NCBI RefSeq assembly: GCF_000337195.1
Contig: NZ_AOID01000045.1
Coordinates: 1-64,000 of the forward strand
Reading direction: 5' to 3'
DNA from: Natrinema versiforme JCM 10478
Lineage (GTDB): Archaea > Halobacteriota > Halobacteria > Halobacteriales > Natrialbaceae
Length of the DNA stretch: 64,000 bases
Made by a program: the position numbers and the translations under genes. The notes under the pieces are model-generated. The model was not told the DNA's origin and did not search any database. It was given only the letters and a program-made list of their open reading frames with translations. This document shows positions 1-64,000 of the stretch, one piece after another (position 1 is the first letter of the stretch; every line of letters begins with the position of its first letter).

Positions 1-1
1 C

Positions 2-634
2 GACGACGCGGGCGACGAGCCGTTCGTCGAAACGGGCTTTGGCCCGGCGGTCGCCGTCGGCTACGACGACGGCGGCGATCTGATCGCGGCTGATCCGGAC
101 GGCCGCCTCGCGTGTCGAGCGGCCGGATCCGAGGAGTGGGCCACGCTCGAGGACGAGACCGTCGCCGCGGTGCGGGCGATCGACGGCGACCTCGTCGGCA
201 CCGACAGCGGCGTCTACCGCGCCCACGACGGCGGGCTCGACCACGCCGGACTGACTGACGTCCGGGACGTCTCGGCCGCCGGCGTCCCGCTCGCGGCCAC
301 CGCCGAGGGGCTCTACAAGCTCGGCAACGGCTGGATGGAGATCCTCGAGGGCGCGTTCGACACCGTCGCGGCGGACCCGCGCTCGGAGCCCGGCCGGCTC
401 GTCCGCGCCCACGCGGTCGCCGGCGACGCGGTCTACGAGTACGCGGCCGACGACGACGAGTGGCGAGAGCGAGCGAGCGAGCGCTCGAGCGGCCGGATCG
501 TGGGCGTCGGCTACGGCGACACGGTGTACGCCGTCACGGAGTCGGGGACGTTCTGCTCGGCGAGCGAGGGGGAATGGCGGACGCGAACGCTGGGTGTCAC
601 CGGCGTCACGGGCCTCGCCGTTCCGCCGCGGTAG
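2..634 (+). CDS. Beta-propeller-like protein, C-terminal part (start outside window)
   Basis: The reading frame is open from the first bases, so the N-terminus lies upstream; 210 residues are visible. The protein is soluble and acidic, built from repeated short beta-strand units of the type 'GDLVGTDSGVYR', 'EGLYKLGNGWMEIL' and 'DTVYAVTESGTF', which is the rhythm of propeller blades. Haloarchaea carry a conserved family annotated as HVO_0234-like beta-propeller protein, which as I recall often sits near PRPP synthetase, as here. No catalytic motif is visible and the function is unknown. The family name is from memory and moderately sure. Confidence 0.7.
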   Translation, partial: DDAGDEPFVETGFGPAVAVGYDDGGDLIAADPDGRLACRAAGSEEWATLEDETVAAVRAIDGDLVGTDSGVYRAHDGGLDHAGLTDVRDVSAAGVPLAATAEGLYKLGNGWMEILEGAFDTVAADPRSEPGRLVRAHAVAGDAVYEYAADDDEWRERASERSSGRIVGVGYGDTVYAVTESGTFCSASEGEWRTRTLGVTGVTGLAVPPR

Positions 635-687
635 GCGGAACGCTACTCTCGAGTGCGGGACCGAGATCGCGGCCGATGTCTGACGGA

Positions 688-697
688 CGTTTATCTA
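688..697 (+). promoter_or_regulatory. TATA-like box for the lipoprotein gene
   Basis: The AT-rich element TTTATCTACT lies about 26 bases upstream of the ATG at 720. This is the usual spacing for a leaderless haloarchaeal transcript and supports that start. Confidence 0.5.
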
Positions 698-719
698 CTC
701 GGCATCTCTCTGCTGCGGT

Positions 720-1244
720 ATGACCGAGCTACCGCGGCGACGGCTACTGGCCGCGACCGGCACCGCACTCACCGGTGCGGTCGCCGGCTGTATGGGCAGC
801 GACGACGGAAACGGAGATGGTGGGAACGGAGACGAAAACGAGAGCGCGAGCGCGGACCCGGAAACCGGAAGCGAGACCACCGAGGCGACCAGCGGGACGC
901 TCCTCGGCGAAATCTCCCTCGAGAACATAGACGACGAGGCGCACACGATCGACGTCATCGTCGAGTTCGGCGACGGGCCCGAACACTGGTCGACCAACGA
1001 ACTCGCCGAGGACGAGGGCGCGGAACTCGAGCGAAACTGGCCGACTGAATCGGGATCGTTCAGCGTCATGTTCCGACTCGACGGCGGCGAGCCGATGCAG
1101 GTGACGCCGGCGCGGTGGAACGATCCGGACTGTGTCAACGTCTTCGCGATGGTGGGTCGCGACGGCCAACTGAAGATCCTGAGCGACACTGAGGGCGGTC
1201 CCTGCGGCGACGGCGATGTGGACTTAGACGACGCAGAGGAGTGA
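720..1244 (+). CDS. Tat-exported lipoprotein, unknown function
   Basis: This 174-residue protein begins with a twin-arginine signal (RRR at residues 6-8), a short hydrophobic stretch, and a lipobox ending in Cys24 (AVAGC). It should therefore be exported folded and lipid-anchored. A Ser/Glu/Asp-rich linker to about residue 60 leads into one compact domain of roughly 110 residues. This domain has beta-strand patterns and two cysteines (in DPDC and GGPCG) that could form a disulfide. Haloarchaea have many such small surface lipoproteins. No enzyme motif is visible. Confidence 0.85.
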   Translation: MTELPRRRLLAATGTALTGAVAGCMGSDDGNGDGGNGDENESASADPETGSETTEATSGTLLGEISLENIDDEAHTIDVIVEFGDGPEHWSTNELAEDEGAELERNWPTESGSFSVMFRLDGGEPMQVTPARWNDPDCVNVFAMVGRDGQLKILSDTEGGPCGDGDVDLDDAEE

Positions 1245-1433
1245 CTGAGCCGGTCGGGAGCCGAGTGCACGATCGCAGACGGACGCGTCGAGTCGCGCCG
1301 AGTTCGTTTAAGTGCTTCTGGTCACAAGGTGAAGCTACGAGGAGCTTTTCGCGGACTGCGAAATTGCCCGGCGAGCTGCCGCTGTCGGTCCGAGAACGAA
1401 AACTGGTTTAGCCCCCGCGCTGTCGAACCGACT

Positions 1434-2291
1434 ATGATCGTCAGCGGATCCGCGTCGCAGGCTCTCGCCGCGGCGCTCGCACGCCATCTCGAGGAACCGC
1501 TCGCCGCCGTCGAGTACGACCGCTTTCCCGACGGCGAACTGCTCGCGGCCGTCCCCGGCGTCGCCGAGGCCGAGCCGGACCGAGCGGTGATCGTCGCCTC
1601 GACCGTCTCGAGCGACGCCCACCTCGAGGTGCTTCAGCTACAGGACGCCGTCCGCGAGGCCGGCGTCGAAGAGGTCGTCACCGTCCTGCCGTACATGGGC
1701 TACGGGCGACAGGACGACGCCTTCGAGCCGGGCCATCCGGTCTCCGCGAGAGCGGTCGCCCGCGCGATTTCGACCGGTTCGGACCGCGTGCTGACGGTCA
1801 ATCCCCACGAGGCGGCCGTCTGTGACTTCTTCGAGCCGACGGCGACCGCCGTCGACGCGGCCGGCCGACTCGCCGAGCCCCTGCCCGCGGACCTCACCGA
1901 TCCCGTCTTTCTCTCGCCCGATGCGGGGGCCGTCGACCTCGCCGAAACGGTTCGAGACACCTACGGTGCGGGCGATATCGACTACTTCGAAAAGACCCGC
2001 CACTCCGGCACCGAGGTCGAAATCTCGCCGAGCGACGTCGACGTGGCCGGCCGCGACGTCGTCGTCGTCGACGACATCATCGCGACGGGGTCGACGATGA
2101 GCGAGGCCGTCGCCGTCCTCGAGGATCGCGGCGTCGATCGGGTCTTCGTCACCTGCGTCCACCCGCTGCTCGCCCGCGACGCCGTCACGAAGCTCTCGCG
2201 GGCGGGTGTCGAGGCGATCTACGGCACCGACACCATCGAGCGCGGCGTCGAGACCGTCTCCGTCGCGCCGGTGCTCGCGGCACACCTGTAA
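1434..2291 (+). CDS. prs: Ribose-phosphate diphosphokinase (PRPP synthetase)
   Basis: Makes PRPP from ribose 5-phosphate and ATP for nucleotide, histidine and tryptophan synthesis. The protein has 285 residues, typical of the short archaeal form. Visible motifs are FPDGE near the N-terminus, YMGYGRQD (about residues 87-94, ATP side) and the PRPP-binding loop VDDIIATGST (about 212-221). The open frame continues upstream to 1329, but the ATG at 1434 starts exactly at the family's N-terminal MIVSGS motif, so I chose it. It follows the propeller and lipoprotein genes on the same strand but is probably transcribed separately. Confidence 0.96.
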   Translation: MIVSGSASQALAAALARHLEEPLAAVEYDRFPDGELLAAVPGVAEAEPDRAVIVASTVSSDAHLEVLQLQDAVREAGVEEVVTVLPYMGYGRQDDAFEPGHPVSARAVARAISTGSDRVLTVNPHEAAVCDFFEPTATAVDAAGRLAEPLPADLTDPVFLSPDAGAVDLAETVRDTYGAGDIDYFEKTRHSGTEVEISPSDVDVAGRDVVVVDDIIATGSTMSEAVAVLEDRGVDRVFVTCVHPLLARDAVTKLSRAGVEAIYGTDTIERGVETVSVAPVLAAHL

Positions 2292-2395
2292 CTAAACGAT
2301 TAAGTAGTATCCACCCAGTGGCCTAGTTGTTAGCGCGTGGCACGAGACCGACTCGGCCACACGAGCAGCCGCGGACAACGGACTACAGCAGTTAG

Positions 2396-2935
2396 ATGCA
2401 CGGAATCGTCCACAAGACCCTCAAGGAATACGTCGTCGAGCGGACCGACGACGGCACCTGGGACACGATCGTCGAGCAGTCCGGCCTCGAGCCGCAGCTA
2501 TACCTCCCCGTCTCGAACTACGACGACGAGGAAGTCGACGCCATCCTCGAGACGCTCTCGACGATGGCCACCCAAGACAGGCAGGCGATCGAGCGCGACT
2601 TCGGCAAGACGCTCGCCCCCGAACTGCTCTCGACGTTCAGCGCCCACATCCGGCGCGACTGGGACCTCCCCGAACTGCTCGCCGGTTTCGATGACGTCTA
2701 CGACAACATCGAGGCCGCCACGGAGAACACCGAACTCCCGGCGCTCTCCTGTACCCGCGAGGACGACCACGCGATCGTCACGTACGACACCCACCGGGAG
2801 CAGCGGTACTGCGGGCTCGCCCACGGCATCCTCGAGGGCACCGTCGCCGCGTTCGACGCGGACGCGCCCGTGACGAAAACCGCCTGCGTCGACGACGGTG
2901 CCGACGCCTGCCGGTTCCGCGTCGACCTCGAGTGA
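2396..2935 (+). CDS. H-NOX/V4R-fold sensor protein (heme NO-binding family) lacking the proximal histidine
   Basis: This 179-residue protein starts with MHGIVHKTL and has the size and order of an H-NOX (heme nitric oxide/oxygen binding) domain. The YxSxR signature appears as YDTHR (Y130, R134), followed by the usual GxxxG-type helix (LAHGILEG). By hand alignment to a bacterial H-NOX, the heme-ligating histidine position is Tyr102 (FDDVY). The C-terminus carries C139, C164 and C172 in a 'C...DGADACRFRV' pattern resembling the related V4R fold. No output domain is fused. It may bind heme differently, bind a metal, or bind another ligand. Confidence 0.75.
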   Translation: MHGIVHKTLKEYVVERTDDGTWDTIVEQSGLEPQLYLPVSNYDDEEVDAILETLSTMATQDRQAIERDFGKTLAPELLSTFSAHIRRDWDLPELLAGFDDVYDNIEAATENTELPALSCTREDDHAIVTYDTHREQRYCGLAHGILEGTVAAFDADAPVTKTACVDDGADACRFRVDLE

Positions 2936-3088
2936 TCGGCTGGATACCCATCTCAAAATCGTTCTCGGCAGAATCGACGGTTCATCGGGGTAGCTGCCGT
3001 CGTACCGACTCTTCGTCGAACTGTGTCAGTAGTCTCGGCGCTACCCACGGGACCGAACGAGCCGCGAATCGGCGCGCCGCCCGATCCG

Positions 3089-5176
3089 TTACCGGCGACG
3101 AGCCAGCAGTGCGCTCAGCAACGCCGCCGCCACGGCGACCAGCGCGGTCGAGATACCGAAGCCGGGGACCTCCTCGAGCCCCGCTACCGTACCGCCACCG
3201 ACAGCTGCCGTCGTCGTCCGATCGTGGACCGCGATCTCGTACCGCCCGTCCTCGTCGAACCGGATCTCGGCGTCGACCGTCATCGCCTCGCCGGGCCGAA
3301 TCGCGACCGGTCGCTCGGCGACGACGCCGTCGACGGTCCGGAACGCGAGGACCGCCGCTCCCGGTCGATCATCGGCGGCTTCGATCGTCGCAGTCGCAGT
3401 CACCGATTCGCCGGCGTCGATGCCCTCGGGCGCGTGCTGCAGATCGGTGACGGCCACGCTCCCGGACGATCTGACGATGGCGGTGAGTCGCTCCGACCCG
3501 ACCCGAACCGTGTACTCGCCGGGTTCGGACGGCGTCCACGAGAGGGTATGGGTCGCCGCCGCTCCGGGCTCGAGGGTCCCCCGTCGGCTATCGACCACCC
3601 GGCCGCCCGCCTGGAGCGTCGCGTCGTAGGTTCCCGCCCGCTCGCCGGCGTTTGCGACCGTCGTCGGGATTGTCACGGACTCGCCGGCCGGGACCGCGAT
3701 GACGGTGCGGTCCTCGCTATCGGTGCGGCCGAGGGCCGACGCGTTCCAGCGGGGCCACTCCTGTCCCGCCACCGTGAGCGATTCGACCTCGATACCGTAC
3801 TCGAAGGCCGCGACCGACTGCCCGAACGCGGCCTCGTGGTGGCTTCGGTTCCACGTCTCCGGCGTCGCCTCGGTCCGCGTGTACCGCTCCGCGGCGGCGC
3901 GAACCTCCGCCCCGCCGGCGTCCTCGATCGCTTGCAGGAAGTCCGCCTCGGTCACCGTCTCTTCCTGCGCGTTCAGCGTCCGGAACACGTCCTCGAGCGT
4001 GCGGTCGCCGTCAGTGGCGAGCCGGAGCCGCCGGTCGATTTCGCCGGCGACGAGCGCCCCTTTCGCGTAGTCGGTCTCCGGGTCGTCCCACGTCGATCGA
4101 TCGGCGAGGACGCCATCGGCGTAGGGCGATCGCTCGCCCCGCTCGAGGAGGGTGCTGAACTCACCGAACTCGATCCGGCCGCTCTCGAGGGCGAGCAGGC
4201 CTGCGTAGTAGTCGGCCTGCCCTTCGACGACCCAGTCGATTTTGGGAGCGGTGTCGACCGCTGCGGTCGAAAAGCGCTGGCGGACGTGGACGTACTCGTG
4301 GACCCAGACCGGGTTCCGCTCGTCGAGCGTGGCGTTTTCGACGACCCACGCGTCCGACTGGCCGTACTGGATCCCCCGATTCGAGCCCCAGTCGACATCG
4401 CTCGGAACCGCGACCATGAACACCTCGTCGCTTCGCATGCCGACCTCGAGTCGCCCGCTCGCGTCCGCGAGGGCTGTGAGGATATCGTCGGGCGACTCCT
4501 CAAGCTCCGCGACTTCGGGGACTGCCAGCCGGAACGTCTCCCCGTCGACATCGCGTTCGTACTCCCGTACCGCTCCGAAAAAGGCGATGTCGCCGCCGGT
4601 CGCGCCCGGCCCGTCGACGGTCACCGTCTTCTCGATACCGACCGGCTCGGTCCGGTGCAACGAGATCTCGACGCCTGGGACCCCCACGACGCCCCACTCG
4701 CCGGTATCGACGAACGTGTATCCCGCACTCGAGTCGGTTCCGCGCTGTTCGCCGCCCCCGCGCTGATCCGCCGGCATCGCGTACTGGATCGTCGGTTCGG
4801 CGGTTTCCTCGTCCCACCGGAAGGTCCGCTCGCCCGTTCGCTCGAAGCCCGCGATGGACTCGACGGTCGCACCCCGCTCGAGTTTGATCTCGAACTGCGT
4901 GACGGGATCGGGGACGCGGAAGGTCATCTCCGTCCCGAACGTCTCGGGGTCGTCCGGCCGATGCCGGAGGACGGTCGTCCGGTGGAAGACATCGTCGGAG
5001 CCGGCGCTCGTCCCGACCGACGCGAGCGCCTGACTCGACTCGAGTTCGGACCCCTGGACGAACTCGGCAGTTGCCGAGGGCTCGACCGCACCCGCAGACT
5101 CGAGGGAGACAGCACCGGCCGGGGGACTGGCGACGAGCAAGATGACGAAGGCGAGAACGGCGACTCGAGAGTTCAC
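3089..5176 (-). CDS. Exported gluzincin-type metalloprotease with PGF-CTERM anchor
   Basis: The protein has 695 residues. A Sec signal (VAVLAFVILLVASPPAGA) leads to a beta-rich N-terminal region. A zinc-protease signature, HEYVH, lies at residues 293-297, followed about 20 residues later by EGQADYY, giving the third ligand Glu of an HExxH...E gluzincin. After this helical catalytic region come two CARDB/Ig-like beta domains (about 430-650). The tail is PGF, a hydrophobic segment and RRR, the PGF-CTERM sorting signal recognised by archaeosortase A, so the mature protein should be lipid-anchored on the cell surface. The protease family (M1/M61-like) is inferred from the motif only. The long antisense frame over this gene is a codon-bias shadow. 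Confidence 0.85.
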   Translation of the reverse strand: MNSRVAVLAFVILLVASPPAGAVSLESAGAVEPSATAEFVQGSELESSQALASVGTSAGSDDVFHRTTVLRHRPDDPETFGTEMTFRVPDPVTQFEIKLERGATVESIAGFERTGERTFRWDEETAEPTIQYAMPADQRGGGEQRGTDSSAGYTFVDTGEWGVVGVPGVEISLHRTEPVGIEKTVTVDGPGATGGDIAFFGAVREYERDVDGETFRLAVPEVAELEESPDDILTALADASGRLEVGMRSDEVFMVAVPSDVDWGSNRGIQYGQSDAWVVENATLDERNPVWVHEYVHVRQRFSTAAVDTAPKIDWVVEGQADYYAGLLALESGRIEFGEFSTLLERGERSPYADGVLADRSTWDDPETDYAKGALVAGEIDRRLRLATDGDRTLEDVFRTLNAQEETVTEADFLQAIEDAGGAEVRAAAERYTRTEATPETWNRSHHEAAFGQSVAAFEYGIEVESLTVAGQEWPRWNASALGRTDSEDRTVIAVPAGESVTIPTTVANAGERAGTYDATLQAGGRVVDSRRGTLEPGAAATHTLSWTPSEPGEYTVRVGSERLTAIVRSSGSVAVTDLQHAPEGIDAGESVTATATIEAADDRPGAAVLAFRTVDGVVAERPVAIRPGEAMTVDAEIRFDEDGRYEIAVHDRTTTAAVGGGTVAGLEEVPGFGISTALVAVAAALLSALLARRR

Positions 5177-5287
5177 TAGCCAATGCTGGCCAGTCAGCGC
5201 CCAAGACGTTTATGGCAGCGGCACTGTCACGTCTCGGAGAAACACGTCCAAATAAGAACGATCGGGTAACGTGAGTATCGCGGTGAG

Positions 5288-5335
5288 TCAGTCTGACGCT
5301 TCAGCCGCCGCCAGCGGCTCGATCGCGATCTCGGC
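5288..5335 (-). pseudogene. Relic of a second ileS 3' end
   Basis: The minus strand encodes DAEIAIEPLAAAEASD followed by a stop. This repeats the last 14 residues of the intact isoleucyl-tRNA synthetase (EIAIEPLAAAEASD, ending at 5426) without an amino-acid difference but with several synonymous base differences. Nothing upstream of the fragment continues the ileS reading frame. It looks like the leftover tail of another ileS allele. Confidence 0.75.
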
Positions 5336-5425
5336 ATCCACCTTTTTCCGCTCGGGTGACTCCCTCCGGTCGTCACCCTCGCGCAAAAATCTGGTCCAAA
5401 AATCCGCCTCACTACGTTCGGCGGA

Positions 5426-8400
5426 CTAGTCCGACGCTTCCGCTGCCGCCAGCGGTTCGATCGCGATTTCCATCGTCACGCCTTCGACATCCCACTCCTT
5501 ACGGTGGCCGTCCTCGACCGGGCGGCGCTCGTCGGCGCGGACCTCCTCGCTGATCAGGTCCTCGTGGTCGGCGGCGAGGTCGGCGACGCGGTCGTCGTCG
5601 ATTGCGAGGTCGAGCGCGATTCGCTCCTCCACGTCGAGATCGAGGTCCTTGCGCATCTCCTGAACGCGGCGAATGACCTCGCGAGCGTAGCCCTCGCTCT
5701 CGATGTCGTCGGTCAGCGAGGCGTCGACGTAGGCGACGCCGCGGTCGTCGCCGTCGGTTCCGAACGCGGTGCCGGCGACGCTGTCGGGCGTCTGGGTGAC
5801 GAAGGAGACCATCTCGTCGGTGATCTCCTCGCCGTCCTCGAGCGCGTCCGCGACAGCGTCCTCGATCGCGTCGAGGCTCGGTTCGTCGATCCGGGCCTCG
5901 TTGAGCGCGTTCATGACCCGCCCGGCGCGGTCGCCGAAGGTCGGGCCGAGTTCGCTCATGTCCGCTTCGGCGCTGTACTGCAGTTCGCCCCAGCGGTCCT
6001 CGGGCGAGACGAGTTCGATCTCGCGGGCGTTGAGCCGGTCCTCGAGCAGCCCGGTGTGGCGCTCGACGGCGTCGACGACCCGCTGGTCGTCTGCCGCCAC
6101 GACGACGCGCGGAACGGGCCAGCGCAGCTTGCGGCCGGCCTGCTGGCGCGCGTTCGCGCCGGCCTCCTCGATCGCGCGGAGGAGGGCGACGTCCTCCTCG
6201 AGTTGCTGGTCCTGCCAGTACTCGTCGACTTCGGGCCAGTCCTCCATATGAACCGTGGGGTGGCCCTCGTCGCCGGTCAGGGTGCCGTAGATCTCCTCGC
6301 TGATGAACGGCGCGTAGGGCGCGAGCAGGGCGACGCTCTCCCGGAGGACCCGGTAGATCGTCGCGTAGGCGGCCTGTTTCGAGCCGCTGTCCGCTTCGTC
6401 CCACATCCGCTCGCGGACCGCCTGCACGTAGAACCGCGAGACGTCTTCGACGACGAACTCGAGCAGGGCGTCGATCGCCTTGTCCTGCCGGAAGTCCTCG
6501 AAGTGGGCGGTCATCTCGGCTTTGGTGGACTGGAGGCGAGCGAGCACCCACTCATCGATCAACTCGAGGTCCGAGTCGACATCGTCCAAGGTCGTCTCCT
6601 GTGGATCGAACTCGTCCAAGCGCATGTACGGCAGCGGGAACCGGAAGACGTTCCACAGCGTCCGGAGGTGGTTCTCCATCGTCTGCATCCCGTCCCAGTC
6701 GAAGCGCATGTCCTCGCCCTGCGGGTTGTTCGACAGGAGGAACAGCCGCATGGTGTCCCGGCCGTGGCGGTCGATCGCCTCGTGGGGATCGATCAGGATG
6801 TCCTTGGACTTGCTCATCGCGCGGCCGTCGGGCATCAGCGCGTGGCCGTGCATCAGGACCTCCTGATACGGGCTCTCACCGATTGCGGCGGTGCCCATCC
6901 CCAGCTGGGACCAGAACCAGCCCCGCGTCTGATCGTGAGCCTCGAGGATGAAGTCAGCGGGCCAGAGTTCGTCGAACTCGCTGTCGTCGGACGGGTAGTC
7001 GAGGGTTCCCCACGACGCGACCGAGGAGTCGAGCCAGACGTCGAACACGTCCTGGACGCGGGTGTAGGTGGTTCCGTCCTCGGTGATCGTCAGGTCGTCG
7101 ACAGTGTCCTTGTGGAGGTCGACCGCCTCGGGGTCGATATTCTGGTCGACCCGTTCGGCGAGTTCCTCGCGGTCGCTGACGACGATTCGATCCTCGTCGT
7201 CGTCCCGGTCTTCGGGCGTCCACACCGGCAGCGGGATGCCCCAGTAGCGCTGTCGCGAGACGTTCCAGTCGGGGGCCTCCTCGACGAAGTCCCGGAAGCG
7301 GTTGTCCCGTGCCCACTCGGGGTGCCACTCGCTGTCCTCGATGTTCTTGAGGAGTTCGTCCTTAACGTCGGTGATCGTGATGAACCACTGGTCGGTGACG
7401 ATCTGGAGGATGCCCGTGTCACAGCGCCAACAGTGGCCGTAGCTGTGCTGAACCGTTCCGGACGCGAGCAGCGCGCCGTTGTCCTCGAGGTCGGCCGTGA
7501 TCTCGTCGTCGGCGTCCTTGACGAACTGGCCCTCGTACTTGCCGGCCTCCTCGGTGTAGACGCCGTCGCCGCCGACGGGACAGAAGATCGGGAAGCCGAG
7601 TTCGCGGCCGCGCTCGAAGTCCACTTCACCGTGGCCGGGCGCGGAGTGGACGAGGCCGGTGCCGTCGCCGCCCGTATCGACGTAGTCGGCCGCGTAGACC
7701 TCGAACGCGCCCTCGGCGTCGACGTGGTCGGGAACCTCCTCGGCCAGCGGGTGCTCGTAGGCCCAGCCGAGCAGTTCCTTGCCCGTGTGTTCCTCGACGA
7801 CCTCGTAGTCGTCGTAGCGGCCCTCGCGGAGGACTTCCTCGTGTTTTGCCTCGGCGATATAGAGGAGTTCCTCCTCGCCGTCTTTCTCCGCGCGGACGCC
7901 GACGTAGTCGCCCTCCTCGTCGACGGCGACAAAGGTGTTCGCCGGCACCGTCCACGGGGTCGTCGTCCAGATGACGAGTTTCCCCTCGCGATCCTCGAGG
8001 TCGAATTTGACGTAGATCGAGGGGTCCTCGACGTCCTCGTACTCGACCTCGTTGTTCGCGATGGCGGTCTCACAGCGCGGACACTGCGAGATCGAGCGGT
8101 GGCCCTTCTCGACTAAGCCGCGGTCGGCGGCCTTCGAAAAGCCCCACCACGCCGCTTCCATGTACTCCGGTTCGACCGTCTTGTACGGGTCGTCCCAGTC
8201 CATCCAGACGCCGAAGTCCTGGAAGTCGGACTGGAGCCCCTCGAGTTGCTCCTCGGCGTAGTCCTTGCACTCCTGAATGAAGTTCTCCTCGCCGAACTCC
8301 TCGATGTCCTTCTTGTTCTCGAAGCCTAGTCGCTCCTCGACGCGGGTCTCGATGGGGAGCCCGTGCATGTCGTAGCCCGGCCGGTCGGTGACGTCGTACC

Positions 8401-8632
8401 CCTGCATCCGCAGGAAGCGCAGGTAGACGTCCTTCAGCGACTTGTTCCACGTGGTTCCCATATGCGCCGATCCCGACGTGTACGGCGGGCCGTCGACGAA
8501 AAAGTAGGACTCGCCGTCCGATCGGTGCTCGACCGTCTGCTCGTAGGCGTCGACGTCGTCCCAGTACTCGAAGACCCGCTGCTCGAGTTCGTGTGGGTCG
8601 TACTGGTCGTCGACCTCGCCGAACCTGCTCAT
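5426..8632 (-). CDS. ileS: Isoleucyl-tRNA synthetase
   Basis: Class I aminoacyl-tRNA synthetase charging tRNA-Ile; 1068 residues, normal for the archaeal/eukaryotic type. The HIGH motif appears as HMGT at residues 57-60 and the KMSKS loop as AMSKS near residue 607. The WWGFSK region, a CPRCETAI zinc-type knuckle, the CP1 editing domain, HCWRCD, and the C-terminal anticodon-binding and DUF5915-like domains are all present. The frame is open for 60 more codons upstream, but the ATG at 8632 begins the conserved MSRFGEVDDQYDP N-terminus. A fossil copy of its 3' end lies about 140 bases downstream. Confidence 0.98.
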   Translation of the reverse strand: MSRFGEVDDQYDPHELEQRVFEYWDDVDAYEQTVEHRSDGESYFFVDGPPYTSGSAHMGTTWNKSLKDVYLRFLRMQGYDVTDRPGYDMHGLPIETRVEERLGFENKKDIEEFGEENFIQECKDYAEEQLEGLQSDFQDFGVWMDWDDPYKTVEPEYMEAAWWGFSKAADRGLVEKGHRSISQCPRCETAIANNEVEYEDVEDPSIYVKFDLEDREGKLVIWTTTPWTVPANTFVAVDEEGDYVGVRAEKDGEEELLYIAEAKHEEVLREGRYDDYEVVEEHTGKELLGWAYEHPLAEEVPDHVDAEGAFEVYAADYVDTGGDGTGLVHSAPGHGEVDFERGRELGFPIFCPVGGDGVYTEEAGKYEGQFVKDADDEITADLEDNGALLASGTVQHSYGHCWRCDTGILQIVTDQWFITITDVKDELLKNIEDSEWHPEWARDNRFRDFVEEAPDWNVSRQRYWGIPLPVWTPEDRDDDEDRIVVSDREELAERVDQNIDPEAVDLHKDTVDDLTITEDGTTYTRVQDVFDVWLDSSVASWGTLDYPSDDSEFDELWPADFILEAHDQTRGWFWSQLGMGTAAIGESPYQEVLMHGHALMPDGRAMSKSKDILIDPHEAIDRHGRDTMRLFLLSNNPQGEDMRFDWDGMQTMENHLRTLWNVFRFPLPYMRLDEFDPQETTLDDVDSDLELIDEWVLARLQSTKAEMTAHFEDFRQDKAIDALLEFVVEDVSRFYVQAVRERMWDEADSGSKQAAYATIYRVLRESVALLAPYAPFISEEIYGTLTGDEGHPTVHMEDWPEVDEYWQDQQLEEDVALLRAIEEAGANARQQAGRKLRWPVPRVVVAADDQRVVDAVERHTGLLEDRLNAREIELVSPEDRWGELQYSAEADMSELGPTFGDRAGRVMNALNEARIDEPSLDAIEDAVADALEDGEEITDEMVSFVTQTPDSVAGTAFGTDGDDRGVAYVDASLTDDIESEGYAREVIRRVQEMRKDLDLDVEERIALDLAIDDDRVADLAADHEDLISEEVRADERRPVEDGHRKEWDVEGVTMEIAIEPLAAAEASD

Positions 8633-8727
8633 ACCCGACCTAATCGCCTCCGGCAGTAAAGAGGAATCGATATTGCAGGTCGCTCGCGGAACGTCGGCTC
8701 GAAAACGAAGACGGTGCTCGCGGCCGC

Positions 8728-8958
8728 TCAGACGTACTGCGAGAGGACCTTCTGGTAGCCCAGTCCGTACGCGCCGGCATAGAGCATGACGCCGCCGAGG
8801 GCGGCCAGCCACAGCGCGATCATCGCCTCACCGGCCCCGTAGTGTTGCAGGCTCGCCTGTTCGACGAGGACGCCGCCGACCGTCAGCGCACCGGCGACGA
8901 CGGTATAGAGGACCAGTTGGAGTGATTCCGCGAGTAGTTCCGGACCGATCGATGTCAT
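8728..8958 (-). CDS. Small two-helix membrane protein, unknown function
   Basis: A 76-residue protein with two predicted membrane helices (about residues 15-33 and 46-64) separated by a short loop with EQASLQHYGAGE. The ATG at 8958 fits because the longer open frame upstream has shadow-like Arg-rich composition. It lies between ileS and the divergent uracil-DNA glycosylase gene. Such small membrane proteins are common in haloarchaea and this one has no recognisable catalytic feature. Confidence 0.7.
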   Translation of the reverse strand: MTSIGPELLAESLQLVLYTVVAGALTVGGVLVEQASLQHYGAGEAMIALWLAALGGVMLYAGAYGLGYQKVLSQYV

Positions 8959-9072
8959 TAGCCTCCTGTTACCGGCCCATCGAAGGTAAACCTGTCCCCT
9001 CGCGTGTGACGCGACCGCACGATAGGCCGCACGAACCGACTCGCATAACTCGTCGCAGACGTATCCCCGTGT

Positions 9073-9771
9073 GTGCCCGCGTCCGAACCCGATCCCGATA
9101 CCGGAGCCGATTCGGCCGCAGCCGGAGAGCCGCCCTACCCGACCAGCCGCAACATCCTCGAGCCCGATTGCGCGCGCTGTCCCGCCCTCGCGGAGAGCCG
9201 CGAGTGCATCTCGTGGGGGACCGGTGATCTCGAGGCCGGTATCGTGGTCGTCGGCGAAGCACCCGGCTACGGCAACCCCGAGGCCGACCCGTGGCGGGGC
9301 GGCAACTGGACCGGCAAGGCCTACACCTCGCGCCACTCCGGCCGGCGCATCCGCCGGATGGTCGAGCAGGTCGGCTACGGCGACGACGCCTACTACACGA
9401 ACGCGGTCAAGTGCTTTCCAGCCGACCCCGAGGAGCCGACGAGCAACCGCGAACCCACCGCCGAGGAGCGCACGAACTGCCGCACCCACCTGTTGACCGA
9501 ACTCGAGACGATCGATCCGACGGTCGTGCTCGCGACGGGCAAGCACGCGACGCAGACAGTGCTCGCGGCCGAGGACCGGGACCTCGAGGGCTTTATCGAC
9601 AGCGTCCTCGAGCCGGTGTGGTGTGAACGGCTCGACGTTTCCCTCGTGCCGATTCTGCATCCGTCCTATCAAGACGTCTGGATCGGCCGGCTGGGGTACG
9701 AGCCGGCGGACTATCTCGAGGCGATCGGCGAGACGCTCGACGACCTGTGTGGGCCCAGCGAGCGCGAGTAG
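9073..9771 (+). CDS. Uracil-DNA glycosylase, Fe-S family (family 4/5 type)
   Basis: A base-excision repair enzyme removing uracil from DNA. The protein has 232 residues. The CxxC pair at C33/C36 plus C114 and C136 are candidate ligands of the 4Fe-4S cluster of thermophile-type UDGs. Motif 1 is GEAPG (61-65) and the second active-site motif is HPSY (196-199). Start is a GTG at 9073; no better ATG is in frame before the conserved CARCPAL region. It is followed by the HIT protein gene on the same strand. Assignment to family 4 versus 5 is not resolved. Confidence 0.92.
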   Translation: MPASEPDPDTGADSAAAGEPPYPTSRNILEPDCARCPALAESRECISWGTGDLEAGIVVVGEAPGYGNPEADPWRGGNWTGKAYTSRHSGRRIRRMVEQVGYGDDAYYTNAVKCFPADPEEPTSNREPTAEERTNCRTHLLTELETIDPTVVLATGKHATQTVLAAEDRDLEGFIDSVLEPVWCERLDVSLVPILHPSYQDVWIGRLGYEPADYLEAIGETLDDLCGPSERE

Positions 9772-9835
9772 CTGCTCCCCCGACCGCGTCGAACGTCGGG
9801 TAACCTTCATACGACGAGACGACACACACTCGAGT

Positions 9836-10255
9836 ATGAGTACGATCTTCAGCCAGATCGTGGAGGGAGAGATCCCCGCGCGAATCGTGTACGAAGACGA
9901 GACGACGGTCGCCTTCCTCGACGCCAACCCGCTCGCGCCGGGCCACACGCTGGTGATCCCGAAAGACGAGTACGAGCGGCTGAACGACGTTCCCGACGAC
10001 ATCGCGACGGATCTCTACGCGACCGTCCACCGGATGGTCCCCGTCGTCGAGGACGCGGTCGACGCCGACGCGACTACCGTCGCGTTCAACAACGGCGAGG
10101 AGGCGGGACAGGAAGTTCCCCACGTCCACTGTCACATCGTCCCGCGCTTCGAGGGCGACGGCGGCGGCCCCATCCACGCCGTCGCGGGCGACCGACCCAG
10201 CCTCGCCGACGACGAACTCGACGACATCGCCGACGATATCGAGTCTCGAGTCTGA
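9836..10255 (+). CDS. HIT-family nucleotide hydrolase/transferase
   Basis: A 139-residue histidine-triad protein. The catalytic triad HVHCH is at residues 96-100 and is followed by IVPR, and the N-terminal IFSQIVEGEIPARIVYED block is typical of Hint/HinT proteins. These hydrolyse AMP-lysine or AMP-amide type nucleotide conjugates and may clear adenylated by-products. The open frame begins farther upstream, but the ATG at 9836 gives the family's standard N-terminus. It lies 64 bases after the UDG gene and may share its transcript. Confidence 0.95.
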   Translation: MSTIFSQIVEGEIPARIVYEDETTVAFLDANPLAPGHTLVIPKDEYERLNDVPDDIATDLYATVHRMVPVVEDAVDADATTVAFNNGEEAGQEVPHVHCHIVPRFEGDGGGPIHAVAGDRPSLADDELDDIADDIESRV

Positions 10256-10372
10256 GTCCCCCGAAGACTCGAGGCGTCGCTTCTCGCCGTCAGTTCGTGG
10301 CTCGACCGACCGCCGATACCGCCGAAGATGTTCGTAGCGAGATCCTTGCGCCGCCGCCGTGATCGGGGACAC

Positions 10373-10678
10373 ATGAGCGATCGAGAGGCGGCCCTCGAGG
10401 ACCTCGCGACGAGGCTCCGCGGATACGACGCCGTCGCCGACGCCTTCATCGCGAAGAGTTTCACCGATCAACACCTGATTCTCGACCTCGAGGAGGGCAC
10501 GTCGGTTCCGCAGGCGGTCCGCGAGTTGCTCGTCGACCACGACCTTCGCGGGGCCAACGAGGTGTACGGAAACGGCGGCGAGAACCCGTCGTTCGCGGGT
10601 GATCTCGACAGAGGAACCCGCCATCAGTTCGTCGACACGCGGACCCGCGGCGACCACCAGTCGTACGTCGTGGATTGA
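10373..10678 (+). CDS. Conserved small protein, unknown function
   Basis: A 101-residue soluble acidic protein: a helical N-terminal half (REAALEDLATRLRGYDAVADAFIAKSF) followed by an alpha/beta part ending in DHQSYVVD. No signal peptide, membrane segment or metal motif is visible. The ATG at 10373 was chosen over an upstream in-frame start because the conserved-looking region begins there. I do not recognise the family. Confidence 0.65.
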   Translation: MSDREAALEDLATRLRGYDAVADAFIAKSFTDQHLILDLEEGTSVPQAVRELLVDHDLRGANEVYGNGGENPSFAGDLDRGTRHQFVDTRTRGDHQSYVVD

Positions 10679-10750
10679 CGCCGCCGACCGCCGTTGGACG
10701 ATGCCGCAGGCCGCCGTGACGTTTTTACGATCACCGGACGAGGCTCGCGT

Positions 10751-10978
10751 ATGGCTATCGCCGGCATCGTCGCCCAACTTCGTGCCCACCCCGTCGCTAC
10801 CGTTCTCGAGGTCGGCAGCGTCCTCGTCTGTTGTCTGCTGTTCATCGGGACGTTCGTCCTCCTCTCGAGCGGGGTGCCGACCGGCAGGGGCGACCCGTGG
10901 CTGGCGCTGATCGGCGTCGGTGTCGTCTTCGTGCTTTTCTGGACCGTCGTCGTGCCGCTGTACGAGCGGACGTTGTAG
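10751..10978 (+). CDS. Small two-helix membrane protein
   Basis: A 75-residue protein with two hydrophobic helices (about residues 18-38 and 50-68) and a short charged loop (TGRGDPW). The start is the ATG at 10751, about 70 bases after the preceding small gene. No function can be proposed. Confidence 0.7.
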   Translation: MAIAGIVAQLRAHPVATVLEVGSVLVCCLLFIGTFVLLSSGVPTGRGDPWLALIGVGVVFVLFWTVVVPLYERTL

Positions 10979-11306
10979 GTAGTTCGTGGAACAGTCACGA
11001 CAAAAATAGTGCCCTGCTACCGTGGCGGCAGGGAATCGCCACGCCCTCCCCAGCCGATTCGCTCACTCACTCCGTTCGCTCGCTCATCCCTCGCACGGCT
11101 TCATGCCGTGGTTCGGTATCCACTCGCGGTTCCCTGCGGTCACCGCTCGTTTTTCGAGGCCTCGCTTCGCTCGGCCTCGTAGCCTCACCACGGCACAGCG
11201 CGCGCCACCGCACTCGGTTGATTAGACGGGACGAGATATCGCTGGCCGATATCAACCGCGGGTTCCGCGGATAGCTCGAACGCGAAAAGCGCACGCGCAG
11301 TGGCTG
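10979..11306. other. Gene-free stretch with simple repeats
   Basis: No coding frame here has plausible composition. The stretch holds the low-complexity haloarchaeal intergenic motif of CACTCCGTTCGCTCG / CCTCGCTTCGCTCGG type with many short self-complementary blocks. It may be decayed mobile DNA or a degenerated intergenic repeat; I see no terminal repeats or transposase remnant. Confidence 0.5.
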
Positions 11307-12443
11307 TCAGAACAGCGTTCCCAGCAGCAGATCGCCGTAGACCAGCGCGATGACCAGTCCGACGAACACCGGGACGAGGAACGGCGTTCCCGGCGAGATC
11401 CAGACCGTCTCTTCGTCGGCGAGCACCTCGAGGCCCTCGCGCAGCGTCTCAGGGGTCGTGCCGTAGGCCGAGCCGTCGATGTCCGCGAGGAACGCGTCAG
11501 CACCCCACGGATCGTCGTAGTCGGCGGGTCGCGTTTCCGACTCGGACTCGGCCGCGGGCGTCTCATTGTCAGCAACCGACTCGAGCGCGCCGCCGTCGCT
11601 GCGAGTTTGACTATCCGCGGCCACCGCGCCGTCGGTCGGCGAATTCGGCTCGGCGGGCAGCGTGGCCGGATTTCGGTAGCGCTCGGGCGCGTCCCGCAAC
11701 TCGGCCAGCGAGAGGCCCCGCCAGCGCAGGTACATCCGCAGTGCGTCGAGGTCGAGGCCGGCGCGGGAGAGCCCCGCCGGCGTCGAGAGCAGGCGGCCGT
11801 GGGTCTCCGGCACCCGGTCCCACGAGATCGGCCAACCGACGAACATGACCGGAGCGATCCGGCCCGCGGCGGCGTTGCGGACGGCGAGGGCGAGCGGCAA
11901 GGCGATACCCACGAGGACGGCATTCGTCAGGATGGTAAACGAGAACGTCCCGACGTTTGTCGGTCCGGCGAGCGGGAACGTCCACGATCCCAGCGCGTAC
12001 TCGGGAAAGGTCGGAAAGAGCACGGCGAGGACGAGCAGGGCCTTCGCGTCGGCCCCGCCGAAGCCGCCGAACCACCAGAACAGATAGGCGATGGGGACGA
12101 CCAGCCCGAGGCTGATCGCCGTCGGGATCAGGAACTCGTAAGTCCAGGCGTTCCCGCCGGCGGCCCACGCCAGTCGGGCGTCCCAGCAGAGCAAAACGGC
12201 TCCGAGAAGCGCGAGGGGAATCCAGACGGTACTCGAGACGCGGCGGGTCTCGATGTCGCGGTAGGCGACCAACGCGAAGACGGGCACGGCGACGAGTCGA
12301 AGGAGATCCGGACCCGTCGCGACGGCACCAGCGATCGTCACGACCGTTCCTCCGAAGCGCGGTGCCGTTACGTTTTCGGCCTCCCGCCGAGTCGGCGGCG
12401 GCTCGGTCGCTTCGGGTTCAGGTTCGGTCGCGGACTCGAGCAA
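11307..12443 (-). CDS. Prepilin/preflagellin peptidase (A24 family, PibD-like)
   Basis: A membrane aspartic protease that cuts class III signal peptides of type IV pilins and archaellins. The two catalytic aspartates are visible: D63 in AYRDIETRRV and D132 in the GGAD motif (129-132). Six to eight hydrophobic segments surround a long soluble insert (about residues 205-345), rich in Asp/Glu/Ser and typical of the haloarchaeal A24 proteins with an extra C-terminal domain. A final helix ends the protein. As drawn, the start is TTG at 12443 (378 aa); a GTG at 12341 would remove a disordered acidic leader and may be the true start. Confidence 0.85.
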   Translation of the reverse strand: MLESATEPEPEATEPPPTRREAENVTAPRFGGTVVTIAGAVATGPDLLRLVAVPVFALVAYRDIETRRVSSTVWIPLALLGAVLLCWDARLAWAAGGNAWTYEFLIPTAISLGLVVPIAYLFWWFGGFGGADAKALLVLAVLFPTFPEYALGSWTFPLAGPTNVGTFSFTILTNAVLVGIALPLALAVRNAAAGRIAPVMFVGWPISWDRVPETHGRLLSTPAGLSRAGLDLDALRMYLRWRGLSLAELRDAPERYRNPATLPAEPNSPTDGAVAADSQTRSDGGALESVADNETPAAESESETRPADYDDPWGADAFLADIDGSAYGTTPETLREGLEVLADEETVWISPGTPFLVPVFVGLVIALVYGDLLLGTLF

Positions 12444-12557
12444 GGGCCCCCAACTCGCGGGAGTACCGGCGTGTCACGGGGAGACCGCCGAAAAGTGAAC
12501 GGCGCGGCCGATCATGACTGGTATCAGCCGATTTCGGGCGATTAATCGCTCGAATCA

Positions 12558-13118
12558 GTGACAATCGTGACAACGAACGGCATATCAGGCCGTCTCGCCA
12601 ATGCGACGAGCATGAGGGAGGGCGCGGCGTTTTCGACCCTGTACGTCGGCGTTTTACTCGCGGTCCCGGGACTGCTGGCGTGGGTGACCGGGCAGCCGCT
12701 TATCTTCCCGAGTCTCGGCCCCTCCGCCTTCCTGCTCGCGACGGTCCGAGAGGGGGAGGTGACCGCGCCCCATCGGGTGATCGGCGGTCACGTCATCGGC
12801 GTCGCGGCTGGGCTGGTGGCCTATCACGCGATCGCGCCCGAACTCGGCGTGAGCGTGACCGCGGCCGCGCCGATGCTTGCCACCGCACAGCTCCGTTTCG
12901 TCGCCAGCGGCGTGGTCGCCGTCGTCCTCACCACCGGCGGCATGCTCGCGACCGAGACGGCCCATCCACCCGCCTGCGCGACGACGCTGATCGTCTCGCT
13001 CGGCTTGCTCCCCTCGATCATAGACGGCGCGCTGATCGTCGTCGCCGTCGTCGTCCTCGTCGCCGTCCACGAACTCGTCACGCACGAGCGCTCGGTCGGC
13101 GAGTCCGTGCCGATCTGA
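12558..13118 (+). CDS. HPP-family membrane protein
   Basis: A 186-residue protein with four to five membrane helices. It carries the HPP family signatures GPSAFLL and AHPPACATTLI. HPP proteins are integral membrane proteins, some implicated in nitrite transport in chloroplasts; the archaeal role is unknown. The frame starts with GTG at 12558; an ATG at 12612 (MREGAAFS) is an alternative that keeps all helices. It ends about 30 bases before the convergent arsenic unit. Confidence 0.88.
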   Translation: MTIVTTNGISGRLANATSMREGAAFSTLYVGVLLAVPGLLAWVTGQPLIFPSLGPSAFLLATVREGEVTAPHRVIGGHVIGVAAGLVAYHAIAPELGVSVTAAAPMLATAQLRFVASGVVAVVLTTGGMLATETAHPPACATTLIVSLGLLPSIIDGALIVVAVVVLVAVHELVTHERSVGESVPI

Positions 13119-13148
13119 ACCGGAAAACGGGAACCGAGTGCGCTCGAG

Positions 13149-13595
13149 TTATGCGGGATCGCTGAACTCGTCGAACAGCGCGACGACCCGCCGCTCGATC
13201 TCGTCGCGGGTCTCGCGGACCTCCTCGAGGTCGCTCCCGTCGGGATCCTCGAGCGCCCAGTCGCGGATATCGACATCGTCGCCGACCTCGCCGACATCGA
13301 GCGTCGAACAGCCCATCGTCGCGACGATGTCACACGACTGGAGTTCCTCGAGCGAGATCTCCCGCGGCGTTCGGTCGGCGAGATCGAACCCCGCTTCGGC
13401 CATCACCTCGATCACTTCCTCGTGGACGCGGTCGGCGGGATGGGTCCCGCCAGTGCGGAGTTCGACGCGGTCCTCGAGCCCGCGCCGGTCGCGTTCGCGC
13501 TCGGCGAAGGCGGTGGACATCTGGGAGCGGCCGGCGTTTTGGACGCACATGAAGGCGATACGAATCGGGTCGTCTGCGGTGGGTTCAGTTGTCAT
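13149..13595 (-). CDS. Low-molecular-weight phosphatase/arsenate reductase-like protein
   Basis: A 148-residue LMW-PTP fold protein. The P-loop Cx5R is C17-VQNAG-R23 followed by S24, and the general-acid region DWALEDPDG lies near residues 112-120. Extra cysteines C88 and C95 sit where thioredoxin-coupled arsenate reductases of the ArsC type keep their shuttling pair. Together with the adjacent acr3 and arsR this supports reduction of As(V) to As(III) before efflux. It is the third gene of the arsenic unit, 19 bases after acr3. Confidence 0.88.
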   Translation of the reverse strand: MTTEPTADDPIRIAFMCVQNAGRSQMSTAFAERERDRRGLEDRVELRTGGTHPADRVHEEVIEVMAEAGFDLADRTPREISLEELQSCDIVATMGCSTLDVGEVGDDVDIRDWALEDPDGSDLEEVRETRDEIERRVVALFDEFSDPA

Positions 13596-13614
13596 GATCG
13601 TGGACTGTGTGTCA

Positions 13615-14775
13615 TTAGTCGTCACTCGGTGAGTCGGCTGTCGTCGGCTCGAGGCTGCCGGTGTCGAACCCGCCCCAGTCGAAGCGGCGCTGGAAGTACA
13701 GCGCGACGTTGACCAGCGCGAGCAACACGGGGACCTCGATGAGCGGGCCGACGACGGTCGCGAAGGCGACGCCGGAGCCGACGCCGAAGACGGCGACGGC
13801 GACGGCGATCGCGAGTTCGAAGTTGTTCGAGGCCGCGGTGAAGCCGATCGCGGTCGTCGTGGAGTAGTCGGCACCGATGCCCCGTCCCATCCCGAAGCTC
13901 ACGAAGAACATGACGACGAAGTAGATCGTTAGCGGGACGGCGATCAGCAACACGTCTGCGGGCGCGGCGACGATGTTCTCGCCCTGCGTGGCGAACATCA
14001 CGACGATTGTGAACAGCAGAGCGACCAGCGTGAGCGGGTCGATCGTCGGAATGAACTCCTCGTCGTACCACTCTTCGCTCTTCGATCGAGTCCCGACGTA
14101 TCGGGTGAGAATTCCCCCGGCGAAGGGGATCCCGAGGAAGACGACGATCGCCCAGAACACCTGCTCGGGCGAGACGTTGAACGTCGTGATCTCGGCCGCG
14201 AGAGCGTCCATGCCAAGCAGCGGCGGCAGGACGAGCGCGAAGAACCAGACGTACACCCCGTAGGTGACTATCTGGAAGAGGCTGTTGAACGCCACGAGAC
14301 CGGTCACGTACTCGGTCGAGCCCTCCGCGAGTTCGTTCCAGACCAGTACCATCGCGATACACCGGGCCATCCCGATGAAGACGAGTCCGAGGAAGTACTC
14401 GGGGCGGGCCGGCAGACCGGGAACGAGGCCGCTGAAGAAGAATACCGCGAGCCCGAACATCAGCGTTGGGCCGATGAGCCAGTTCTGGACGAGGCTCAGG
14501 CCGAGGACGCGCCAGTTGCTAAAGACCGTCGGGAGCCGCGAGTAGTCGGCCTTCGCCAGCGGCGGGTACATCATCGCCACGAGCCCGATCTCCACGAGGT
14601 GGAGGTCTCGGATCGGCCCCGTCACCGACGGGGCGACCTGCCCGAGGCCGACGCCGACGATCATCGCCGCGAAGATCCACACGGTGAGATACTTATCCAG
14701 AAAATCCATCGAACTCGGGTCACCGCAGCTCTCGCAGCCGCAGTCCGGCCCGTGCTCGTGGGTCGCGTTACTCAT
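13615..14775 (-). CDS. acr3: ACR3-family arsenite efflux permease
   Basis: A 386-residue transporter with about ten membrane helices. The hallmark helix-4 motif MARCIAMVLVWNELA carries the essential cysteine, and the MYPPLAK and AASNNFELAIA segments are typical of ACR3. It exports As(III), driven by the ion gradient. An N-terminal cytosolic extension HEHGPDCGCESCGDPSS contains three cysteines and two histidines not found in minimal ACR3 proteins; it could bind arsenite or metal. The start at 14775 overlaps the arsR stop by 8 bases, indicating translational coupling. Confidence 0.96.
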   Translation of the reverse strand: MSNATHEHGPDCGCESCGDPSSMDFLDKYLTVWIFAAMIVGVGLGQVAPSVTGPIRDLHLVEIGLVAMMYPPLAKADYSRLPTVFSNWRVLGLSLVQNWLIGPTLMFGLAVFFFSGLVPGLPARPEYFLGLVFIGMARCIAMVLVWNELAEGSTEYVTGLVAFNSLFQIVTYGVYVWFFALVLPPLLGMDALAAEITTFNVSPEQVFWAIVVFLGIPFAGGILTRYVGTRSKSEEWYDEEFIPTIDPLTLVALLFTIVVMFATQGENIVAAPADVLLIAVPLTIYFVVMFFVSFGMGRGIGADYSTTTAIGFTAASNNFELAIAVAVAVFGVGSGVAFATVVGPLIEVPVLLALVNVALYFQRRFDWGGFDTGSLEPTTADSPSDD

Positions 14776-15163
14776 GAACGGTCCCCTCGAGGACGGTCAC
14801 GAGAGCGACGGCGCGGTTGGTCGCCCGGTACTTCTTCCAGCGGCCGTCCTTCCGACCGTCGACGAGTCCGGCGTCGACGAGTTGCGAGAGCGCGTGACTG
14901 AGCCCGCTCTCGGTCACGTCGACGACCGCCTGGAGCTCGCAGACACAGAGCTCCGCCTCGGCCGCGACGAGCACGCGGACGAGCGTGTACCGCGTCTCGT
15001 TTGCCAGCGCCGAGAGCACGTCGAGTTCCGTCTCGACCTGCTCCGCGCCGATCGCCGTCTCGAGCGTCTCGAGTTCACCCAGTCGCCGTTCGACGTCCTC
15101 CTCGCGACACGCGTCGAGTTCGTCCTCGAGATAGCGTTGTAATCGGTCCGTAGCTTGTGCCAT
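14768..15163 (-). CDS. arsR: ArsR-family repressor of the arsenic unit
   Basis: A 131-residue winged-helix repressor. It contains the metal-binding motif ELCVCEL (71-77; C73 and C75) and the recognition helix VTESGLSHALSQLVDAGLV, followed by the wing with RWKKYRA. Arsenite binding to the cysteines should release DNA and derepress acr3 and the arsC-like gene downstream. The frame is open seven codons farther upstream, but the ATG at 15163 fits the promoter spacing. A possible role for other thiophilic metals cannot be excluded. Confidence 0.94.
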   Translation of the reverse strand: MAQATDRLQRYLEDELDACREEDVERRLGELETLETAIGAEQVETELDVLSALANETRYTLVRVLVAAEAELCVCELQAVVDVTESGLSHALSQLVDAGLVDGRKDGRWKKYRATNRAVALVTVLEGTVHE

Positions 15164-15196
15164 CAACACTGAGTTGAGCGACAACTAAATTAATAG
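15164..15196 (-). promoter_or_regulatory. Promoter and probable ArsR operator
   Basis: On the minus strand a TATA-like ATTAATTTA lies about 27 bases before the arsR start, fitting a leaderless transcript. Between box and start sit CAAC/GTTG dyads (CAAC-5-GTTG and GTTG-5-CAAC on the plus strand). A repressor bound there would block the start site, so this is a plausible autoregulatory operator. Confidence 0.5.
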
Positions 15197-15301
15197 CTTC
15201 GGTCCGACAGCGAGTATCGCCGCTATGGTGCAGGAAGTGGGATTTCTTGGACCCGTATAGCAACCAGTCCGCATAAGTTGGTTGAGTATATACACAACTG
15301 T

Positions 15302-15439
15302 ATGTCGAACGAATCGGCGACCCGATCTCGCGTCGTCTCACGTGCAAGCGAACCGTATCCGGCTCGATCGACGGTCGGCGTCTGCGACCTGCTCGGCGGT
15401 GCGACGGTGATGATCGACGCTGTCGTTGCGATCGAGTAA
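15302..15439 (+). CDS. Possible 45-residue small protein
   Basis: An ATG-initiated frame of 45 residues (MSNESATRSRVVSR...VVAIE) ends in TAA. An AT-rich element (GAGTATATACACAAC) lies just upstream, between about 15283 and 15299. No homologue is recognised and the composition (Arg/Ser-rich first half, hydrophobic second half) is not decisive. It may be a real short haloarchaeal protein or chance. Confidence 0.3.
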   Translation: MSNESATRSRVVSRASEPYPARSTVGVCDLLGGATVMIDAVVAIE

Positions 15440-15642
15440 CGCGGGTCGCTGCGCGCTGGCCCCTTCCGCGACCGAAACGGGGCGATGGCTCTCGAGTCCG
15501 GTGAGACGGCAGTCACTGAGCGTCGCCAACTGAGCGAGCGGTCTCGAGAGCGCGCCGATCGCGGACACGTCAGTAACGGGCGTGAAAACGCGATCCCGAA
15601 GCGGGATCGCCGGCAACGGCACACCGCAGTGCCAGTGTCAGT
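15440..15642. other. Intergenic, nothing recognised
   Basis: GC-rich sequence between the small frame and the ferredoxin stop codon. No motif, hairpin or coding potential that I can support. Confidence 0.4.
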
Positions 15643-16032
15643 TTAAATAACGCGGTTCTGCAGGTAGTCGAGGTGCTTTGCGTTGTAGACGATCTTGACC
15701 TCGTCGGTCTCGGCCGATCCGATGCAGGTCAGGCGGACGTTCTTCTCCTCGACCTCCTCGTCCGAGAGGATCTGCTGCATGTCCATGTTGATCTCGCCCT
15801 CGAAGACGATCGCTGCACAGTTCGCACAGGCACCGGCGCGACACGAGAAGGGCCAATCGTAGCCCTGCGCCTCGGCCGCCTCGAGGATGTATTCGCCCTC
15901 GGCGACGTCGAGCGTCCCGTAGTCCTCGTCGTCAAGGCCGGCGTCTGCGGCCTCCTCGAAGAGGTCGTCGTCGTCCATGTCCCAGCCCTGGTCGTCCAGT
16001 ACTTCGTAGTTGAGGTATTCTACCGTGGGCAT
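15643..16032 (-). CDS. fer: Haloarchaeal 2Fe-2S ferredoxin
   Basis: A 129-residue plant-type ferredoxin with the halophilic acidic insertion ([24 protein letters not shown], residues 16-39). Cluster ligands are C64, C69, C72 (CRAGACANC) and C103. It is the main electron carrier for 2-oxoacid:ferredoxin oxidoreductases in haloarchaea. The frame is open upstream, but the ATG at 16032 gives the canonical [10 protein letters not shown] start. Confidence 0.97.
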
Positions 16033-16365
16033 CACTTGGCGATTCAAGGGCCGCACTGGTATAGCTTGCTGTTCAGTCCTAAATTGTCTTTGAGTCGGAA
16101 TTGGCCAATTCGAAGGAAAGAACGCGGCGATTCCTGACAAGAACGGGGATCGAACGGGAGAGGGGAAAGAAACGTCCGAACCTGTTCGACGGAGCGTCGT
16201 GTTTGTTTCCGAACCCGAAACCACCGGTTTCGGCGGCCAGCGAGTTCGATGTCGACCGCTCGATCTCGAGACGCGGTACAGCGCCACGACGAGGAAGAGT
16301 GCGGAGGCCGGCCCGGCCGCGGCGAAGGGGCCGGTGATCCAGAACGTGACGAGCCCGCGTTCCGA
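16033..16365. other. Gap between ferredoxin and phosphate permease genes
   Basis: The ferredoxin promoter must lie at the left end. Adjacent to the permease stop (16366), the minus strand in the permease frame continues with a hydrophobic peptide ([19 protein letters not shown] and following) of membrane-helix length before becoming Arg-rich. No start codon precedes it. It may be an untranslated former C-terminal helix or coincidence. Confidence 0.4.
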
Positions 16366-17550
16366 TCAGAACCCGAAAATCGGGATGAACCGGAACGTGA
16401 GGTAGGCACCGATCGTCGAGATGGCCGGCACGACGTTCTGCATGAGGATCACGCGGGCCGTCGTCGAGGGGTCGAACAGGTCCGAGGCCTTCGGGATGTC
16501 CTCGACGTCTTCCTCGCCGATTTCGGGGGAACGTTCTCCTTCCTCCTCGGCAGTGAGTGCGCCGACGGAGACGCGAGTTTCTTCGCCGCGGGCGGCATCG
16601 GACAGCGTCGTCGTCCGGGTGGCTCGGCCCCAGCCCAGTCCGACGATGCTCATCGTCGCGATGACGACGAAACTCGCGGGGATCCCGATCGACGAGAGAC
16701 CGATGACGATCCCGGAGCTGATGACGGCGACGACGATCGCCGCGGTCAGCGGGAGGTTCGTGATGTCGTTGCCAAGCGTGTCGAGGGTGCGGCGGGCGAT
16801 CGTAAAGCAGCCGACCGCGACCGCCGCCGAGCCGATCAGGATCAGCGGGATCATATCGACGTCGCCGGTGCCGTAGATCGGCGCGATCGCGTTGGCGATG
16901 TTGCTCGTCCCCGAGGCAAAGCCCATCAGACAGCCGATCCCGACGACGGTCAGCGCTCCTGTGATCTCCCGGCGATCGGCGTCGACGCCGAACTGGAGTC
17001 GCGGGACGAGTCCGGACCGGTCGACCGAAACCATCGGGCGTCCCCCCTGTTTCTCCTCGATTGCGACCCACGCGTTGATCTGCGGATAGAAGTACCGGCC
17101 GACCACACCGGCCACCCAGAACCCGATGATCGGCGCGACGACCCACCAGACGGCGATCTGGCCGAGTTCGTTCCAGTTGAGTTCGCCGGTCGCCATCCCC
17201 AGCGCGGCGATCGCACCGACCGCGGTCATCGACGTCGAAGCGGGGACGCCGGCGTAGTTGCCGATGAACAGCGCGCCGCCGATGAAAAAGAGGACGGCGA
17301 CGTTCGAGCGCAGCGTGAAGATCGACGTGTCAGTAACGAGTTCCTCGCCGAGGGTGGTGACGACCTGCGGACCGATGGTGTAGGCCCCGATGAAGAAGAA
17401 AATCGACATCAGGCCCGCGGCCATCACCTTCGTGATCACGTTCGCGCCGACGGCCGGCCCGAACGCGGGACCGGTCGTCGAGCCACCGATGTTATACCCG
17501 ACGAAAATCGCAGTGAGGATCCCGATGATAAGTAGCGGTTCCGCGTTCAC
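16366..17550 (-). CDS. PiT-family inorganic phosphate permease
   Basis: A 394-residue membrane protein with two related halves, each with the PiT signature: GYNIGGSTTGPAFGPAVGANV near the N-terminus and GFASGTSNIANAIAPIYG in the middle. About ten helices flank a hydrophilic acidic loop (residues about 335-365). It takes up phosphate with a cation, probably Na+ in a halophile. A second, more divergent paralogue is at 28858-30048. The ATG at 17550 directly precedes the first helix. Confidence 0.94.
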   Translation of the reverse strand: MNAEPLLIIGILTAIFVGYNIGGSTTGPAFGPAVGANVITKVMAAGLMSIFFFIGAYTIGPQVVTTLGEELVTDTSIFTLRSNVAVLFFIGGALFIGNYAGVPASTSMTAVGAIAALGMATGELNWNELGQIAVWWVVAPIIGFWVAGVVGRYFYPQINAWVAIEEKQGGRPMVSVDRSGLVPRLQFGVDADRREITGALTVVGIGCLMGFASGTSNIANAIAPIYGTGDVDMIPLILIGSAAVAVGCFTIARRTLDTLGNDITNLPLTAAIVVAVISSGIVIGLSSIGIPASFVVIATMSIVGLGWGRATRTTTLSDAARGEETRVSVGALTAEEEGERSPEIGEEDVEDIPKASDLFDPSTTARVILMQNVVPAISTIGAYLTFRFIPIFGF

Positions 17551-17725
17551 GTTCGGAAGTCACGCGATCCGATAGTAAAAACGCGCCTATTCGTTCCCGC
17601 TCGTGAAACGAACGGGGAGCGATCCCGAGAAACGGGTAGCGGCTCAGACGCCCCAGAAGAACGCGATGCCGAGAACGGTCGGCGAAACCGTCGCCTTTAC
17701 TCGCGTTGGCCTCGCGGACACGGGT

Positions 17726-18481
17726 ATGACCAGCGACGACGCGAGCGGCGAGTTCGAGAGCTTCGAGGTGATCCCCGCGGTCGACATTCAAGACGGCGAG
17801 GTCGTCCAACTCGTCCAGGGAGAACGCGGGACCGAGAAGCGCTACGGCGACCCCGTCGAGGCCGCCCGGCGGTGGATCGACGCCGGTGCCGAAACGCTGC
17901 ACCTCGTCGACCTCGACGGCGCGTTCGAGGGCGAGCGGGGAAACGCGGCCGCGATCGAGGCCGTGATCGACGCCGTCGACGTGCCGACGCAACTCGGCGG
18001 CGGAATCCGTACCGCCGAAGGTGCGATCGACCTGCTCGAGCGCGGCGTCGACCGCGTCATCCTCGGCACGGCAGCCGTCGAGAACCCCGAAATCGTCGCG
18101 GAAATCAGCGAGACACATCCCGACAGCGTGGTCGTCAGCCTCGACGCGAAAGACGGCGAAGTCGTCGTCGAGGGCTGGACCGAAGGTGCTGGGATCTCGC
18201 CGGTCGAGGCCGCCGAGCGATACGAAGAACTGGGGGCCGCCGCGATCCTCTTTACCAACGTCGATGTCGAGGGTCGACTCGAGGGCGTCGCGACCGACCC
18301 CGTCCGCGAACTAGTCGACGCGACCGAGATCCCCGTGATCGCCAGCGGCGGGGTAGCGACGCTCGCGGACGTGCGCGACCTCGAAGACGCCGGCGCAGCG
18401 GCCGTCGTCATCGGGAGCGCGCTCTACGAGGGGAACTTCACGCTCGCGGAAGCGCAGGCGACGGTCGAACCGGACGAGTAG
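17726..18481 (+). CDS. hisA: HisA, phosphoribosyl-formimino-AICAR-ribonucleotide isomerase
   Basis: A TIM-barrel enzyme of histidine synthesis that isomerises ProFAR to PRFAR. 251 residues; the first catalytic Asp lies in IPAVDIQDG and the second in the FTNVDVEGRLEG segment. Phosphate-binding loops LGGGIRT and IASGGVA are intact. The frame extends upstream to 17603, but the ATG at 17726 sits just before the conserved barrel start. hisB lies about 2.7 kb downstream, so the histidine genes are not a single operon. Confidence 0.97.
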   Translation: MTSDDASGEFESFEVIPAVDIQDGEVVQLVQGERGTEKRYGDPVEAARRWIDAGAETLHLVDLDGAFEGERGNAAAIEAVIDAVDVPTQLGGGIRTAEGAIDLLERGVDRVILGTAAVENPEIVAEISETHPDSVVVSLDAKDGEVVVEGWTEGAGISPVEAAERYEELGAAAILFTNVDVEGRLEGVATDPVRELVDATEIPVIASGGVATLADVRDLEDAGAAAVVIGSALYEGNFTLAEAQATVEPDE

Positions 18482-18534
18482 CCGGCTCGCGCGACGAACG
18501 AGATTGAAGGCGATGGACGACGAACCGTCTCCCG

Positions 18535-18708
18535 ATGGCTGACGCGGACTCTCACTGGTCCGACCACATCCGAATGGCCGCCGTGTTCGCTCTGCTACCG
18601 GCGATGATCTTCGTCGGCCCGCTCGCCGCGATTCTCGGACTCGCAGTCGTACTATTCTTCCTTCCCGACGACGACTCGAACGATGATGCGCTGTCCGAGA
18701 CGGCGTAA
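18535..18708 (+). CDS. Small single-helix membrane protein
   Basis: A 57-residue frame with ATG at 18535 and TAA at 18706. A polar N-terminus (MADADSHWSDHIR) is followed by a hydrophobic hairpin-length segment (AAVFALLPAMIFVGPLAAI...VVLFFLP) and an acidic tail DDDSNDDALSETA. The composition is typical of genuine haloarchaeal membrane miniproteins. It is 53 bases after hisA, so co-transcription is possible. Confidence 0.6.
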   Translation: MADADSHWSDHIRMAAVFALLPAMIFVGPLAAILGLAVVLFFLPDDDSNDDALSETA

Positions 18709-18977
18709 GCAACCGAGAACAAGCTATTTTCGGTGGCCGGGAGCACGGCTCGAGCGCTGCGAGAGCCGTGCGAACCTACGGAAGAGCAAGCTCTTCCGAA
18801 CTGCGAGGGACCTTTGGTCCCTCGAGCAGTCGGCGCGAAGCGCCGACGACCTCGCGGAAGCGAGCTTCCGCTCAGCGGGGGAGGGCAGGCGGTTTACCGA
18901 TATCACCGCGAGCGAACCCGAAGGGTGAGCGAGCGGGCGGACGACCGACCTGTAAGGGAGGGAGGAGTGCTTTTATA
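18709..18977. repeat. Array of five short perfect hairpins, no gene
   Basis: Consecutive inverted repeats occupy this gap: arms at 18743-18751/18763-18771, 18779-18787/18790-18798, 18804-18812/18816-18824, 18829-18836/18840-18847 and 18854-18861/18864-18871. Each has 8-9 bp arms and four of the five have loops of only 2-3 bases. They are all different in sequence, so this is not a copy repeat. It lies between hisA plus a small gene (plus strand) and trkH (minus strand). Confidence 0.8.
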
Positions 18978-19026
18978 CTAAATTTTGCCGAGGGCCAGCT
19001 GTGCTGGCCCGCAGAGCAAAATTTAG
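18978..19026. terminator. Symmetrical hairpin between convergent genes
   Basis: An outer 11-bp arm CTAAATTTTGC (18978-18988) pairs with 19016-19026, and an inner 8-bp GGGCCAGC (18992-18999) pairs with 19003-19010. The AT-rich outer stem supplies a T-run on both strands, so it could terminate transcripts from both directions. Its right arm overlaps the trkH stop codon (19023-19025). Confidence 0.65.
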
Positions 19027-20519
19027 GAACGCCAGAACGCCGGCGTCAACAGCACGAGAACGGGGATGATCTCGATGCGGCCGATCCACATCATGACGAT
19101 CATGATCGTCCGGGTCAGCGGCGAAAAGGCCAGATAGTTGTCGAACGGGCCGGCGACGCCGAACGCGGGGCCGATGTTGAGGAAGATCGAAGCGGCCGCG
19201 CCGAGGGCGTCGAACTCGTCGACCGGGGTCCCGACGCGGGCGGCGTCGACGACGATCACGACCGTCAGCAGGAAGAAGATGACCAGCGCGAGGGTGACGT
19301 ACGTGAAGACGTCGCTGATCGTCTCCTCGTCAACTACCGAGTCGTCGAGCCGGAGCGGCCGCACGGCGTTCGGGTGAACGGCGGTAAACAGGGTCCGGCG
19401 GAACGCCTTCAGGATGACCAGCCAGCGCAGCGACTTGATCGAACACGTCGTCGAGCCGGCCATCCCACCGGTGAACATACAGAGAAAGAGCATGTGTTTC
19501 GCGCCGGGCGACCAGAGATCGAAATTAACCGAGGCGTAGCCCGTCGTCGTCAGCATCGAGACTACGTTGAACAGCCCGTGACGGATCGTCGGCTCGAGCC
19601 CCATCGCGAGATCGGGGTCGAGGACGAGCATGGCGATGACGATCGCCGTGACCGACGCGAGGAGGCCGGCGTAGAACCGGAATTCGTCGGACTCGAGCGG
19701 CCGGCGGATATCGCCCTGGGTCACGGCATAGAGGAGCACGAAGTTGGTCGCGCCGAGGAACATCACCGGGATCAGCGTCCACTGAACCGACGCGGAGAAC
19801 GCGCCGATGCTGTCGGGTTGGGGCGAGAATCCGGCGGTGGAGACGCTGGTAAGCGCGTGCGCGACGGCGTTGTAGAGGTCCATGTCCGGCGCGAGACCGA
19901 CGAGAGAGAGCGCGAAGAGCGCGACCGTCGTGAGAACCGTCAGGCCGATGTACAACCCCCAGATGAGCCGTGCGGTCTCGTCGAGATGGGGGCGGAGCTT
20001 GTGGACGTTCTGGGTCTGCGATTCGGTCTCCATCAGCTGGGCACCACCGACGAGCAGGTGCGAGAACAGGCCGATAGCGACGATCAGGATTCCGAGACCC
20101 CCGAGCCACTGGAGGACCGCCCGCCAGAGCAGGATTGCCCGCGAGTGCGCACCGAAGTCCTCGATAACGGTCGCGCCCGTCGTCGTCACGCCGCTGGTGC
20201 TCTCGAAGACGGCGTTGACCGGGTGTGCGAGCACGCCGTCCCCCGCGACGAGAAACGGGATCGCGCCGACCAGCGCGACCCCGAGCCACGTCAGGGCAAC
20301 CATCAGGAACGCCTCCCGTTGTTGAATCTCGCGGTCGGCGGTCAGTCGCTCGAGGGCGGTCCCGAGGACGACCGTGACGGCGACGGTGAGCAAAAACGGG
20401 ACCGGGTCGTCGCCGTCGACGACCGCGAGGGCGAGCGGCCCGCCCAGTGGAACGGCGAGCCACTTCAGGACCGTCCCGGTGAGGCTACAGCTCGAGCGCC
20501 AATCGACGCGAATCGTCAT
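19023..20519 (-). CDS. trkH: TrkH-type potassium uptake membrane subunit
   Basis: A 498-residue K+ channel-like transporter with four pore-loop repeats. Selectivity-filter segments are visible as STSGVTTTGATV, SVSTAGFSP, SMLTTTGYAS and LNIGPAFGVAGP. It imports K+ as part of the salt-in osmotic strategy, with a cytosolic TrkA ring as partner; no trkA is in this window. The start at 20519 gives a normal first helix. Gene expression end is marked by the symmetrical hairpin at its stop codon. Confidence 0.95.
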   Translation of the reverse strand: MTIRVDWRSSCSLTGTVLKWLAVPLGGPLALAVVDGDDPVPFLLTVAVTVVLGTALERLTADREIQQREAFLMVALTWLGVALVGAIPFLVAGDGVLAHPVNAVFESTSGVTTTGATVIEDFGAHSRAILLWRAVLQWLGGLGILIVAIGLFSHLLVGGAQLMETESQTQNVHKLRPHLDETARLIWGLYIGLTVLTTVALFALSLVGLAPDMDLYNAVAHALTSVSTAGFSPQPDSIGAFSASVQWTLIPVMFLGATNFVLLYAVTQGDIRRPLESDEFRFYAGLLASVTAIVIAMLVLDPDLAMGLEPTIRHGLFNVVSMLTTTGYASVNFDLWSPGAKHMLFLCMFTGGMAGSTTCSIKSLRWLVILKAFRRTLFTAVHPNAVRPLRLDDSVVDEETISDVFTYVTLALVIFFLLTVVIVVDAARVGTPVDEFDALGAAASIFLNIGPAFGVAGPFDNYLAFSPLTRTIMIVMMWIGRIEIIPVLVLLTPAFWRS

Positions 20520-20628
20520 CGACTGTCTGCACGTGTACTACGGGAAGGGATAACAGTTCGGAAGAGATCAGGACGAGCGGAGCAGTCGAATCCGAGGAGG
20601 GAGTCGAATTCGACTCGACGCAGCGATC

Positions 20629-20889
20629 TCAGCTATCGTAGCCGTGGCCGGCGTAGAGGGCGAAGACATTGGCCACCAATAGGACACCGAAAGTCAGCGT
20701 GACGGTCGGATCGCCGAGCCCCTGTGCGAGGAGGGGGAGGTGCACGAAGGGCAGGGCGATGGCGACCCAGAACGACAGGAACTGGGCGGGCCCTTTGATC
20801 GAGCGGACGACGCGGCGGGTACGCTGGGGCTCCGTCTCAGGGCTCGACGGGGGAATCGATTCGTTCGAAACGGGGGAGGGGTTGGACAT
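20629..20889 (-). CDS. Small membrane protein
   Basis: An 86-residue protein: a Ser/Pro-rich polar N-terminus (about 35 residues) with a basic cluster RTRRVVRSIKG, then two membrane helices (FLSFWVAIALPFVHLPLLA and TLTFGVLLVANVFALYAG). The ATG at 20889 follows an AT-rich promoter zone shared with the divergent hisB. No family recognised. Confidence 0.75.
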   Translation of the reverse strand: MSNPSPVSNESIPPSSPETEPQRTRRVVRSIKGPAQFLSFWVAIALPFVHLPLLAQGLGDPTVTLTFGVLLVANVFALYAGHGYDS

Positions 20890-21162
20890 GGGATCGGGAC
20901 ACCTCGTCTCACCTACGACATTCACCCAACCCATCATATAATCGGCCGAAGATTGGCGTGGTTTCGGTCCGTTTCACCCCGTTAGTGAGATCGAAATCAC
21001 ATTTTTAAACGTTTGCAGAATCGATTAGACGGTTTATAACTCTTTTTGAGTTCTTTTTCAGCATATAATATACGTCCGACGGGGTTCGGTCAGTCCCCGA
21101 CCGACGACTGACTGCCGGCGATGAGCGGAATCCCCTTGTACTGGGGACGGTATGGATCCAGC
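20890..21162. promoter_or_regulatory. AT-rich divergent promoter region
   Basis: An unusually AT-rich stretch (about 20995-21075) with several TATA-like boxes (TTTTTAAACG, GGTTTATAAC, CATATAATATACG) lies between the minus-strand small membrane gene and plus-strand hisB. A small AACTC-TTTTT-GAGTT hairpin sits near 21040-21056. It probably drives one or both genes. Confidence 0.55.
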
Positions 21163-21750
21163 ATGAGCGAGCGAACGGCGACGATCACGCGCGAGACGGC
21201 CGAGACGGCGATCGAGTGCGACCTCGAGATCGACGGGAGCGGCGCGGCCGCGGTCGACACCGGGATCGGCTTCTTCGATCACATGCTGACGTCGTTCGCC
21301 AAACACGGCCTGTTCGACCTCGCAATCGACTGCGACGGCGACCTCGAGATCGACGACCACCACACGGTCGAAGACGTCGCGATCGTCCTCGGCGAGGCGA
21401 TCGACGAGGCGCTGGGCGATCGCTCGGGGATCGTCCGGTACGCGGACCGGCGGGTGCCGCTGGACGAGGCCGTCGCGGGCGCGGTCGTCGACGTGAGCGG
21501 GCGACCGCGCTTTTACTTCGACGGTGACTTCTCGCAGGCGGAAATCGGCGAGTTCACAAGCGACATGGCGCGTCACTTCGGAGAATCGGTCGCGATGAAC
21601 GCCGGGCTGACGCTGCACCTCACGGTCGACGGCGAGAACGCCCACCACGAGGTCGAGGCGCTGTTCAAGGCTCTCGCCCGGAGCCTCGACGACGCGACGC
21701 GACTCGACGAGCGGCGGGACGGAACCCCGAGCACGAAAGGAACGCTGTAG
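21163..21750 (+). CDS. hisB: HisB, imidazoleglycerol-phosphate dehydratase
   Basis: Catalyses dehydration of IGP to imidazole acetol phosphate in histidine synthesis. 195 residues, the monofunctional size. Mn-binding motifs are present: [32 protein letters not shown] and [14 protein letters not shown]. The open frame begins at 21121, but the ATG at 21163 aligns with the family's [12 protein letters not shown] start. Confidence 0.98.
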
Positions 21751-21821
21751 TTCTACGTTTCGCTCCCGAAGCCGTCGCGTCGCACACGGTCGGTCGCGCC
21801 GGCGGTCGGGATCGACGCGAC

Positions 21822-22643
21822 CTACGTCCGGCGAAGCATTCCCCGTTTCTCCACGAACTCGCCATCCTCGACGGCGTAGTCGATGATCGCCTCGACCTCG
21901 TGACTCTCGAGGTCGTAGGCACCCGCGGCCAGTTCTTCGACGGCGGTCCGTTTCATCGGGAACTCTCGGTTACGGAGGAGGCGGATGACCTTGTTGTACG
22001 CCGTCGGCGGGCGACTGCTCGAGCCAGTCGGCTCGGCGTCGGGCGTCGACCGATCGGCATCGTCGGCGTTGTCGTCGGTATCGGACGGGGCCGCTGCGTT
22101 CGACGTATCTCCCGTCTCAGTCTCTCCGTTCGACGCTCCGTCCGCCGGGTCATCGCTGTCGTCGGCCGCCGACCCAGCGGAGTCGACCGTTCCCTCGTCG
22201 CGTTCGAAGGTGATGCCGTCCTCGAGTCCCGCTTCAGCGGTCGACCCCGAGTCGGGATCGGAGTCGGCCTCGCCGGCGGGCTGGGATGGGTTCGAGTCGT
22301 CGGACTCCGCAGGCGATCCCGAGACGGTCGCGTTCGGGCTGGTCGACCGCGGGCGTTTCTCCGTCGATTCGTCGGCGGTGGCGACGACGGACCTCGAGCC
22401 GTCGGTCCGGTCGTCGTCGGCGGTCGAGTCGGGGTCGGCGGGATCGGTTTCGGTCCCGGCCCCACTCTCGGCCCCGGCGCGGGCGAGCAGCGGTTCGAGC
22501 AGCGTCTCGAGTCGATCCTTGCAGTCGGCACAGGGGACCACGCGGCGCTGTTCGGCCTCGGTCGGCTCGAGTGCGGGCGGGACGATCTCGAACGCGCCGA
22601 CGGCCTCGGCGTCACAGAAGTCACAGCTCCGGAGTTCGCGCAT
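21822..22643 (-). CDS. Zinc-ribbon protein with long acidic linker
   Basis: 273 residues in three parts. An N-terminal treble-clef/ribbon has C7, C10, C38 and C41 (CDFC ... CADC). Residues about 58-210 are a disordered Ser/Asp/Glu/Thr-rich linker. A compact helical C-terminal domain follows (about 212-273: AYNKVIRLLRNREFPMKR...). The C-terminal domain looks like a winged-helix or small binding module. Function unknown; nucleic-acid binding is possible but not shown. The start is the ATG at 22643, just before the ribbon. Confidence 0.75.
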   Translation of the reverse strand: MRELRSCDFCDAEAVGAFEIVPPALEPTEAEQRRVVPCADCKDRLETLLEPLLARAGAESGAGTETDPADPDSTADDDRTDGSRSVVATADESTEKRPRSTSPNATVSGSPAESDDSNPSQPAGEADSDPDSGSTAEAGLEDGITFERDEGTVDSAGSAADDSDDPADGASNGETETGDTSNAAAPSDTDDNADDADRSTPDAEPTGSSSRPPTAYNKVIRLLRNREFPMKRTAVEELAAGAYDLESHEVEAIIDYAVEDGEFVEKRGMLRRT

Positions 22644-22787
22644 AGTGTCGGCTCTCACGGGGACAGTAAAAAAGCATCCGTCAGACGGCGTTCGGGACAG
22701 CGTCCGCGGCCGCGTGTGATCGACGGGATCGCCGCTCGAGACCGATCACCGGACATTATATCGGCGCGGCCGTACACCCGGCAACGA

Positions 22788-23291
22788 ATGTTCGACGAGA
22801 TCATGGAGAAATTCGAAGGGTCACCGAGCCAGCAGGCGGTGATCCGGCTGCTGCTCGAGCGGGGCTTCTCCGTCAACGACGACGGGCGGGTCGTCTCTGG
22901 CGGGATCGAGATCCCGAACACGGGGATCGCCCGCGAGATCGGCGTCGACCGACGGGTCGTCGACTCCACGACCGATGTGATCCTCAAGGACGACGAACTG
23001 CGCCGCATCTTCCAGAACATCTCGCAGGTGCCGAGCCTGATGGACTTAGCGCCGGTCTTGGATCTGACGGTGCTCTCGATCGAAGTGAACGACGCCGAGC
23101 AAGAGGGGATCGTCGCGCAGGTCACTGGGACGCTGGCCGATCACGGCATCTCGATCCGCCAAACGATCAGCGAGGACCCCGAGTTCACGGACGAACCACG
23201 GCTCTACCTGATCACGGACGAGGAACTCCCCGGCGAGACGATCACCGCGATCCGCGACCTCGAGTTCGTCCGGAAGATCGAAATCCAGTGA
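22788..23291 (+). CDS. HTH plus ACT-domain regulator of amino-acid metabolism
   Basis: A 167-residue protein: an N-terminal helix-turn-helix-like region (QQAVIRLLLERGFSV...TGIAREIGVDRRVVDSTTDVI, residues 15-65) and a C-terminal ACT ligand-binding domain (about 92-167, LTVLSIEVNDAEQEGIVAQVTGTLADHGISIRQ). ACT domains sense amino acids. Archaeal proteins of this layout are annotated as regulators of amino-acid metabolism. The target is unknown. The start ATG at 22788 follows an ATTATATCGG promoter-like element about 30 bases upstream. Confidence 0.88.
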   Translation: MFDEIMEKFEGSPSQQAVIRLLLERGFSVNDDGRVVSGGIEIPNTGIAREIGVDRRVVDSTTDVILKDDELRRIFQNISQVPSLMDLAPVLDLTVLSIEVNDAEQEGIVAQVTGTLADHGISIRQTISEDPEFTDEPRLYLITDEELPGETITAIRDLEFVRKIEIQ

Positions 23292-23307
23292 CCGGCGTTC
23301 GGGACGT

Positions 23308-23718
23308 TCAGTCCTCGCCCGCGTCGACGTCGACGGTGTCCGCGAAGTCGTCGAGGACCGACTCGAGGGCGCTCGTGAGTTCCTCGAAACGCTCCATCGA
23401 CATCTCGTCGGTCGTCACCCAGACGCCGTGTGGCCCGCGGATGACCCGCGACAGGTAGCCGTTCTCGAACATGCGGATCGTCGCCTGGTACTCGCCGAGT
23501 TGCGTGTTCCGGTAGGCCGACTGGGAGCGAAAGCCAAGCCGCTCGTGTTCGGCGAAGCCGATGAGGTCGGCGGTCTGCTCCAAGTCCGACCGCAGGTACA
23601 GCTGCTCGATGTCGGCCTCGGTGAAGTAGGTGATACTGCGCAGTTCGTCCCCGACCGTCGTCCGGCAGACGCTGCGGAGTTCGTCCGCCAGTTCGGCGTC
23701 GATGGTTTCGCCGTCCAT
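23308..23718 (-). CDS. Conserved haloarchaeal protein, unknown function
   Basis: A 136-residue acidic protein converging with the ACT-domain gene. The N-terminal helical half contains VGDELRSITYFTEADIEQLYLRSDLEQ. The middle (FRSQSAYRNTQLGEYQATIRMFENGYLSRVIRGPHGVWVTTD) is alpha/beta, and the C-terminal helix is acidic. I believe it belongs to a haloarchaeal DUF family with one or more members per genome (perhaps DUF7522), but I cannot confirm this. The ATG at 23718 excludes an Arg/Cys-rich upstream shadow. Confidence 0.75.
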   Translation of the reverse strand: MDGETIDAELADELRSVCRTTVGDELRSITYFTEADIEQLYLRSDLEQTADLIGFAEHERLGFRSQSAYRNTQLGEYQATIRMFENGYLSRVIRGPHGVWVTTDEMSMERFEELTSALESVLDDFADTVDVDAGED

Positions 23719-23914
23719 GTGTGCACATAACGCATAGAGAAGTAATAGCGTACGGGTCCGGGCGAAACGTCCGCTGCAACCGCACCCACACCCGTCAAAC
23801 CTCGGGGACCGATGGGCTCTTTTCGCCGGCCGAGGTACCACCGACCATCGCTATGGCCAGCCTCGAGCACCGAGATCGGCGGCGCGACCGACGAGACGCG
23901 GAGCGTGAGCGGGC

Positions 23915-24532
23915 GTGAGCGACGTGTATCGCACCGTCGCGGAGTCCGCCACCGCCGAGTTCGTCGTCCAAGGATCCGAGTTCCTCGGCCACGTCCGGCC
24001 CGTCGAATCCGTCGCCGCCGCCGAGTCGTTCGTCGACACCGTCCGCGAGGAGTACGCCGACGCCACCCACAACGTCCCCGCCTACCGCGTGCGGACCGAC
24101 GACGACGGGACCGAGGACCACTTCCTCCGGGAGTACTCGAGCGACGACGGCGAGCCCTCCAGTTCGGCCGGCAAGCCGGCGCTGAACGTCCTGACCCAGC
24201 AAGACCTCGAGAACTGCGCGGTCGTCGTGACCCGCTACTACGGCGGGACGAACCTCGGCGTCGGCGGTCTCGTTCGGGCGTACTCCCGCGCAGTGAAAGA
24301 GGCGGTCGAGAAAGCCGGCGTCGTCGAGGAACAACCCCACGAGCAACTGCAGGTCACCGTCGAGTACGACGACTCGGGGACCGTGCGGTCGATTCTGGAG
24401 AGCGAGGGCTACGAGTTCGAGGCCGACTACGCGGCCGCGGTCAGCTTCGACGTGCGCGTCCCGCTCGCCGACGGAGAGGCGCTCCGGGACCGGATTCGGA
24501 GCGCGACGAGCGACCGGGCCGACCTCGAGTGA
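23915..24532 (+). CDS. IMPACT/YigZ-family protein
   Basis: A 205-residue protein with the UPF0029/IMPACT N-terminal domain. Signatures: KFxxxAF-like EFLGHVRPV, HNVPAYRV, DDGEPSSSAGKP, VVVTRYYGGTNLGVGGLVRAYS. A second small domain follows (residues about 130-205). Eukaryotic IMPACT regulates the kinase GCN2; the prokaryotic role is unclear, possibly ribosome- or RNA-linked. The start is GTG at 23915. Confidence 0.95.
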   Translation: MSDVYRTVAESATAEFVVQGSEFLGHVRPVESVAAAESFVDTVREEYADATHNVPAYRVRTDDDGTEDHFLREYSSDDGEPSSSAGKPALNVLTQQDLENCAVVVTRYYGGTNLGVGGLVRAYSRAVKEAVEKAGVVEEQPHEQLQVTVEYDDSGTVRSILESEGYEFEADYAAAVSFDVRVPLADGEALRDRIRSATSDRADLE

Positions 24533-24573
24533 GCCGTCAACGGTAGAGACAGGTATTGGCCGTCAACAGACGG

Positions 24574-25455
24574 CTACTGTGCGGAAACCGCAGGCGCGTC
24601 GTCCGGCAGGTGGCGCTCGGTTTCCGTCTGAAGCGCCTCGAGGTCCGCGAGTTCGTCGCGGTCGAAACGAACGTCGAAGAAGCCGCGATCGATCACGAGT
24701 TCGTCCTCGCGCAGCCGAACGTGCGAGACCTCGGTCCACGGGACCAGCGAGCGCGTGTACGGCCGTCGTTTGACGAGGCCGGCCTCGTAAACCCGGACTT
24801 CGGGCGCGTCGCCAAGCGATCCCACGCGCCAGCGGCCCTCGGCGAGGCCGCCACAGACCCAGAATATCGCCAGTCCGAACCACACGATCGACGCCGTCCA
24901 ATCGCCGGTGGCGGCGTTCATCCCGCCCAACAGGAGCCACAGTGCGAGCACGACGACATCCAGTATCGGGTTGCTCGGTGGGGTCCACGGCCACGCGGCC
25001 CCGGGGTCGTCGCCCGTGACCGCGTCGACGTACCGGGTCTGTGCGACCCACTCCAGTAGCGAGCCGGTGACGGCGACGGCGACCGCCGAAAGGAGCGCAA
25101 CGGGCGCGAGCCGCGACTCGAGCGTGCCGAACACCGATACGGCGGTCACTACCCCGAACGGGACGGAAAACAGGACGACCGCCACCCGACGGCGACGGGT
25201 TCGACCGATTCGACCCGCGAGTCCGCGAACGCGCCTCGCGAGTACGAGACCGACGAGACAGCCGCTCGAGACCCCTGCAATGGCCGCGCCGAGCACGAGC
25301 GTCGGCTGCGCGGTAGTGAACGCGGCGACGACCGCTGCGACGCCTGCGGCGAGAACGCCGACGTACCCGCCGAACGCGAGTTGTAACGCCGCGTCCGGTC
25401 GGTCGCCGGTGCTGCCAGCGGTATCGGTCGCGGTGGACGGCTTCCGGTCGGACAC
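24574..25455 (-). CDS. Multi-helix membrane protein with a PH-like C-terminal domain
   Basis: A 293-residue protein with about six hydrophobic helices in two groups (residues about 28-130 and 165-200). A soluble beta-rich tail (about 205-285, RWRVGSLGDAPEVRVYEAGLVKRRPYTRSLVPWTEVSHVRL) resembles bacterial PH/YdbT-like domains. No transport signature. Start ATG at 25455. The membrane topology is clear; the domain name is inferred from pattern. Confidence 0.75.
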   Translation of the reverse strand: MSDRKPSTATDTAGSTGDRPDAALQLAFGGYVGVLAAGVAAVVAAFTTAQPTLVLGAAIAGVSSGCLVGLVLARRVRGLAGRIGRTRRRRVAVVLFSVPFGVVTAVSVFGTLESRLAPVALLSAVAVAVTGSLLEWVAQTRYVDAVTGDDPGAAWPWTPPSNPILDVVVLALWLLLGGMNAATGDWTASIVWFGLAIFWVCGGLAEGRWRVGSLGDAPEVRVYEAGLVKRRPYTRSLVPWTEVSHVRLREDELVIDRGFFDVRFDRDELADLEALQTETERHLPDDAPAVSAQ

Positions 25456-25552
25456 GGGTAGGCGTTCGACCGCACGTGTTAAAATTGTAACCGAACCGAA
25501 AGCGAGACCGTTCGGGGCCAGCTATACCCGCATCGAGGTCGTCCGCCCGCTC

Positions 25553-25756
25553 ATGGACCGAAACGTCGGCGGGTTCGACCGGCTCGGCCGGCTCGTCCTC
25601 GCCGCGATACTCCTCGTCGTCGGCTACCGGAATCGGGATCGAACGCGCGGTACGCTGGCGTTTATCGCCGGGAGCGACATCCTCGCAACCGCAATCATCC
25701 AGCGGTGTCCAGTGAACGCGGTGCTGGGAATCGACACCTGCGGGACCGGAGAGTAA
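25553..25756 (+). CDS. YgaP-type DUF2892 membrane protein
   Basis: A 67-residue protein beginning MDRNVGGFDRLGRLVLA, the hallmark of DUF2892 (inner-membrane YgaP-like) proteins. Two helices are separated by a short loop (YRNRDRTRG). A terminal CPVNAVLGIDTC motif is shared by family members next to rhodanese domains. Role unknown; the two cysteines could be redox-active. Confidence 0.88.
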   Translation: MDRNVGGFDRLGRLVLAAILLVVGYRNRDRTRGTLAFIAGSDILATAIIQRCPVNAVLGIDTCGTGE

Positions 25757-25840
25757 CGGCACAGTTCGAGACGAGAGGGGGCTCGAGGCGGAAAAAGGAT
25801 CTCGAGAAGCACTCGAGAGCGGTCGAAAACCGCGCGGCGA

Positions 25841-26218
25841 TCACTCCTCGGGCTCGTACGGGACGGCGTCACCGTCGACCGGCGGCGCGCCGATCGCGAT
25901 CACCGAGACCGCGTCGTCGGCGTCGTCGGGGTTGTACGCCCGCTGGGGCGCGCCGGGTTCGACCGCGAACAGCGACCCCTGCGGGACCGTAAACTCCTCG
26001 TCGGGCGTCTCGACGTGAAGCGTTCCGGAAAGGACGACGAACGCCTCCTCTTGGGTTTCGTGATAGTGATAGGCCAGCGGCAACTGCTCGCCCGGCTCCG
26101 CGTCAAACCGGTTGATCGCGACGTTTTCCATGCCCGCCGCGTCGCTCAGTCGGCGGAGATCACAGGGGCGTTCATCGACTCGCTCGAGGTCGTCCGGATC
26201 GACGACGGTATAACTCAT
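25841..26218 (-). CDS. Cupin-domain protein
   Basis: A 125-residue single cupin. Motif 1 is YHYHETQEEAFVVLSG (H51, H53, E57) and motif 2 is PGAPQRAYN, in which the usual third histidine is Gln. It probably binds one metal with reduced ligation; the substrate is unknown. The ATG at 26218 starts the protein with MSYTVVDPDDLERV, typical of haloarchaeal cupins. Same strand as upp. Confidence 0.9.
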   Translation of the reverse strand: MSYTVVDPDDLERVDERPCDLRRLSDAAGMENVAINRFDAEPGEQLPLAYHYHETQEEAFVVLSGTLHVETPDEEFTVPQGSLFAVEPGAPQRAYNPDDADDAVSVIAIGAPPVDGDAVPYEPEE

Positions 26219-26284
26219 AGCAAGTCGATTCGAGGCGATCCGCAAAAGTCCGTCGCCACCCGTACGGGACGCCGGATCGGCCGG

Positions 26285-26962
26285 TTACGTCGTCCGGAAC
26301 GCGCGGTCACCGGCGTCACCGAGGCCGGGCACGATGAAGCCGTCGTCGTCGAGGCGGTCGTCGATCGACACCGTCAGCAGATCGGCCTCGTCGACCGCCT
26401 CGTTGACCCGAAGCAGCCCTTCGGGTGCCGACACCGCGGAGAGGACGATCAGGTTCTCCGGTTGCACGGCGTTCTCGACGACGTGCTCGAGGACGGTACA
26501 CATCGTACTCCCCGTCGCGAGCATCGGATCGGCGATGATGACCGTGTCCTCCTCGTGGATCTCGGGCAGTTTCACGTAGTCGACGGTGATGGGGAACGAG
26601 CCGTCCTCGGCGCGGCCGGCCTCCTCGTTGCGACTCGCGCTGATGACGCCCTGTCGCGCCCGCGGGAACGCCTTCAGTAGTCCCTCGACGAACGGCGTCG
26701 CGGCGCGCAAGACGTTGATGATGACGACGTCGTCGAGCCCGCGGACGCGCTCGCCCATCGTCTGCTCGAGGGGCGTTTCGATCTCGACGTACTCGGTCTC
26801 CATGCGGCCGTCGATGATCTCGTAGCCACAGATCCGACCGAGTTTGACCAGCCCCTTTCGGAAGCTGACCTGCTCGGTCTCGACGTCGCGCAGGCGCGAG
26901 AGCGTGTCCTTCGCCAATGCATGTGTGATGAGATACGCGTTGTCCCGGTCTTCGATCGGCAT
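26285..26962 (-). CDS. upp: Uracil phosphoribosyltransferase
   Basis: A salvage enzyme converting uracil and PRPP to UMP. 225 residues. The PRPP-binding loop is [10 protein letters not shown], and the uracil-binding C-terminus is [16 protein letters not shown]. Regulated by GTP in archaeal homologues. Start ATG at 26962 with a normal [19 protein letters not shown]-terminus. About 66 bases separate it from the cupin gene downstream. Confidence 0.97.
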
Positions 26963-27238
26963 ACCTCAACAGCCACTCGCCGGATAGTTCACAGTATCGA
27001 TCAGCCGCGAGCCCCGCGACGGCCCGCGGTCTCGAGGGACCGACTGAGTTCGAAATCCCGGGTTGGTACCGCTAGCTCGGTATTACCGAACCGTGACCGT
27101 CGCTGCGGGCCGAATTCGATCGCCGGTCTCCCGGATCGAAAACGATGCTTGGCTGTGAGAAACGGTCGAAACGGTGGGTCCGGTTTAATCGCTCGATCGG
27201 CGTAGACTTCGGCGCTCCACCACGGGCACTGCATTCCA

Positions 27239-27970
27239 ATGGATCACCAGAACCAACAGCCACGGCAGGGCGGACAGCAGCCGACACGGACGGCGGGCGA
27301 GTACGGCACCCCCGGCGGGCAACAGCCGACGGGCGGCCAACAGCTGGGGAGACAGCAAACCGGTGGCCAGCAGCCGACGGGCGGGCAGCAAGCCGGCGGC
27401 CAACAAATGGGTGAACAGATGGGACCGCAGGGAACGGGCGGCCAACAGATGACCCAGCAGGGGATGGGTAGCCAGCCAACGCAAGGCCGGCAATCGTTCG
27501 AGAACCACCTCACGAACGAACTCCGGATCGCGCTCGAGGACTTCACCGAACTGTCCCACATCGCCGACTGGTGTGCGAAGATGTGCGCGTCGGAGGGGCC
27601 ACAGCTCGCGACCTGTGCGGCGATCTGTCGAGACATCGCGGAGCTGGCCGAATTCAACGAGAAGCTGATCGCGCGCGACTCGATGTTCGGGCCCGAGATC
27701 GCGGACACGTTCGTCCGGATCGCAACCGAGAGCCTGCCCGAACTCCAGCAGTTCCAACAGCATCCCCACGTCGCCGAGACGATTTCGGCGACCGACCGCA
27801 CGATCGACTCCTGTACGACGCTGCTCGAGATGGTCGGTGGCGACCAGCAGATGAGAGGTCAACAGCAGACGAGCGGACAGCAATCCATGGGTGGCCAACA
27901 AATGGGCGGGCAGCAGTCGACGGGCGGCGGCCAACAGATGAGCGGCCAGGAAATGGGTGGACGACGCTAG
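27239..27970 (+). CDS. GGQQ-repeat protein with a cysteine-rich helical core
   Basis: A 243-residue protein of three parts. Residues 1-85 and 201-243 are low-complexity tracts dominated by TGGQQ/MGGQQ units, very poor in charge for a haloarchaeon. Residues 86-200 are helical with C112, C116, C126, C130 and C192 in CxxxC pairs, reminiscent of DUF326/Csp-like four-helix copper-binding proteins. A TATA-like GTTTAATC lies about 50 bases upstream. The protein may be a metal-binding bundle tethered in a disordered, condensate-prone matrix. Function is inferred. Confidence 0.8.
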   Translation: MDHQNQQPRQGGQQPTRTAGEYGTPGGQQPTGGQQLGRQQTGGQQPTGGQQAGGQQMGEQMGPQGTGGQQMTQQGMGSQPTQGRQSFENHLTNELRIALEDFTELSHIADWCAKMCASEGPQLATCAAICRDIAELAEFNEKLIARDSMFGPEIADTFVRIATESLPELQQFQQHPHVAETISATDRTIDSCTTLLEMVGGDQQMRGQQQTSGQQSMGGQQMGGQQSTGGGQQMSGQEMGGRR

Positions 27971-28052
27971 CACCTCACATCATCGAGCCCGGACAGGCGA
28001 GTCACGGCAGAGAAGTTTATACCTATCCGCACGCTATCACTCGGTCAGTCGA

Positions 28053-28772
28053 ATGGAAGAGAGCATCTCGGGGTTCAAAGTTCGCGGTGACTGGGGCGAC
28101 ATCGTCGAACACGGCGAGCGTATCACGCGCGCGCTTCGAGACGTCGATGTCCACGATCCTGACCAGGACGACGCACGCTTTGTGCGCGCCTTCGAGGAGT
28201 GGGACGAGTGGCGTCCCAAGGCCCACGAAACCCTCGAGTCCGACGTCAGTGAAAAGACCGCCGATCAGGCCAGCGTCGAGGAAGGCAAAGGCGAGAAAGC
28301 CGGCAAAGAGCCGGACGAAGACATCAAGACCGCCGGCGAGAAGCTCTCGGAGTCCTACGAGCAACTCGAGGACGACGACGCCGAGGCCGCGGTCGACAAC
28401 TGGAAGGAGTCGATCGATTACGTCGCGCGCGCGGCCGACTCCGCGAGCCGGAAGGCCCTGCGTCGGGTCGAGGACACGGTCTACCAGAACGTGATGACCC
28501 AGCTCGCGCCCTACTACTTCGACAACGAACTCATCAGCGCCAACATCCAGCAGGCCGCGCGCAACGGCGGGAACGGCGAACAGTTCGTCTTCGAAGTCAA
28601 CGTCAACGACGACGTGCTCAAAGAGAACGTCTCCGACCGACTCGCCGAGTACGAAGACGAGGTCGACCGCTGGCACGTCGAAGTCGAGAAAGACACCGAC
28701 GCGGCCGAAGCCATCGAAGGTGCCGAGCCGCCGCCGGAACCCGACGACAACTCGAGATCGACAACGAACTGA
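28053..28772 (+). CDS. DUF5828-like haloarchaeal protein
   Basis: A 239-residue highly acidic soluble protein, mainly helical, with a charged central linker (EEGKGEKAGKEPDEDIKTAGEK). It lies immediately upstream of a PiT-type permease on the same strand (85-base gap). In many archaea a DUF47 PhoU-like regulator occupies that position, but this sequence does not look like DUF47. The family name is from memory. The ATG at 28053 begins MEESISGFKVRGDW. Confidence 0.75.
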   Translation: MEESISGFKVRGDWGDIVEHGERITRALRDVDVHDPDQDDARFVRAFEEWDEWRPKAHETLESDVSEKTADQASVEEGKGEKAGKEPDEDIKTAGEKLSESYEQLEDDDAEAAVDNWKESIDYVARAADSASRKALRRVEDTVYQNVMTQLAPYYFDNELISANIQQAARNGGNGEQFVFEVNVNDDVLKENVSDRLAEYEDEVDRWHVEVEKDTDAAEAIEGAEPPPEPDDNSRSTTN

Positions 28773-28857
28773 GCCGGGTCGACGACGCGCAACCGACGAC
28801 CACTGGCAATCGCAGGTCGGCACACACTTGTACGGTCCGCTAATAGGAAGCCAGTAG

Positions 28858-30048
28858 ATGGTCGAAATCGCCACGCTGGGAACATTTCTCGTGGCCGCAC
28901 TTGCGAGTCTCTTCATGGCATGGGCGATCGGTGCGGGCTCGAGCGGCTCGACACCCTTCGCCCCCGCGGTCGGCGCGAACGCGATTTCGGTGATGCGGGC
29001 CGGCTTTCTCGTCGGGCTGCTCGGCTTCGCCGGCGCGGTCTTACAGGGCGCGAACGTCTCCGAGGCAGTCGGGACGGAACTGATCGGCGGCGTGACGCTG
29101 TCGTCGCTGGCCGCGACGATCGCCCTGCTCATCGCGGCCGGACTGGTGGCGATCGGGATCTTCACGGGGTATCCCATAGCGACGGCGTTTACGGTTACCG
29201 GGGCGGTCATCGGGGTCGGGTTCGCCATGGGCGGCGACCCCGCGTGGGCCAAGTACACCGAAATCGCCACGCTGTGGGTGTTGACGCCGTTCATCGGGGG
29301 ATCCATCGCCTACGCGGTCGCCCGGGCACTGCGCTCCGAGGTGGTCGCCGAGGAGTACCTCATCATCGTGTTGGCCGCCGTCGTCGGTGCGATCGTCGCC
29401 AACATCGAGTTCGCGCTCCTCGGATCCGGATCCGGCGGAGAATCGATCGCACAGGCCTCGAGCGGCTGGATTGGTGGACCAGCGATCGCCGGGACCGCCG
29501 CCGTGACGCTCGTGATCGCGGCGCTTTGGGCGGGCGCGATCGCGCTCGATCTCAGGAACGGAACCGAACGCGGCGAGCGCCACTTCCTACTGATCCTCGG
29601 GGGGCTCGTCGCCTTCTCCGCCGGCGGCAGTCAGGTCGGGCTCGCGATCGGCCCGCTGATCCCGCTGTCGGGTGAGCTCGATCTGCCGTTGATCGCGATG
29701 CTCGTCGGCGGCGGCTTCGGCCTGTTGCTGGGGTCGTGGACCGGCGCGCCGCGGATGATCAAGGCGATTTCGCAGGACTACTCCTCGCTGGGGCCGCGGC
29801 GGTCGATCGCCGCGCTCATCCCCTCGTTTATGATCGCCCAGAGCGCGGTCCTCTTCGGAATCCCCGTCTCGTTCAACGAAATCATCGTCAGCGCGATCAT
29901 CGGAAGCGGCTACGCCGCGGCCGGCAGCGGCGGCGGCGTCAGCGGTCGCAAAATGGGCTTTACCGTGCTTGCGTGGATCGGGTCGCTCGCCGGCGCGATC
30001 ATCGTCTCCTACGTCGGCTACATCGCCGTCGCCGCGGTCATCCTCTGA
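28858..30048 (+). CDS. PiT-type inorganic anion/phosphate permease, divergent paralogue
   Basis: A 396-residue permease with about eleven helices. The first signature reads MAWAIGAGSSGSTPFAPAVGANAIS and the second GSGYAAAGSGGGVSGRK, both variations of the PiT repeat. It is clearly more divergent than the permease at 16366-17550, so its substrate (phosphate versus another oxyanion) is uncertain. Possibly co-transcribed with the acidic DUF5828-like gene upstream. Confidence 0.9.
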   Translation: MVEIATLGTFLVAALASLFMAWAIGAGSSGSTPFAPAVGANAISVMRAGFLVGLLGFAGAVLQGANVSEAVGTELIGGVTLSSLAATIALLIAAGLVAIGIFTGYPIATAFTVTGAVIGVGFAMGGDPAWAKYTEIATLWVLTPFIGGSIAYAVARALRSEVVAEEYLIIVLAAVVGAIVANIEFALLGSGSGGESIAQASSGWIGGPAIAGTAAVTLVIAALWAGAIALDLRNGTERGERHFLLILGGLVAFSAGGSQVGLAIGPLIPLSGELDLPLIAMLVGGGFGLLLGSWTGAPRMIKAISQDYSSLGPRRSIAALIPSFMIAQSAVLFGIPVSFNEIIVSAIIGSGYAAAGSGGGVSGRKMGFTVLAWIGSLAGAIIVSYVGYIAVAAVIL

Positions 30049-30103
30049 GTGGTGAGCGGGCCGACATCGAACGGTCTTTACACGACGGATCGTGAGTTCG
30101 AGT

Positions 30104-30841
30104 ATGGACGAGGACGCCGTCGACGTCACCGAGACCCCCGACGAGACGATCCAGTGGCGGCGGGACGCAACCACCTCGCGCACCGTCCGCCTCCTGTGGA
30201 TGGTCGGGGTCGGGACCTTCTTCGCCGCGATCGGCATCGTCATCTGGTGGCGACTGTACAGGGTCGCCGGCGAAGCCGCCGGCGGGGCCGGCCGGACCAT
30301 CATCACTGCGCTCGTCGTCGCATTCGCCGCGACGGTCCTCGCGCTGGCCGCCTCGAGTCAAACCGAACGACACCTCGAGCGGCTCGTCCGGCGGCTCCCC
30401 GTCGACGCGCCCTCGGGAGCGAGCCTGAGACGGGCGATGGACGCCGCCGTCGGCACGGTCGTGATGGCGGCGGTCATCGGTGGGCTGATGGGAATCGGCC
30501 GGTACGTCTCCCAGACCGGGTTGCTGGCCGGTGCCGGTCCCTTTACCGGGCTGGCGGCGCTCTGTCTCCCGCTCGCGCTCGTCGCGCTCGTCCTCGCCTC
30601 GTTCTTGCAGTCCGTCGGCGCGCTCGACCGCGAGGAGGGAACGATCTACCTCTACGAGCCGGAGCAGGCGATCGACCTCGCGGTGATCGACGCCGTGTCA
30701 GTCCGAGAAATCGGGGACGCCGCGGTGCTGGGACTCACGTACGCGCAACCGGACGGCCAGTACGTACAGGGACCGCGCCGGATCGTCGTTCCGCCGGCGG
30801 TCGCCCGCGACGTCGCGGCGATCGTCGAATCGCGGGACTGA
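30104..30841 (+). CDS. Membrane protein with cytosolic C-terminal domain
   Basis: A 245-residue protein with four helices (about residues 30-50, 65-85, 115-135, 150-170). A soluble beta-rich C-terminal domain follows (EEGTIYLYEPEQAIDLAVIDAVSVREIGDAAVLGLTYAQPDGQYVQGPRR...), with a proline-rich strand before the last helix. No transporter signature. The start is taken as ATG at 30104; a GTG at 30092 is possible. Converges with the CNNM gene. Confidence 0.75.
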   Translation: MDEDAVDVTETPDETIQWRRDATTSRTVRLLWMVGVGTFFAAIGIVIWWRLYRVAGEAAGGAGRTIITALVVAFAATVLALAASSQTERHLERLVRRLPVDAPSGASLRRAMDAAVGTVVMAAVIGGLMGIGRYVSQTGLLAGAGPFTGLAALCLPLALVALVLASFLQSVGALDREEGTIYLYEPEQAIDLAVIDAVSVREIGDAAVLGLTYAQPDGQYVQGPRRIVVPPAVARDVAAIVESRD

Positions 30842-30867
30842 CGGGTCGAAACACTCGAGCGGCGACG

Positions 30868-32274
30868 TTACTCGTCGTTCTCGTCGACTTCCATCGGCGC
30901 AGCCTCGCTTTCCGGCTCCGCCTCGCTCTCCTCGTCGGGCACCTCGAGTTTCTTGAGCCGGGCTTTCAGAATGCGGGTGTTCTCGACGGTCTCGACCGTG
31001 ATGCGGACGCCGTCGTAGGTGATCTCCTCGCCTTCCTCGACGAGCCGGCCCGCGCGGTTGAAGATGAAGCCGGCGATGGTCTCGAATTCTTGGCCCTCGG
31101 GGAGGTCGATCTCGAGGGATTCGTTGACGTCCTCGATGTTGACCTCGCCGCGGACGAGGACGGTGTCGTCGTCGATCGTCTCGATGGGCTGTTCCTCGCC
31201 GCCCTCTAAGATCTCGCCGATGATCTCCTCGATCATGTCCTCCATCGTCACCAGCCCCTCCGTGGTGCCGAACTCGTCGATGACGATCGCCATGTGCATC
31301 CGGTTTTCCCGCATCTCGGTCAGGAGTTCGTCGACGTTCTTCGATTCGGGCACGTGCAGCGTCGGCTGAATGAGATCGGCGAGTTCGAGTTCGGCGTCGG
31401 CGGCCTCGCCGTAGTTGAGATCGCGCACCAGATCGCGGATGTGGACGACGCCTTGGACGTTGTCGAGGCTCCCCTCGTAGACGGGGACGCGGGCGTGACC
31501 GCTCTGAATACAGGTCTCGATCGCCTCGTCGATCTCGGCGTCTTTCGGAACCGCCGTCATGTCGAGTCGCGGGGTCATCACCTCCTTGACGATCGTGTTG
31601 TTAAAGCGGAAGATCCGCTGGAGCATCTCGTGTTCTTCCTCCTCTAAGACGCCCTCACGCTCGCCGGACTCGATCATCTCCTGAATTTCGTCGCGGGTGA
31701 CGTAGGGCGACTCGATCGCGCCCGTCGACCCGATCAGGTTGTTGATCTGGCGCGTGAGATAATCGAAAAGGGCGATCAGTGGAAAGAGGAAGTACTCCGT
31801 CGCCTTCAGCGGTCTCGCGATGCGAATCGACCACGATTCGGTGTTCTCGACGGCGTAGGACTTGGGGACGCTCTCGCCGAACAGGAGGACGAGCGCAGTG
31901 ATCCCGAACGTCGCCAGCAAGACCCCGACCAGCCCGCCAAAGTGCATCGAGAGGATCGCCGTCGCGATCGAGGACATCGCGATGTTGACGATGTTGTTGC
32001 CGACCAGGATCGTCACGAGCAGCCGGTGGGGGTCGTCCTTGAGCCCTTTGACCAACTCCGCGCCGGGAACGTCGTCCTCGATCATCCCTTCGAGTCGGTG
32101 TCTCGGCAGGTTGAACATCGCGATCTCGGACGAAGAGAAGAACGCGGAGAGGGCGATGAGGACGACGACGGCGAGCGCGCCGAGAGTCGTCACTACCGAC
32201 TGATCGAACTCGAGTCCCACGAACGGGACTTTGTAGGCAGCCAACGGAACCGCAAGCAGCGGAGACAACGCCAT
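30868..32274 (-). CDS. CNNM/CorC-type membrane protein with CBS domains
   Basis: A 468-residue protein: an N-terminal DUF21 transmembrane domain (about 25-190, with FFSSSEIAMFNL and GNNIVNIA), two CBS domains (about 215-345, including MTPRLDMTAVP and MHMAIVIDEFGTTEGLVTMEDMIEEI) and a C-terminal CorC/HlyC domain (about 360-445), ending in an acidic tail. CNNM proteins transport or sense Mg2+; the CBS pair binds ATP. Older databases call these hemolysins, which is unlikely to be the role here. Confidence 0.93.
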   Translation of the reverse strand: MALSPLLAVPLAAYKVPFVGLEFDQSVVTTLGALAVVVLIALSAFFSSSEIAMFNLPRHRLEGMIEDDVPGAELVKGLKDDPHRLLVTILVGNNIVNIAMSSIATAILSMHFGGLVGVLLATFGITALVLLFGESVPKSYAVENTESWSIRIARPLKATEYFLFPLIALFDYLTRQINNLIGSTGAIESPYVTRDEIQEMIESGEREGVLEEEEHEMLQRIFRFNNTIVKEVMTPRLDMTAVPKDAEIDEAIETCIQSGHARVPVYEGSLDNVQGVVHIRDLVRDLNYGEAADAELELADLIQPTLHVPESKNVDELLTEMRENRMHMAIVIDEFGTTEGLVTMEDMIEEIIGEILEGGEEQPIETIDDDTVLVRGEVNIEDVNESLEIDLPEGQEFETIAGFIFNRAGRLVEEGEEITYDGVRITVETVENTRILKARLKKLEVPDEESEAEPESEAAPMEVDENDE

Positions 32275-32386
32275 TGATGTACAGCCTTATAGCCGGATCG
32301 GTTAACCGTTTCCCATTTTACAACGGGTCACGGACAGCGCCGCCGGCGACGACACGTTTACCCGATCCGTTCCCCTACAAGCGTCC

Positions 32387-32692
32387 ATGAGCGAGACCGC
32401 AGCGCCACCGATCACGTTCTACCGGCTCCAGGGCTGTCCGTACTGCGAGCGGGTCGCTCGGCTGCTCACCGAGTACGACCTCGAGTACCGGTCGCGGTTC
32501 GTCGAACCGATGCACTCCGAGCGGAACGTCGTCAAGCGCGTCGCCGGCGTCCGGACCGTTCCCGTCGTCGTCGACGAGACCACGGGCGTGACGATGGCGG
32601 AAAGCGCCAACATCGTGGACTACCTCGAGTCGACCTACGGCGAGGACAACCGTCCCGACGCGGCCGCGGCGGGTGCCGGAGGTGACGACTGA
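32387..32692 (+). CDS. Glutaredoxin-like thiol protein
   Basis: A 101-residue thioredoxin-fold protein with the active site CPYC (in LQGCPYCERVARLL) and the cis-proline segment RTVPVVVDE, followed by GST-N-like MAESANIVDYLE. It should reduce disulfides or carry electrons from a low-molecular-weight thiol (gamma-glutamylcysteine in haloarchaea). Its stop codon overlaps the start of the next gene by one base (TGATG), so the two are translationally coupled. Confidence 0.93.
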   Translation: MSETAAPPITFYRLQGCPYCERVARLLTEYDLEYRSRFVEPMHSERNVVKRVAGVRTVPVVVDETTGVTMAESANIVDYLESTYGEDNRPDAAAAGAGGDD

Positions 32693-33207
32693 TGCCGGAG
32701 TTCGACGTCGTCGAACTCGGTCCGGCAGACCATCCCGAACCGGGCGAGCAAGCCCCCGAGTTCACCCGACCGCTCGTCACCGACGAGTTCTGGGAGGACC
32801 GAACGCTGTCGGAGTTCGTCGGCGAGGGCGACGGCCAAACGATCCTCGTCTTCACCCCGATGACCGGCTCCTTTGTCGCCAAGTACGTCTGGGACGAACT
32901 CGCGGAGCGCAACTGGGACGAGCGCGCGGATCGCGTCGTCGGCATTACAGCCTCGACGCCCTACGGCGTCAAGCGGTTCCTCGAGGACAACGACTCGCCC
33001 TTCACGTTCTTCGCCGACCCTGGCAACAGGGTCGCGGAATCGTACGGGATCGACCACGACCTCGACGGCATGACCGGCATCAGCGAGCCCCGGGTTGCCT
33101 TCTTCGCGCTCGATTCGGATCGCACCATCGAGGGCGCGTGGGTCGCCACCGACTGGCCCAACTTCCCCGACTACGACGCCCTCGAGTCGGAACTCGGCCT
33201 CGAGTGA
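32692..33207 (+). CDS. Peroxiredoxin-fold protein without cysteine
   Basis: A 171-residue AhpC/TSA-like fold (GEQAPEFTRPLV ... TILVFTPMTGSFVAKYVWDEL ... VVGITASTPYGVKRFLEDNDSPFTFFADPGNRVAESYGI). At the peroxidatic position, where active enzymes have PxxxT/SxxC, the sequence reads PMTGSFVAK, and no cysteine occurs anywhere in the protein. It therefore cannot be a thiol peroxidase itself. Coupling to the glutaredoxin-like gene suggests a partner or structural role. Confidence 0.88.
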   Translation: MPEFDVVELGPADHPEPGEQAPEFTRPLVTDEFWEDRTLSEFVGEGDGQTILVFTPMTGSFVAKYVWDELAERNWDERADRVVGITASTPYGVKRFLEDNDSPFTFFADPGNRVAESYGIDHDLDGMTGISEPRVAFFALDSDRTIEGAWVATDWPNFPDYDALESELGLE

Positions 33208-33261
33208 GCGGCCGGCACTGAGCGACAGCTTTTTGCGCGCGATCCGCCGATTTCGAACCGA

Positions 33262-33849
33262 ATGAGCGAGTTCGACCGCGCAGCCGAGGCGATCGAGGCG
33301 GGGGAGCTCGTCGTCTACCCGACGGAGACGGTCTACGGCCTCGCCGCGGACGCCCTCGAGGGAGTCGCCGTCGAGCGGGTCTTCGAGACGAAAGGCCGGG
33401 ATCGATCGAAACCGATCTCGATGGCGGTGCCCTCGGTCCCGTCGGCGCTCCAACACGTCCGCGCGACCGAGCGGGAGCGGCAATTTATGGGAACCTTTCT
33501 CCCCGGCCCCGTGACGGTCCTCTGTCGGCGACGCGAGGCCGTCCCCGACGAACTCACGGCCGGGCGGGACCGCGTCGGAATTCGGGTGCCCGACAACGAG
33601 ATCGCGCTGCGGCTCTGCGAGCGGACCGGCACGCCGATCACGGCGACCAGCGCGAACGTCAGCGGGCGGGAAAGCGCCCGCCGGCCCGCCGATCTCGATC
33701 CCGAGATCCGCGAGGCCGCAGCCGTCGTCCTCGACGGGGGCGAAACCGACGGCGGGACCGAGAGCACCGTCGTCGACGTCTCGAGCGGGACGATCCACCG
33801 CCGCGGCGCGAAGGCCGACGAAATCGAGGCGTGGCTCGAGCGACACTGA
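33262..33849 (+). CDS. Sua5/YrdC threonylcarbamoyl-AMP synthase
   Basis: Makes threonylcarbamoyl-AMP for the universal t6A37 tRNA modification. 195 residues, a single YrdC domain. Signatures: VVYPTETVYGLAADA, KGRDRSKPISMAV, FLPGPVTVLCRRR, VGIRVPDNEIA, ITATSANVSGRESA and GGTESTVVDVS. It lacks the C-terminal Sua5 domain. The catalytic transfer partner (Kae1) is not in the window. Confidence 0.96.
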   Translation: MSEFDRAAEAIEAGELVVYPTETVYGLAADALEGVAVERVFETKGRDRSKPISMAVPSVPSALQHVRATERERQFMGTFLPGPVTVLCRRREAVPDELTAGRDRVGIRVPDNEIALRLCERTGTPITATSANVSGRESARRPADLDPEIREAAAVVLDGGETDGGTESTVVDVSSGTIHRRGAKADEIEAWLERH

Positions 33850-33956
33850 ACCTCGACAGTCGCGACTGCCGATCGCCCGGTTCCCGCTGCTGCCGTCCCG
33901 TTTGGCGACGGTAGCTATATAAGACAACGACCCGACAGGTTCGCATACGTCGCCCC

Positions 33957-34166
33957 ATGAGCAGTCATCCCACCAACGAGTCGTGGTTCCGGACGCAACC
34001 AGTGCTGTGGTTCCTCCTCGCCATCGCGGTCCCCGGCGGCGTGTACGCCGGCAGTGGGATTGTATTCGGCGGGCAGTCCCGCGAGAGAGCGGTGCTGATC
34101 GGCATCACCTTCGGGCTCGTCTTCGCCGTCACGACCGCGGTCCTGAAAGACGCGCTAGGTCGGTAG
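33957..34166 (+). CDS. Small two-helix membrane protein
   Basis: A 69-residue protein with helices at about 17-38 and 46-62 separated by GGQSRERA. The ATG at 33957 follows a TATATAAG element at about 33915, roughly 40 bases upstream, supporting expression. It converges with the Cas4-like gene. No known family. Confidence 0.7.
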   Translation: MSSHPTNESWFRTQPVLWFLLAIAVPGGVYAGSGIVFGGQSRERAVLIGITFGLVFAVTTAVLKDALGR

Positions 34167-34180
34167 CTCGTGCCGACGGG

Positions 34181-34864
34181 CTACAATCCCAGCAGCGACC
34201 GCACGGTCCGGGTTTTGACGCCACACTCCGCGGCGAACTCACAGGACTCACACTTCGAGCGATTGCTCGTCCGAGACGGTGGCCCATCCAGTTCCCGAAC
34301 CGTCCGGAGCGCGCTCCGATACTTGGCTTTCCGTCGCGTCGTCATCCGGACGGATCGGATCACACCATAGGCCGGATACTCGAGCCACGCCCGTTCGACC
34401 GGTTCCTGGTGTTCCCACGCCAGCGCCTTGGCGGCCGCGACCGCGTGGACCGACTGGGGCCCCCAGACGCCGTTTTCGGGGGGTTTGCCCGGCGAGATCA
34501 CTACCGGCTCGAGCGGCTCCCCGAGCACCTTGTGGACGATCCCGCGACAGTCCCGACCGGTCGCGAACACCTCCCGATCGCGGGGGTTTCGGAGCCGCTC
34601 CCACTGGCCCGCGTCCTCGAGTCGCCGTTTGGTCCCGGCCAACCGATCGCGGTACTGGGCCGGCGAGTGGGCGATCGGTTCCGCCGCGAGGTCACCGGAC
34701 GGGGCCTCGAGCAGGGCTTCGTACCGGGGCTCGAGGTCCCGAATCCGTGCGACCTCGGGTGGCGGCTCGCGGTCGACGTCGTCGCGGGTCCGCTCGTAGT
34801 AACACTTCCGCGTGCAGTAGGCGGCGGTCCGCAAATCGCTAAACGAGACTCGAGTGTCAGTCAC
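34181..34864 (-). CDS. Cas4/Dna2-like Fe-S protein with eroded nuclease motifs
   Basis: A 227-residue protein. Candidate cluster cysteines are C17 and C21 (AYCTRKCYYER) and the C-terminal C205, C208 and C214 (KCESCEFAAEC), the arrangement of RecB-type Cas4 nucleases. At the places where Cas4 carries D, E and K, the hand alignment gives H111 (GIVHKV), V122 and S124 (VVISPGKPP), so catalysis is doubtful. No CRISPR array or cas gene is nearby. The start is GTG; a TATA-like TTTATAAT 25 bases upstream supports it. Confidence 0.75.
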   Translation of the reverse strand: MTDTRVSFSDLRTAAYCTRKCYYERTRDDVDREPPPEVARIRDLEPRYEALLEAPSGDLAAEPIAHSPAQYRDRLAGTKRRLEDAGQWERLRNPRDREVFATGRDCRGIVHKVLGEPLEPVVISPGKPPENGVWGPQSVHAVAAAKALAWEHQEPVERAWLEYPAYGVIRSVRMTTRRKAKYRSALRTVRELDGPPSRTSNRSKCESCEFAAECGVKTRTVRSLLGL

Positions 34865-34879
34865 GAACCGTCTGGCCGC

Positions 34880-34897
34880 CCGCTATTATAAAAAGCC
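34880..34897 (-). promoter_or_regulatory. TATA-like box of the Cas4-like gene
   Basis: On the minus strand CTTTTTATAATAG is centred about 25 bases before the GTG at 34864, the standard leaderless spacing. Confidence 0.6.
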
Positions 34898-34927
34898 TCG
34901 TCCGAAACGGCGGTGCAATCAGTCGCA

Positions 34928-34960
34928 CCGAGCGCGCCCGCGGCGCGCTCGGCCTTTTTT
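34928..34960 (+). terminator. Strong GC hairpin plus T6 (orphan terminator-like element)
   Basis: CCGAGCGCGCC (34928-34938) pairs perfectly with GGCGCGCTCGG (34942-34952) around a 3-base loop and is followed by TTTTTT (34955-34960). This would act on the plus strand, but no plus-strand gene ends nearby; both flanking genes are on the minus strand. Confidence 0.65.
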
Positions 34961-34964
34961 CATC

Positions 34965-35077
34965 GAAGTTTTTTGGCCGGGTTTGAGCGAGTAGCGCGGG
35001 ACCGAAGGTCCCGCGGACCGTTCGCGCGGCTTCGCCGCGCGAAGACGAAGCGAGCGAGGACCCGGTGAAAAAAGTTC
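34965..35077. repeat. Branched inverted repeat behind the 35082-35672 gene
   Basis: Outer arms with a TTTTTT-NN-CCGGG core (34969-34981 against 35061-35073) enclose two perfect internal hairpins: 34996-35003/35007-35014 and 35021-35030/35034-35043. The structure starts five bases after a minus-strand stop codon and gives a T6 run on that strand, so it may end that transcript. Confidence 0.6.
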
Positions 35078-35081
35078 GTTG

Positions 35082-35672
35082 TTAGAAGTCCACGTTGGTT
35101 TCCATTCCCTCCGTCGCGTCCTCGAGGCCGTCCTCACGGAGATCGGACGTTATCTGCTCGGAGAGCTCCGAGTCCGCGAGGATGCTATCGAACTCGTCGC
35201 GGTAGCGGTCGTTTGCCGCTCGCGATTCGTCTTCGGCCGCGGCGACGCGGCGGTAGCGCCGGATTCGATCCGCGCTGACGTCGTACTCATCCGCGAGCGT
35301 GGCGTCGTCTTCCTCGCGATCACGGATCGCCGCGAGGTCGACTTCGTCGGCGTCGTCCTCGCCCACGAGGTGAAGCGACATGCGGGCCTCGAAGACGTCG
35401 GCGGTGTCGACACCGAGGTCGTCGGCGATCGCCTCGTCGCTCCGGTCGTCGTAGAAGGCCCTGGCGACTGATATCAGTTCGTCGTCCGAGAGCCCCGTCT
35501 CGAACGCGTAGCGTTCGCGCATCTGTTGGACGACGCTCTCGAGGCGGTCCTCGTCCGAGCGCTCGTCTCGCTCGAGGGAACCGCGGGTGTTCTCTTGGGA
35601 CTCGGTGACAGTTTCCTCGCCGTCGGTGACATCGGTGAAGATATCCCGGAGTTCCTCGGTTTTATCGTTCAT
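35082..35672 (-). CDS. Conditioned medium-induced protein 4-like (Cmi4 family)
   Basis: A 196-residue, very acidic, all-helical protein. Its N-terminus (NDKTEELRDIFTDVTDGEETVTESQE) resembles proteins annotated in Natrialbales as conditioned medium-induced protein 4; I recall the name but cannot verify it. Residues about 60-165 contain two helix-turn-helix-like units (SDEAIADDLGVDTADVFEARMSL and DATLADEYDVSADRIRRYRRV), suggesting a DNA-binding protein. The ATG at 35672 follows AT-rich sequence shared with the divergent Fe-S oxidoreductase. Confidence 0.75.
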   Translation of the reverse strand: MNDKTEELRDIFTDVTDGEETVTESQENTRGSLERDERSDEDRLESVVQQMRERYAFETGLSDDELISVARAFYDDRSDEAIADDLGVDTADVFEARMSLHLVGEDDADEVDLAAIRDREEDDATLADEYDVSADRIRRYRRVAAAEDESRAANDRYRDEFDSILADSELSEQITSDLREDGLEDATEGMETNVDF

Positions 35673-35853
35673 GGGTGGACACTCCAGATAGGAGTCTATT
35701 TAAACCTGTTGCCAGTCTACGTTGGCTCAGACTATTGACAGCAACGACAATTATAAACTCGAAATGGCCAAGAAATTTTCGCAAGACGGCGTCGAGGTGG
35801 TCTGGCAGCCGGTGTGGCAAGAATTAAGTTACAGCCCTCCCCCTCTACTGGAC

Positions 35854-38040
35854 ATGCACGCGCTAGCACAGTCGGACGTCGCGAGGGAAACGTACTGGGG
35901 AATCACCAGCGTGGAATACGCGGTGTTTTACCTCCTCGCGTTTACCGCCATCGCCGTCTTCACCTACGGCGTGTACCGGCGGTTCGCCCGCTACGCGGCG
36001 GGCGACGACGATTCGTTCCCGCGTCTGAACGATCTGCAAAGCCGTATTGCGAGCGCGGCCAAAATCGCGCTCTCGAACGAGAAACAGTTCAACAGGGACC
36101 TCTACGGCGGCCTGATGCACTCGTTTATCCTCTGGGGCTTCCTGACGCTGTTTATCGCGACATCCATTCTGATGGTCGACGAGTACGCCGCCCAGAAGCT
36201 TCTCGGCTTCTCGTTCTGGGACGGTGACTTCTATCTCGCCTACCAGTTCATGGTCGACGCCATGGGCCTGCTCTTCGTCGTCGGCATCGGCATGGCGATG
36301 TACCGCCGCTACTGGGTCCGTAACCACCGCCTCTGGGGCCGCCACACCTCGAGCGAGGACGATCTCTTCATCTGGACGCTGTTCGCGCTCGGTATCGGGG
36401 GCTTCCTGCTCGAGGGGCTGCGCGTCTACAGCGCCGGGATTCCCGAACACGAGGTCGTCAGCTTCGTCGCCTACGGGATGGCGCTTAGCTTCGACGCCGT
36501 CGGGCTCCCGACGATGGGTGCCGAGCAGGCCGGACTGAACGGGGCCGGCTTCAACGTCGAGAACCTCCACTGGCTCGCGTGGTGGTCCCACTCGCTGATC
36601 GCGTTCTTCTTCATCGCGTGGATCCCCTACGCCAAGCCGTTCCACATGATCTCCTCGTTCGCGAACGTCGTCACGCGGGACGAGAAAGCCGGCAAGCGCC
36701 TGCCGAACGTCCCCTCGGATCTGGACGCGACCAACGCCGAGTCCATCGACGACTTCACCTGGAAGGAGATCCTCGATCAGGACGCCTGTACCAAGTGCGG
36801 TCGCTGTTCCTCCGTCTGTCCCGCCAAAGCGTCCGATCGCCCGCTCGACCCGCGGAACGTCATCCTCGACCTGAAATCCTACCGCGAGGATCTCGACGCC
36901 GGCGGCGAGGAACAACCGATCGTCGCCGACGGCGGCACCTCGGTGATCAACTCCGAGACGATGGACTCCTGTATGGCCTGTATGGCCTGTATGGACGCCT
37001 GCCCCGTCGAGATCGAACACCTCAAGAGCTTCACCCGGCTCAACCGCCAGCTGACCGATCAGGGTGACGTCTCCTCGAGCATGCAAGACGTCTTCCAGAA
37101 CGTCATGCAGAACGGCAATACCTTCGGCGACTCGCCGCGCAATCGCGGCGACTGGGCCGACGAACTCGAGTTCGACGTCACCGACGCCCGCGAGGAGGAA
37201 GTCGACTACCTCTGGTACGTCGGCGACTTCCCGAGCTACGACGAGCGCAACAAGCAGGTCGCCCGCTCGCTGGCGACCATTCTCAAAGAGGCCGACGTCA
37301 GCTTCGGCATCCTCTTCGACGACGAGAAGTTCGACGGCAACGACATCCGTCGAGTCGGCGAGGAACTGCTCTACGTCGAACTGGCCGGCCACCACGTCGA
37401 GACGTGGGAGGACTGCGAGTTCGACAAAATCGTCTGTACGGACCCCCACTCCTACAACACGTTCAAAAACGAGTATCCCGAGGTCAACTTCGACGAGTTC
37501 GCGGACGACCCGATGATGCCCTTCGACTACGAGGAACAGTGGAACGAAGACGGCGAGATCGACGTCTACCACTGGACCCAAGCTGTCGAGGAACTCGTCG
37601 AGGACGGCAAGCTCGACCTCGACGGGACCGAACTCGACTACACCGTTACCTACCACGACCCGTGTCACCTCGGCCGGTACAACGACGAGTACGAGGCCCC
37701 GCGCGAACTCATCAAAGCAACGGGCTGTACGTTAGACGAGATGCCCCGCAACCGCAGCAACTCCTTCTGCTGTGGCGGCGGCGGTGGCGGCCTCTGGATG
37801 GACTTCGAAGAGGAGCCAAAACCCAGCGAGGAACGGCTCCGCGAGGCGCTCGAGGACACCGACGCCGGCAGCGGCGTCGAGAAGTTCGTCGTCGCCTGTC
37901 CGATGTGCATGACGATGTACGAGGACGGCCGCAAGACCGGCGGCTACGAGGACGAAATCGAGGTCGTCGACGTGGCCGAACTCATCGTCGAGGCGATCGG
38001 CAAGGCCGACGAGGCACAGGTCGAAGTCGCCGCGGACTGA
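35854..38040 (+). CDS. Membrane Fe-S oxidoreductase (NarI-like + 4Fe-4S + CCG; HdrD/EtfD type)
   Basis: A 728-residue protein. Residues about 15-290 hold five or six helices of a NarI-like cytochrome b domain. Two 4Fe-4S motifs follow: CTKCGRCSSVCP (near 311) and CMACMACMDACP (near 373). The C-terminal half has CCG folds: an intact second one (PCHLGR, CCGGGGGG, CPMC) and a first one that has lost its cysteines. This architecture matches EtfD-type membrane dehydrogenases that pass electrons from electron-transfer flavoprotein to quinone. Starts exist upstream (35722, 35764), but an AATTAAGT box at 35822 fits the ATG at 35854. Confidence 0.88.
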   Translation: MHALAQSDVARETYWGITSVEYAVFYLLAFTAIAVFTYGVYRRFARYAAGDDDSFPRLNDLQSRIASAAKIALSNEKQFNRDLYGGLMHSFILWGFLTLFIATSILMVDEYAAQKLLGFSFWDGDFYLAYQFMVDAMGLLFVVGIGMAMYRRYWVRNHRLWGRHTSSEDDLFIWTLFALGIGGFLLEGLRVYSAGIPEHEVVSFVAYGMALSFDAVGLPTMGAEQAGLNGAGFNVENLHWLAWWSHSLIAFFFIAWIPYAKPFHMISSFANVVTRDEKAGKRLPNVPSDLDATNAESIDDFTWKEILDQDACTKCGRCSSVCPAKASDRPLDPRNVILDLKSYREDLDAGGEEQPIVADGGTSVINSETMDSCMACMACMDACPVEIEHLKSFTRLNRQLTDQGDVSSSMQDVFQNVMQNGNTFGDSPRNRGDWADELEFDVTDAREEEVDYLWYVGDFPSYDERNKQVARSLATILKEADVSFGILFDDEKFDGNDIRRVGEELLYVELAGHHVETWEDCEFDKIVCTDPHSYNTFKNEYPEVNFDEFADDPMMPFDYEEQWNEDGEIDVYHWTQAVEELVEDGKLDLDGTELDYTVTYHDPCHLGRYNDEYEAPRELIKATGCTLDEMPRNRSNSFCCGGGGGGLWMDFEEEPKPSEERLREALEDTDAGSGVEKFVVACPMCMTMYEDGRKTGGYEDEIEVVDVAELIVEAIGKADEAQVEVAAD

Positions 38041-38152
38041 CGACTGCCGAGGCTGTGGCCGTTTTTGCGGACGGATACTGTTTTTCGCTCCGATCCCGCT
38101 ACTCGAAGATCCTCATCGAAACTAGCGGCGTCGAAAATCAGTAGACCCGTCG

Positions 38153-38893
38153 TTAGTCTGACCCGCGAACCGCCGACACGTCTCCCGTCGCTTCATCGCC
38201 GACGACGCCGTCGGCTCGCTTTACCTCGCGGGCGAACTCGAGGAAGTTGTCGAAGACCAGTTTCGCCTCGCAGGACCGCTGATAGTTCGATTCGGTGATC
38301 TCGCCGAGGATCGACTCGAGGCGCTCGTCGGAGAGTTCCTTCCGGTGGACGAGTTCGCGGGCGGTCTTGGTGTCGTACTCGGGGTGGAACTGGACGCCGA
38401 AGACCCGGTCCTTGCGGAAGCCGTGGTTCGAGTAGTCGTTTTCCGCGAGGGGTTCGGCACCCGGCGGGAGGGCGGCGACCTCGTCGGAGTGGCTGGTAAA
38501 GGAGAGGAACCGCTCGTCGATGCCCTCGAACAGCCGCGAGTCGCCGAGTCGGTCGATCTCGCTGTAGCCGACCTCGTAGACGCCCATATCTTCGACCGTC
38601 CCGCCGAGGACGTCGGCCAGTAGCTGGTGGCCCCAACAGACCCCAAGGAAAGGGACGCCACGATCGATCGCCTCGCCGACCCACTCCTTGATGGGCTCCA
38701 TCCAGTCTTCGTCCCAGTAGACCGACGATCGGGAGCCGGTGACGACGGCCCCGTCGTATGCGAAATCGTCGGGGACCGTGCCGTCGGTGGCGTCGAATTC
38801 GGCGAGCGAAGCGTCGAGTTCGCGGCGGAAGTTCCGCGTCGTGTTCTCGTCCTGATGGGCCGCGTTCAGGACGGCGATTCGGAGTTGACTCAT
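38153..38893 (-). CDS. Class I glutamine amidotransferase-like protein
   Basis: A 246-residue GATase1 fold. The nucleophile elbow is GVCWGHQ with C86, and the catalytic His/Glu pair is QFHPE (H170, E172). Free-standing proteins of this kind (GMP synthase glutaminase-like) include gamma-glutamyl peptide hydrolases and unassigned haloarchaeal members. No synthetase partner is adjacent. Start ATG at 38893. Confidence 0.9.
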   Translation of the reverse strand: MSQLRIAVLNAAHQDENTTRNFRRELDASLAEFDATDGTVPDDFAYDGAVVTGSRSSVYWDEDWMEPIKEWVGEAIDRGVPFLGVCWGHQLLADVLGGTVEDMGVYEVGYSEIDRLGDSRLFEGIDERFLSFTSHSDEVAALPPGAEPLAENDYSNHGFRKDRVFGVQFHPEYDTKTARELVHRKELSDERLESILGEITESNYQRSCEAKLVFDNFLEFAREVKRADGVVGDEATGDVSAVRGSD

Positions 38894-39019
38894 TGGATCC
38901 TAGTGGCGACTCGACGGGAATAGGTGTTCCGCCCCGTGCCGTCGTTGCCGCGACCGCGGACGGCTATCTCGAGGCCCGCCCCCGTGTCGATCAACGGAAC
39001 CGAGTACGACCGCCGCGCG

Positions 39020-40270
39020 TTACAGCAGGACGTAGGTGCCGTCCTCGGCTCGGCGAAACCGGTCGCCGGTGTGAAACCAGCCGTCCACGAACCGACCGTG
39101 GTCGTCGCTCTCGTCGTATTCGTCGCTCTCGAGTTCGGCGGGGTCGTACCAGTTCTCGCCGTCGGTTCCGGTAGGTGGTACGTACCCGTCCGCGACCATC
39201 GGTCCCGAAAGCTGCAGCCGACCCTCGGTCGCGCCTTCGAGGACCGCCCCCGCGTCGTCGACCAATCGAGCGCGGCAGTCCGGCACCGGCGTCCCGATGG
39301 CGGTTCCGTCGGCGTCGGATTCCATCGCCGCTTTCTCCTCCTCGAACGCCTGACTCAGGGCGATCGGACACTCGAGGCGGCCGTAGACCCGGGCGACCGA
39401 AATCCCCCGGTCGCGGTAGGCCGCGACGACGTCTTCGGCGACCGGGGCCGCACAGAGTACTCGCTCGAGCGAGTCGACGGCGGCGTCGAACCCGGATTCG
39501 GCGGCGAGATCGCGAAGAGCGGCCGCTCGGCTGGGTAGGAACGTCGCCGACTCGGCCTCGATCGCGGCGAGCGCGTCACCGGGGTCGAACGCGCGATCGA
39601 GCAAGAGCGTGCCGCCGACGTGTAGCACCGACAGCGCGGTGCGGACGAGGCCGTCGACGGCCGACAGCCGCGCGGTCAGCGGGACGGTATCGTTTGCGGC
39701 GAGCCCCCACGCCGCGACGGCCGTGGTGCAGTTGCGCTCGACGGCCGCCGCCGAATAGCCGGCGATCGGACGCCCCGTCCCACCGTGGAGGGCCAGTAGC
39801 GGGTTCTCGCCGGCCGCGTGCTGCTCGTCGAGATCGATATCGGCGCGATCAGCGTCGGCGAGTTCCTCGAGCGTCACCGTTCGGTCGAACGGAATCGATC
39901 GCACCAGATCCCGTTGGGCCGCCTCCGAGACGACCAGATCGGGCTCGAGAACGTCGAACGGGCGTTCGACGGAGGCCGGTGTCAGCAGGTGGGAAATCGG
40001 GGCGAACGTCGCGCCGAGTCGCCGGCAGGCGAAAAACAGGGCGAGCGCCGCGACCCGGTTTCGCGTGACGAGACAGACAGTATCCCCCGGGCCGATATCC
40101 AGCGCCGCGAGCCGCTCTGCCGTCCGCGTCGCGATCGTCGAGAGGTCGTCGTAGGAGACCCGATCCTCGTGGATCGTCTCCGCCGGCGCGTACAGCCGCT
40201 GCTCGGAGATGTCGACGACCGCCGTCCGATCCGGGAACTGCTCGGCCCGGCGAGCCAGCGAGAGGGTCAC
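39020..40270 (-). CDS. AMP-binding (acyl-CoA ligase-like) protein, truncated and degenerate
   Basis: A 416-residue protein of the ANL superfamily. The N-terminal fold, the YGRLE core (296-300, normally YGxTE) and WFHTGD (398-403) are recognisable. The P-loop normally written TSGTTGxPKG reads LHGGTGRPIAGYS (161-173), without the lysine. The protein ends ten residues after the TGD motif, so the mobile C-terminal domain with its catalytic lysine is missing. Start taken as GTG at 40270. It lies 102 bases downstream of the hydrolase-like gene on the same strand; ligase activity is doubtful. Confidence 0.82.
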   Translation of the reverse strand: MTLSLARRAEQFPDRTAVVDISEQRLYAPAETIHEDRVSYDDLSTIATRTAERLAALDIGPGDTVCLVTRNRVAALALFFACRRLGATFAPISHLLTPASVERPFDVLEPDLVVSEAAQRDLVRSIPFDRTVTLEELADADRADIDLDEQHAAGENPLLALHGGTGRPIAGYSAAAVERNCTTAVAAWGLAANDTVPLTARLSAVDGLVRTALSVLHVGGTLLLDRAFDPGDALAAIEAESATFLPSRAAALRDLAAESGFDAAVDSLERVLCAAPVAEDVVAAYRDRGISVARVYGRLECPIALSQAFEEEKAAMESDADGTAIGTPVPDCRARLVDDAGAVLEGATEGRLQLSGPMVADGYVPPTGTDGENWYDPAELESDEYDESDDHGRFVDGWFHTGDRFRRAEDGTYVLL

Positions 40271-40372
40271 GATGGGCCCTCCCACGCTCGAGTACGTAGT
40301 AGATAGGTGGTCAGTCGCAAGCACGGGACGACGGGCCCCGAGAGACAGTACGCTAAATAGCGGCGAGCCGAT

Positions 40373-41155
40373 TCAGTCGTCGTCAGTGTGCTCCGCGAGA
40401 AAGCCCAGCAACAGATCGTTGACCGTCCGGGAGCGCTCGACGAAGGCGAGGTGACCCGCGCCCTCGAGTCCTCTGAACTCCCCGCGCGGAAGCCCGCGAG
40501 CCAGTTCCCGGCCCGCCGCGGGCGACACCAACTCGTCCGCACTGCCGTGAATTACCTGCGTCGGCTGGGTCACTTCGACTAGCCACTCGGTCGCATCGAA
40601 CTCCTCGAGCGCCGCGACCTGTGCCGCCCAGCCCGCCCGATCGGCGTCGCCGTCGGCCCGCCAGTCAACGATGCCCTCCACTGCGTCGGGCTGGGCCTCG
40701 CGGAACTCTTCGGAGAAACCCGCCTCGAGCGACTCCCGAAGTGCATCGGCGTCGTCCCGCGGCGCGAACAGCGGTTCGAGATCGAACGCCGAGCCCGCAG
40801 CCGCCGTCCCGAACAGCGTCAGCGTCTCGACGCGACTCGAGGTCCGGGCCGCCGACAGCGCGATCGCGCCGCCGAGCCCGCAGCCGACGAGGTGGGCGTT
40901 GGTGAGCTCGCAGTCGGCGAGGACCGCCTCGAGGTCGGCGACGAGCGTCTCGAGGTCGTAGGGGCCCGGCGGCGCGTCCGAGCGGCCCGTCCCGCGGAGG
41001 TCCCAAACGACGGCCTCGTAGGGGCCGGCGACGGCGGCGTGTTGCCAGCCCCAGAGCCAGCCGCCGAGCCCGGCCTCGGGGACGAAGACGACCGGGTCGC
41101 CCTCGCCCGCGCGGTCGTAGTACAGCGAGACCGATCCGTTCGATACAGTGGGCAT
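40373..41155 (-). CDS. Alpha/beta-hydrolase-fold protein lacking the nucleophile
   Basis: A 260-residue alpha/beta hydrolase (MenH/epoxide-hydrolase-like outline: VFVPEAGLGGWLWGWQ, VWDLRGTGRSD). The nucleophile elbow GxSxG reads G91-C-G93-L-G95, so the catalytic serine is glycine. The Asp (D207 in GSADELV) and His (H235 in GAGHLAF) of the triad are kept. Either Cys92 acts in an unusual way or the protein is non-catalytic. Start ATG at 41155; likely co-transcribed with the ligase-like gene downstream. Confidence 0.85.
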   Translation of the reverse strand: MPTVSNGSVSLYYDRAGEGDPVVFVPEAGLGGWLWGWQHAAVAGPYEAVVWDLRGTGRSDAPPGPYDLETLVADLEAVLADCELTNAHLVGCGLGGAIALSAARTSSRVETLTLFGTAAAGSAFDLEPLFAPRDDADALRESLEAGFSEEFREAQPDAVEGIVDWRADGDADRAGWAAQVAALEEFDATEWLVEVTQPTQVIHGSADELVSPAAGRELARGLPRGEFRGLEGAGHLAFVERSRTVNDLLLGFLAEHTDDD

Positions 41156-41728
41156 GCACGCACCCAGCAGCCGAAGCAATGCGACGGTTTCGATTCCGCT
41201 CGAGCGGCGGGGCGATTGCGACAGTCGGAAACGCCATACTCGTTCTGAACACAGAACTGCATCTGGTTTCGATGAATAGCTCCGTTTTACAGAATACTAA
41301 ATGAAATGGTAGATAGCAGTGAAACGCACACAGTCAACTGACTGCACCGGGGTCGCTGTCAGTCCGCGACTCGAGATCGCGGTGGCCGGTTCGATTCGTC
41401 CGGGAACGGTGTGAGACGACTCGAGGGGTCGTCACACGGTTGGCAGTGTACACAGCGATGGTGCAGGACTGAAACGGCGGCACGGACGATCGACCGTACT
41501 TCCGGTGGTTCGAGAGGATCAGACGTGGCTCTATCGACGAGTACGTCCGCTGAACCGGACCGTCGCTGACACACCGACTCTCCTCGAATCGAGCGTCGTA
41601 GAACCGGGAACGCTATACAATTATCTCTGTGACATAATAAGGGGATAGCTGTCTAATTAACATTCTATTTGAGTTGAATAGAAGCAGGTGTCAGATTTAT
41701 AGAAACCAGCGTGTGAGCCGGTTTCGCG
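41156..41728. other. Gene-free, partly AT-rich stretch
   Basis: The left part (41156-41300) must hold the promoter of the hydrolase-like gene, including the AT-rich TACTAAATGAAATGG block. From about 41600 to 41700 the sequence is strikingly AT-rich for this genome (ATACAATTATC, CATAATAAGG, CTAATTAACATTC). I see no intact gene; it begins the debris zone before the catabolic island. Confidence 0.5.
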
Positions 41729-41995
41729 TCAATCGCAGCGGTCGGGACCGGTGTCGTCGGACACGCCTGTGATAACGACCATCGTCATCCCGAGCGACCG
41801 GGGATCCACGTCCGCGGAGATCGCCGATATCACGCCGCGTTCCCTCAGTTGGGTCAGTCGATAGTGGCCCGTCGACTTCGAGAGGTCGAACTCCGCGGCG
41901 AGAGCGCCGAGGTTCTTCTCGGTGCTTCGCTCGAGTTCGGAGAGGTGTTCGAGATCGGGTTCGTCGAGATCCGGCATGGCGGTGGTGTGGTTCAT
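41729..41995 (-). pseudogene. Truncated Lrp/AsnC-like regulator
   Basis: An 88-residue frame. After MPDLDEPDLEHLSELERS comes a helix-turn-helix of Lrp type (NLGALAAEFDLSKSTGHYRLTQLRERGVI), then the linker strand ISADVDPRSLGMTMVVITGVS. It stops nine residues later, without the RAM ligand-binding domain (about 70 residues missing). No other frame continues it. Start is the ATG at 41995 or 41977. It may be a remnant or a stand-alone DNA-binding fragment. Confidence 0.6.
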
Positions 41996-42179
41996 GATGA
42001 TTCGTACGGCGGTGGTCAGAGAAGGTCGAAGAGCGGAGGCGTAGCGTTTCCAAAGAACAGGCCCGAAACGAATCCGCAGTCCGATAGTAGCCACTGAAAC
42101 GAGAGACACACTGGTCGCGGCGCGTCGTGCGATCAGGTGTGCACTGACTTTCAGTGGCGACGGTAGTATCGGGCAGTTT

Positions 42180-42650
42180 GACTTGGACTTTGAGGAGCGG
42201 TTAGAAACTATTCGCCGGTTTAGTATCTTTCAGATTCGAACTACTGTTCCGAGTACTCGGATAGATAGACTAATATATTTATCTATACATTCGGTATCAA
42301 ACACGGTCACACACTCGTTCACAACTGGGCCACAACGCAGATCTACAATCCGGTTTCGATCGCCGTCCGAATCACGTCGCGGTCGACGAAACGGTGATCC
42401 GACTCGACGGCGAGCGGTATTGGCTGTACGCTGGAATCGACCCGGGATCGAAAGCTAGCCATACAAGCCTTGGTTCGACCATATTGATGGGGACTAGTTC
42501 GCTCCTTACGGCATGATCCGGGAACGCGATGTCGACCGCACAGGGTTTCTCGTCGGTGGAGGAGAGTCCCTGAAGTATGCCCGTCAGCGACAGGCTCTCG
42601 ATTTCGGAGACGAATGACACGGAAATCGGACCAGTATTGAACATGTACTA
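42180..42650 (+). mobile_element. Relic of an IS6-family transposase
   Basis: In frame 1 (42301-42516) the translation includes ADLQSG, PNHVAVDETVIRLDGERYWLY and AGIDPG, the DDE core start of haloarchaeal IS6-type (ISH14/15-like) transposases. It then reaches a stop. Farther on, HGNRTSIEHV (42618-42647) matches the family's HGNRNSVERVF block in another register. Upstream, LSIHSVSNTV fits the N-terminal HTH. Frameshifts and stops make it dead. No terminal repeats could be found. Confidence 0.8.
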
Positions 42651-43171
42651 CAGTAGGTAAAAAATATAATATGTGGTTATTTAGTTGTTATATAGGCTGC
42701 CATATAGAAACTGTCGATTAGTTTCTTATATAACCGCTTCGCGTTGGATCAGCGTCTTCGAATACTCCTGTTCGTACCGGGCTCGAGATAACGAGGGACG
42801 GTGGTCGATGATCCGAACTGCTCAGAAGAGGCAGCGATCGCCTCAACTGCTGGTCAATTCACGGGTTGTGGAACGACCCGCCGGAGCGGCGAACTCGTCA
42901 ATCCGGCGGAAGTCCGCCACTGACAGCTCGATGACCGCGGGGTCTCTCGAGCACTGAGACGCGGTCGACCGTGGTGAGCTACGCGGGAGCGCCGGCGGCG
43001 AACGGCGAGTTGTGCTCGTCGTCGGGAGCGGAGATCGTCCCAGCGCGGGAGGTTCGTCGTGGTTCGGTTTCCGGGCACAGGTTCGTTTCGGGTTGTAATC
43101 GCTCGGAAGGGGAGTACAGATAGCGGTCGGAATCGGGCAGTTCGTCGCCTGTAACGGCGGCTGGCAGTCCG
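42651..43171. other. Gene-free debris before the island
   Basis: AT-rich sequence (42655-42740) gives way to GC-rich sequence without a credible frame. No recognisable protein, terminal repeat or attachment site. It probably belongs to the decayed mobile DNA beside the IS6 relic. Confidence 0.45.
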
Positions 43172-44509
43172 TCAGCGGTCCATCGCGGCGTCGGAGACCT
43201 CGAGGGCCGTATCGAGGGCCGCGACGGCCTCGTCGATATCGGTCTCGGTGATCGGCAGCGGCGGGGCGATGATGAGCGTGTTGATCATGTTTGCGACGTA
43301 GACGCCCTCGTCGTGGGCGGCCGCCGCGACCTCGTCGACGATCGTCGAGCCGGTCGAGATCTTGTCCTCGCGCTCCCCGAAGGGGACGCGCTCGTCTGGG
43401 TCCCGCGTCAGCTCGATGCCCCGGAAGAGGCCGACCCCGCGCGTGTCGCCGACGCTCGGGTGGGCCTCGGCCAGCTCCTCAAGCCGATCGCCGAGGTAGT
43501 CGCCGACCTCGTCGGCGTGTTCGATGAGGTTTTCCTCCTGATAGGTCTCGACGGCTGCGAGCCCGGCGGCGCAGGCGACGGGGTGGCCCGCGTACGTATG
43601 CCCGTGACAGAACATTTCGTCCTGGAAGTGGTCGGCGATCTCGTCGGTGACGATCGTTGCACCCAGCGGGGCGTACGCGCCGGAGAGCCCCTTTGCCATC
43701 GTCATGATATCGGGGGTCACGTCGAAGACATCACAACCGAACCACTCGCCAGTGCGGCCGAAGCCGGCCATCACTTCGTCACAGATCAACAGCGCGCCGT
43801 GCTCGTGGGCGATCTCCTTGAGCCGCGGCAGGTACTCGTCGGGTGGGACGAGGATGCCGTTCGAGCCGACGATCGGTTCGACGAGGACCGCCGCGACCGT
43901 GTCACCCTCGAGCATCAGCATCTCGTCGATGTACTCTAGGCTCTCCATGGGGTCGAGCGTCGAGCCGTAGGCGTAGGGGTCTGGAGCCTTGATCGCGCCG
44001 GGGACGCCGGGCTCGGCCATCAAGCGCCGGGGATCGCCGGTGACGCTGATCGAACCGGCCGTCGCGCCGTGGTACGAGCGGTACCGCGAGATGACCTTCT
44101 GTTTGCCCGTGTACAGACGGGCGATCTTGATCGCGGCCTCGACGGCTTCGGTGCCGCTGGTCGAGAAGAACGTCTTCGAGAGGGTGCCCGGGGTGACCTC
44201 GGCGAGTTTCTCGCCGAGGCGGGCGCGGGCCTCGGTCGCGAAGCCGGGTGCGAAGTACGCGCCCTCGCGGGCCTGTTCGGCGATCGCGTCGGCGACCGCG
44301 TCGGCCGAGTGGCCGAGGTTCGAACACATGAGTTGCCCGGAGAAGTCGATGAACTCCTCGCCCGCCCCGTCAGTGAACCGGACGCCCTCACCGCCGACGA
44401 CTTCGGTTGGGTCGACCTCGCTCTGGAACGACCACGTCCCGAAAACGTACTCTTTGTCGAGCCGTTCTATCTCGCTTCGCTCCTCCGACAGTGATGTTTC
44501 GTCTGCCAT
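43172..44509 (-). CDS. Class III aminotransferase (omega-amino acid type)
   Basis: A 445-residue PLP enzyme of the omega-amino acid:pyruvate/glutamate-1-semialdehyde group. Visible residues: SGTEAVE (118-124), YRSYHG (143-148), D244 in ICDEVMAGFGRTG, and the Schiff-base lysine K273 in TMAKGLSG. Such enzymes turn beta-alanine, beta-aminoisobutyrate or 4-aminobutyrate into semialdehydes. The divergent neighbour is a semialdehyde dehydrogenase, which fits that order. A TATA-like ATTAATAA lies about 32 bases before the ATG at 44509. Substrate is inferred. Confidence 0.93.
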   Translation of the reverse strand: MADETSLSEERSEIERLDKEYVFGTWSFQSEVDPTEVVGGEGVRFTDGAGEEFIDFSGQLMCSNLGHSADAVADAIAEQAREGAYFAPGFATEARARLGEKLAEVTPGTLSKTFFSTSGTEAVEAAIKIARLYTGKQKVISRYRSYHGATAGSISVTGDPRRLMAEPGVPGAIKAPDPYAYGSTLDPMESLEYIDEMLMLEGDTVAAVLVEPIVGSNGILVPPDEYLPRLKEIAHEHGALLICDEVMAGFGRTGEWFGCDVFDVTPDIMTMAKGLSGAYAPLGATIVTDEIADHFQDEMFCHGHTYAGHPVACAAGLAAVETYQEENLIEHADEVGDYLGDRLEELAEAHPSVGDTRGVGLFRGIELTRDPDERVPFGEREDKISTGSTIVDEVAAAAHDEGVYVANMINTLIIAPPLPITETDIDEAVAALDTALEVSDAAMDR

Positions 44510-44654
44510 CCGTTCGCATCCGTATGAAGTCGTTAGTTATTAATCTTTCCGAGATCGGTATCATTTCACCAGTAACATTCAGAATATATGCATAGAGGTG
44601 GGATAGTGTGGGGCTATTCGGAGAGATATTCGAAGAGTGTCCTAAGACACCGAA

Positions 44655-44663
44655 GATTTTATT
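44655..44663 (+). promoter_or_regulatory. TATA-like box of the semialdehyde dehydrogenase gene
   Basis: GATTTTATTT is centred about 30 bases before the ATG at 44688, fitting a leaderless transcript. The divergent aminotransferase promoter lies in the same 178-base gap. Confidence 0.5.
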
Positions 44664-44687
44664 TCACCGCTACCGGTAGTCAGCCTC

Positions 44688-46169
44688 ATGGTTGAACGAC
44701 AGTCGATCGGTCAGAGCAAGACGGTACGGAATTACGTCGACGGAAACTGGCGGGACGCCACCGGCGACGACGAGCTGACGAGCGTGAACCCGGCGACCGG
44801 GGAAGAGCTCGCGACCGTCCCGTTCAGTTCGGACGCGGATGTCGACGAGATCGTCGCCACGGGCAACGAGGCCTTCGAAACGTGGTCGTCCCGGCCCGTC
44901 GAAGAGCGAATCCAACCGCTCTTTCGGCTGAAGATGCTGCTCGAGGAGCACCAAGACGAGCTCGCGGAGCTACTGGTCAGGGATCACGGGAAGACGCTCG
45001 CGGAGGCCCGCGGCGAACTCCGCCGGGGCATCGAGAACGTCGAGGTCGCCTGCGGCATCCCGTCGATGATGCAGAGCGGCTCCCTGCTGAACGCCGCCCC
45101 CGATATCGACGAGAGCGCAGTCAGGAAGCCACTGGGCGTCTTCGCAGCGATCACGCCGTTCAACTTCCCCGGCATGATCCCGCTATGGTTCCTGCCCTAC
45201 GCCGTCGCGACCGGGAACAGCTTCGTCCTCAAACCCAGCGAGCAGAACCCGCTTGTCGCCCAGCGGCTGTTCGAACTCATCGACGAGGCCGGCTTCCCCG
45301 ATGGCGTCTTACAGCTCGTCAACGGCGGCCCCGATACCGTCAACGCCCTGCTGGACCACGAGGGCGTGGAGGGAATCTCCTTCGTCGGCAGTACGCCCAT
45401 CGCGAAGCTCGTCTACGAGCGCGCGGCACAGAACGGCAAGCGCGTCCAGGCCCAAGGCGGCGCGAAGAACCACATCATCGTCACGGAGACCGCCGACCTC
45501 GAGTTCGCCGCGGCGAAGGCCGTCTCGTCGGCCACCGCCTGCGGCGGCGAGCGGTGTCTCGCCAACGACGTGATCCTCGTCGAGGAGTCGATCTACGACG
45601 AGTTCACCGACCTCGTCCTCGAGGAGGCCGCCGCGCAGGTGGTCGGCTACGGGCTCGACGAGGAGACTGACATCGGGGCGCTCATCAGCTCCGAACACGA
45701 GGAGACGGTCCGTGACTACATCCAAGCGGGGATCGAGGAGGGCGCGGAGCTCCTGCTCGACGGCCGGGAGGTCGCCGTCGACGGCTACGAGGACGGTAAC
45801 TTCCTCGGCCCGACGGTCTTCGGCGACGTCACCGCCGACATGGTCATCTCCCGGGAGGAGATCTTCGGCCCGGTGCTCGGCCTCGCACCCGTCGCGGACA
45901 TCGACGAGGCCATCGACCGGATGAACGAGAGCCGGTACGGGAACGCGGCGAGCCTGTTCACCGGCAGCGGCGCGGACGCACGGAAGTTCCGCCACGAGGC
46001 TGAGATCGGGAACCTCGGCGTCAACGTCGGTACTTCGGCCCCGATGGCCTTCTTCCACTTCGGCGGCTGGAAGGACTCGTTCTTCGGCGACCTCCACGCC
46101 CAGGGCGAGGACATGATCCACTTCTACACCGACAAGGGCGTCTACATCGAACGCTGGCCGGACGCCTGA
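44688..46169 (+). CDS. mmsA: CoA-acylating (methyl)malonate-semialdehyde dehydrogenase
   Basis: A 493-residue aldehyde dehydrogenase of the MMSDH/IolA type. It has the ITPFNFPGMIPLWFLPYA substrate/NAD segment and the catalytic cysteine C290 in CGGERCLAN. The family-specific C-terminus GGWKDSFFGDLHAQGEDMIHFYTDKGVYIERW is present. The enzyme converts malonate or methylmalonate semialdehyde, NAD and CoA to acetyl- or propionyl-CoA plus CO2. With the divergent aminotransferase it completes beta-amino-acid degradation. Start ATG at 44688. Confidence 0.95.
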   Translation: MVERQSIGQSKTVRNYVDGNWRDATGDDELTSVNPATGEELATVPFSSDADVDEIVATGNEAFETWSSRPVEERIQPLFRLKMLLEEHQDELAELLVRDHGKTLAEARGELRRGIENVEVACGIPSMMQSGSLLNAAPDIDESAVRKPLGVFAAITPFNFPGMIPLWFLPYAVATGNSFVLKPSEQNPLVAQRLFELIDEAGFPDGVLQLVNGGPDTVNALLDHEGVEGISFVGSTPIAKLVYERAAQNGKRVQAQGGAKNHIIVTETADLEFAAAKAVSSATACGGERCLANDVILVEESIYDEFTDLVLEEAAAQVVGYGLDEETDIGALISSEHEETVRDYIQAGIEEGAELLLDGREVAVDGYEDGNFLGPTVFGDVTADMVISREEIFGPVLGLAPVADIDEAIDRMNESRYGNAASLFTGSGADARKFRHEAEIGNLGVNVGTSAPMAFFHFGGWKDSFFGDLHAQGEDMIHFYTDKGVYIERWPDA

Positions 46170-47182
46170 TACGGTTTGCCGGAACGATGTACCGTACGAA
46201 CCCGACCGCTCTGGGGTTACACTGCCGTACAGTGGATCGTATGAGCCGGGGGACAATAGAACCGTGACCACCTATCGTTCGTATCCTGCTACGTCGCCGG
46301 CACGCACCTCGAGCCGATTCTCGTCGTGGCGCTGCCGATTATCTCGCCGGGCGTGCTCCGCAGTGGTGATCGTCTTCTCGTGTCGTTCGGTGCGAGGCAG
46401 TTCGCGAGCTCCGCGGACGCGACTGCGAGTCCGGTGATCATCCACGCGGCGCCCCGGTCTGGCCGGGCTCCGAGACCAGCGCCCTCTCGACGGCGCTCGC
46501 ACTCGCGGTGATCGGAGCCGGACTTAGCGGCACGTTCTCGCGGTCGGGAGCGCCGCAGGATGGTGTTCGGGATCGAGACCGGTATCGCCCGACCAGTTGC
46601 GGGATCGTACCGAACGGAAGGAGTCGCACACCGATCGCACAGCCGTCTCACGCGTGCTGTCGGAACGCCGACGGAACTGCCGAACCGTCGTCCGCCCCGT
46701 CGGCTCGCTCGAGCGTGCCGCAACTCGGTGCCGATACTCCGCCAGACGACGTCGTACCGGGGACGCTCGTCCAGAGCATGACGGCGGCCGATCCGGACGC
46801 GGCGTTCGAACCGAGTTTACACCCATATGTCCGTAAGAAATGTGCGAATGTCGCTCTAGAAATGGAATACCGATTATATATTACCTATTCGTGGACTTCC
46901 GACAAGATCGGATCGGCGGTCTTGTGGGCCTCAAGTGGCGGAATAGAGGTATTTCCAGCGTGCTACTGTGCTATTACCGAACAAAATTAACGTGACAGGT
47001 ATAACTGCGAGAGTGAAAAACAAGCGAAAATGATCGTCTATCGATCGAACCGGAGGAACGAACGGGAACGCGGAACCGCGGGTCGAACGGTCCGATTCCT
47101 CGAGACCGAAACGAACGGCCGACGCACCGCTAACTGACCCGTCGCGCCCGGCTGGCCCACACGGGTCCGAGGACGGCGAGGC
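46170..47182. other. One kilobase without an intact gene
   Basis: Several open frames exist but have shadow-like Arg/Ser composition. One frame near 46280-46360 gives a membrane-like peptide (GTHLEPILVVALPIISPGVL) without continuation. 46845-47040 is AT-rich. It looks like a decayed region inside the island; nothing can be named. Confidence 0.45.
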
Positions 47183-47932
47183 TCAGTGCATCACGTCGCC
47201 GCCGTCCGGACTGAGCGTCTGTCCCGTGTAGTAACTGCTCTCGTCGGACGCGAGGAACACCGCCGTCGGGACCACGTCGTTGACGGTCCCGAGTCGGTCC
47301 ATCGGGAGTTCCGCCTCCTTCGCGTCGCGCCACTCCTCGGAGATGTCGTCCAGCAGCTCGGTCCGGACCGGTCCCGGTGCAATCGCGTTGACGCGGACCG
47401 TCGGGGCGACCTCTCGGGCCAGCGCGCGTGTCATCGCGATCACGCCGCCTTTCGCCGCAGAGTAGTGGACGAGTTCTTCGCCGCCCTCGAGCCCGAGCTG
47501 TGAAGCGACGTTGACGATCGATCCGTTCCCCGCCTCGAGCATCCCGGGAAGCGCGAACCGCGTCGTCAGGAAGACGCCGCGGAGGTCCACGGCCATGGTC
47601 TCGTCCCACATCTCGACGGGCATCTCCGCCAGCGGGGACTGGGTGAGGATCCCCGCGTTGTTCACCAGGACGTCGATCGGGCCGAGCATCGACTCGAAGG
47701 CGTCGATCATCTCGCTGACGTCGTCGGCGTCGCTCACGTCGGCTTCGAACGCGACCGCGTCACCGCCGTCGCGTTCGATCGATTCGACGACCGCGTCGGC
47801 CGCGGCCGCCTCGCCGGGCGGGTGGTTGACGCCGACCGTCGCCCCCGCCGCCGCGAGCCCCTCCGCGATTCCGCGACCGATTCCACGGGTGCCGCCCGTT
47901 ACCAGTGCTCGTTTGCCGTCTAATCGTGACAT
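47183..47932 (-). CDS. Short-chain dehydrogenase/reductase
   Basis: A 249-residue classical SDR (FabG-like): cofactor motif TGGTRGIG (12-19), NNAG (91-94) and catalytic S144, Y157, K161. NVNHPPG after the second strand does not show the acidic residue of NAD-specific enzymes, so NADP is possible. It lies 52 bases downstream of the carbamoyl amidohydrolase on the same strand and is probably in its operon. Oxidation of a hydroxy- or reduction of an oxo-acid intermediate is a guess. Confidence 0.9.
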   Translation of the reverse strand: MSRLDGKRALVTGGTRGIGRGIAEGLAAAGATVGVNHPPGEAAAADAVVESIERDGGDAVAFEADVSDADDVSEMIDAFESMLGPIDVLVNNAGILTQSPLAEMPVEMWDETMAVDLRGVFLTTRFALPGMLEAGNGSIVNVASQLGLEGGEELVHYSAAKGGVIAMTRALAREVAPTVRVNAIAPGPVRTELLDDISEEWRDAKEAELPMDRLGTVNDVVPTAVFLASDESSYYTGQTLSPDGGDVMH

Positions 47933-47984
47933 CGTCTCAGTATCTGTGTTCCGTCGGTAGTGATCAGTCGTTCGATAGCGGGCC

Positions 47985-49223
47985 TCACGAGTCCGATTCC
48001 GCGATATCGAGCGCGGCGTTTGCCAGCGTGTTCGCGGACGCGTAACAGTCGTCCCAGCTCGTGTACTCCGCTTCGGTGTGGCTCTTGCCGTCCTCGCTGA
48101 CGGCGAACACCATCCCCGTATCGCAGATTTCGGTCAGATGGGTCGCGTCGTGGCCCGCGCCGCTGAAGATGTGCATGCTGTCGTAGCCGAGGTCGGCGGC
48201 GGCCGCGTCGACCGCGTCGATACACTGGTCCGCGAAATCGACGCTCGGCGCTCGCATCCGCTCTTCCCACTCCCAGTCGAGCCCCTCGCGGTCGGCCGCG
48301 GCTTCGGCCTCGTCGAGGACGCGAGCGAACGCCTCCTCGACCACCGCGTCGTCGGGGTCCCGGAACCCCCACGTGAACGTGACCTCGCTCGGGATGATGT
48401 TGATCGAGTTGGGTTCGGCGTCGATGTAGCCGGTCGTCCCGACGGTTCGATCGCCGAGCGTCGACGGGATGCGCCGGATCTGAGTGATGACGTCCGCCGC
48501 CGCGACCAGTGCGTCCGACCGGTAGTGCATCGGCGTCGGACCGGAGTGGTCGGCCTCCCCGTAGTAGGTGATCGCTCCCCACGTGAAGCCGACGATCCCG
48601 GTCACGACGCCGACGTCTTTCCCCTCGAGTTCGAGAGACGGTCCCTGCTCGATGTGTAACTCGAGGTAGGCCTCGTACTCGGTCGTCGGCTCGGCCGGCA
48701 CGTCGCCCTTGTAGCCGATCCGCTCGAGTTCCGCCTCGAACTCGACGCCGTCGGCGTCGGTCGTGGCGTACTCCTCTTCGAGGTCGTGTGCGCCGGCCCA
48801 GACACCGCTGCCCTGCATCGCGGGCTGAAAGCGCGAGCCCTCCTCGTTCGTCCAGTTGACGATCTCGATGGGATGGGTCGTCTCGATCCCCTCCTCGTTG
48901 AGTGTGCGAACGAGTTCGAGCGCGCTGATTACGCCCATCGCCCCGTCGTAGATGCCGCCGTAGGGTTGGGAATCGAGGTGTGAGCCGACCAGAACGGGGT
49001 CCGCGTCCGGGTCCGTCCCCTCGCGTCGTCCGAACATGTTTCCGAACTCGTCGACGCGAACCTCGAGCCCCTCGGCCTCCATTCGGTCGGCGAACCAGTC
49101 TCGGATCCGTTTGTCCTCGTCGGACAACGCGAGGCGGTGGAGGCCGCCGTCTTCGGTGCCACCGATCTCGGCCTGTTCTCTCATCGTCTCGATAAACCGC
49201 TCGCGGTCGAGCTGAATACGCAT
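47985..49223 (-). CDS. M20-type N-carbamoyl-amino-acid amidohydrolase (HyuC/AllC/beta-ureidopropionase-like)
   Basis: A 412-residue zinc or manganese hydrolase. Metal ligands: H82 in GSHLDSQPYGG, D93 in IYDGAMGV, E127/E128 in NEEGSRF, H190 in LHIEQGP, plus a C-terminal histidine in SGAGHDATHL. The lid-domain motif GEADHSGPTPMHYRSDALVA is typical. These enzymes release CO2 and NH3 from N-carbamoyl-L-amino acids, N-carbamoyl-beta-alanine or allantoate. The ATG at 49223 has a TATA-like box about 28 bases upstream. Confidence 0.93.
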   Translation of the reverse strand: MRIQLDRERFIETMREQAEIGGTEDGGLHRLALSDEDKRIRDWFADRMEAEGLEVRVDEFGNMFGRREGTDPDADPVLVGSHLDSQPYGGIYDGAMGVISALELVRTLNEEGIETTHPIEIVNWTNEEGSRFQPAMQGSGVWAGAHDLEEEYATTDADGVEFEAELERIGYKGDVPAEPTTEYEAYLELHIEQGPSLELEGKDVGVVTGIVGFTWGAITYYGEADHSGPTPMHYRSDALVAAADVITQIRRIPSTLGDRTVGTTGYIDAEPNSINIIPSEVTFTWGFRDPDDAVVEEAFARVLDEAEAAADREGLDWEWEERMRAPSVDFADQCIDAVDAAAADLGYDSMHIFSGAGHDATHLTEICDTGMVFAVSEDGKSHTEAEYTSWDDCYASANTLANAALDIAESDS

Positions 49224-49384
49224 ACGGAAACGATTTCGCAAGTGATACCTTAAATGTTCCCTTCCAGAATTCATTCGTAGTGTAAAACACCTGTATTGCA
49301 GACAATCGTATTTCTATATCCCATATTCCATGCAATCCGAGAGTATATGTGCCAGAAGTGTTCGCGTTCGCCGTAAGGAGTAGC

Positions 49385-49392
49385 ATTAAATA
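49385..49392 (+). promoter_or_regulatory. TATA-like box of the ABC importer genes
   Basis: ATTAAATA is centred 29 bases before the ATG at 49417. The divergent amidohydrolase promoter (ACATTTAAG on the minus strand, about 49249-49257) lies in the same 193-base gap. Confidence 0.55.
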
Positions 49393-49416
49393 GAACCCCC
49401 GACAGGATACGATGTA

Positions 49417-50544
49417 ATGACGGTTACCGAGATTGCGATCGAATCGTTACAGAAATCGTTCCGTAGCGAGACCGTGCTGCGGGATATCGAGCTCAACGTC
49501 GAAAAAGGAGAGTTCTGCGTCGTCATCGGCCCCAGCGGCTGTGGGAAGAGTACGCTGCTCAAGTGCATCGCCGGCCTGGTCGACCACGAAGCCGGCACGG
49601 TCACACTGAACGGAACGGATGCCGACGAACTGTCCGTCCAGGAGCGGGACATCGGGTTCGTCTTTCAGGAGTTCGAGGAGACGCTGTTCGCGCACAAGAC
49701 GGTCGCCGAAAACGTCGCGTTCGGATTGGAACAACAGGACCGGGAGTTCACCGAGGGGGAAATCGACGACCGGATCGACGAGATGCTGTCGATGCTGGCG
49801 ATCGAACACACGAAAGACGACTACCCAGGGGAGCTCTCCGGCGGACAACAACAGCGGGTCGAGCTCGCGCGCCAACTCGTGCGAGAGTGCGACGTCATGT
49901 TGCTCGACGACCCGCTGGCCGACCTCGACTACAAGCTCCAAAAGCGGATGGAACTCGAGATGCGCCAGATCCACCGCTCGCTGGGCAGTACGTTCATCTA
50001 CGTCACGCACAACCAAGACCAGGCGCTGACGCTCGCGGATACGCTCGTCGTGATGAACCACGGGAAGATCGAACAGATCGGATCGCCGACCGAGGTCTAC
50101 GAGTCGCCGGCGACGGCCTTTACCGCGCGCTTCGTGGGCGACTCGAACGTCTTCGTCGCGGACGGCACCGTGGCGACGGACGGCGACGCCGTCGCCGTCG
50201 ACACGAGCATCGGGACGCTCGAGGCGGTTCCCCGAAACGGCAGCGTCTCGGGCGGGGACGGACTCTACCTCGTTCGCCCGGAGTCAGTCGAAATCGGCGA
50301 CGACGACTGCGACACCGTGATCACCGGGACGCTCGAGGGGCGGACGTACACCGGCGAGACGACCGAGTTCGCGTTCTCGATCGACGGCCTCGACCGGGAG
50401 TTCCTCGCCGTCGCGGCCGGTCGCCCCGACGTCGGCACCGTCGGCGACGATCTCGCGCTCGGCTGGGACCGGACGGACGCGTGGTACTTCGAAAATATCA
50501 GTGCGACCGACACCGTTACCGCGGCGGATCTCGTGGAGGAGTGA
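49417..50544 (+). CDS. PotA-like ABC importer ATPase, first copy
   Basis: A 375-residue nucleotide-binding subunit: Walker A GPSGCGKST (38-46), Q-loop VFQEFEE, signature LSGGQ (140-144), Walker B MLLDD (161-165) with Asp165 in place of the catalytic Glu, H198 in the switch, and a C-terminal TOBE-like domain (about 235-375). It energises a spermidine/putrescine-class importer together with the genes to 57050. Only two bases separate its stop from the next ATPase gene, so they are coupled. Confidence 0.93.
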   Translation: MTVTEIAIESLQKSFRSETVLRDIELNVEKGEFCVVIGPSGCGKSTLLKCIAGLVDHEAGTVTLNGTDADELSVQERDIGFVFQEFEETLFAHKTVAENVAFGLEQQDREFTEGEIDDRIDEMLSMLAIEHTKDDYPGELSGGQQQRVELARQLVRECDVMLLDDPLADLDYKLQKRMELEMRQIHRSLGSTFIYVTHNQDQALTLADTLVVMNHGKIEQIGSPTEVYESPATAFTARFVGDSNVFVADGTVATDGDAVAVDTSIGTLEAVPRNGSVSGGDGLYLVRPESVEIGDDDCDTVITGTLEGRTYTGETTEFAFSIDGLDREFLAVAAGRPDVGTVGDDLALGWDRTDAWYFENISATDTVTAADLVEE

Positions 50545-50546
50545 TA

Positions 50547-51755
50547 ATGGCTAACATAGAACAGACTGGGGCGAACCCCGAGGCCGAGGACGTACAGCGG
50601 GCGACGACCGAACCCGACCGAGAGCTCACGCTCGAGGTCGACGGGCTGACGAAAATCTATCCGGACGGGACGCTGGCGGTCGACGAGATCGACTTCGGCA
50701 TCGAGGCGGGCGACTTCTGTGTCCTGATCGGGCCCAGCGGCTGCGGGAAGTCGACGACCCTGCACTCGATCATCGGCAACATCCCCGTCACGGAGGGGCA
50801 GGTCCTCCTCGAAGGGGAGGATATCACCGAGACGCCGACCTACGATCGGGACATCGGGCTGGTGTTCCAGGACTTCCAGCTGTTCCCGCACATGACCGTC
50901 CGGGAGAACATCACCTACGGGCTCGAGCGGATCGACTGCCCGCCCGACGAAATCGAGCGCCGGGTCGACGACGCCATCGACCTGATGCACCTTGAGGGGC
51001 TCGAGGAGCGGACCCCCGAAGAGCTGTCCGCGGGCCAGCAACAGCGGGTCGCCCTGACCCGCAGCATCGTCCTCGAGCCACAGCTTCTCTTGCTCGACGA
51101 GCCGCTGGGGGACATGGACTACAAGCTCCAAAAGCGGATGGAGCGGGAACTGCTGCGGATCCACCGGGAGCTCGATACGACCTTCGTCTACGTGACCCAC
51201 GACCAGACTCAGGCCATGCGCCTCGCCGACCAGATCGTCGTGATGAACGACGGCAAGGTCGAACAGTCCGACTCCGTCGAGAACGTCTACAACTCCCCGG
51301 CGACCGCGTTCGTCTCCACCTTCGTCGGCGACTCGAACGTGTTCAGAGGCGAGCTCGCGGACGTCTCCGAGAACGGCGAGCACGCGCTGATCGAGACGCC
51401 GCTAGGGTCTTTCCACACGTCGACGGAGAACCTCCGGTCGCCGCCGTCGTCGCTCGTCGGGGAGCGGATCCCGTTCTCGGTGCGCCCACAACACATCGCG
51501 CTCGGTCCGGAGCTGGAAAACGAACTCGAGTGCCGCGTCGACGACGTGATCCACCAGCCCGGCTCGGGCACGAAGGTGATCCTCACCGCGACGGCCGAGG
51601 ACGGGACGGAGACGGAGCTCCAGCTCAAGTCGTTCGACCGGATCGACCCGGCCGGAACCGTTACCGTCAGCTGGAGCGCCGACCACGGAACCCTGCTCGA
51701 GGAAACGAGCGTCGTCGACGGGATCGACCTCGAGACGGACGTGCTGGGCGAGTGA
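50547..51755 (+). CDS. PotA-like ABC importer ATPase, second copy
   Basis: A 402-residue subunit paralogous to the preceding one (both have DYKLQKRM after Walker B). Walker A GPSGCGKST (62-70), signature LSAGQ (160-164), Walker B LLLDE with E185, switch H218, and a TOBE-like tail (about 260-402). Walker B is canonical here while the signature is altered, the reverse of the first copy. A 27-residue polar leader precedes the domain. Start ATG at 50547. Confidence 0.93.
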   Translation: MANIEQTGANPEAEDVQRATTEPDRELTLEVDGLTKIYPDGTLAVDEIDFGIEAGDFCVLIGPSGCGKSTTLHSIIGNIPVTEGQVLLEGEDITETPTYDRDIGLVFQDFQLFPHMTVRENITYGLERIDCPPDEIERRVDDAIDLMHLEGLEERTPEELSAGQQQRVALTRSIVLEPQLLLLDEPLGDMDYKLQKRMERELLRIHRELDTTFVYVTHDQTQAMRLADQIVVMNDGKVEQSDSVENVYNSPATAFVSTFVGDSNVFRGELADVSENGEHALIETPLGSFHTSTENLRSPPSSLVGERIPFSVRPQHIALGPELENELECRVDDVIHQPGSGTKVILTATAEDGTETELQLKSFDRIDPAGTVTVSWSADHGTLLEETSVVDGIDLETDVLGE

Positions 51756-51927
51756 GGCGGCCGGTGCGAAAGTGCGATCGGACACCAGTGGTCGATTCAC
51801 CAATAATTACCCGAATCGTACCCGTAGTCAGGGATCGATATCGTATATTCCGCGTAATTACGGTACCGAACGGGGGTAAGTTTGGGAAACCTTTAACACA
51901 CATTGGGAGAATTGGTATTGACGTGCT

Positions 51928-53319
51928 ATGACGAACGGATCTAGCAGTAATCTCAGCAGACGCAACTTCGTACAGCTAACTGCCGCGGGAGCCGCCGCCG
52001 GAGCGGCCGGCTGTGTCGGAGGGGGAGACGGGGACGACACCATCAGCGATTCGGTCGGGCGAGACAGCGACTCGCTCGACGACGGCGAGCGACCGGTCGA
52101 GTGGATCGGCCCCGACTGGGCGGTCGCCGACGCGCAGGCTAACAAGTTCACCGAGATGACCGACGTCGACATCAACACGACGATCGCGACGATCGGGGAC
52201 ACGCAGGCCCAGATCCTCGGGGGCGGCTCCACGAACATCGACGTGGTCACCACCGACACGTCGGGCTCGGCCGCGATGACCCGCGATAACCCGGTCACGC
52301 TGCCGATGGCCGTCGACGACCTCGAGAACTGGAACGAGGACAACGTCTCGGACCTGTTCACCGATCCGGAGTCGGCGCTCGGCCACCTCGACGAGCAGGT
52401 CGAGACGTTCACCCGGGAGCTGTGGGCCGACGGGGACGCGAAGGACGAACTGCTGTTCTCGCCGTACGCGTACAACTTCGACGCGATGGGGTACAACCCG
52501 TCGTACGTCGACGACGTCTCCCTCTGGAGCGCGCTGTTCGACGACCAGTACAGCGGGGAGGTCATCGTCGGCGAGACCGCGGCGATCACGATTCCGCAGA
52601 CGATGATGCACCTGCTGGACAACGACATGATCGACGCGAACATCGGTGAGTTGAACGATCCGTCACAGGACCAGCTCGACACCGCGATCGACTTCCTGGT
52701 CGAGCAGAAGGAGGCCGGCCAGTTCCGTTCGACGTGGGAGGCGTACGGCGAGTCGGTGACCCTGATGGCCGGCGAGGAGGCCGTCATCGGCGACGTCTGG
52801 CAGCCGGCCGCGATGGACGTCAGGCGCGACGGCACGCCGTGTACGTACGCCACCATGAGCGACGGCGTGCAGGGCTACCGGTTCTGGTACGGCGGGATGT
52901 CGATCCTCGAGGGGGCCGCGGAGCGGGACAACGTCGCGGAGGCGTACTCGCTGTACGACGACGTACACATGGGCGCGTGGTTCCCCGGCTTCGTCCAGCA
53001 ACGCGGCTACTCGGTTCCCCACTACGAGAACCGAGAGCTCGTCCGGGACGGCTCGGACGACTCGGGCGAGGGCATGGGGCCGGAGTACTACGACTGGGCC
53101 TACGAGGGCGAGTCGACCTACGAACCCGTCGACGAACCGGCCCTCTTCGACCCGGCCGAGTACGACTGGTCGATGGAAGAAGGCGAGCCGGATTCGAACG
53201 GCGGCACTCGAGACAGCGGCCCCATCGAGGAGCGGATCAACCGCATCGGGTTCTTCCAGATCTGGCCCAGCGAAGCCGACTACATGACCCAGCGCTGGGA
53301 GGAGTTCCTCAGTGCATAG
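51928..53319 (+). CDS. Tat-exported lipoprotein substrate-binding protein (PotD-like)
   Basis: A 463-residue binding protein: twin-arginine motif SRRNFVQ, hydrophobic Ala-rich segment and lipobox AAGC, then an acidic linker and a periplasmic-binding fold (about 45-460) with FSPYAYNFDAMGYNP and VIGDVWQPAAMDV. It captures the imported solute at the cell surface. A CCTTTAACAC promoter-like element about 35 bases upstream suggests its own transcript in addition to any read-through from the ATPase genes, as is common for binding proteins. Ligand unknown. Confidence 0.92.
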   Translation: MTNGSSSNLSRRNFVQLTAAGAAAGAAGCVGGGDGDDTISDSVGRDSDSLDDGERPVEWIGPDWAVADAQANKFTEMTDVDINTTIATIGDTQAQILGGGSTNIDVVTTDTSGSAAMTRDNPVTLPMAVDDLENWNEDNVSDLFTDPESALGHLDEQVETFTRELWADGDAKDELLFSPYAYNFDAMGYNPSYVDDVSLWSALFDDQYSGEVIVGETAAITIPQTMMHLLDNDMIDANIGELNDPSQDQLDTAIDFLVEQKEAGQFRSTWEAYGESVTLMAGEEAVIGDVWQPAAMDVRRDGTPCTYATMSDGVQGYRFWYGGMSILEGAAERDNVAEAYSLYDDVHMGAWFPGFVQQRGYSVPHYENRELVRDGSDDSGEGMGPEYYDWAYEGESTYEPVDEPALFDPAEYDWSMEEGEPDSNGGTRDSGPIEERINRIGFFQIWPSEADYMTQRWEEFLSA

Positions 53320-53352
53320 CACGCCGATCCCAAAGCCACGAACGATACTGCC

Positions 53353-54264
53353 ATGAGCTCGAAAACTGCGGACGACGGGAGCGGGGTCTCACGATATCTG
53401 CCGGGGGACCGATCGGTGTCGATCACCGAAGTGACCGCGCTGACGATGCCGACCGTCGGGTGGTTCCTGCTGTTCCTGATGGTCCCGCTGTTGGTGGTCC
53501 TGTACTACAGCTTCCTCACCTATCAGTCGTTCAGCGTCGTCAACGAGATTTCGACGTTCGCCTGGGTCAACGGCGTGTTCACCTCGAGCGTCGTCCACAG
53601 CGCGTTCGTCCGCACGCTGGGCGTGGCGATCGTCGTGACGGCGATCACGCTCCTGTTCGGCTACCCGATCGGGTACTACCTGCGATTCCACACCGGACAG
53701 ATCGGCGGCACGATACTGTTGTTGTTCCTCGTGATCCCGTTCTGGACGGCGGAACTGATCCGAACGTTCGGCTGGCTCCCGATCCTGGGACAGAACGGCG
53801 CCGTCAACGGCGTCCTCATGGGACTGGGAATTACCAGCGGCCCCCTCGAGTGGCTGCTGTACTCGCGGTTCTCGCAGGCCGTCGGCTACCTCCAAAACTA
53901 CGTCGTGTTCATGGCCGCGCCGATCTACATCTCCCTGTCCCAGATCGACGACGACTTACTCGACGCCTCGGAGACGCTCCGGGGAGACCCCATCGACACC
54001 TTCCGGAACGTCACCTGGCCGCTGAGCAAACCGGGCGTGGCGATCGGCTGTATGTTCACGTTCGTGCTGACGATCGGGAACTTCACCGTGCCGACGTTCC
54101 TCAGCGGCGGCTCGAGTACCGTCTCCTCCCTGATCTACAACCGCTACAGTCAGGGGCTCAACTACCCCAGTGCGGCGGCGCTGTCGATCACGCTACTGGT
54201 CGTGATCTTCCTGTTCGTCTTCGTCCTGTTCCGGTACGTCGACATCACGGAGATCGCGAACTAA
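53353..54264 (+). CDS. ABC importer permease (PotB-like)
   Basis: A 303-residue permease with six helices. The EAA coupling loop is DASETLRGDPIDTFRNVTWPLSKPGV (about residues 211-236), and the first helix follows a 35-residue polar N-terminus. It pairs with the PotC-like permease at 56202. Start ATG 33 bases after the binding-protein stop. Confidence 0.93.
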   Translation: MSSKTADDGSGVSRYLPGDRSVSITEVTALTMPTVGWFLLFLMVPLLVVLYYSFLTYQSFSVVNEISTFAWVNGVFTSSVVHSAFVRTLGVAIVVTAITLLFGYPIGYYLRFHTGQIGGTILLLFLVIPFWTAELIRTFGWLPILGQNGAVNGVLMGLGITSGPLEWLLYSRFSQAVGYLQNYVVFMAAPIYISLSQIDDDLLDASETLRGDPIDTFRNVTWPLSKPGVAIGCMFTFVLTIGNFTVPTFLSGGSSTVSSLIYNRYSQGLNYPSAAALSITLLVVIFLFVFVLFRYVDITEIAN

Positions 54265-54321
54265 GCCGGCGGCCGGCGTTCTTTTCTGCGCGCGACGAGA
54301 AACCGATGGACGAGCGACCGG

Positions 54322-56100
54322 CTACTGGTCCCAGATCGTGTCTTCGGTTTCCTCGAGGTGGTCCTGGTGTTTCTCGGCGTGCTCGTCGTAGATCGCATCA
54401 CCCGGCTCCGTCGGCTCCTTGCCGAACGTCGCGTCGATCGCGTCGTCGACCCGGAGGATCATCGTCGCGACCTCGACGGCGGCCTCGTAACATCCCAGCC
54501 GAACGTCGAGCGGATCGACGATTCCGGCCGCGAACGCGTCCGTAATCGCCCCGTCCGGCAGCGAGAGTCCGACCGACGCCGTCGCGTCGCCGTCGGTTCG
54601 CGCGCGGAGCGTCGCGAGCGTCGTCTGCGGGTCCAGTCCGGCGTTCCGGGCCAGAAGCGAGACGAAACCGTCGGCTGCATCCGCGAACGCCTCGAGCGCC
54701 AGTTGCGTTCGGGAGTCGACGCCCGGCGCGGCCTCCCGAACCGTGCGCGCGACCTGCAGTTCGGGTGCGCCGCCGCCCGGCAGGACGCCCGGTCGGGCGA
54801 TGCCGTGCCCGTTCGCGGCCGCAACGGCGGCCGCGGCCTTGCGGACCTCCGTCGTCGCCTGCTCGGCGAGCTGCCCCCGGACCCCTCTGAGCATGACCGT
54901 TACCGAGGCCGGCTCGGGACAGTCGTCGAAGACGACGATCGGTCGGCGGGCTTTTCGGTTTCGGCGCGGCTCGACTCGCCGTTCCTCGACGAGTCCGGCG
55001 GTTCCGAGGTGGGCCGGATCGATGTCGTCGGGGTCGGTGACGAGCGTCGCGCCGGTCGCTCGAGCGAGTTGCGTGAGCTTCAGCCGGTTGACGCCCCGAA
55101 TCCCGACGATGCCGCGGTCGGCGAGTAAGTCCTGGAAGGCGTCGTTGATACCGAGCCGGGTCGCGACGACATCGACACCGGCCTCGACGAGTCCGTCGGC
55201 GATCCGCTCGCGGCGGCGCTCGAAGACGGCCTCGTACTCGCCGATCTCGTCCGGGGAGTCGATCAGGATCCGCTCGCCGTCTCGCTGAAAGTCCGGGTCG
55301 CGGAGCCCGCCCGTCTTGCCGTCGTTGGCCGTGTCCCGCTTGAACCCCTCGAGGGCGAGCACGGTCGCGTCGGTCACGGTCCGGGGCATCCGATCGTCGA
55401 CGATCTCGTCCCGGTCGAGGACCGTCCCGCGGACGAGCCGCGAGTCGGCGATCGAGCCCGAGCGGAGCTGGCGCACTGCGAAGGAGACCTCGTCCGGGGG
55501 GCCGACCGATGCGACGGCCTCGGCGGCGATCTCGGCCCACGTGTCGCCCTGCCCGCCGACGTCGTTCCCCGTCATCGCCGAGCGGGCGATCGACACGTTC
55601 GCCGCGCGCTCGTCCGGGAACGAGCCGATCGGCCGCGACAGCGACCGCAGCGTCCGGGTGGCGTGCTCGAGCCCGGCGAGATAGCCCCGTTCGATGGTCG
55701 ATGGGTGGACGCCGCGCTCGAGCAGCGACTCGCTCTCCTCGAGCAACGCGCCAAGCAAGACGACGGTACTCGAGACGCCGTCGGGAATGGCTTCGCCGTC
55801 GACGTCCGTTTCGCCGGGTCGTTCGGGTCCGACGATCCGTCGAATCACGGGCGCGATCGGATGGGACAGCGGGAGAGCGTCGAGGATCGTCGCTCCGTCG
55901 CTACTGACCGTGTAGTCGTCGATCGCGGTCTGGCCCGGATCCGGGTCCTGCTGGGCGGCGAGCTGGTTGACGATCAGCGTGTCTCTCGGCGTCGGGCCGA
56001 CAGTCGACTCGAGGGCGGTCGAAACGGCGCGTGCGGCGGCGATGTTGGCCTGCGGAAACTCGATTTCCGTTCCCGTCTCGGAATCGCGTCGGGTTGTCAT
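54322..56100 (-). CDS. Divergent group II chaperonin (thermosome-like)
   Basis: A 592-residue TCP-1/cpn60 protein on the strand opposite to its neighbours. Recognisable motifs: VGPTPRD (34-40), SSDGATIL (66-73), DGVSST (107-112; the usual DGTTT nucleotide loop with D107 kept), PGGGAPE, and the C-terminal LGCYEAAVEVATMILRVDD. It is far from standard haloarchaeal CCT subunits, lacks the GGM-type tail and ends in ETEDTIWDQ. It may be a specialised ring subunit; ATPase activity is plausible but not certain. Confidence 0.88.
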   Translation of the reverse strand: MTTRRDSETGTEIEFPQANIAAARAVSTALESTVGPTPRDTLIVNQLAAQQDPDPGQTAIDDYTVSSDGATILDALPLSHPIAPVIRRIVGPERPGETDVDGEAIPDGVSSTVVLLGALLEESESLLERGVHPSTIERGYLAGLEHATRTLRSLSRPIGSFPDERAANVSIARSAMTGNDVGGQGDTWAEIAAEAVASVGPPDEVSFAVRQLRSGSIADSRLVRGTVLDRDEIVDDRMPRTVTDATVLALEGFKRDTANDGKTGGLRDPDFQRDGERILIDSPDEIGEYEAVFERRRERIADGLVEAGVDVVATRLGINDAFQDLLADRGIVGIRGVNRLKLTQLARATGATLVTDPDDIDPAHLGTAGLVEERRVEPRRNRKARRPIVVFDDCPEPASVTVMLRGVRGQLAEQATTEVRKAAAAVAAANGHGIARPGVLPGGGAPELQVARTVREAAPGVDSRTQLALEAFADAADGFVSLLARNAGLDPQTTLATLRARTDGDATASVGLSLPDGAITDAFAAGIVDPLDVRLGCYEAAVEVATMILRVDDAIDATFGKEPTEPGDAIYDEHAEKHQDHLEETEDTIWDQ

Positions 56101-56201
56101 CGAGAAGATACAGCCATCAATCGGATAAAAACCCTACGTCCGGCGTACTATTTATCCCATCACAATACATTTATGTGGGTACAGAGTGGTGTTCCGAATA
56201 G

Positions 56202-57050
56202 ATGGCAACAACGCAATCGACGCAGCAGGCCGACCCACAGCGATCGGCACTCACCGGGTTCATCGAGCGCTTCGGCACCGAACGGTTCCTCGTCGCGTAT
56301 TTCGTACTGATCTCGCTTTTCATTTACGCACCGGTTATCTCGCTGCTCGTGTTCTCGTTCAACACCGGCGGCGTCACGCCCCCCTACCAGGGCTTTACGC
56401 TCGAGTGGTACGCCAACCTGTTCGCCAACGAGTCGATGATCGAGTCGATCGTTCGATCGGTGCAGTTGGCACTGGTCGTGACGGTGATCACGACGGTCCT
56501 TGGGACCGCGGCCGCCCTGGCTTATCGCTACGAGTTCTGGGGCCGGAAGCTGTTTCTCTACCTGATCATCCTGGGCATCATCACGCCGGGGATCGCCTAC
56601 AGCGTCGGCGCGGACCTCTTTCTCACCAACCTCCTCGGCCTCGAGCGGAGCGTCTGGTTGGCCCTGCCGGTCCACGTCGTCTGGACGCTCCCGTTCGCGG
56701 TGATCGTGTTACTCGCCGGGTTCCCGCCGAACCTCGCGGAGAACGAACAGTCCGCGCGGGTGCTGGGAGCCGACCGGCTCACGACGTTCCGCGAGATAAT
56801 CCTGCCACAGATCACGCCGACCGTGCTCGGTGCGGCGGTGTTCGCCTTCACGCTGTCCTACAACGAGGCCGAACGTGGACTGCTCCTCATCGGCCGCGAT
56901 CGGACGATGCCGATCGAGGTGTTCAGCATCGCGTCCGCAGAGCGCGTGACCCCCCAACTGTTCGCGCTCGGGACGCTGACGACCGTCTTCTCGACCGTGT
57001 TGCTGGCGGTCGCGGGCGTACTCGTCATCTACGGCTCCCGGCGGTCCTGA
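56202..57050 (+). CDS. ABC importer permease (PotC-like)
   Basis: A 282-residue permease with six helices. The EAA loop reads QSARVLGADRLTTFREIILPQITPTV (about 183-208). It is the second membrane subunit of the importer whose other genes end at 54264; the chaperonin gene lies between. The start ATG follows an AT-rich patch (56145-56175) that probably contains a promoter, since read-through from potB would have to cross the antisense gene. Confidence 0.92.
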   Translation: MATTQSTQQADPQRSALTGFIERFGTERFLVAYFVLISLFIYAPVISLLVFSFNTGGVTPPYQGFTLEWYANLFANESMIESIVRSVQLALVVTVITTVLGTAAALAYRYEFWGRKLFLYLIILGIITPGIAYSVGADLFLTNLLGLERSVWLALPVHVVWTLPFAVIVLLAGFPPNLAENEQSARVLGADRLTTFREIILPQITPTVLGAAVFAFTLSYNEAERGLLLIGRDRTMPIEVFSIASAERVTPQLFALGTLTTVFSTVLLAVAGVLVIYGSRRS

Positions 57051-57206
57051 CTCTCTCAAGCCGCGAAACCGGACAAGAGTTTGCTCTTTGGTGCCCGTTT
57101 ATCCACTTCCGTGCCATACTCAGAGACATTTCTGTCACGATTAGGAGTGCCAGATTACGTTCGTATAGAAACGCTTTTGCCGGTCGCCTCCGAGGAAACG
57201 GGCGTA

Positions 57207-58043
57207 ATGACTTCGACAGTATGCCTGACGTACGACTTCGACGCGGTATCGACCTGGCTCTGGTCCTACGACTCGTGGGATATGCCGACTCGCCACTCGC
57301 GAGGGGTGTACGGGGCCGAGGTCGGTGCGCCGCGGCTCCTCGACTTACACGACGAGTACGACGTACCCGCGACCTGGTTCGTGCCGGGCCACACCATCGA
57401 TAGCTTCCCGGAGATCAGCGGCGAGATCTGGGACCGAGGGTACGATATCCAACACCACGGGTGGAGCCACACCGGGCCCGCGACCTACGAGACGAAAGAA
57501 GACGAGAAGGCGGACATCGAACGCGCGATCGAGTCGATGGTCGATCTCACCGGCCGGAAACCGACCGGCTACCGCTCCCCCGCGTGGGACTACTCGGAGA
57601 ACACGCTCGACATCCTCGAGGAGGTCGGGATCGAGTGGGACTCGAGCAAGATGGCGTCGGACTTCGAGCCCCACTGGGTGTACGGCGACTGGAGCGCGCC
57701 CGAAGACGGCGCGTACGATCGGGGCGAGCCGACCGACATCGTCGAGCTCCCCGTCTCGTGGCAGCGCGACGACTGGCCGGCGCTGACGTTCACCTGGTCG
57801 CGTCCCCACCGGATGGGCTACGTCAGCGAGGACTCGCTGTTCCAGCGCTACTACGACCAGTTCGACTGGATGCACGAACACGTCGACGACGGCGTCTTCA
57901 TCCTCACGCTCCACCCGCAGGTGATCGGTCAGGGCCACCGGCTCTCCCGGCTCGAGGAGCTCATCCAGCACATGCTGAGCAAGGACGACGTCGAGTTCAA
58001 GGAGATGGACGCGGTCGCGTCGGAGTTCCGCGAGTCGAACTGA
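57207..58043 (+). CDS. NodB-fold deacetylase / cyclic-imidase-like enzyme
   Basis: A 278-residue member of the polysaccharide deacetylase superfamily. The catalytic/metal Asp region is LTYDFDA (D10, D12), and the metal-binding HHGWSH box gives H84 and H88 (HxxxH). RSPAWDYSENTL and the late LHPQVIGQ motif complete the fold. No signal peptide, so it is cytosolic, unlike cell-wall deacetylases. This resembles the PuuE/PgdA-like subgroup that includes cyclic amide hydrolases (allantoinase, imidases). Ring opening in the neighbouring pathway is inferred. Confidence 0.88.
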   Translation: MTSTVCLTYDFDAVSTWLWSYDSWDMPTRHSRGVYGAEVGAPRLLDLHDEYDVPATWFVPGHTIDSFPEISGEIWDRGYDIQHHGWSHTGPATYETKEDEKADIERAIESMVDLTGRKPTGYRSPAWDYSENTLDILEEVGIEWDSSKMASDFEPHWVYGDWSAPEDGAYDRGEPTDIVELPVSWQRDDWPALTFTWSRPHRMGYVSEDSLFQRYYDQFDWMHEHVDDGVFILTLHPQVIGQGHRLSRLEELIQHMLSKDDVEFKEMDAVASEFRESN

Positions 58044-58049
58044 CCGCGA

Positions 58050-58682
58050 TCAGAGGCGCTCGAGTAGCTCCCGTTTTTTCGACGCGAACTCCTCGTCGGT
58101 GAGCGCGCCGCGATCGCGGAGGTCGGCGAGTCGCTCGAGGGTCTCCAGCGGATCGGCCGCGGCGTCCTCGCCGGACGTCGCCGGCTCGCTCGAGGGCTCG
58201 TCGCCGGCCGCGATCCGCTCCCGAACGTGTGCGAGCGCGTCGGTACACGCCGCCTCGGAACTCTTCCCGACATCGACGTAGTACCGGTTCGAGCCGCGGA
58301 CGACCAGCCGTCGGTTCCCGGCCGCAGTCTCGAGCGCGGCGTTAGTCAGGCTCGCGTAGGGGATCGACAGGAACTCGTGGTCGACCCCCTCCGGCCGCTG
58401 GACGACGACGATCAGCCCCTCGTCGGTGACCAGCGTCAGGAGGTCGACACCGGGGCTCACGACCTTTCGCGTCCGGGAGTCTTCCCGGGCGTCTCGGTCA
58501 TCGGTATCGGTCTCGTAGTCGACGATTCGGCCCCTGAGAACGTGTCGGACGGCCGCGTCGCCCTCGAGGCGTTCGCCGATCGCGCCGTCGATATCGATCG
58601 TCCCGCGCGTCTCGTCGGCCGTTCGGGCCAGTAGCGACTCGAGGGGCGACGCCTCGCCGTCCGAACTGTCGTCGGTCGACAT
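58050..58682 (-). CDS. SHOCT-domain protein with PH-like region
   Basis: A 210-residue acidic protein. Residues about 35-150 form a beta-rich PH-like domain (VVSPGVDLLTLVTDEGLIVVVQ...). A Glu/Ser linker leads to a terminal SHOCT helix pair (DPLETLERLADLRDRGALTDEEFASKKRELLERL). SHOCT domains mediate oligomerisation. It ends only 6 bases from the convergent deacetylase gene. Function unknown. Start ATG at 58682. Confidence 0.85.
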   Translation of the reverse strand: MSTDDSSDGEASPLESLLARTADETRGTIDIDGAIGERLEGDAAVRHVLRGRIVDYETDTDDRDAREDSRTRKVVSPGVDLLTLVTDEGLIVVVQRPEGVDHEFLSIPYASLTNAALETAAGNRRLVVRGSNRYYVDVGKSSEAACTDALAHVRERIAAGDEPSSEPATSGEDAAADPLETLERLADLRDRGALTDEEFASKKRELLERL

Positions 58683-58826
58683 ACCGACCCGTACGGGCCA
58701 CCCCCATATCAACGCATTGCCGACCGCCGCCGTCGCCGTCGCGCGGGTCGACGGGATCTGACGGGCCGACCGTTCGGCCTCGAGGCGGTGACGGAGGGTC
58801 GGAGCAACGGGCCGGTCGGCGAACCG

Positions 58827-59864
58827 CTACTCGGCTTTGTACTCCGCGAACACGTCGATTACCTCCTCGACGTTGTCGTCGAGCGAGTAGAGTACGGGCT
58901 CGGTACAGCCCGTCTCGCAGTACGTCCCGACGCGCTCGACGCAGTCCTCCGGCGTGCCGGCGGCGACGATGTTCGTCACGACGTCGTCGGACACCAGCTC
59001 GCTCGCCTCCTCGATCGCCTCGGCGTCGGCCGGCCAGCCGCCGAGCCGCTCGGAGACCGCCTCGCCGAGGTCCTCGTCGATCCCGCAGGCCTTCCGGATG
59101 TGGGGCTGTTGGCCGATGTATTGGGTCGCGAGGTTGCGCGCGTTGTCGATCGCGACGTCAGCGTCCTCGTTCATCGAGACCGCGATGAGCTGTGGGCGGT
59201 CGATGTCGTCGAGCGACCCGCCCCGTCGCTCGGCCCCTTCCTCAAGCTTCGCCATCGCCTTCTCGTTGTGCTCCGGCGGGATGAGGTAGTTCATCATCAC
59301 GCCGTCGACGATCCCCTCCCCGACGAGTTCGCCGCTCATCTCGTTCATCGTCAACCCCGTCGCGCCGATGAGGATCGGCACGGACCGGGCCTCGGCGTCC
59401 GACCGCACGAGGTCGAGTTCGATGTCCTCCACCGAGAGGGTCTGGCCCTCGTACGTGACGTTCTCGAGGTCGAGGAGCTTCCGGGTGACCGTACAGTACT
59501 CCCACATTCGACGGAGCGGCTGCTCCCGGTCGATACCGACCTTGCTGGCGAGCGGGTCCCACCACGCGCCGACGCCGAGCTTCGCTCGGCCGCCGGAGAG
59601 TTCGTCGAGCGTCGAGAACGTCTGGGCCATCAGCGCGACGTTCCGGGTGTAACAGTTCGTCACACCGGTGGCCAGATCGACCTCGTCGGTGACTTGCGTG
59701 TACGCGCCCAGAACCGACATGGCGTCCCGGACGAGCCGAGACTCACCCTGCCAGACCGAGTCGAACCCCGCGTCTTCGGCGTATTTCGCGTACCGGACTT
59801 CGTCGTTGATGTCCGGTCGCTCCCAGTTCCAGATCCCGAGTCGATCGAAAGTCGTCGTTGTCAT
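58827..59864 (-). CDS. Luciferase-like (LLM) flavin/F420-dependent oxidoreductase
   Basis: A 345-residue TIM-barrel LLM enzyme: N-terminal YAKYAEDAGFDSVWQGES, LATGVTNCYTRN, TFSTLDELSGGRAKLGVG and VPILIGATGLTMNEM. The outline is closest to methylene-H4MPT reductase-like F420 enzymes, and haloarchaea make F420, but FMN-dependent monooxygenases (including the pyrimidine oxygenase RutA) share the fold. Divergent from hyuA with a 270-base promoter gap. The ATG at 59864 was preferred over an upstream one because the leader is atypical. Confidence 0.9.
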   Translation of the reverse strand: MTTTTFDRLGIWNWERPDINDEVRYAKYAEDAGFDSVWQGESRLVRDAMSVLGAYTQVTDEVDLATGVTNCYTRNVALMAQTFSTLDELSGGRAKLGVGAWWDPLASKVGIDREQPLRRMWEYCTVTRKLLDLENVTYEGQTLSVEDIELDLVRSDAEARSVPILIGATGLTMNEMSGELVGEGIVDGVMMNYLIPPEHNEKAMAKLEEGAERRGGSLDDIDRPQLIAVSMNEDADVAIDNARNLATQYIGQQPHIRKACGIDEDLGEAVSERLGGWPADAEAIEEASELVSDDVVTNIVAAGTPEDCVERVGTYCETGCTEPVLYSLDDNVEEVIDVFAEYKAE

Positions 59865-60134
59865 AGTCGTATAGTCCTCCGGATTCGTGAACGGATGGAA
59901 CAATATCCATCCGTTCGGCGAATCTTTGTGAAGCAAATTCTTGTTCCGGTGGTGATAAAAGCGTTTTCATTACAGCGATATCGGCCGACGGAGCAGCGGT
60001 GCGGGGCCGAAACCGATGCCGTGAAGGTATCGTTGTATTATATCAGAGCTATCGAAACATTCGTTTGTGTCAGTGGCCGAAGATAGGTTATACGGAAAGA
60101 TTTTTGTAGAGTAATTCGAAATAGACGGACGTAA
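59865..60134. promoter_or_regulatory. Divergent promoter region, LLM oxidoreductase / hyuA
   Basis: A 270-base AT-enriched gap between minus- and plus-strand catabolic genes. TATA-like stretches include TTATACGG (60089-60096), TTTTTGTAG (60101-60109, about 30 bases before hyuA) and TGATAAAAGC (59953-59962). A shared regulator site is likely, but no clear dyad stands out. Confidence 0.45.
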
Positions 60135-62228
60135 ATGAAACTGCTTGGAGTAGACATCGGTGGGACGTTCACGGATGTCTACTTTGTCGACAACGAAACG
60201 GGCGAGCAGCGGATTCATAAGGTGAGCACGACGCCGGACGATCCGTCCGAGGGCGCGCTGACCGGTATCCGGGAGCTCTGTGCGATGACCGACACGGACC
60301 CCGGTGAGATCGACTACGTGCTCCACGGGACGACGATCGCGACGAACACCGTCCTCGAGTACGACGGCGTCGAGACGGGGATGATCACGACCGAAAACTA
60401 CCGCGACATCACCCACATCGGACGCCACCAGCGGCCGCAGAACTACTCGATCCAGCAGTCCGTGCCGTGGCAGGACCGCCCGCTCGTGGAACGGCGATAC
60501 AAGAAGACAGTCCCCGAGCGGATCGCGGCGGACGGCAGCGTCGAGCGGGAACTCGAGGAATCGGCCGTGGCCGACGCGGCGGCCGAGTTCCGGGAGGCGG
60601 GTGTCGACTCGATCGCGATCGCGTTCCTCTTCTCGTATCTCAACGACGCCCACGAGCGGCGGGCCAAGGAGATCGTCGAGGAGGTCCACCCGGACGCGTA
60701 CGTCACTACGTCGAACGAGGTGTACCCCCAGTTCCGCGAGTTCGAGCGGTTCACGACGACCGCCATGAACGCGTTCGTCGGCCCGCCGGTGATCGAGTAC
60801 GCGGCCCGGTTCGAGCGACAGCTCGCCGACCTCGGCGTCGACGCGGACCTCCACGTCATGCAGTCAAACGGCGGCATCGCGACCGAGGAGATGGTCAGAC
60901 AGACGCCGGTGTCGCTGCTCCTGTCGGGCCCGGCAGCGGGGATCCTCGGCGCGAAGTGGCGCAGCGACGCGACGGTCCCCGACGACGAAGCGACCGACGT
61001 CATCACGCTGGACATGGGCGGGACCAGCGCCGACATCGGCATCGTCGCCGACGACGAGATCGTCGAAGCCAACGTCCGCGAAACCGAGATCGGGGGGTAT
61101 CCGGTGATGATACCGATGATCGACATCGAGACGATCGGGGCCGGCGGCGGCAGCGTGGCCTACGTCGATCCGGGCGGCGCGTTCCGCGTCGGCCCCGAGT
61201 CCGCGGGCGCCGTTCCGGGCCCCGTCGCCTACGACCGGGGCGGCGAGGAGCCAACTGTGACCGACGCGCACGTCACCCTCGGGCGGATCAGAGACGAGTT
61301 CTTCCTCGGTGGCGAGCTGGGCCTCGAGACGGCGGCCCCACGAGAGGCGATCGAATCGGCGCTCGCGGACCCGCTCGGGATCGACCCGATCGAAGCGAGC
61401 CTTGGCGTCCTGGAGATCGTCAACACCAACATGGCGAACGCGATCCGCTCCAAGACGGTCCAGAAGGGACGCGATCCCGGACAGTTCACGCTCGTCGCGT
61501 TCGGCGGCGCGGGACCGCTGCACGCGGCGAGCATCGCGCGCGAACTCGACATTCCGCGGACGCTCGTCCCGTCGAACCCGGGCGTCCTGTCCGCGGTCGG
61601 CCTCTCGACGACCGACCTGCAGTACGACCGAATCACGACCGAGTTCTCGCTGCTCGAGGCGGTCGACCGCGACGCGCTCCGCGAGGAATACGCGGGGCTG
61701 ACGGCCGCGGTCACCGACCAGCTCCGGGACGCGGACGTCGACGGCGATCGCATCGAGGTGGAGCTGTCGGCCGACTGTCGGTACGAGGGGCAGGGTTACG
61801 AGCTGAGCGTGCCGATCGGGACGGACGAGTCGGTCCCCGACCTCGAGGCGATCCGCGAGACGTTCGACGCGATGCACGAGGCCGAGTTCGGGCACAACTT
61901 CCCGGACAACGCCGTCGAACTCGTCAACCTTCGGGCGACCGCCCGCGGGCGGCTCCCCTCCTCGGAGCGGGTGCCGATCGGCGATCCCGACGCCGCGATC
62001 GACGACCTGGCCGTTGACACCCGAGACGTCTACTTCGGCGGCGACGGGGAGCCGACCGCGTACGCGACCCCCTTCGTCGAACGGCGTGCGCTCGGCGCGG
62101 GCCAGGAGCTGGCCGGACCGGCGATCATCGCCGAGACCGATTCGACGATCCTCGTCCCGCCCGACTTCACCGCTCGCGTCCTCGAGTACGGCGATATCGA
62201 ACTACGAAACGACGCGGTACACCAGTGA
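60135..62228 (+). CDS. hyuA: Hydantoinase/oxoprolinase A subunit (HyuA)
   Basis: A 697-residue subunit of ATP-dependent cyclic amide hydrolases. Phosphate-binding motif DIGGTFTD (7-14), LHGTTIATNTVLE, LSGPAAGILGA, DMGGTSADIG and VAFGGAGPLHA are intact. N-terminal Hydant_A_N, central Hydantoinase_A and a C-terminal domain ending at about 690 are complete. The family includes N-methylhydantoinase, 5-oxoprolinase and acetone carboxylase, so the ring substrate cannot be read from sequence. hyuB starts five bases after its stop. Confidence 0.95.
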   Translation: MKLLGVDIGGTFTDVYFVDNETGEQRIHKVSTTPDDPSEGALTGIRELCAMTDTDPGEIDYVLHGTTIATNTVLEYDGVETGMITTENYRDITHIGRHQRPQNYSIQQSVPWQDRPLVERRYKKTVPERIAADGSVERELEESAVADAAAEFREAGVDSIAIAFLFSYLNDAHERRAKEIVEEVHPDAYVTTSNEVYPQFREFERFTTTAMNAFVGPPVIEYAARFERQLADLGVDADLHVMQSNGGIATEEMVRQTPVSLLLSGPAAGILGAKWRSDATVPDDEATDVITLDMGGTSADIGIVADDEIVEANVRETEIGGYPVMIPMIDIETIGAGGGSVAYVDPGGAFRVGPESAGAVPGPVAYDRGGEEPTVTDAHVTLGRIRDEFFLGGELGLETAAPREAIESALADPLGIDPIEASLGVLEIVNTNMANAIRSKTVQKGRDPGQFTLVAFGGAGPLHAASIARELDIPRTLVPSNPGVLSAVGLSTTDLQYDRITTEFSLLEAVDRDALREEYAGLTAAVTDQLRDADVDGDRIEVELSADCRYEGQGYELSVPIGTDESVPDLEAIRETFDAMHEAEFGHNFPDNAVELVNLRATARGRLPSSERVPIGDPDAAIDDLAVDTRDVYFGGDGEPTAYATPFVERRALGAGQELAGPAIIAETDSTILVPPDFTARVLEYGDIELRNDAVHQ

Positions 62229-62233
62229 GACCG

Positions 62234-64000
62234 ATGTCCGACACAGACCGATCCGACCGATCCGTAACCGCACAGACCGCACCGCGCCTCGACGTCGACG
62301 ACCCCCGGGAGGCGATCGACCCGATCACGCAGCGCGTGATCGCGGGGAGCCTCGAGAACATCTGCGACGAGATGGGCCACAAGCTCACCCGGACGAGCTA
62401 CTCGAGTATCATCCGCGAGTCCGAGGACTTCGGCTGTGCCCTCCTCGACGAGCAGGGGCGACAGCTCTGTGAGACCGACAGCACGCCGCTCCAGATGGGA
62501 CCGATACCGGCGTACGTTGGCGGGGTCATCGACCTCTTCGAGGACCGGGGCGAGGTATTCGAGCCCGGGGACGTGATCTTGCACAACGATCCGTACTACG
62601 GCGCGAGCCACGCTCCCGACTTCGGCGTCATCGTGCCGGTCTTCGACGACGGCGACCTGATGGGGTTCGCGGTGACGACGGCCCACCACCTGGACGTCGG
62701 TGCCGACAAGCCGGGGACCTGCATCATCGAGACGATCGACGCCTACAGCGAATCGATCCGGCTGGACGCGCTGAAGATCGTCGAAGGCGGCGAGCGAAAC
62801 GAGACCGCCTGGCAGCTGATCGCCGACAACATCCGCGTCCCCGACATGGTGATGGGCGACATCGAGGCCCAGATCTCCGCGGCCCGCGCCGGCGCGCGCC
62901 GGCTGGAAGGGCTCTTCGCGGAACACGGGCGCGACACCGTCACGCTGGCCGGCCAGGCGATGATGGACTACTCCGAGGGGCGGCTCCGCGACGAGATCGC
63001 GGCGCTGCCCGACGGCACCTACTCCGCCGAGGGGTACATCGACGGCTATCTCGACTCATCGGATCCCGCCGAAAAGGACGTCTTCCTCGCCGTCGACCTC
63101 GAGATAGACGGCTCGGAGATACGCGTCGACCTGTCGCGGTGTGACGCCCAGCTCGATAACCGTCCGATCAATATGCCCCTCGAGGGGACCGTCGTCCCCG
63201 CGATCTTGCTCGTGATCCGCTCGACGTTGCTCGACACGGAATCCCACGAGTTCGTGCCACAGAACGACGGGATTACCCGTCCGGTCTCGGTCGACGCCCC
63301 CGAGGGGACGATCGCGAACCCGCGGTTCCCCGCGCCGACGATCGCCCGGTTCTGTCCGGGGAACCGACTCGCCGACCTGACCCTGAAGGCGCTCGCCGAG
63401 GTCGTCCCCGAGAGGACCTGTGCCGGCGTCGGCAATATCAAGATCAGCACCTTCAGCGGTGTCACGGACGACGAGTACTGGGTGTACATGGACATCTCCT
63501 CGGGGAGCTACGGCGCTCGGCCGACCGCCGACGGGCTCGACGCGGTGGACACGCTGTACGCCAACACTCGGAACAACCCCATCGAGGACATCGAGAGCCA
63601 CTACCCGCTGCGGATCAGCCGCTACGAGCTCCGCGAGGACGGCGACGGGGCCGGCGAACACCGGGGCGGGATCGGGCCGGTCCGGGAGATAGAGTTTACC
63701 GACGATGGCCGCGTCTCGATCGAAGGCGACGGCACCACGTATCCTCCGTGGGGCGTCGGGGGCGGCCGCGACGGCTCGACGGGAGCCGTCACCCTCGACG
63801 CCGGGACCGACGGCGAGCGTTCGCTGGGCTCGAAGCTCGAGAACCGGTCGATGGACGCGGGCCAGCGGATCCGCCTCACCGGGCCCTGTGGCGGCGGCTG
63901 GGGCGATCCCGTCGACAGGGATCCCGCGGACGTCTGGGACGACGTCCGCGACGGGCTTCTCAGTCCCGACCGGGCCGAGCGCGTCTACGGCGTCGTCCTG
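62234..64000 (+). CDS. hyuB: Hydantoinase B subunit (HyuB), C-terminus outside window
   Basis: 589 residues are visible and the frame is open to the last base. Motifs of hydantoinase B/oxoprolinase: DPITQRVIAGSLENICDEMG, RTSYSSIIRESEDFGCALLD, GDVILHNDPYYGASHAPDFG, TTAHHLDVGAD, CPGNRL and GPCGGGWGDP near the end. Together with HyuA it forms the ATP-dependent amide hydrolase. Five bases separate it from hyuA, so they are one transcript. Only a short C-terminal piece should be missing. Confidence 0.95.
   Translation, partial: MSDTDRSDRSVTAQTAPRLDVDDPREAIDPITQRVIAGSLENICDEMGHKLTRTSYSSIIRESEDFGCALLDEQGRQLCETDSTPLQMGPIPAYVGGVIDLFEDRGEVFEPGDVILHNDPYYGASHAPDFGVIVPVFDDGDLMGFAVTTAHHLDVGADKPGTCIIETIDAYSESIRLDALKIVEGGERNETAWQLIADNIRVPDMVMGDIEAQISAARAGARRLEGLFAEHGRDTVTLAGQAMMDYSEGRLRDEIAALPDGTYSAEGYIDGYLDSSDPAEKDVFLAVDLEIDGSEIRVDLSRCDAQLDNRPINMPLEGTVVPAILLVIRSTLLDTESHEFVPQNDGITRPVSVDAPEGTIANPRFPAPTIARFCPGNRLADLTLKALAEVVPERTCAGVGNIKISTFSGVTDDEYWVYMDISSGSYGARPTADGLDAVDTLYANTRNNPIEDIESHYPLRISRYELREDGDGAGEHRGGIGPVREIEFTDDGRVSIEGDGTTYPPWGVGGGRDGSTGAVTLDAGTDGERSLGSKLENRSMDAGQRIRLTGPCGGGWGDPVDRDPADVWDDVRDGLLSPDRAERVYGVVL

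Follow-up and report, generated by a model that had tools for sequence, protein, structure and literature searches.

The window analysed here, the whole stretch of 64,000 nucleotides from Natrinema versiforme JCM 10478, codes for a stand-alone protein of the H-NOX (HNOB) fold that lacks the proximal, heme-ligating histidine. The protein belongs to a clade that makes up 51 of the tree's 81 haloarchaeal rows and lost this residue once. Normal His-ligated heme sensing is very probably gone, and the protein most likely signals without it, through a putative zinc-thiolate site formed by C139, C164 and C172. The gene and the positions on which this reading is built are listed below with their support.

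2396..2935, + strand: H-NOX-fold (HNOB) gene without proximal His, 179 aa (PF07700 and structure model)
2411..2413, + strand: His6, clade-specific (48/51 rows; L, F or Y in 30/30 His-bearing paralogs)
2645..2647, + strand: His84 (47/51 rows; also in 19/30 His-bearing paralogs)
2669..2719, + strand: helix alpha-F, residues 92-108, bearing the proximal-ligand position (top of 162 sliding windows for conservation loss)
2699..2701, + strand: Tyr102 codon, at the proximal-His position (BLASTP and HMMER alignments, clade alignment)
2783..2797, + strand: Y130-D-T-H-R134, the YxSxR (heme propionate) motif (sequence and alignment)
2810..2812, + strand: Cys139, putative zinc ligand (aligns with Cys139 of Shewanella oneidensis H-NOX)
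2885..2887, + strand: Cys164, putative zinc ligand (aligns with S. oneidensis Cys164)
2909..2911, + strand: Cys172, putative zinc ligand (aligns with S. oneidensis Cys172)

The ORF starts with ATG and is a genuine, conserved H-NOX protein of Natrinema relatives. A Pfam profile search matched its product to PF07700 (HNOB) with an E value of 2.7e-24 and 86.4 bits (cut-off 25.5), and all 30 members of set A2 match the same profile at E ≤ 0.01. The closest named relatives in the named collection are Natrinema species, at 85-87% identity. The ORF is a maintained gene, since orthologs occur in 29/29 genomes of the genus, one of them (L031) with a shortened N-terminal half, and dN/dS between the window gene and 26 genus orthologs lies at 0.16-0.41, the mark of purifying selection. 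An AlphaFold2 model built from 30 sequences has a mean pLDDT of 84.5 and a pTM of 0.82, with residues 33-40 under 50. Foldseek and VIA-align placed this model on S. oneidensis H-NOX (4u9b, Z 21.1; 4u99_B, TM 0.87 and Z 21.0 over 176 residues, 2.2 Å, 22% identity), followed by Bet3/TRAPP chains at Z about 11; the predicted fold is that of H-NOX. The H-NOX-like character proposed in the initial annotation is thus well founded. Its further proposal of a bridge between H-NOX and V4R is not supported: of the two profiles it suggested comparing, PF07700 gave a clear match while V4R (PF02830) reached 23.4 bits over the C-terminal part, below its cut-off of 31. The His-bearing paralog P0002 of the same genome outscores the window protein for V4R (38.7 bits), and the kinship of HNOB, V4R and MetOD1 is already published in the part of PMC5847659 available. 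MetOD1 likewise stays under its cut-off (18 against 23.8) and covers the C-terminal part, including the Cys region. On the low V4R score and the fold match, a V4R hybrid was rejected.

The residue facing the ligand position was defined by two alignments. Tyr102 stands opposite the histidine of paralog P0002 (genome G000, contig C26) with no gap nearby (BLASTP), and opposite the proximal His of S. oneidensis H-NOX with a gap of one residue (HMMER), as the initial annotation had placed it by hand. HNOB proteins were gathered from an order sample (64 of 293 genomes with a match) and from the genus genomes and the named collection (29 loci). For archaeal outgroups a phylum sample was used (31 of 392 genomes with a match), from which nine loci were taken and four entered the tree. 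Two partial matches (L117, L118), the duplicate of the window locus (L002) and identical sequences were dropped before the 101-row alignment, and 18 loci were thinned out before the tree, which holds 86 rows (30 His-bearing haloarchaeal, 51 His-less and 5 outgroup). Position 102 is H in all 30 sister haloarchaeal paralogs and in none of the 51 His-less rows. The latter form one clade with a support of 100/93 (ultrafast bootstrap/SH-aLRT) in the careful tree, from which the S. oneidensis row was left out, and of 100/97 when L061 is removed (50 rows). The His-less groups persist after removal of the alpha-F columns (SH-aLRT 92 and 96), and the loss of His is a single change on the tree. For comparison, the proximal His is described as absolutely conserved among 598 H-NOX sequences in the accessible sections of PMC7108781.

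The residues that took the place of His are diverse. In the 50 His-less rows counted without L061, which carries F, position 102 is Y in 28, A in 7, T in 6, V in 5, S in 3 and R in 1. The unthinned genus set (n=29) has Y in 24, S in 3, and T and I once each, while the 13 deep rows outside Natrialbaceae (a label inferred for 38 rows from the names of named relatives) have 12 Y and 1 F. The Tyr state changed at least seven times within the clade. From these alignments Tyr looks like an early replacement of His that was later exchanged freely. Such free exchange disfavours a required heme-Tyr bond, and the variability of the position rules out Tyr102 as a conserved ligand.

Loss of constraint was centred on the helix that carries this position. 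Mean column entropy over alpha-F rises from 1.08 bits in His-bearing rows to 2.04 bits in His-less rows. The mean change is +0.97 for the 17 alpha-F columns against -0.04 for the 160 others (Mann-Whitney p 2.5e-5, a descriptive value because columns are non-independent and rows are related). The sliding window starting at residue 92 ranks first of 162 in the 50 rows, in 12 deep rows and in 23 Natrialbaceae rows from outside the genus; in the 15 genus rows the one starting at 91 does. Leu105 and Arg106, each found in 30/30 His-bearing rows, are relaxed in the His-less clade. Outside alpha-F there is little change or a tightening, with smaller rises at residues 85-91, in strand 2 and in the last strands. 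Conservation exceeds that of the paralogs in helix A, helix E and the 29-43 loop. Judged by these column statistics, constraint was lost in alpha-F alone. The initial annotation held that the helix following the motif was kept, which is correct for alpha-G, after YxTxR, and fails for alpha-F, which bears Tyr102. In known H-NOXs alpha-F is the helix that shifts upon NO binding (PMC8196705, in its available portion); because the loss of constraint centres there, the NO-shifting helix is the very part set free.

P115 and YxSxR, which in known H-NOXs serve the heme, are largely kept. Y130-D-T-H-R134 fits YxSxR with Thr for Ser, as had been read from the sequence at the outset; a role of this motif with the heme propionates is given in the part of PMC8196705 seen. 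In the 51 His-less rows P115 is retained in 48, Y130 in 50, S/T132 in 51 and R134 in 47, and the glycines G70 and G144, which probably correspond to the pair of hinge glycines described for known H-NOXs, in 51 and 50, respectively. Both P115 and R134 are present in all 38 Natrialbaceae rows. Among the 13 deep rows R134 is lost in four and P115 in three. The window protein combines YxSxR and P115, features of a heme-ligating H-NOX, with Tyr in the place of the proximal His. The retained motifs could leave room for heme held by another ligand, such as His6, or for a different pocket ligand.

The three cysteines C139, C164 and C172, present as initially annotated, were regarded there as a V4R-style pattern. 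They coincide instead, down to their numbers, with the zinc ligands Cys139, Cys164 and Cys172 of S. oneidensis H-NOX, whose fourth ligand is His161 (PMC7108781, as far as the text at hand goes), and carry no V4R novelty. The suggestion of zinc in the same annotation fares better, as this alignment makes a putative zinc site probable. All three cysteines are kept in 43 of the 50 His-less rows and in 29/29 genus members. The seven other rows arose by about four changes and keep the gene without at least one of the three cysteines, so the site is dispensable. In six of them (L051, L053, L085, L096, L107, L109) and in L102, which lost one Cys, the zinc cysteines disappeared mostly two or three together while YxSxR was kept. 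The His or Gln expected as fourth ligand at position 161 is not found: the residue is Lys in the window protein, K in 17 and E in 12 genus members (n=29), Lys or Arg in 26 of the 38 Natrialbaceae rows, and E in 29/30 His-bearing rows. A full copy of the known zinc site is unsupported because of this Lys. His143, one helix turn from C139 and present in 32/38 Natrialbaceae rows, is an attractive substitute for the ligand at 161, yet it is retained in some rows that lack C139 and C164, and it was set aside. The triad is missing in 6/23 rows without Tyr102 against 1/28 rows with it, a contrast for which an independent-pairs test has too few pairs, and a link between the two losses was likewise set aside.

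The genomic surroundings of the gene differ from those of its His-bearing relatives. Of 25 His-bearing loci, 20 contain a gene for an MCP (chemoreceptor), against 1 of 50 His-less loci, a contrast somewhat inflated by the fact that 14 of the 50 span 3.5 kb only; two of the loci were confirmed by Pfam. Five loci (L062, L064, L065, L067, L073) have a tandem HNOB pair in which both members carry the proximal His, each with an MCP gene, and L064 has in addition a CheA-like gene (Pfam). Upstream of the His-less gene the following features are found.

1434..2291, + strand: prs, ribose-phosphate pyrophosphokinase, upstream neighbour (Pfam; start judged by eye, ORF from 1329)
2300..2306, + strand: TTAAGTA, candidate archaeal TATA-like element (part of a block that is conserved when 27 Natrinema upstream regions are aligned)

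The gene prs precedes the His-less gene in 62 of 64 loci at a median gap of 104 bases (two gap values of -1 are artefacts of merged frames). Loci L048, L105 and L115 have no prs match; in the genomes of the last two, the same contig carries prs at a distance of about 9 and 13 kb. In L117 the His-less ortholog beside prs is seemingly split across two frames. Functional coupling to prs is not claimed, as ileS and other flanking genes are equally syntenic and these three loci lack a match; the adjacency may reflect inherited gene order only. Also syntenic with prs and ileS is a large protein encoded at 3089-5176 (- strand), with a CARDB domain (Pfam) and a HEYVH stretch recognized by eye, possibly a surface metallopeptidase. 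The TTAAGTA block is found about 85-100 bases before the start in most of the 27 genus members, which suggests a promoter of the gene's own. Over the whole clade a TATA-like signal was present in 9/51 rows (shuffles: mean 3.1, maximum 10), that is, without enrichment. The conserved genus block at 2290-2340 also holds, downstream of the TATA-like element, a CGTG-N-CACG-like inverted repeat that could be a regulator site.

The window protein shares its fold, YxSxR, the Pro and the hinge glycines with the H-NOXs of S. oneidensis (4u99/4u9b) and Vibrio cholerae, which belong to zinc-site groups 2/3. Unlike these, it has no proximal His and carries Lys (Glu in other genus members) in place of the fourth ligand His161, and no kinase gene adjoining the His-less gene was found in the parts of the loci examined. 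Paralog P0002, 29% identical, has the same Cys triad and YxSxR, and differs by its proximal His and its adjoining MCP gene. The zinc site of known H-NOXs can act as an input of its own in vitro: according to the portions of PMC7108781 and PMC12329717 available, Cys oxidation there activates the heme-free V. cholerae protein, and the Caulobacter H-NOX is activated by Cys oxidation and not by NO. The latter shares the three Cys ligands but still carries heme (PMC12329717, same portion). A precedent for an H-NOX domain that lost its ligand is the soluble guanylate cyclase (sGC) alpha subunit, which no longer binds heme and in human has no heme histidine; this domain is part of a eukaryotic heterodimer and an N-terminal extension fills its pocket (all from the excerpted text of PMC8196705). 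The window protein, in contrast, is archaeal and stand-alone, begins at helix A and keeps YxSxR.

The analysis establishes the H-NOX fold, the single loss of His, the relaxation of alpha-F, the kept cysteines, hinge glycines and YxSxR, and the changed neighbourhood. In the preferred explanation the heme-ligating His disappeared once, constraint on alpha-F was given up, and the gene became separated from that of the chemotaxis receptor. A dropped His and a freed alpha-F, alongside retained Cys, hinge glycines and distal helices, fit a protein that would rely on the second, zinc-thiolate input alone. Oxidation of the cysteines would rearrange the putative zinc site, the two subdomains would then rotate about the retained glycine hinge (G70/G144), and this rotation would alter how the distal helices meet a presumed partner. 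We infer zinc binding and redox signalling and no functional heme for the His-less clade; the window protein could be a naturally occurring redox switch that works without heme. We give the full redox mechanism an even chance. Counting against it, the nearly general presence of P115 and R134 would also fit continued binding of heme or of another ligand, and the Lys/Arg at 161 in most Natrialbaceae rows and the loss of Cys in 7/50 rows would weaken a zinc site.

The initial annotation's idea of heme bound through Tyr102 as axial ligand draws on Tyr in 12/13 deep rows and 24/29 genus members together with the largely kept YxSxR and P115; we consider it quite improbable, as 22 of 50 rows have A, T, V, S or R instead, the Tyr state changed repeatedly, alpha-F is relaxed, and P115 and R134 erode even in deep branches where Tyr persists. 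Alternatively, a different histidine could hold the heme, either His84 or the distal-side His6 of helix A, so that the ligand would swap sides. His6 is nearly invariant in the clade and replaced by L, F or Y in every paralog, and P115 and YxSxR are at hand, but His6 is placed by the position of helix A, and His84 also occurs in 19/30 paralogs with a normal His, which leaves this swap improbable. A bolder form has the ligand turned round, with the proximal His lost, His6, which arose on the same stretch of the tree, taking heme distally, and the zinc-thiolate site serving as second input. It has a slim chance; if true, the protein would sense through two inputs, redox and heme, in a way that sets it apart from known H-NOXs.

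A role in binding a hydrophobic ligand, V4R/TRAPP-like, with the pocket reused for another small molecule, or a purely structural role, is unlikely. It would explain why P115 and YxSxR outlived the His, and it agrees with the published kinship of V4R, HNOB and MetOD1 (PMC5847659, available part) and with the weak V4R and MetOD1 matches across the Cys region, yet the H-NOX Z of 21 stands well above the Bet3/TRAPP value and the V4R score falls short both of the cut-off and of that of the His-bearing paralog. That the gene is a decaying relic on its way to loss, as the seemingly split L117 ortholog and the Cys losses might indicate, is the least credible: it is present throughout the genus (with the shortened L031 copy), its dN/dS is low, and helix A, helix E and the 29-43 loop are more strictly conserved than in the paralogs.

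Heme-independent redox signalling by the zinc site is reported, in the literature found, in vitro only and for proteins capable of binding heme, and our search of the open-licence literature found no paper on an archaeal H-NOX or on a stand-alone H-NOX without proximal His. If the preferred reading is true, a natural His-less lineage that retains the cysteines lets the redox mode be tested apart from heme. The lineage would show that the two inputs of H-NOX proteins are separable in evolution, and archaeal proteins called "heme NO-binding" by profile may bind no heme.
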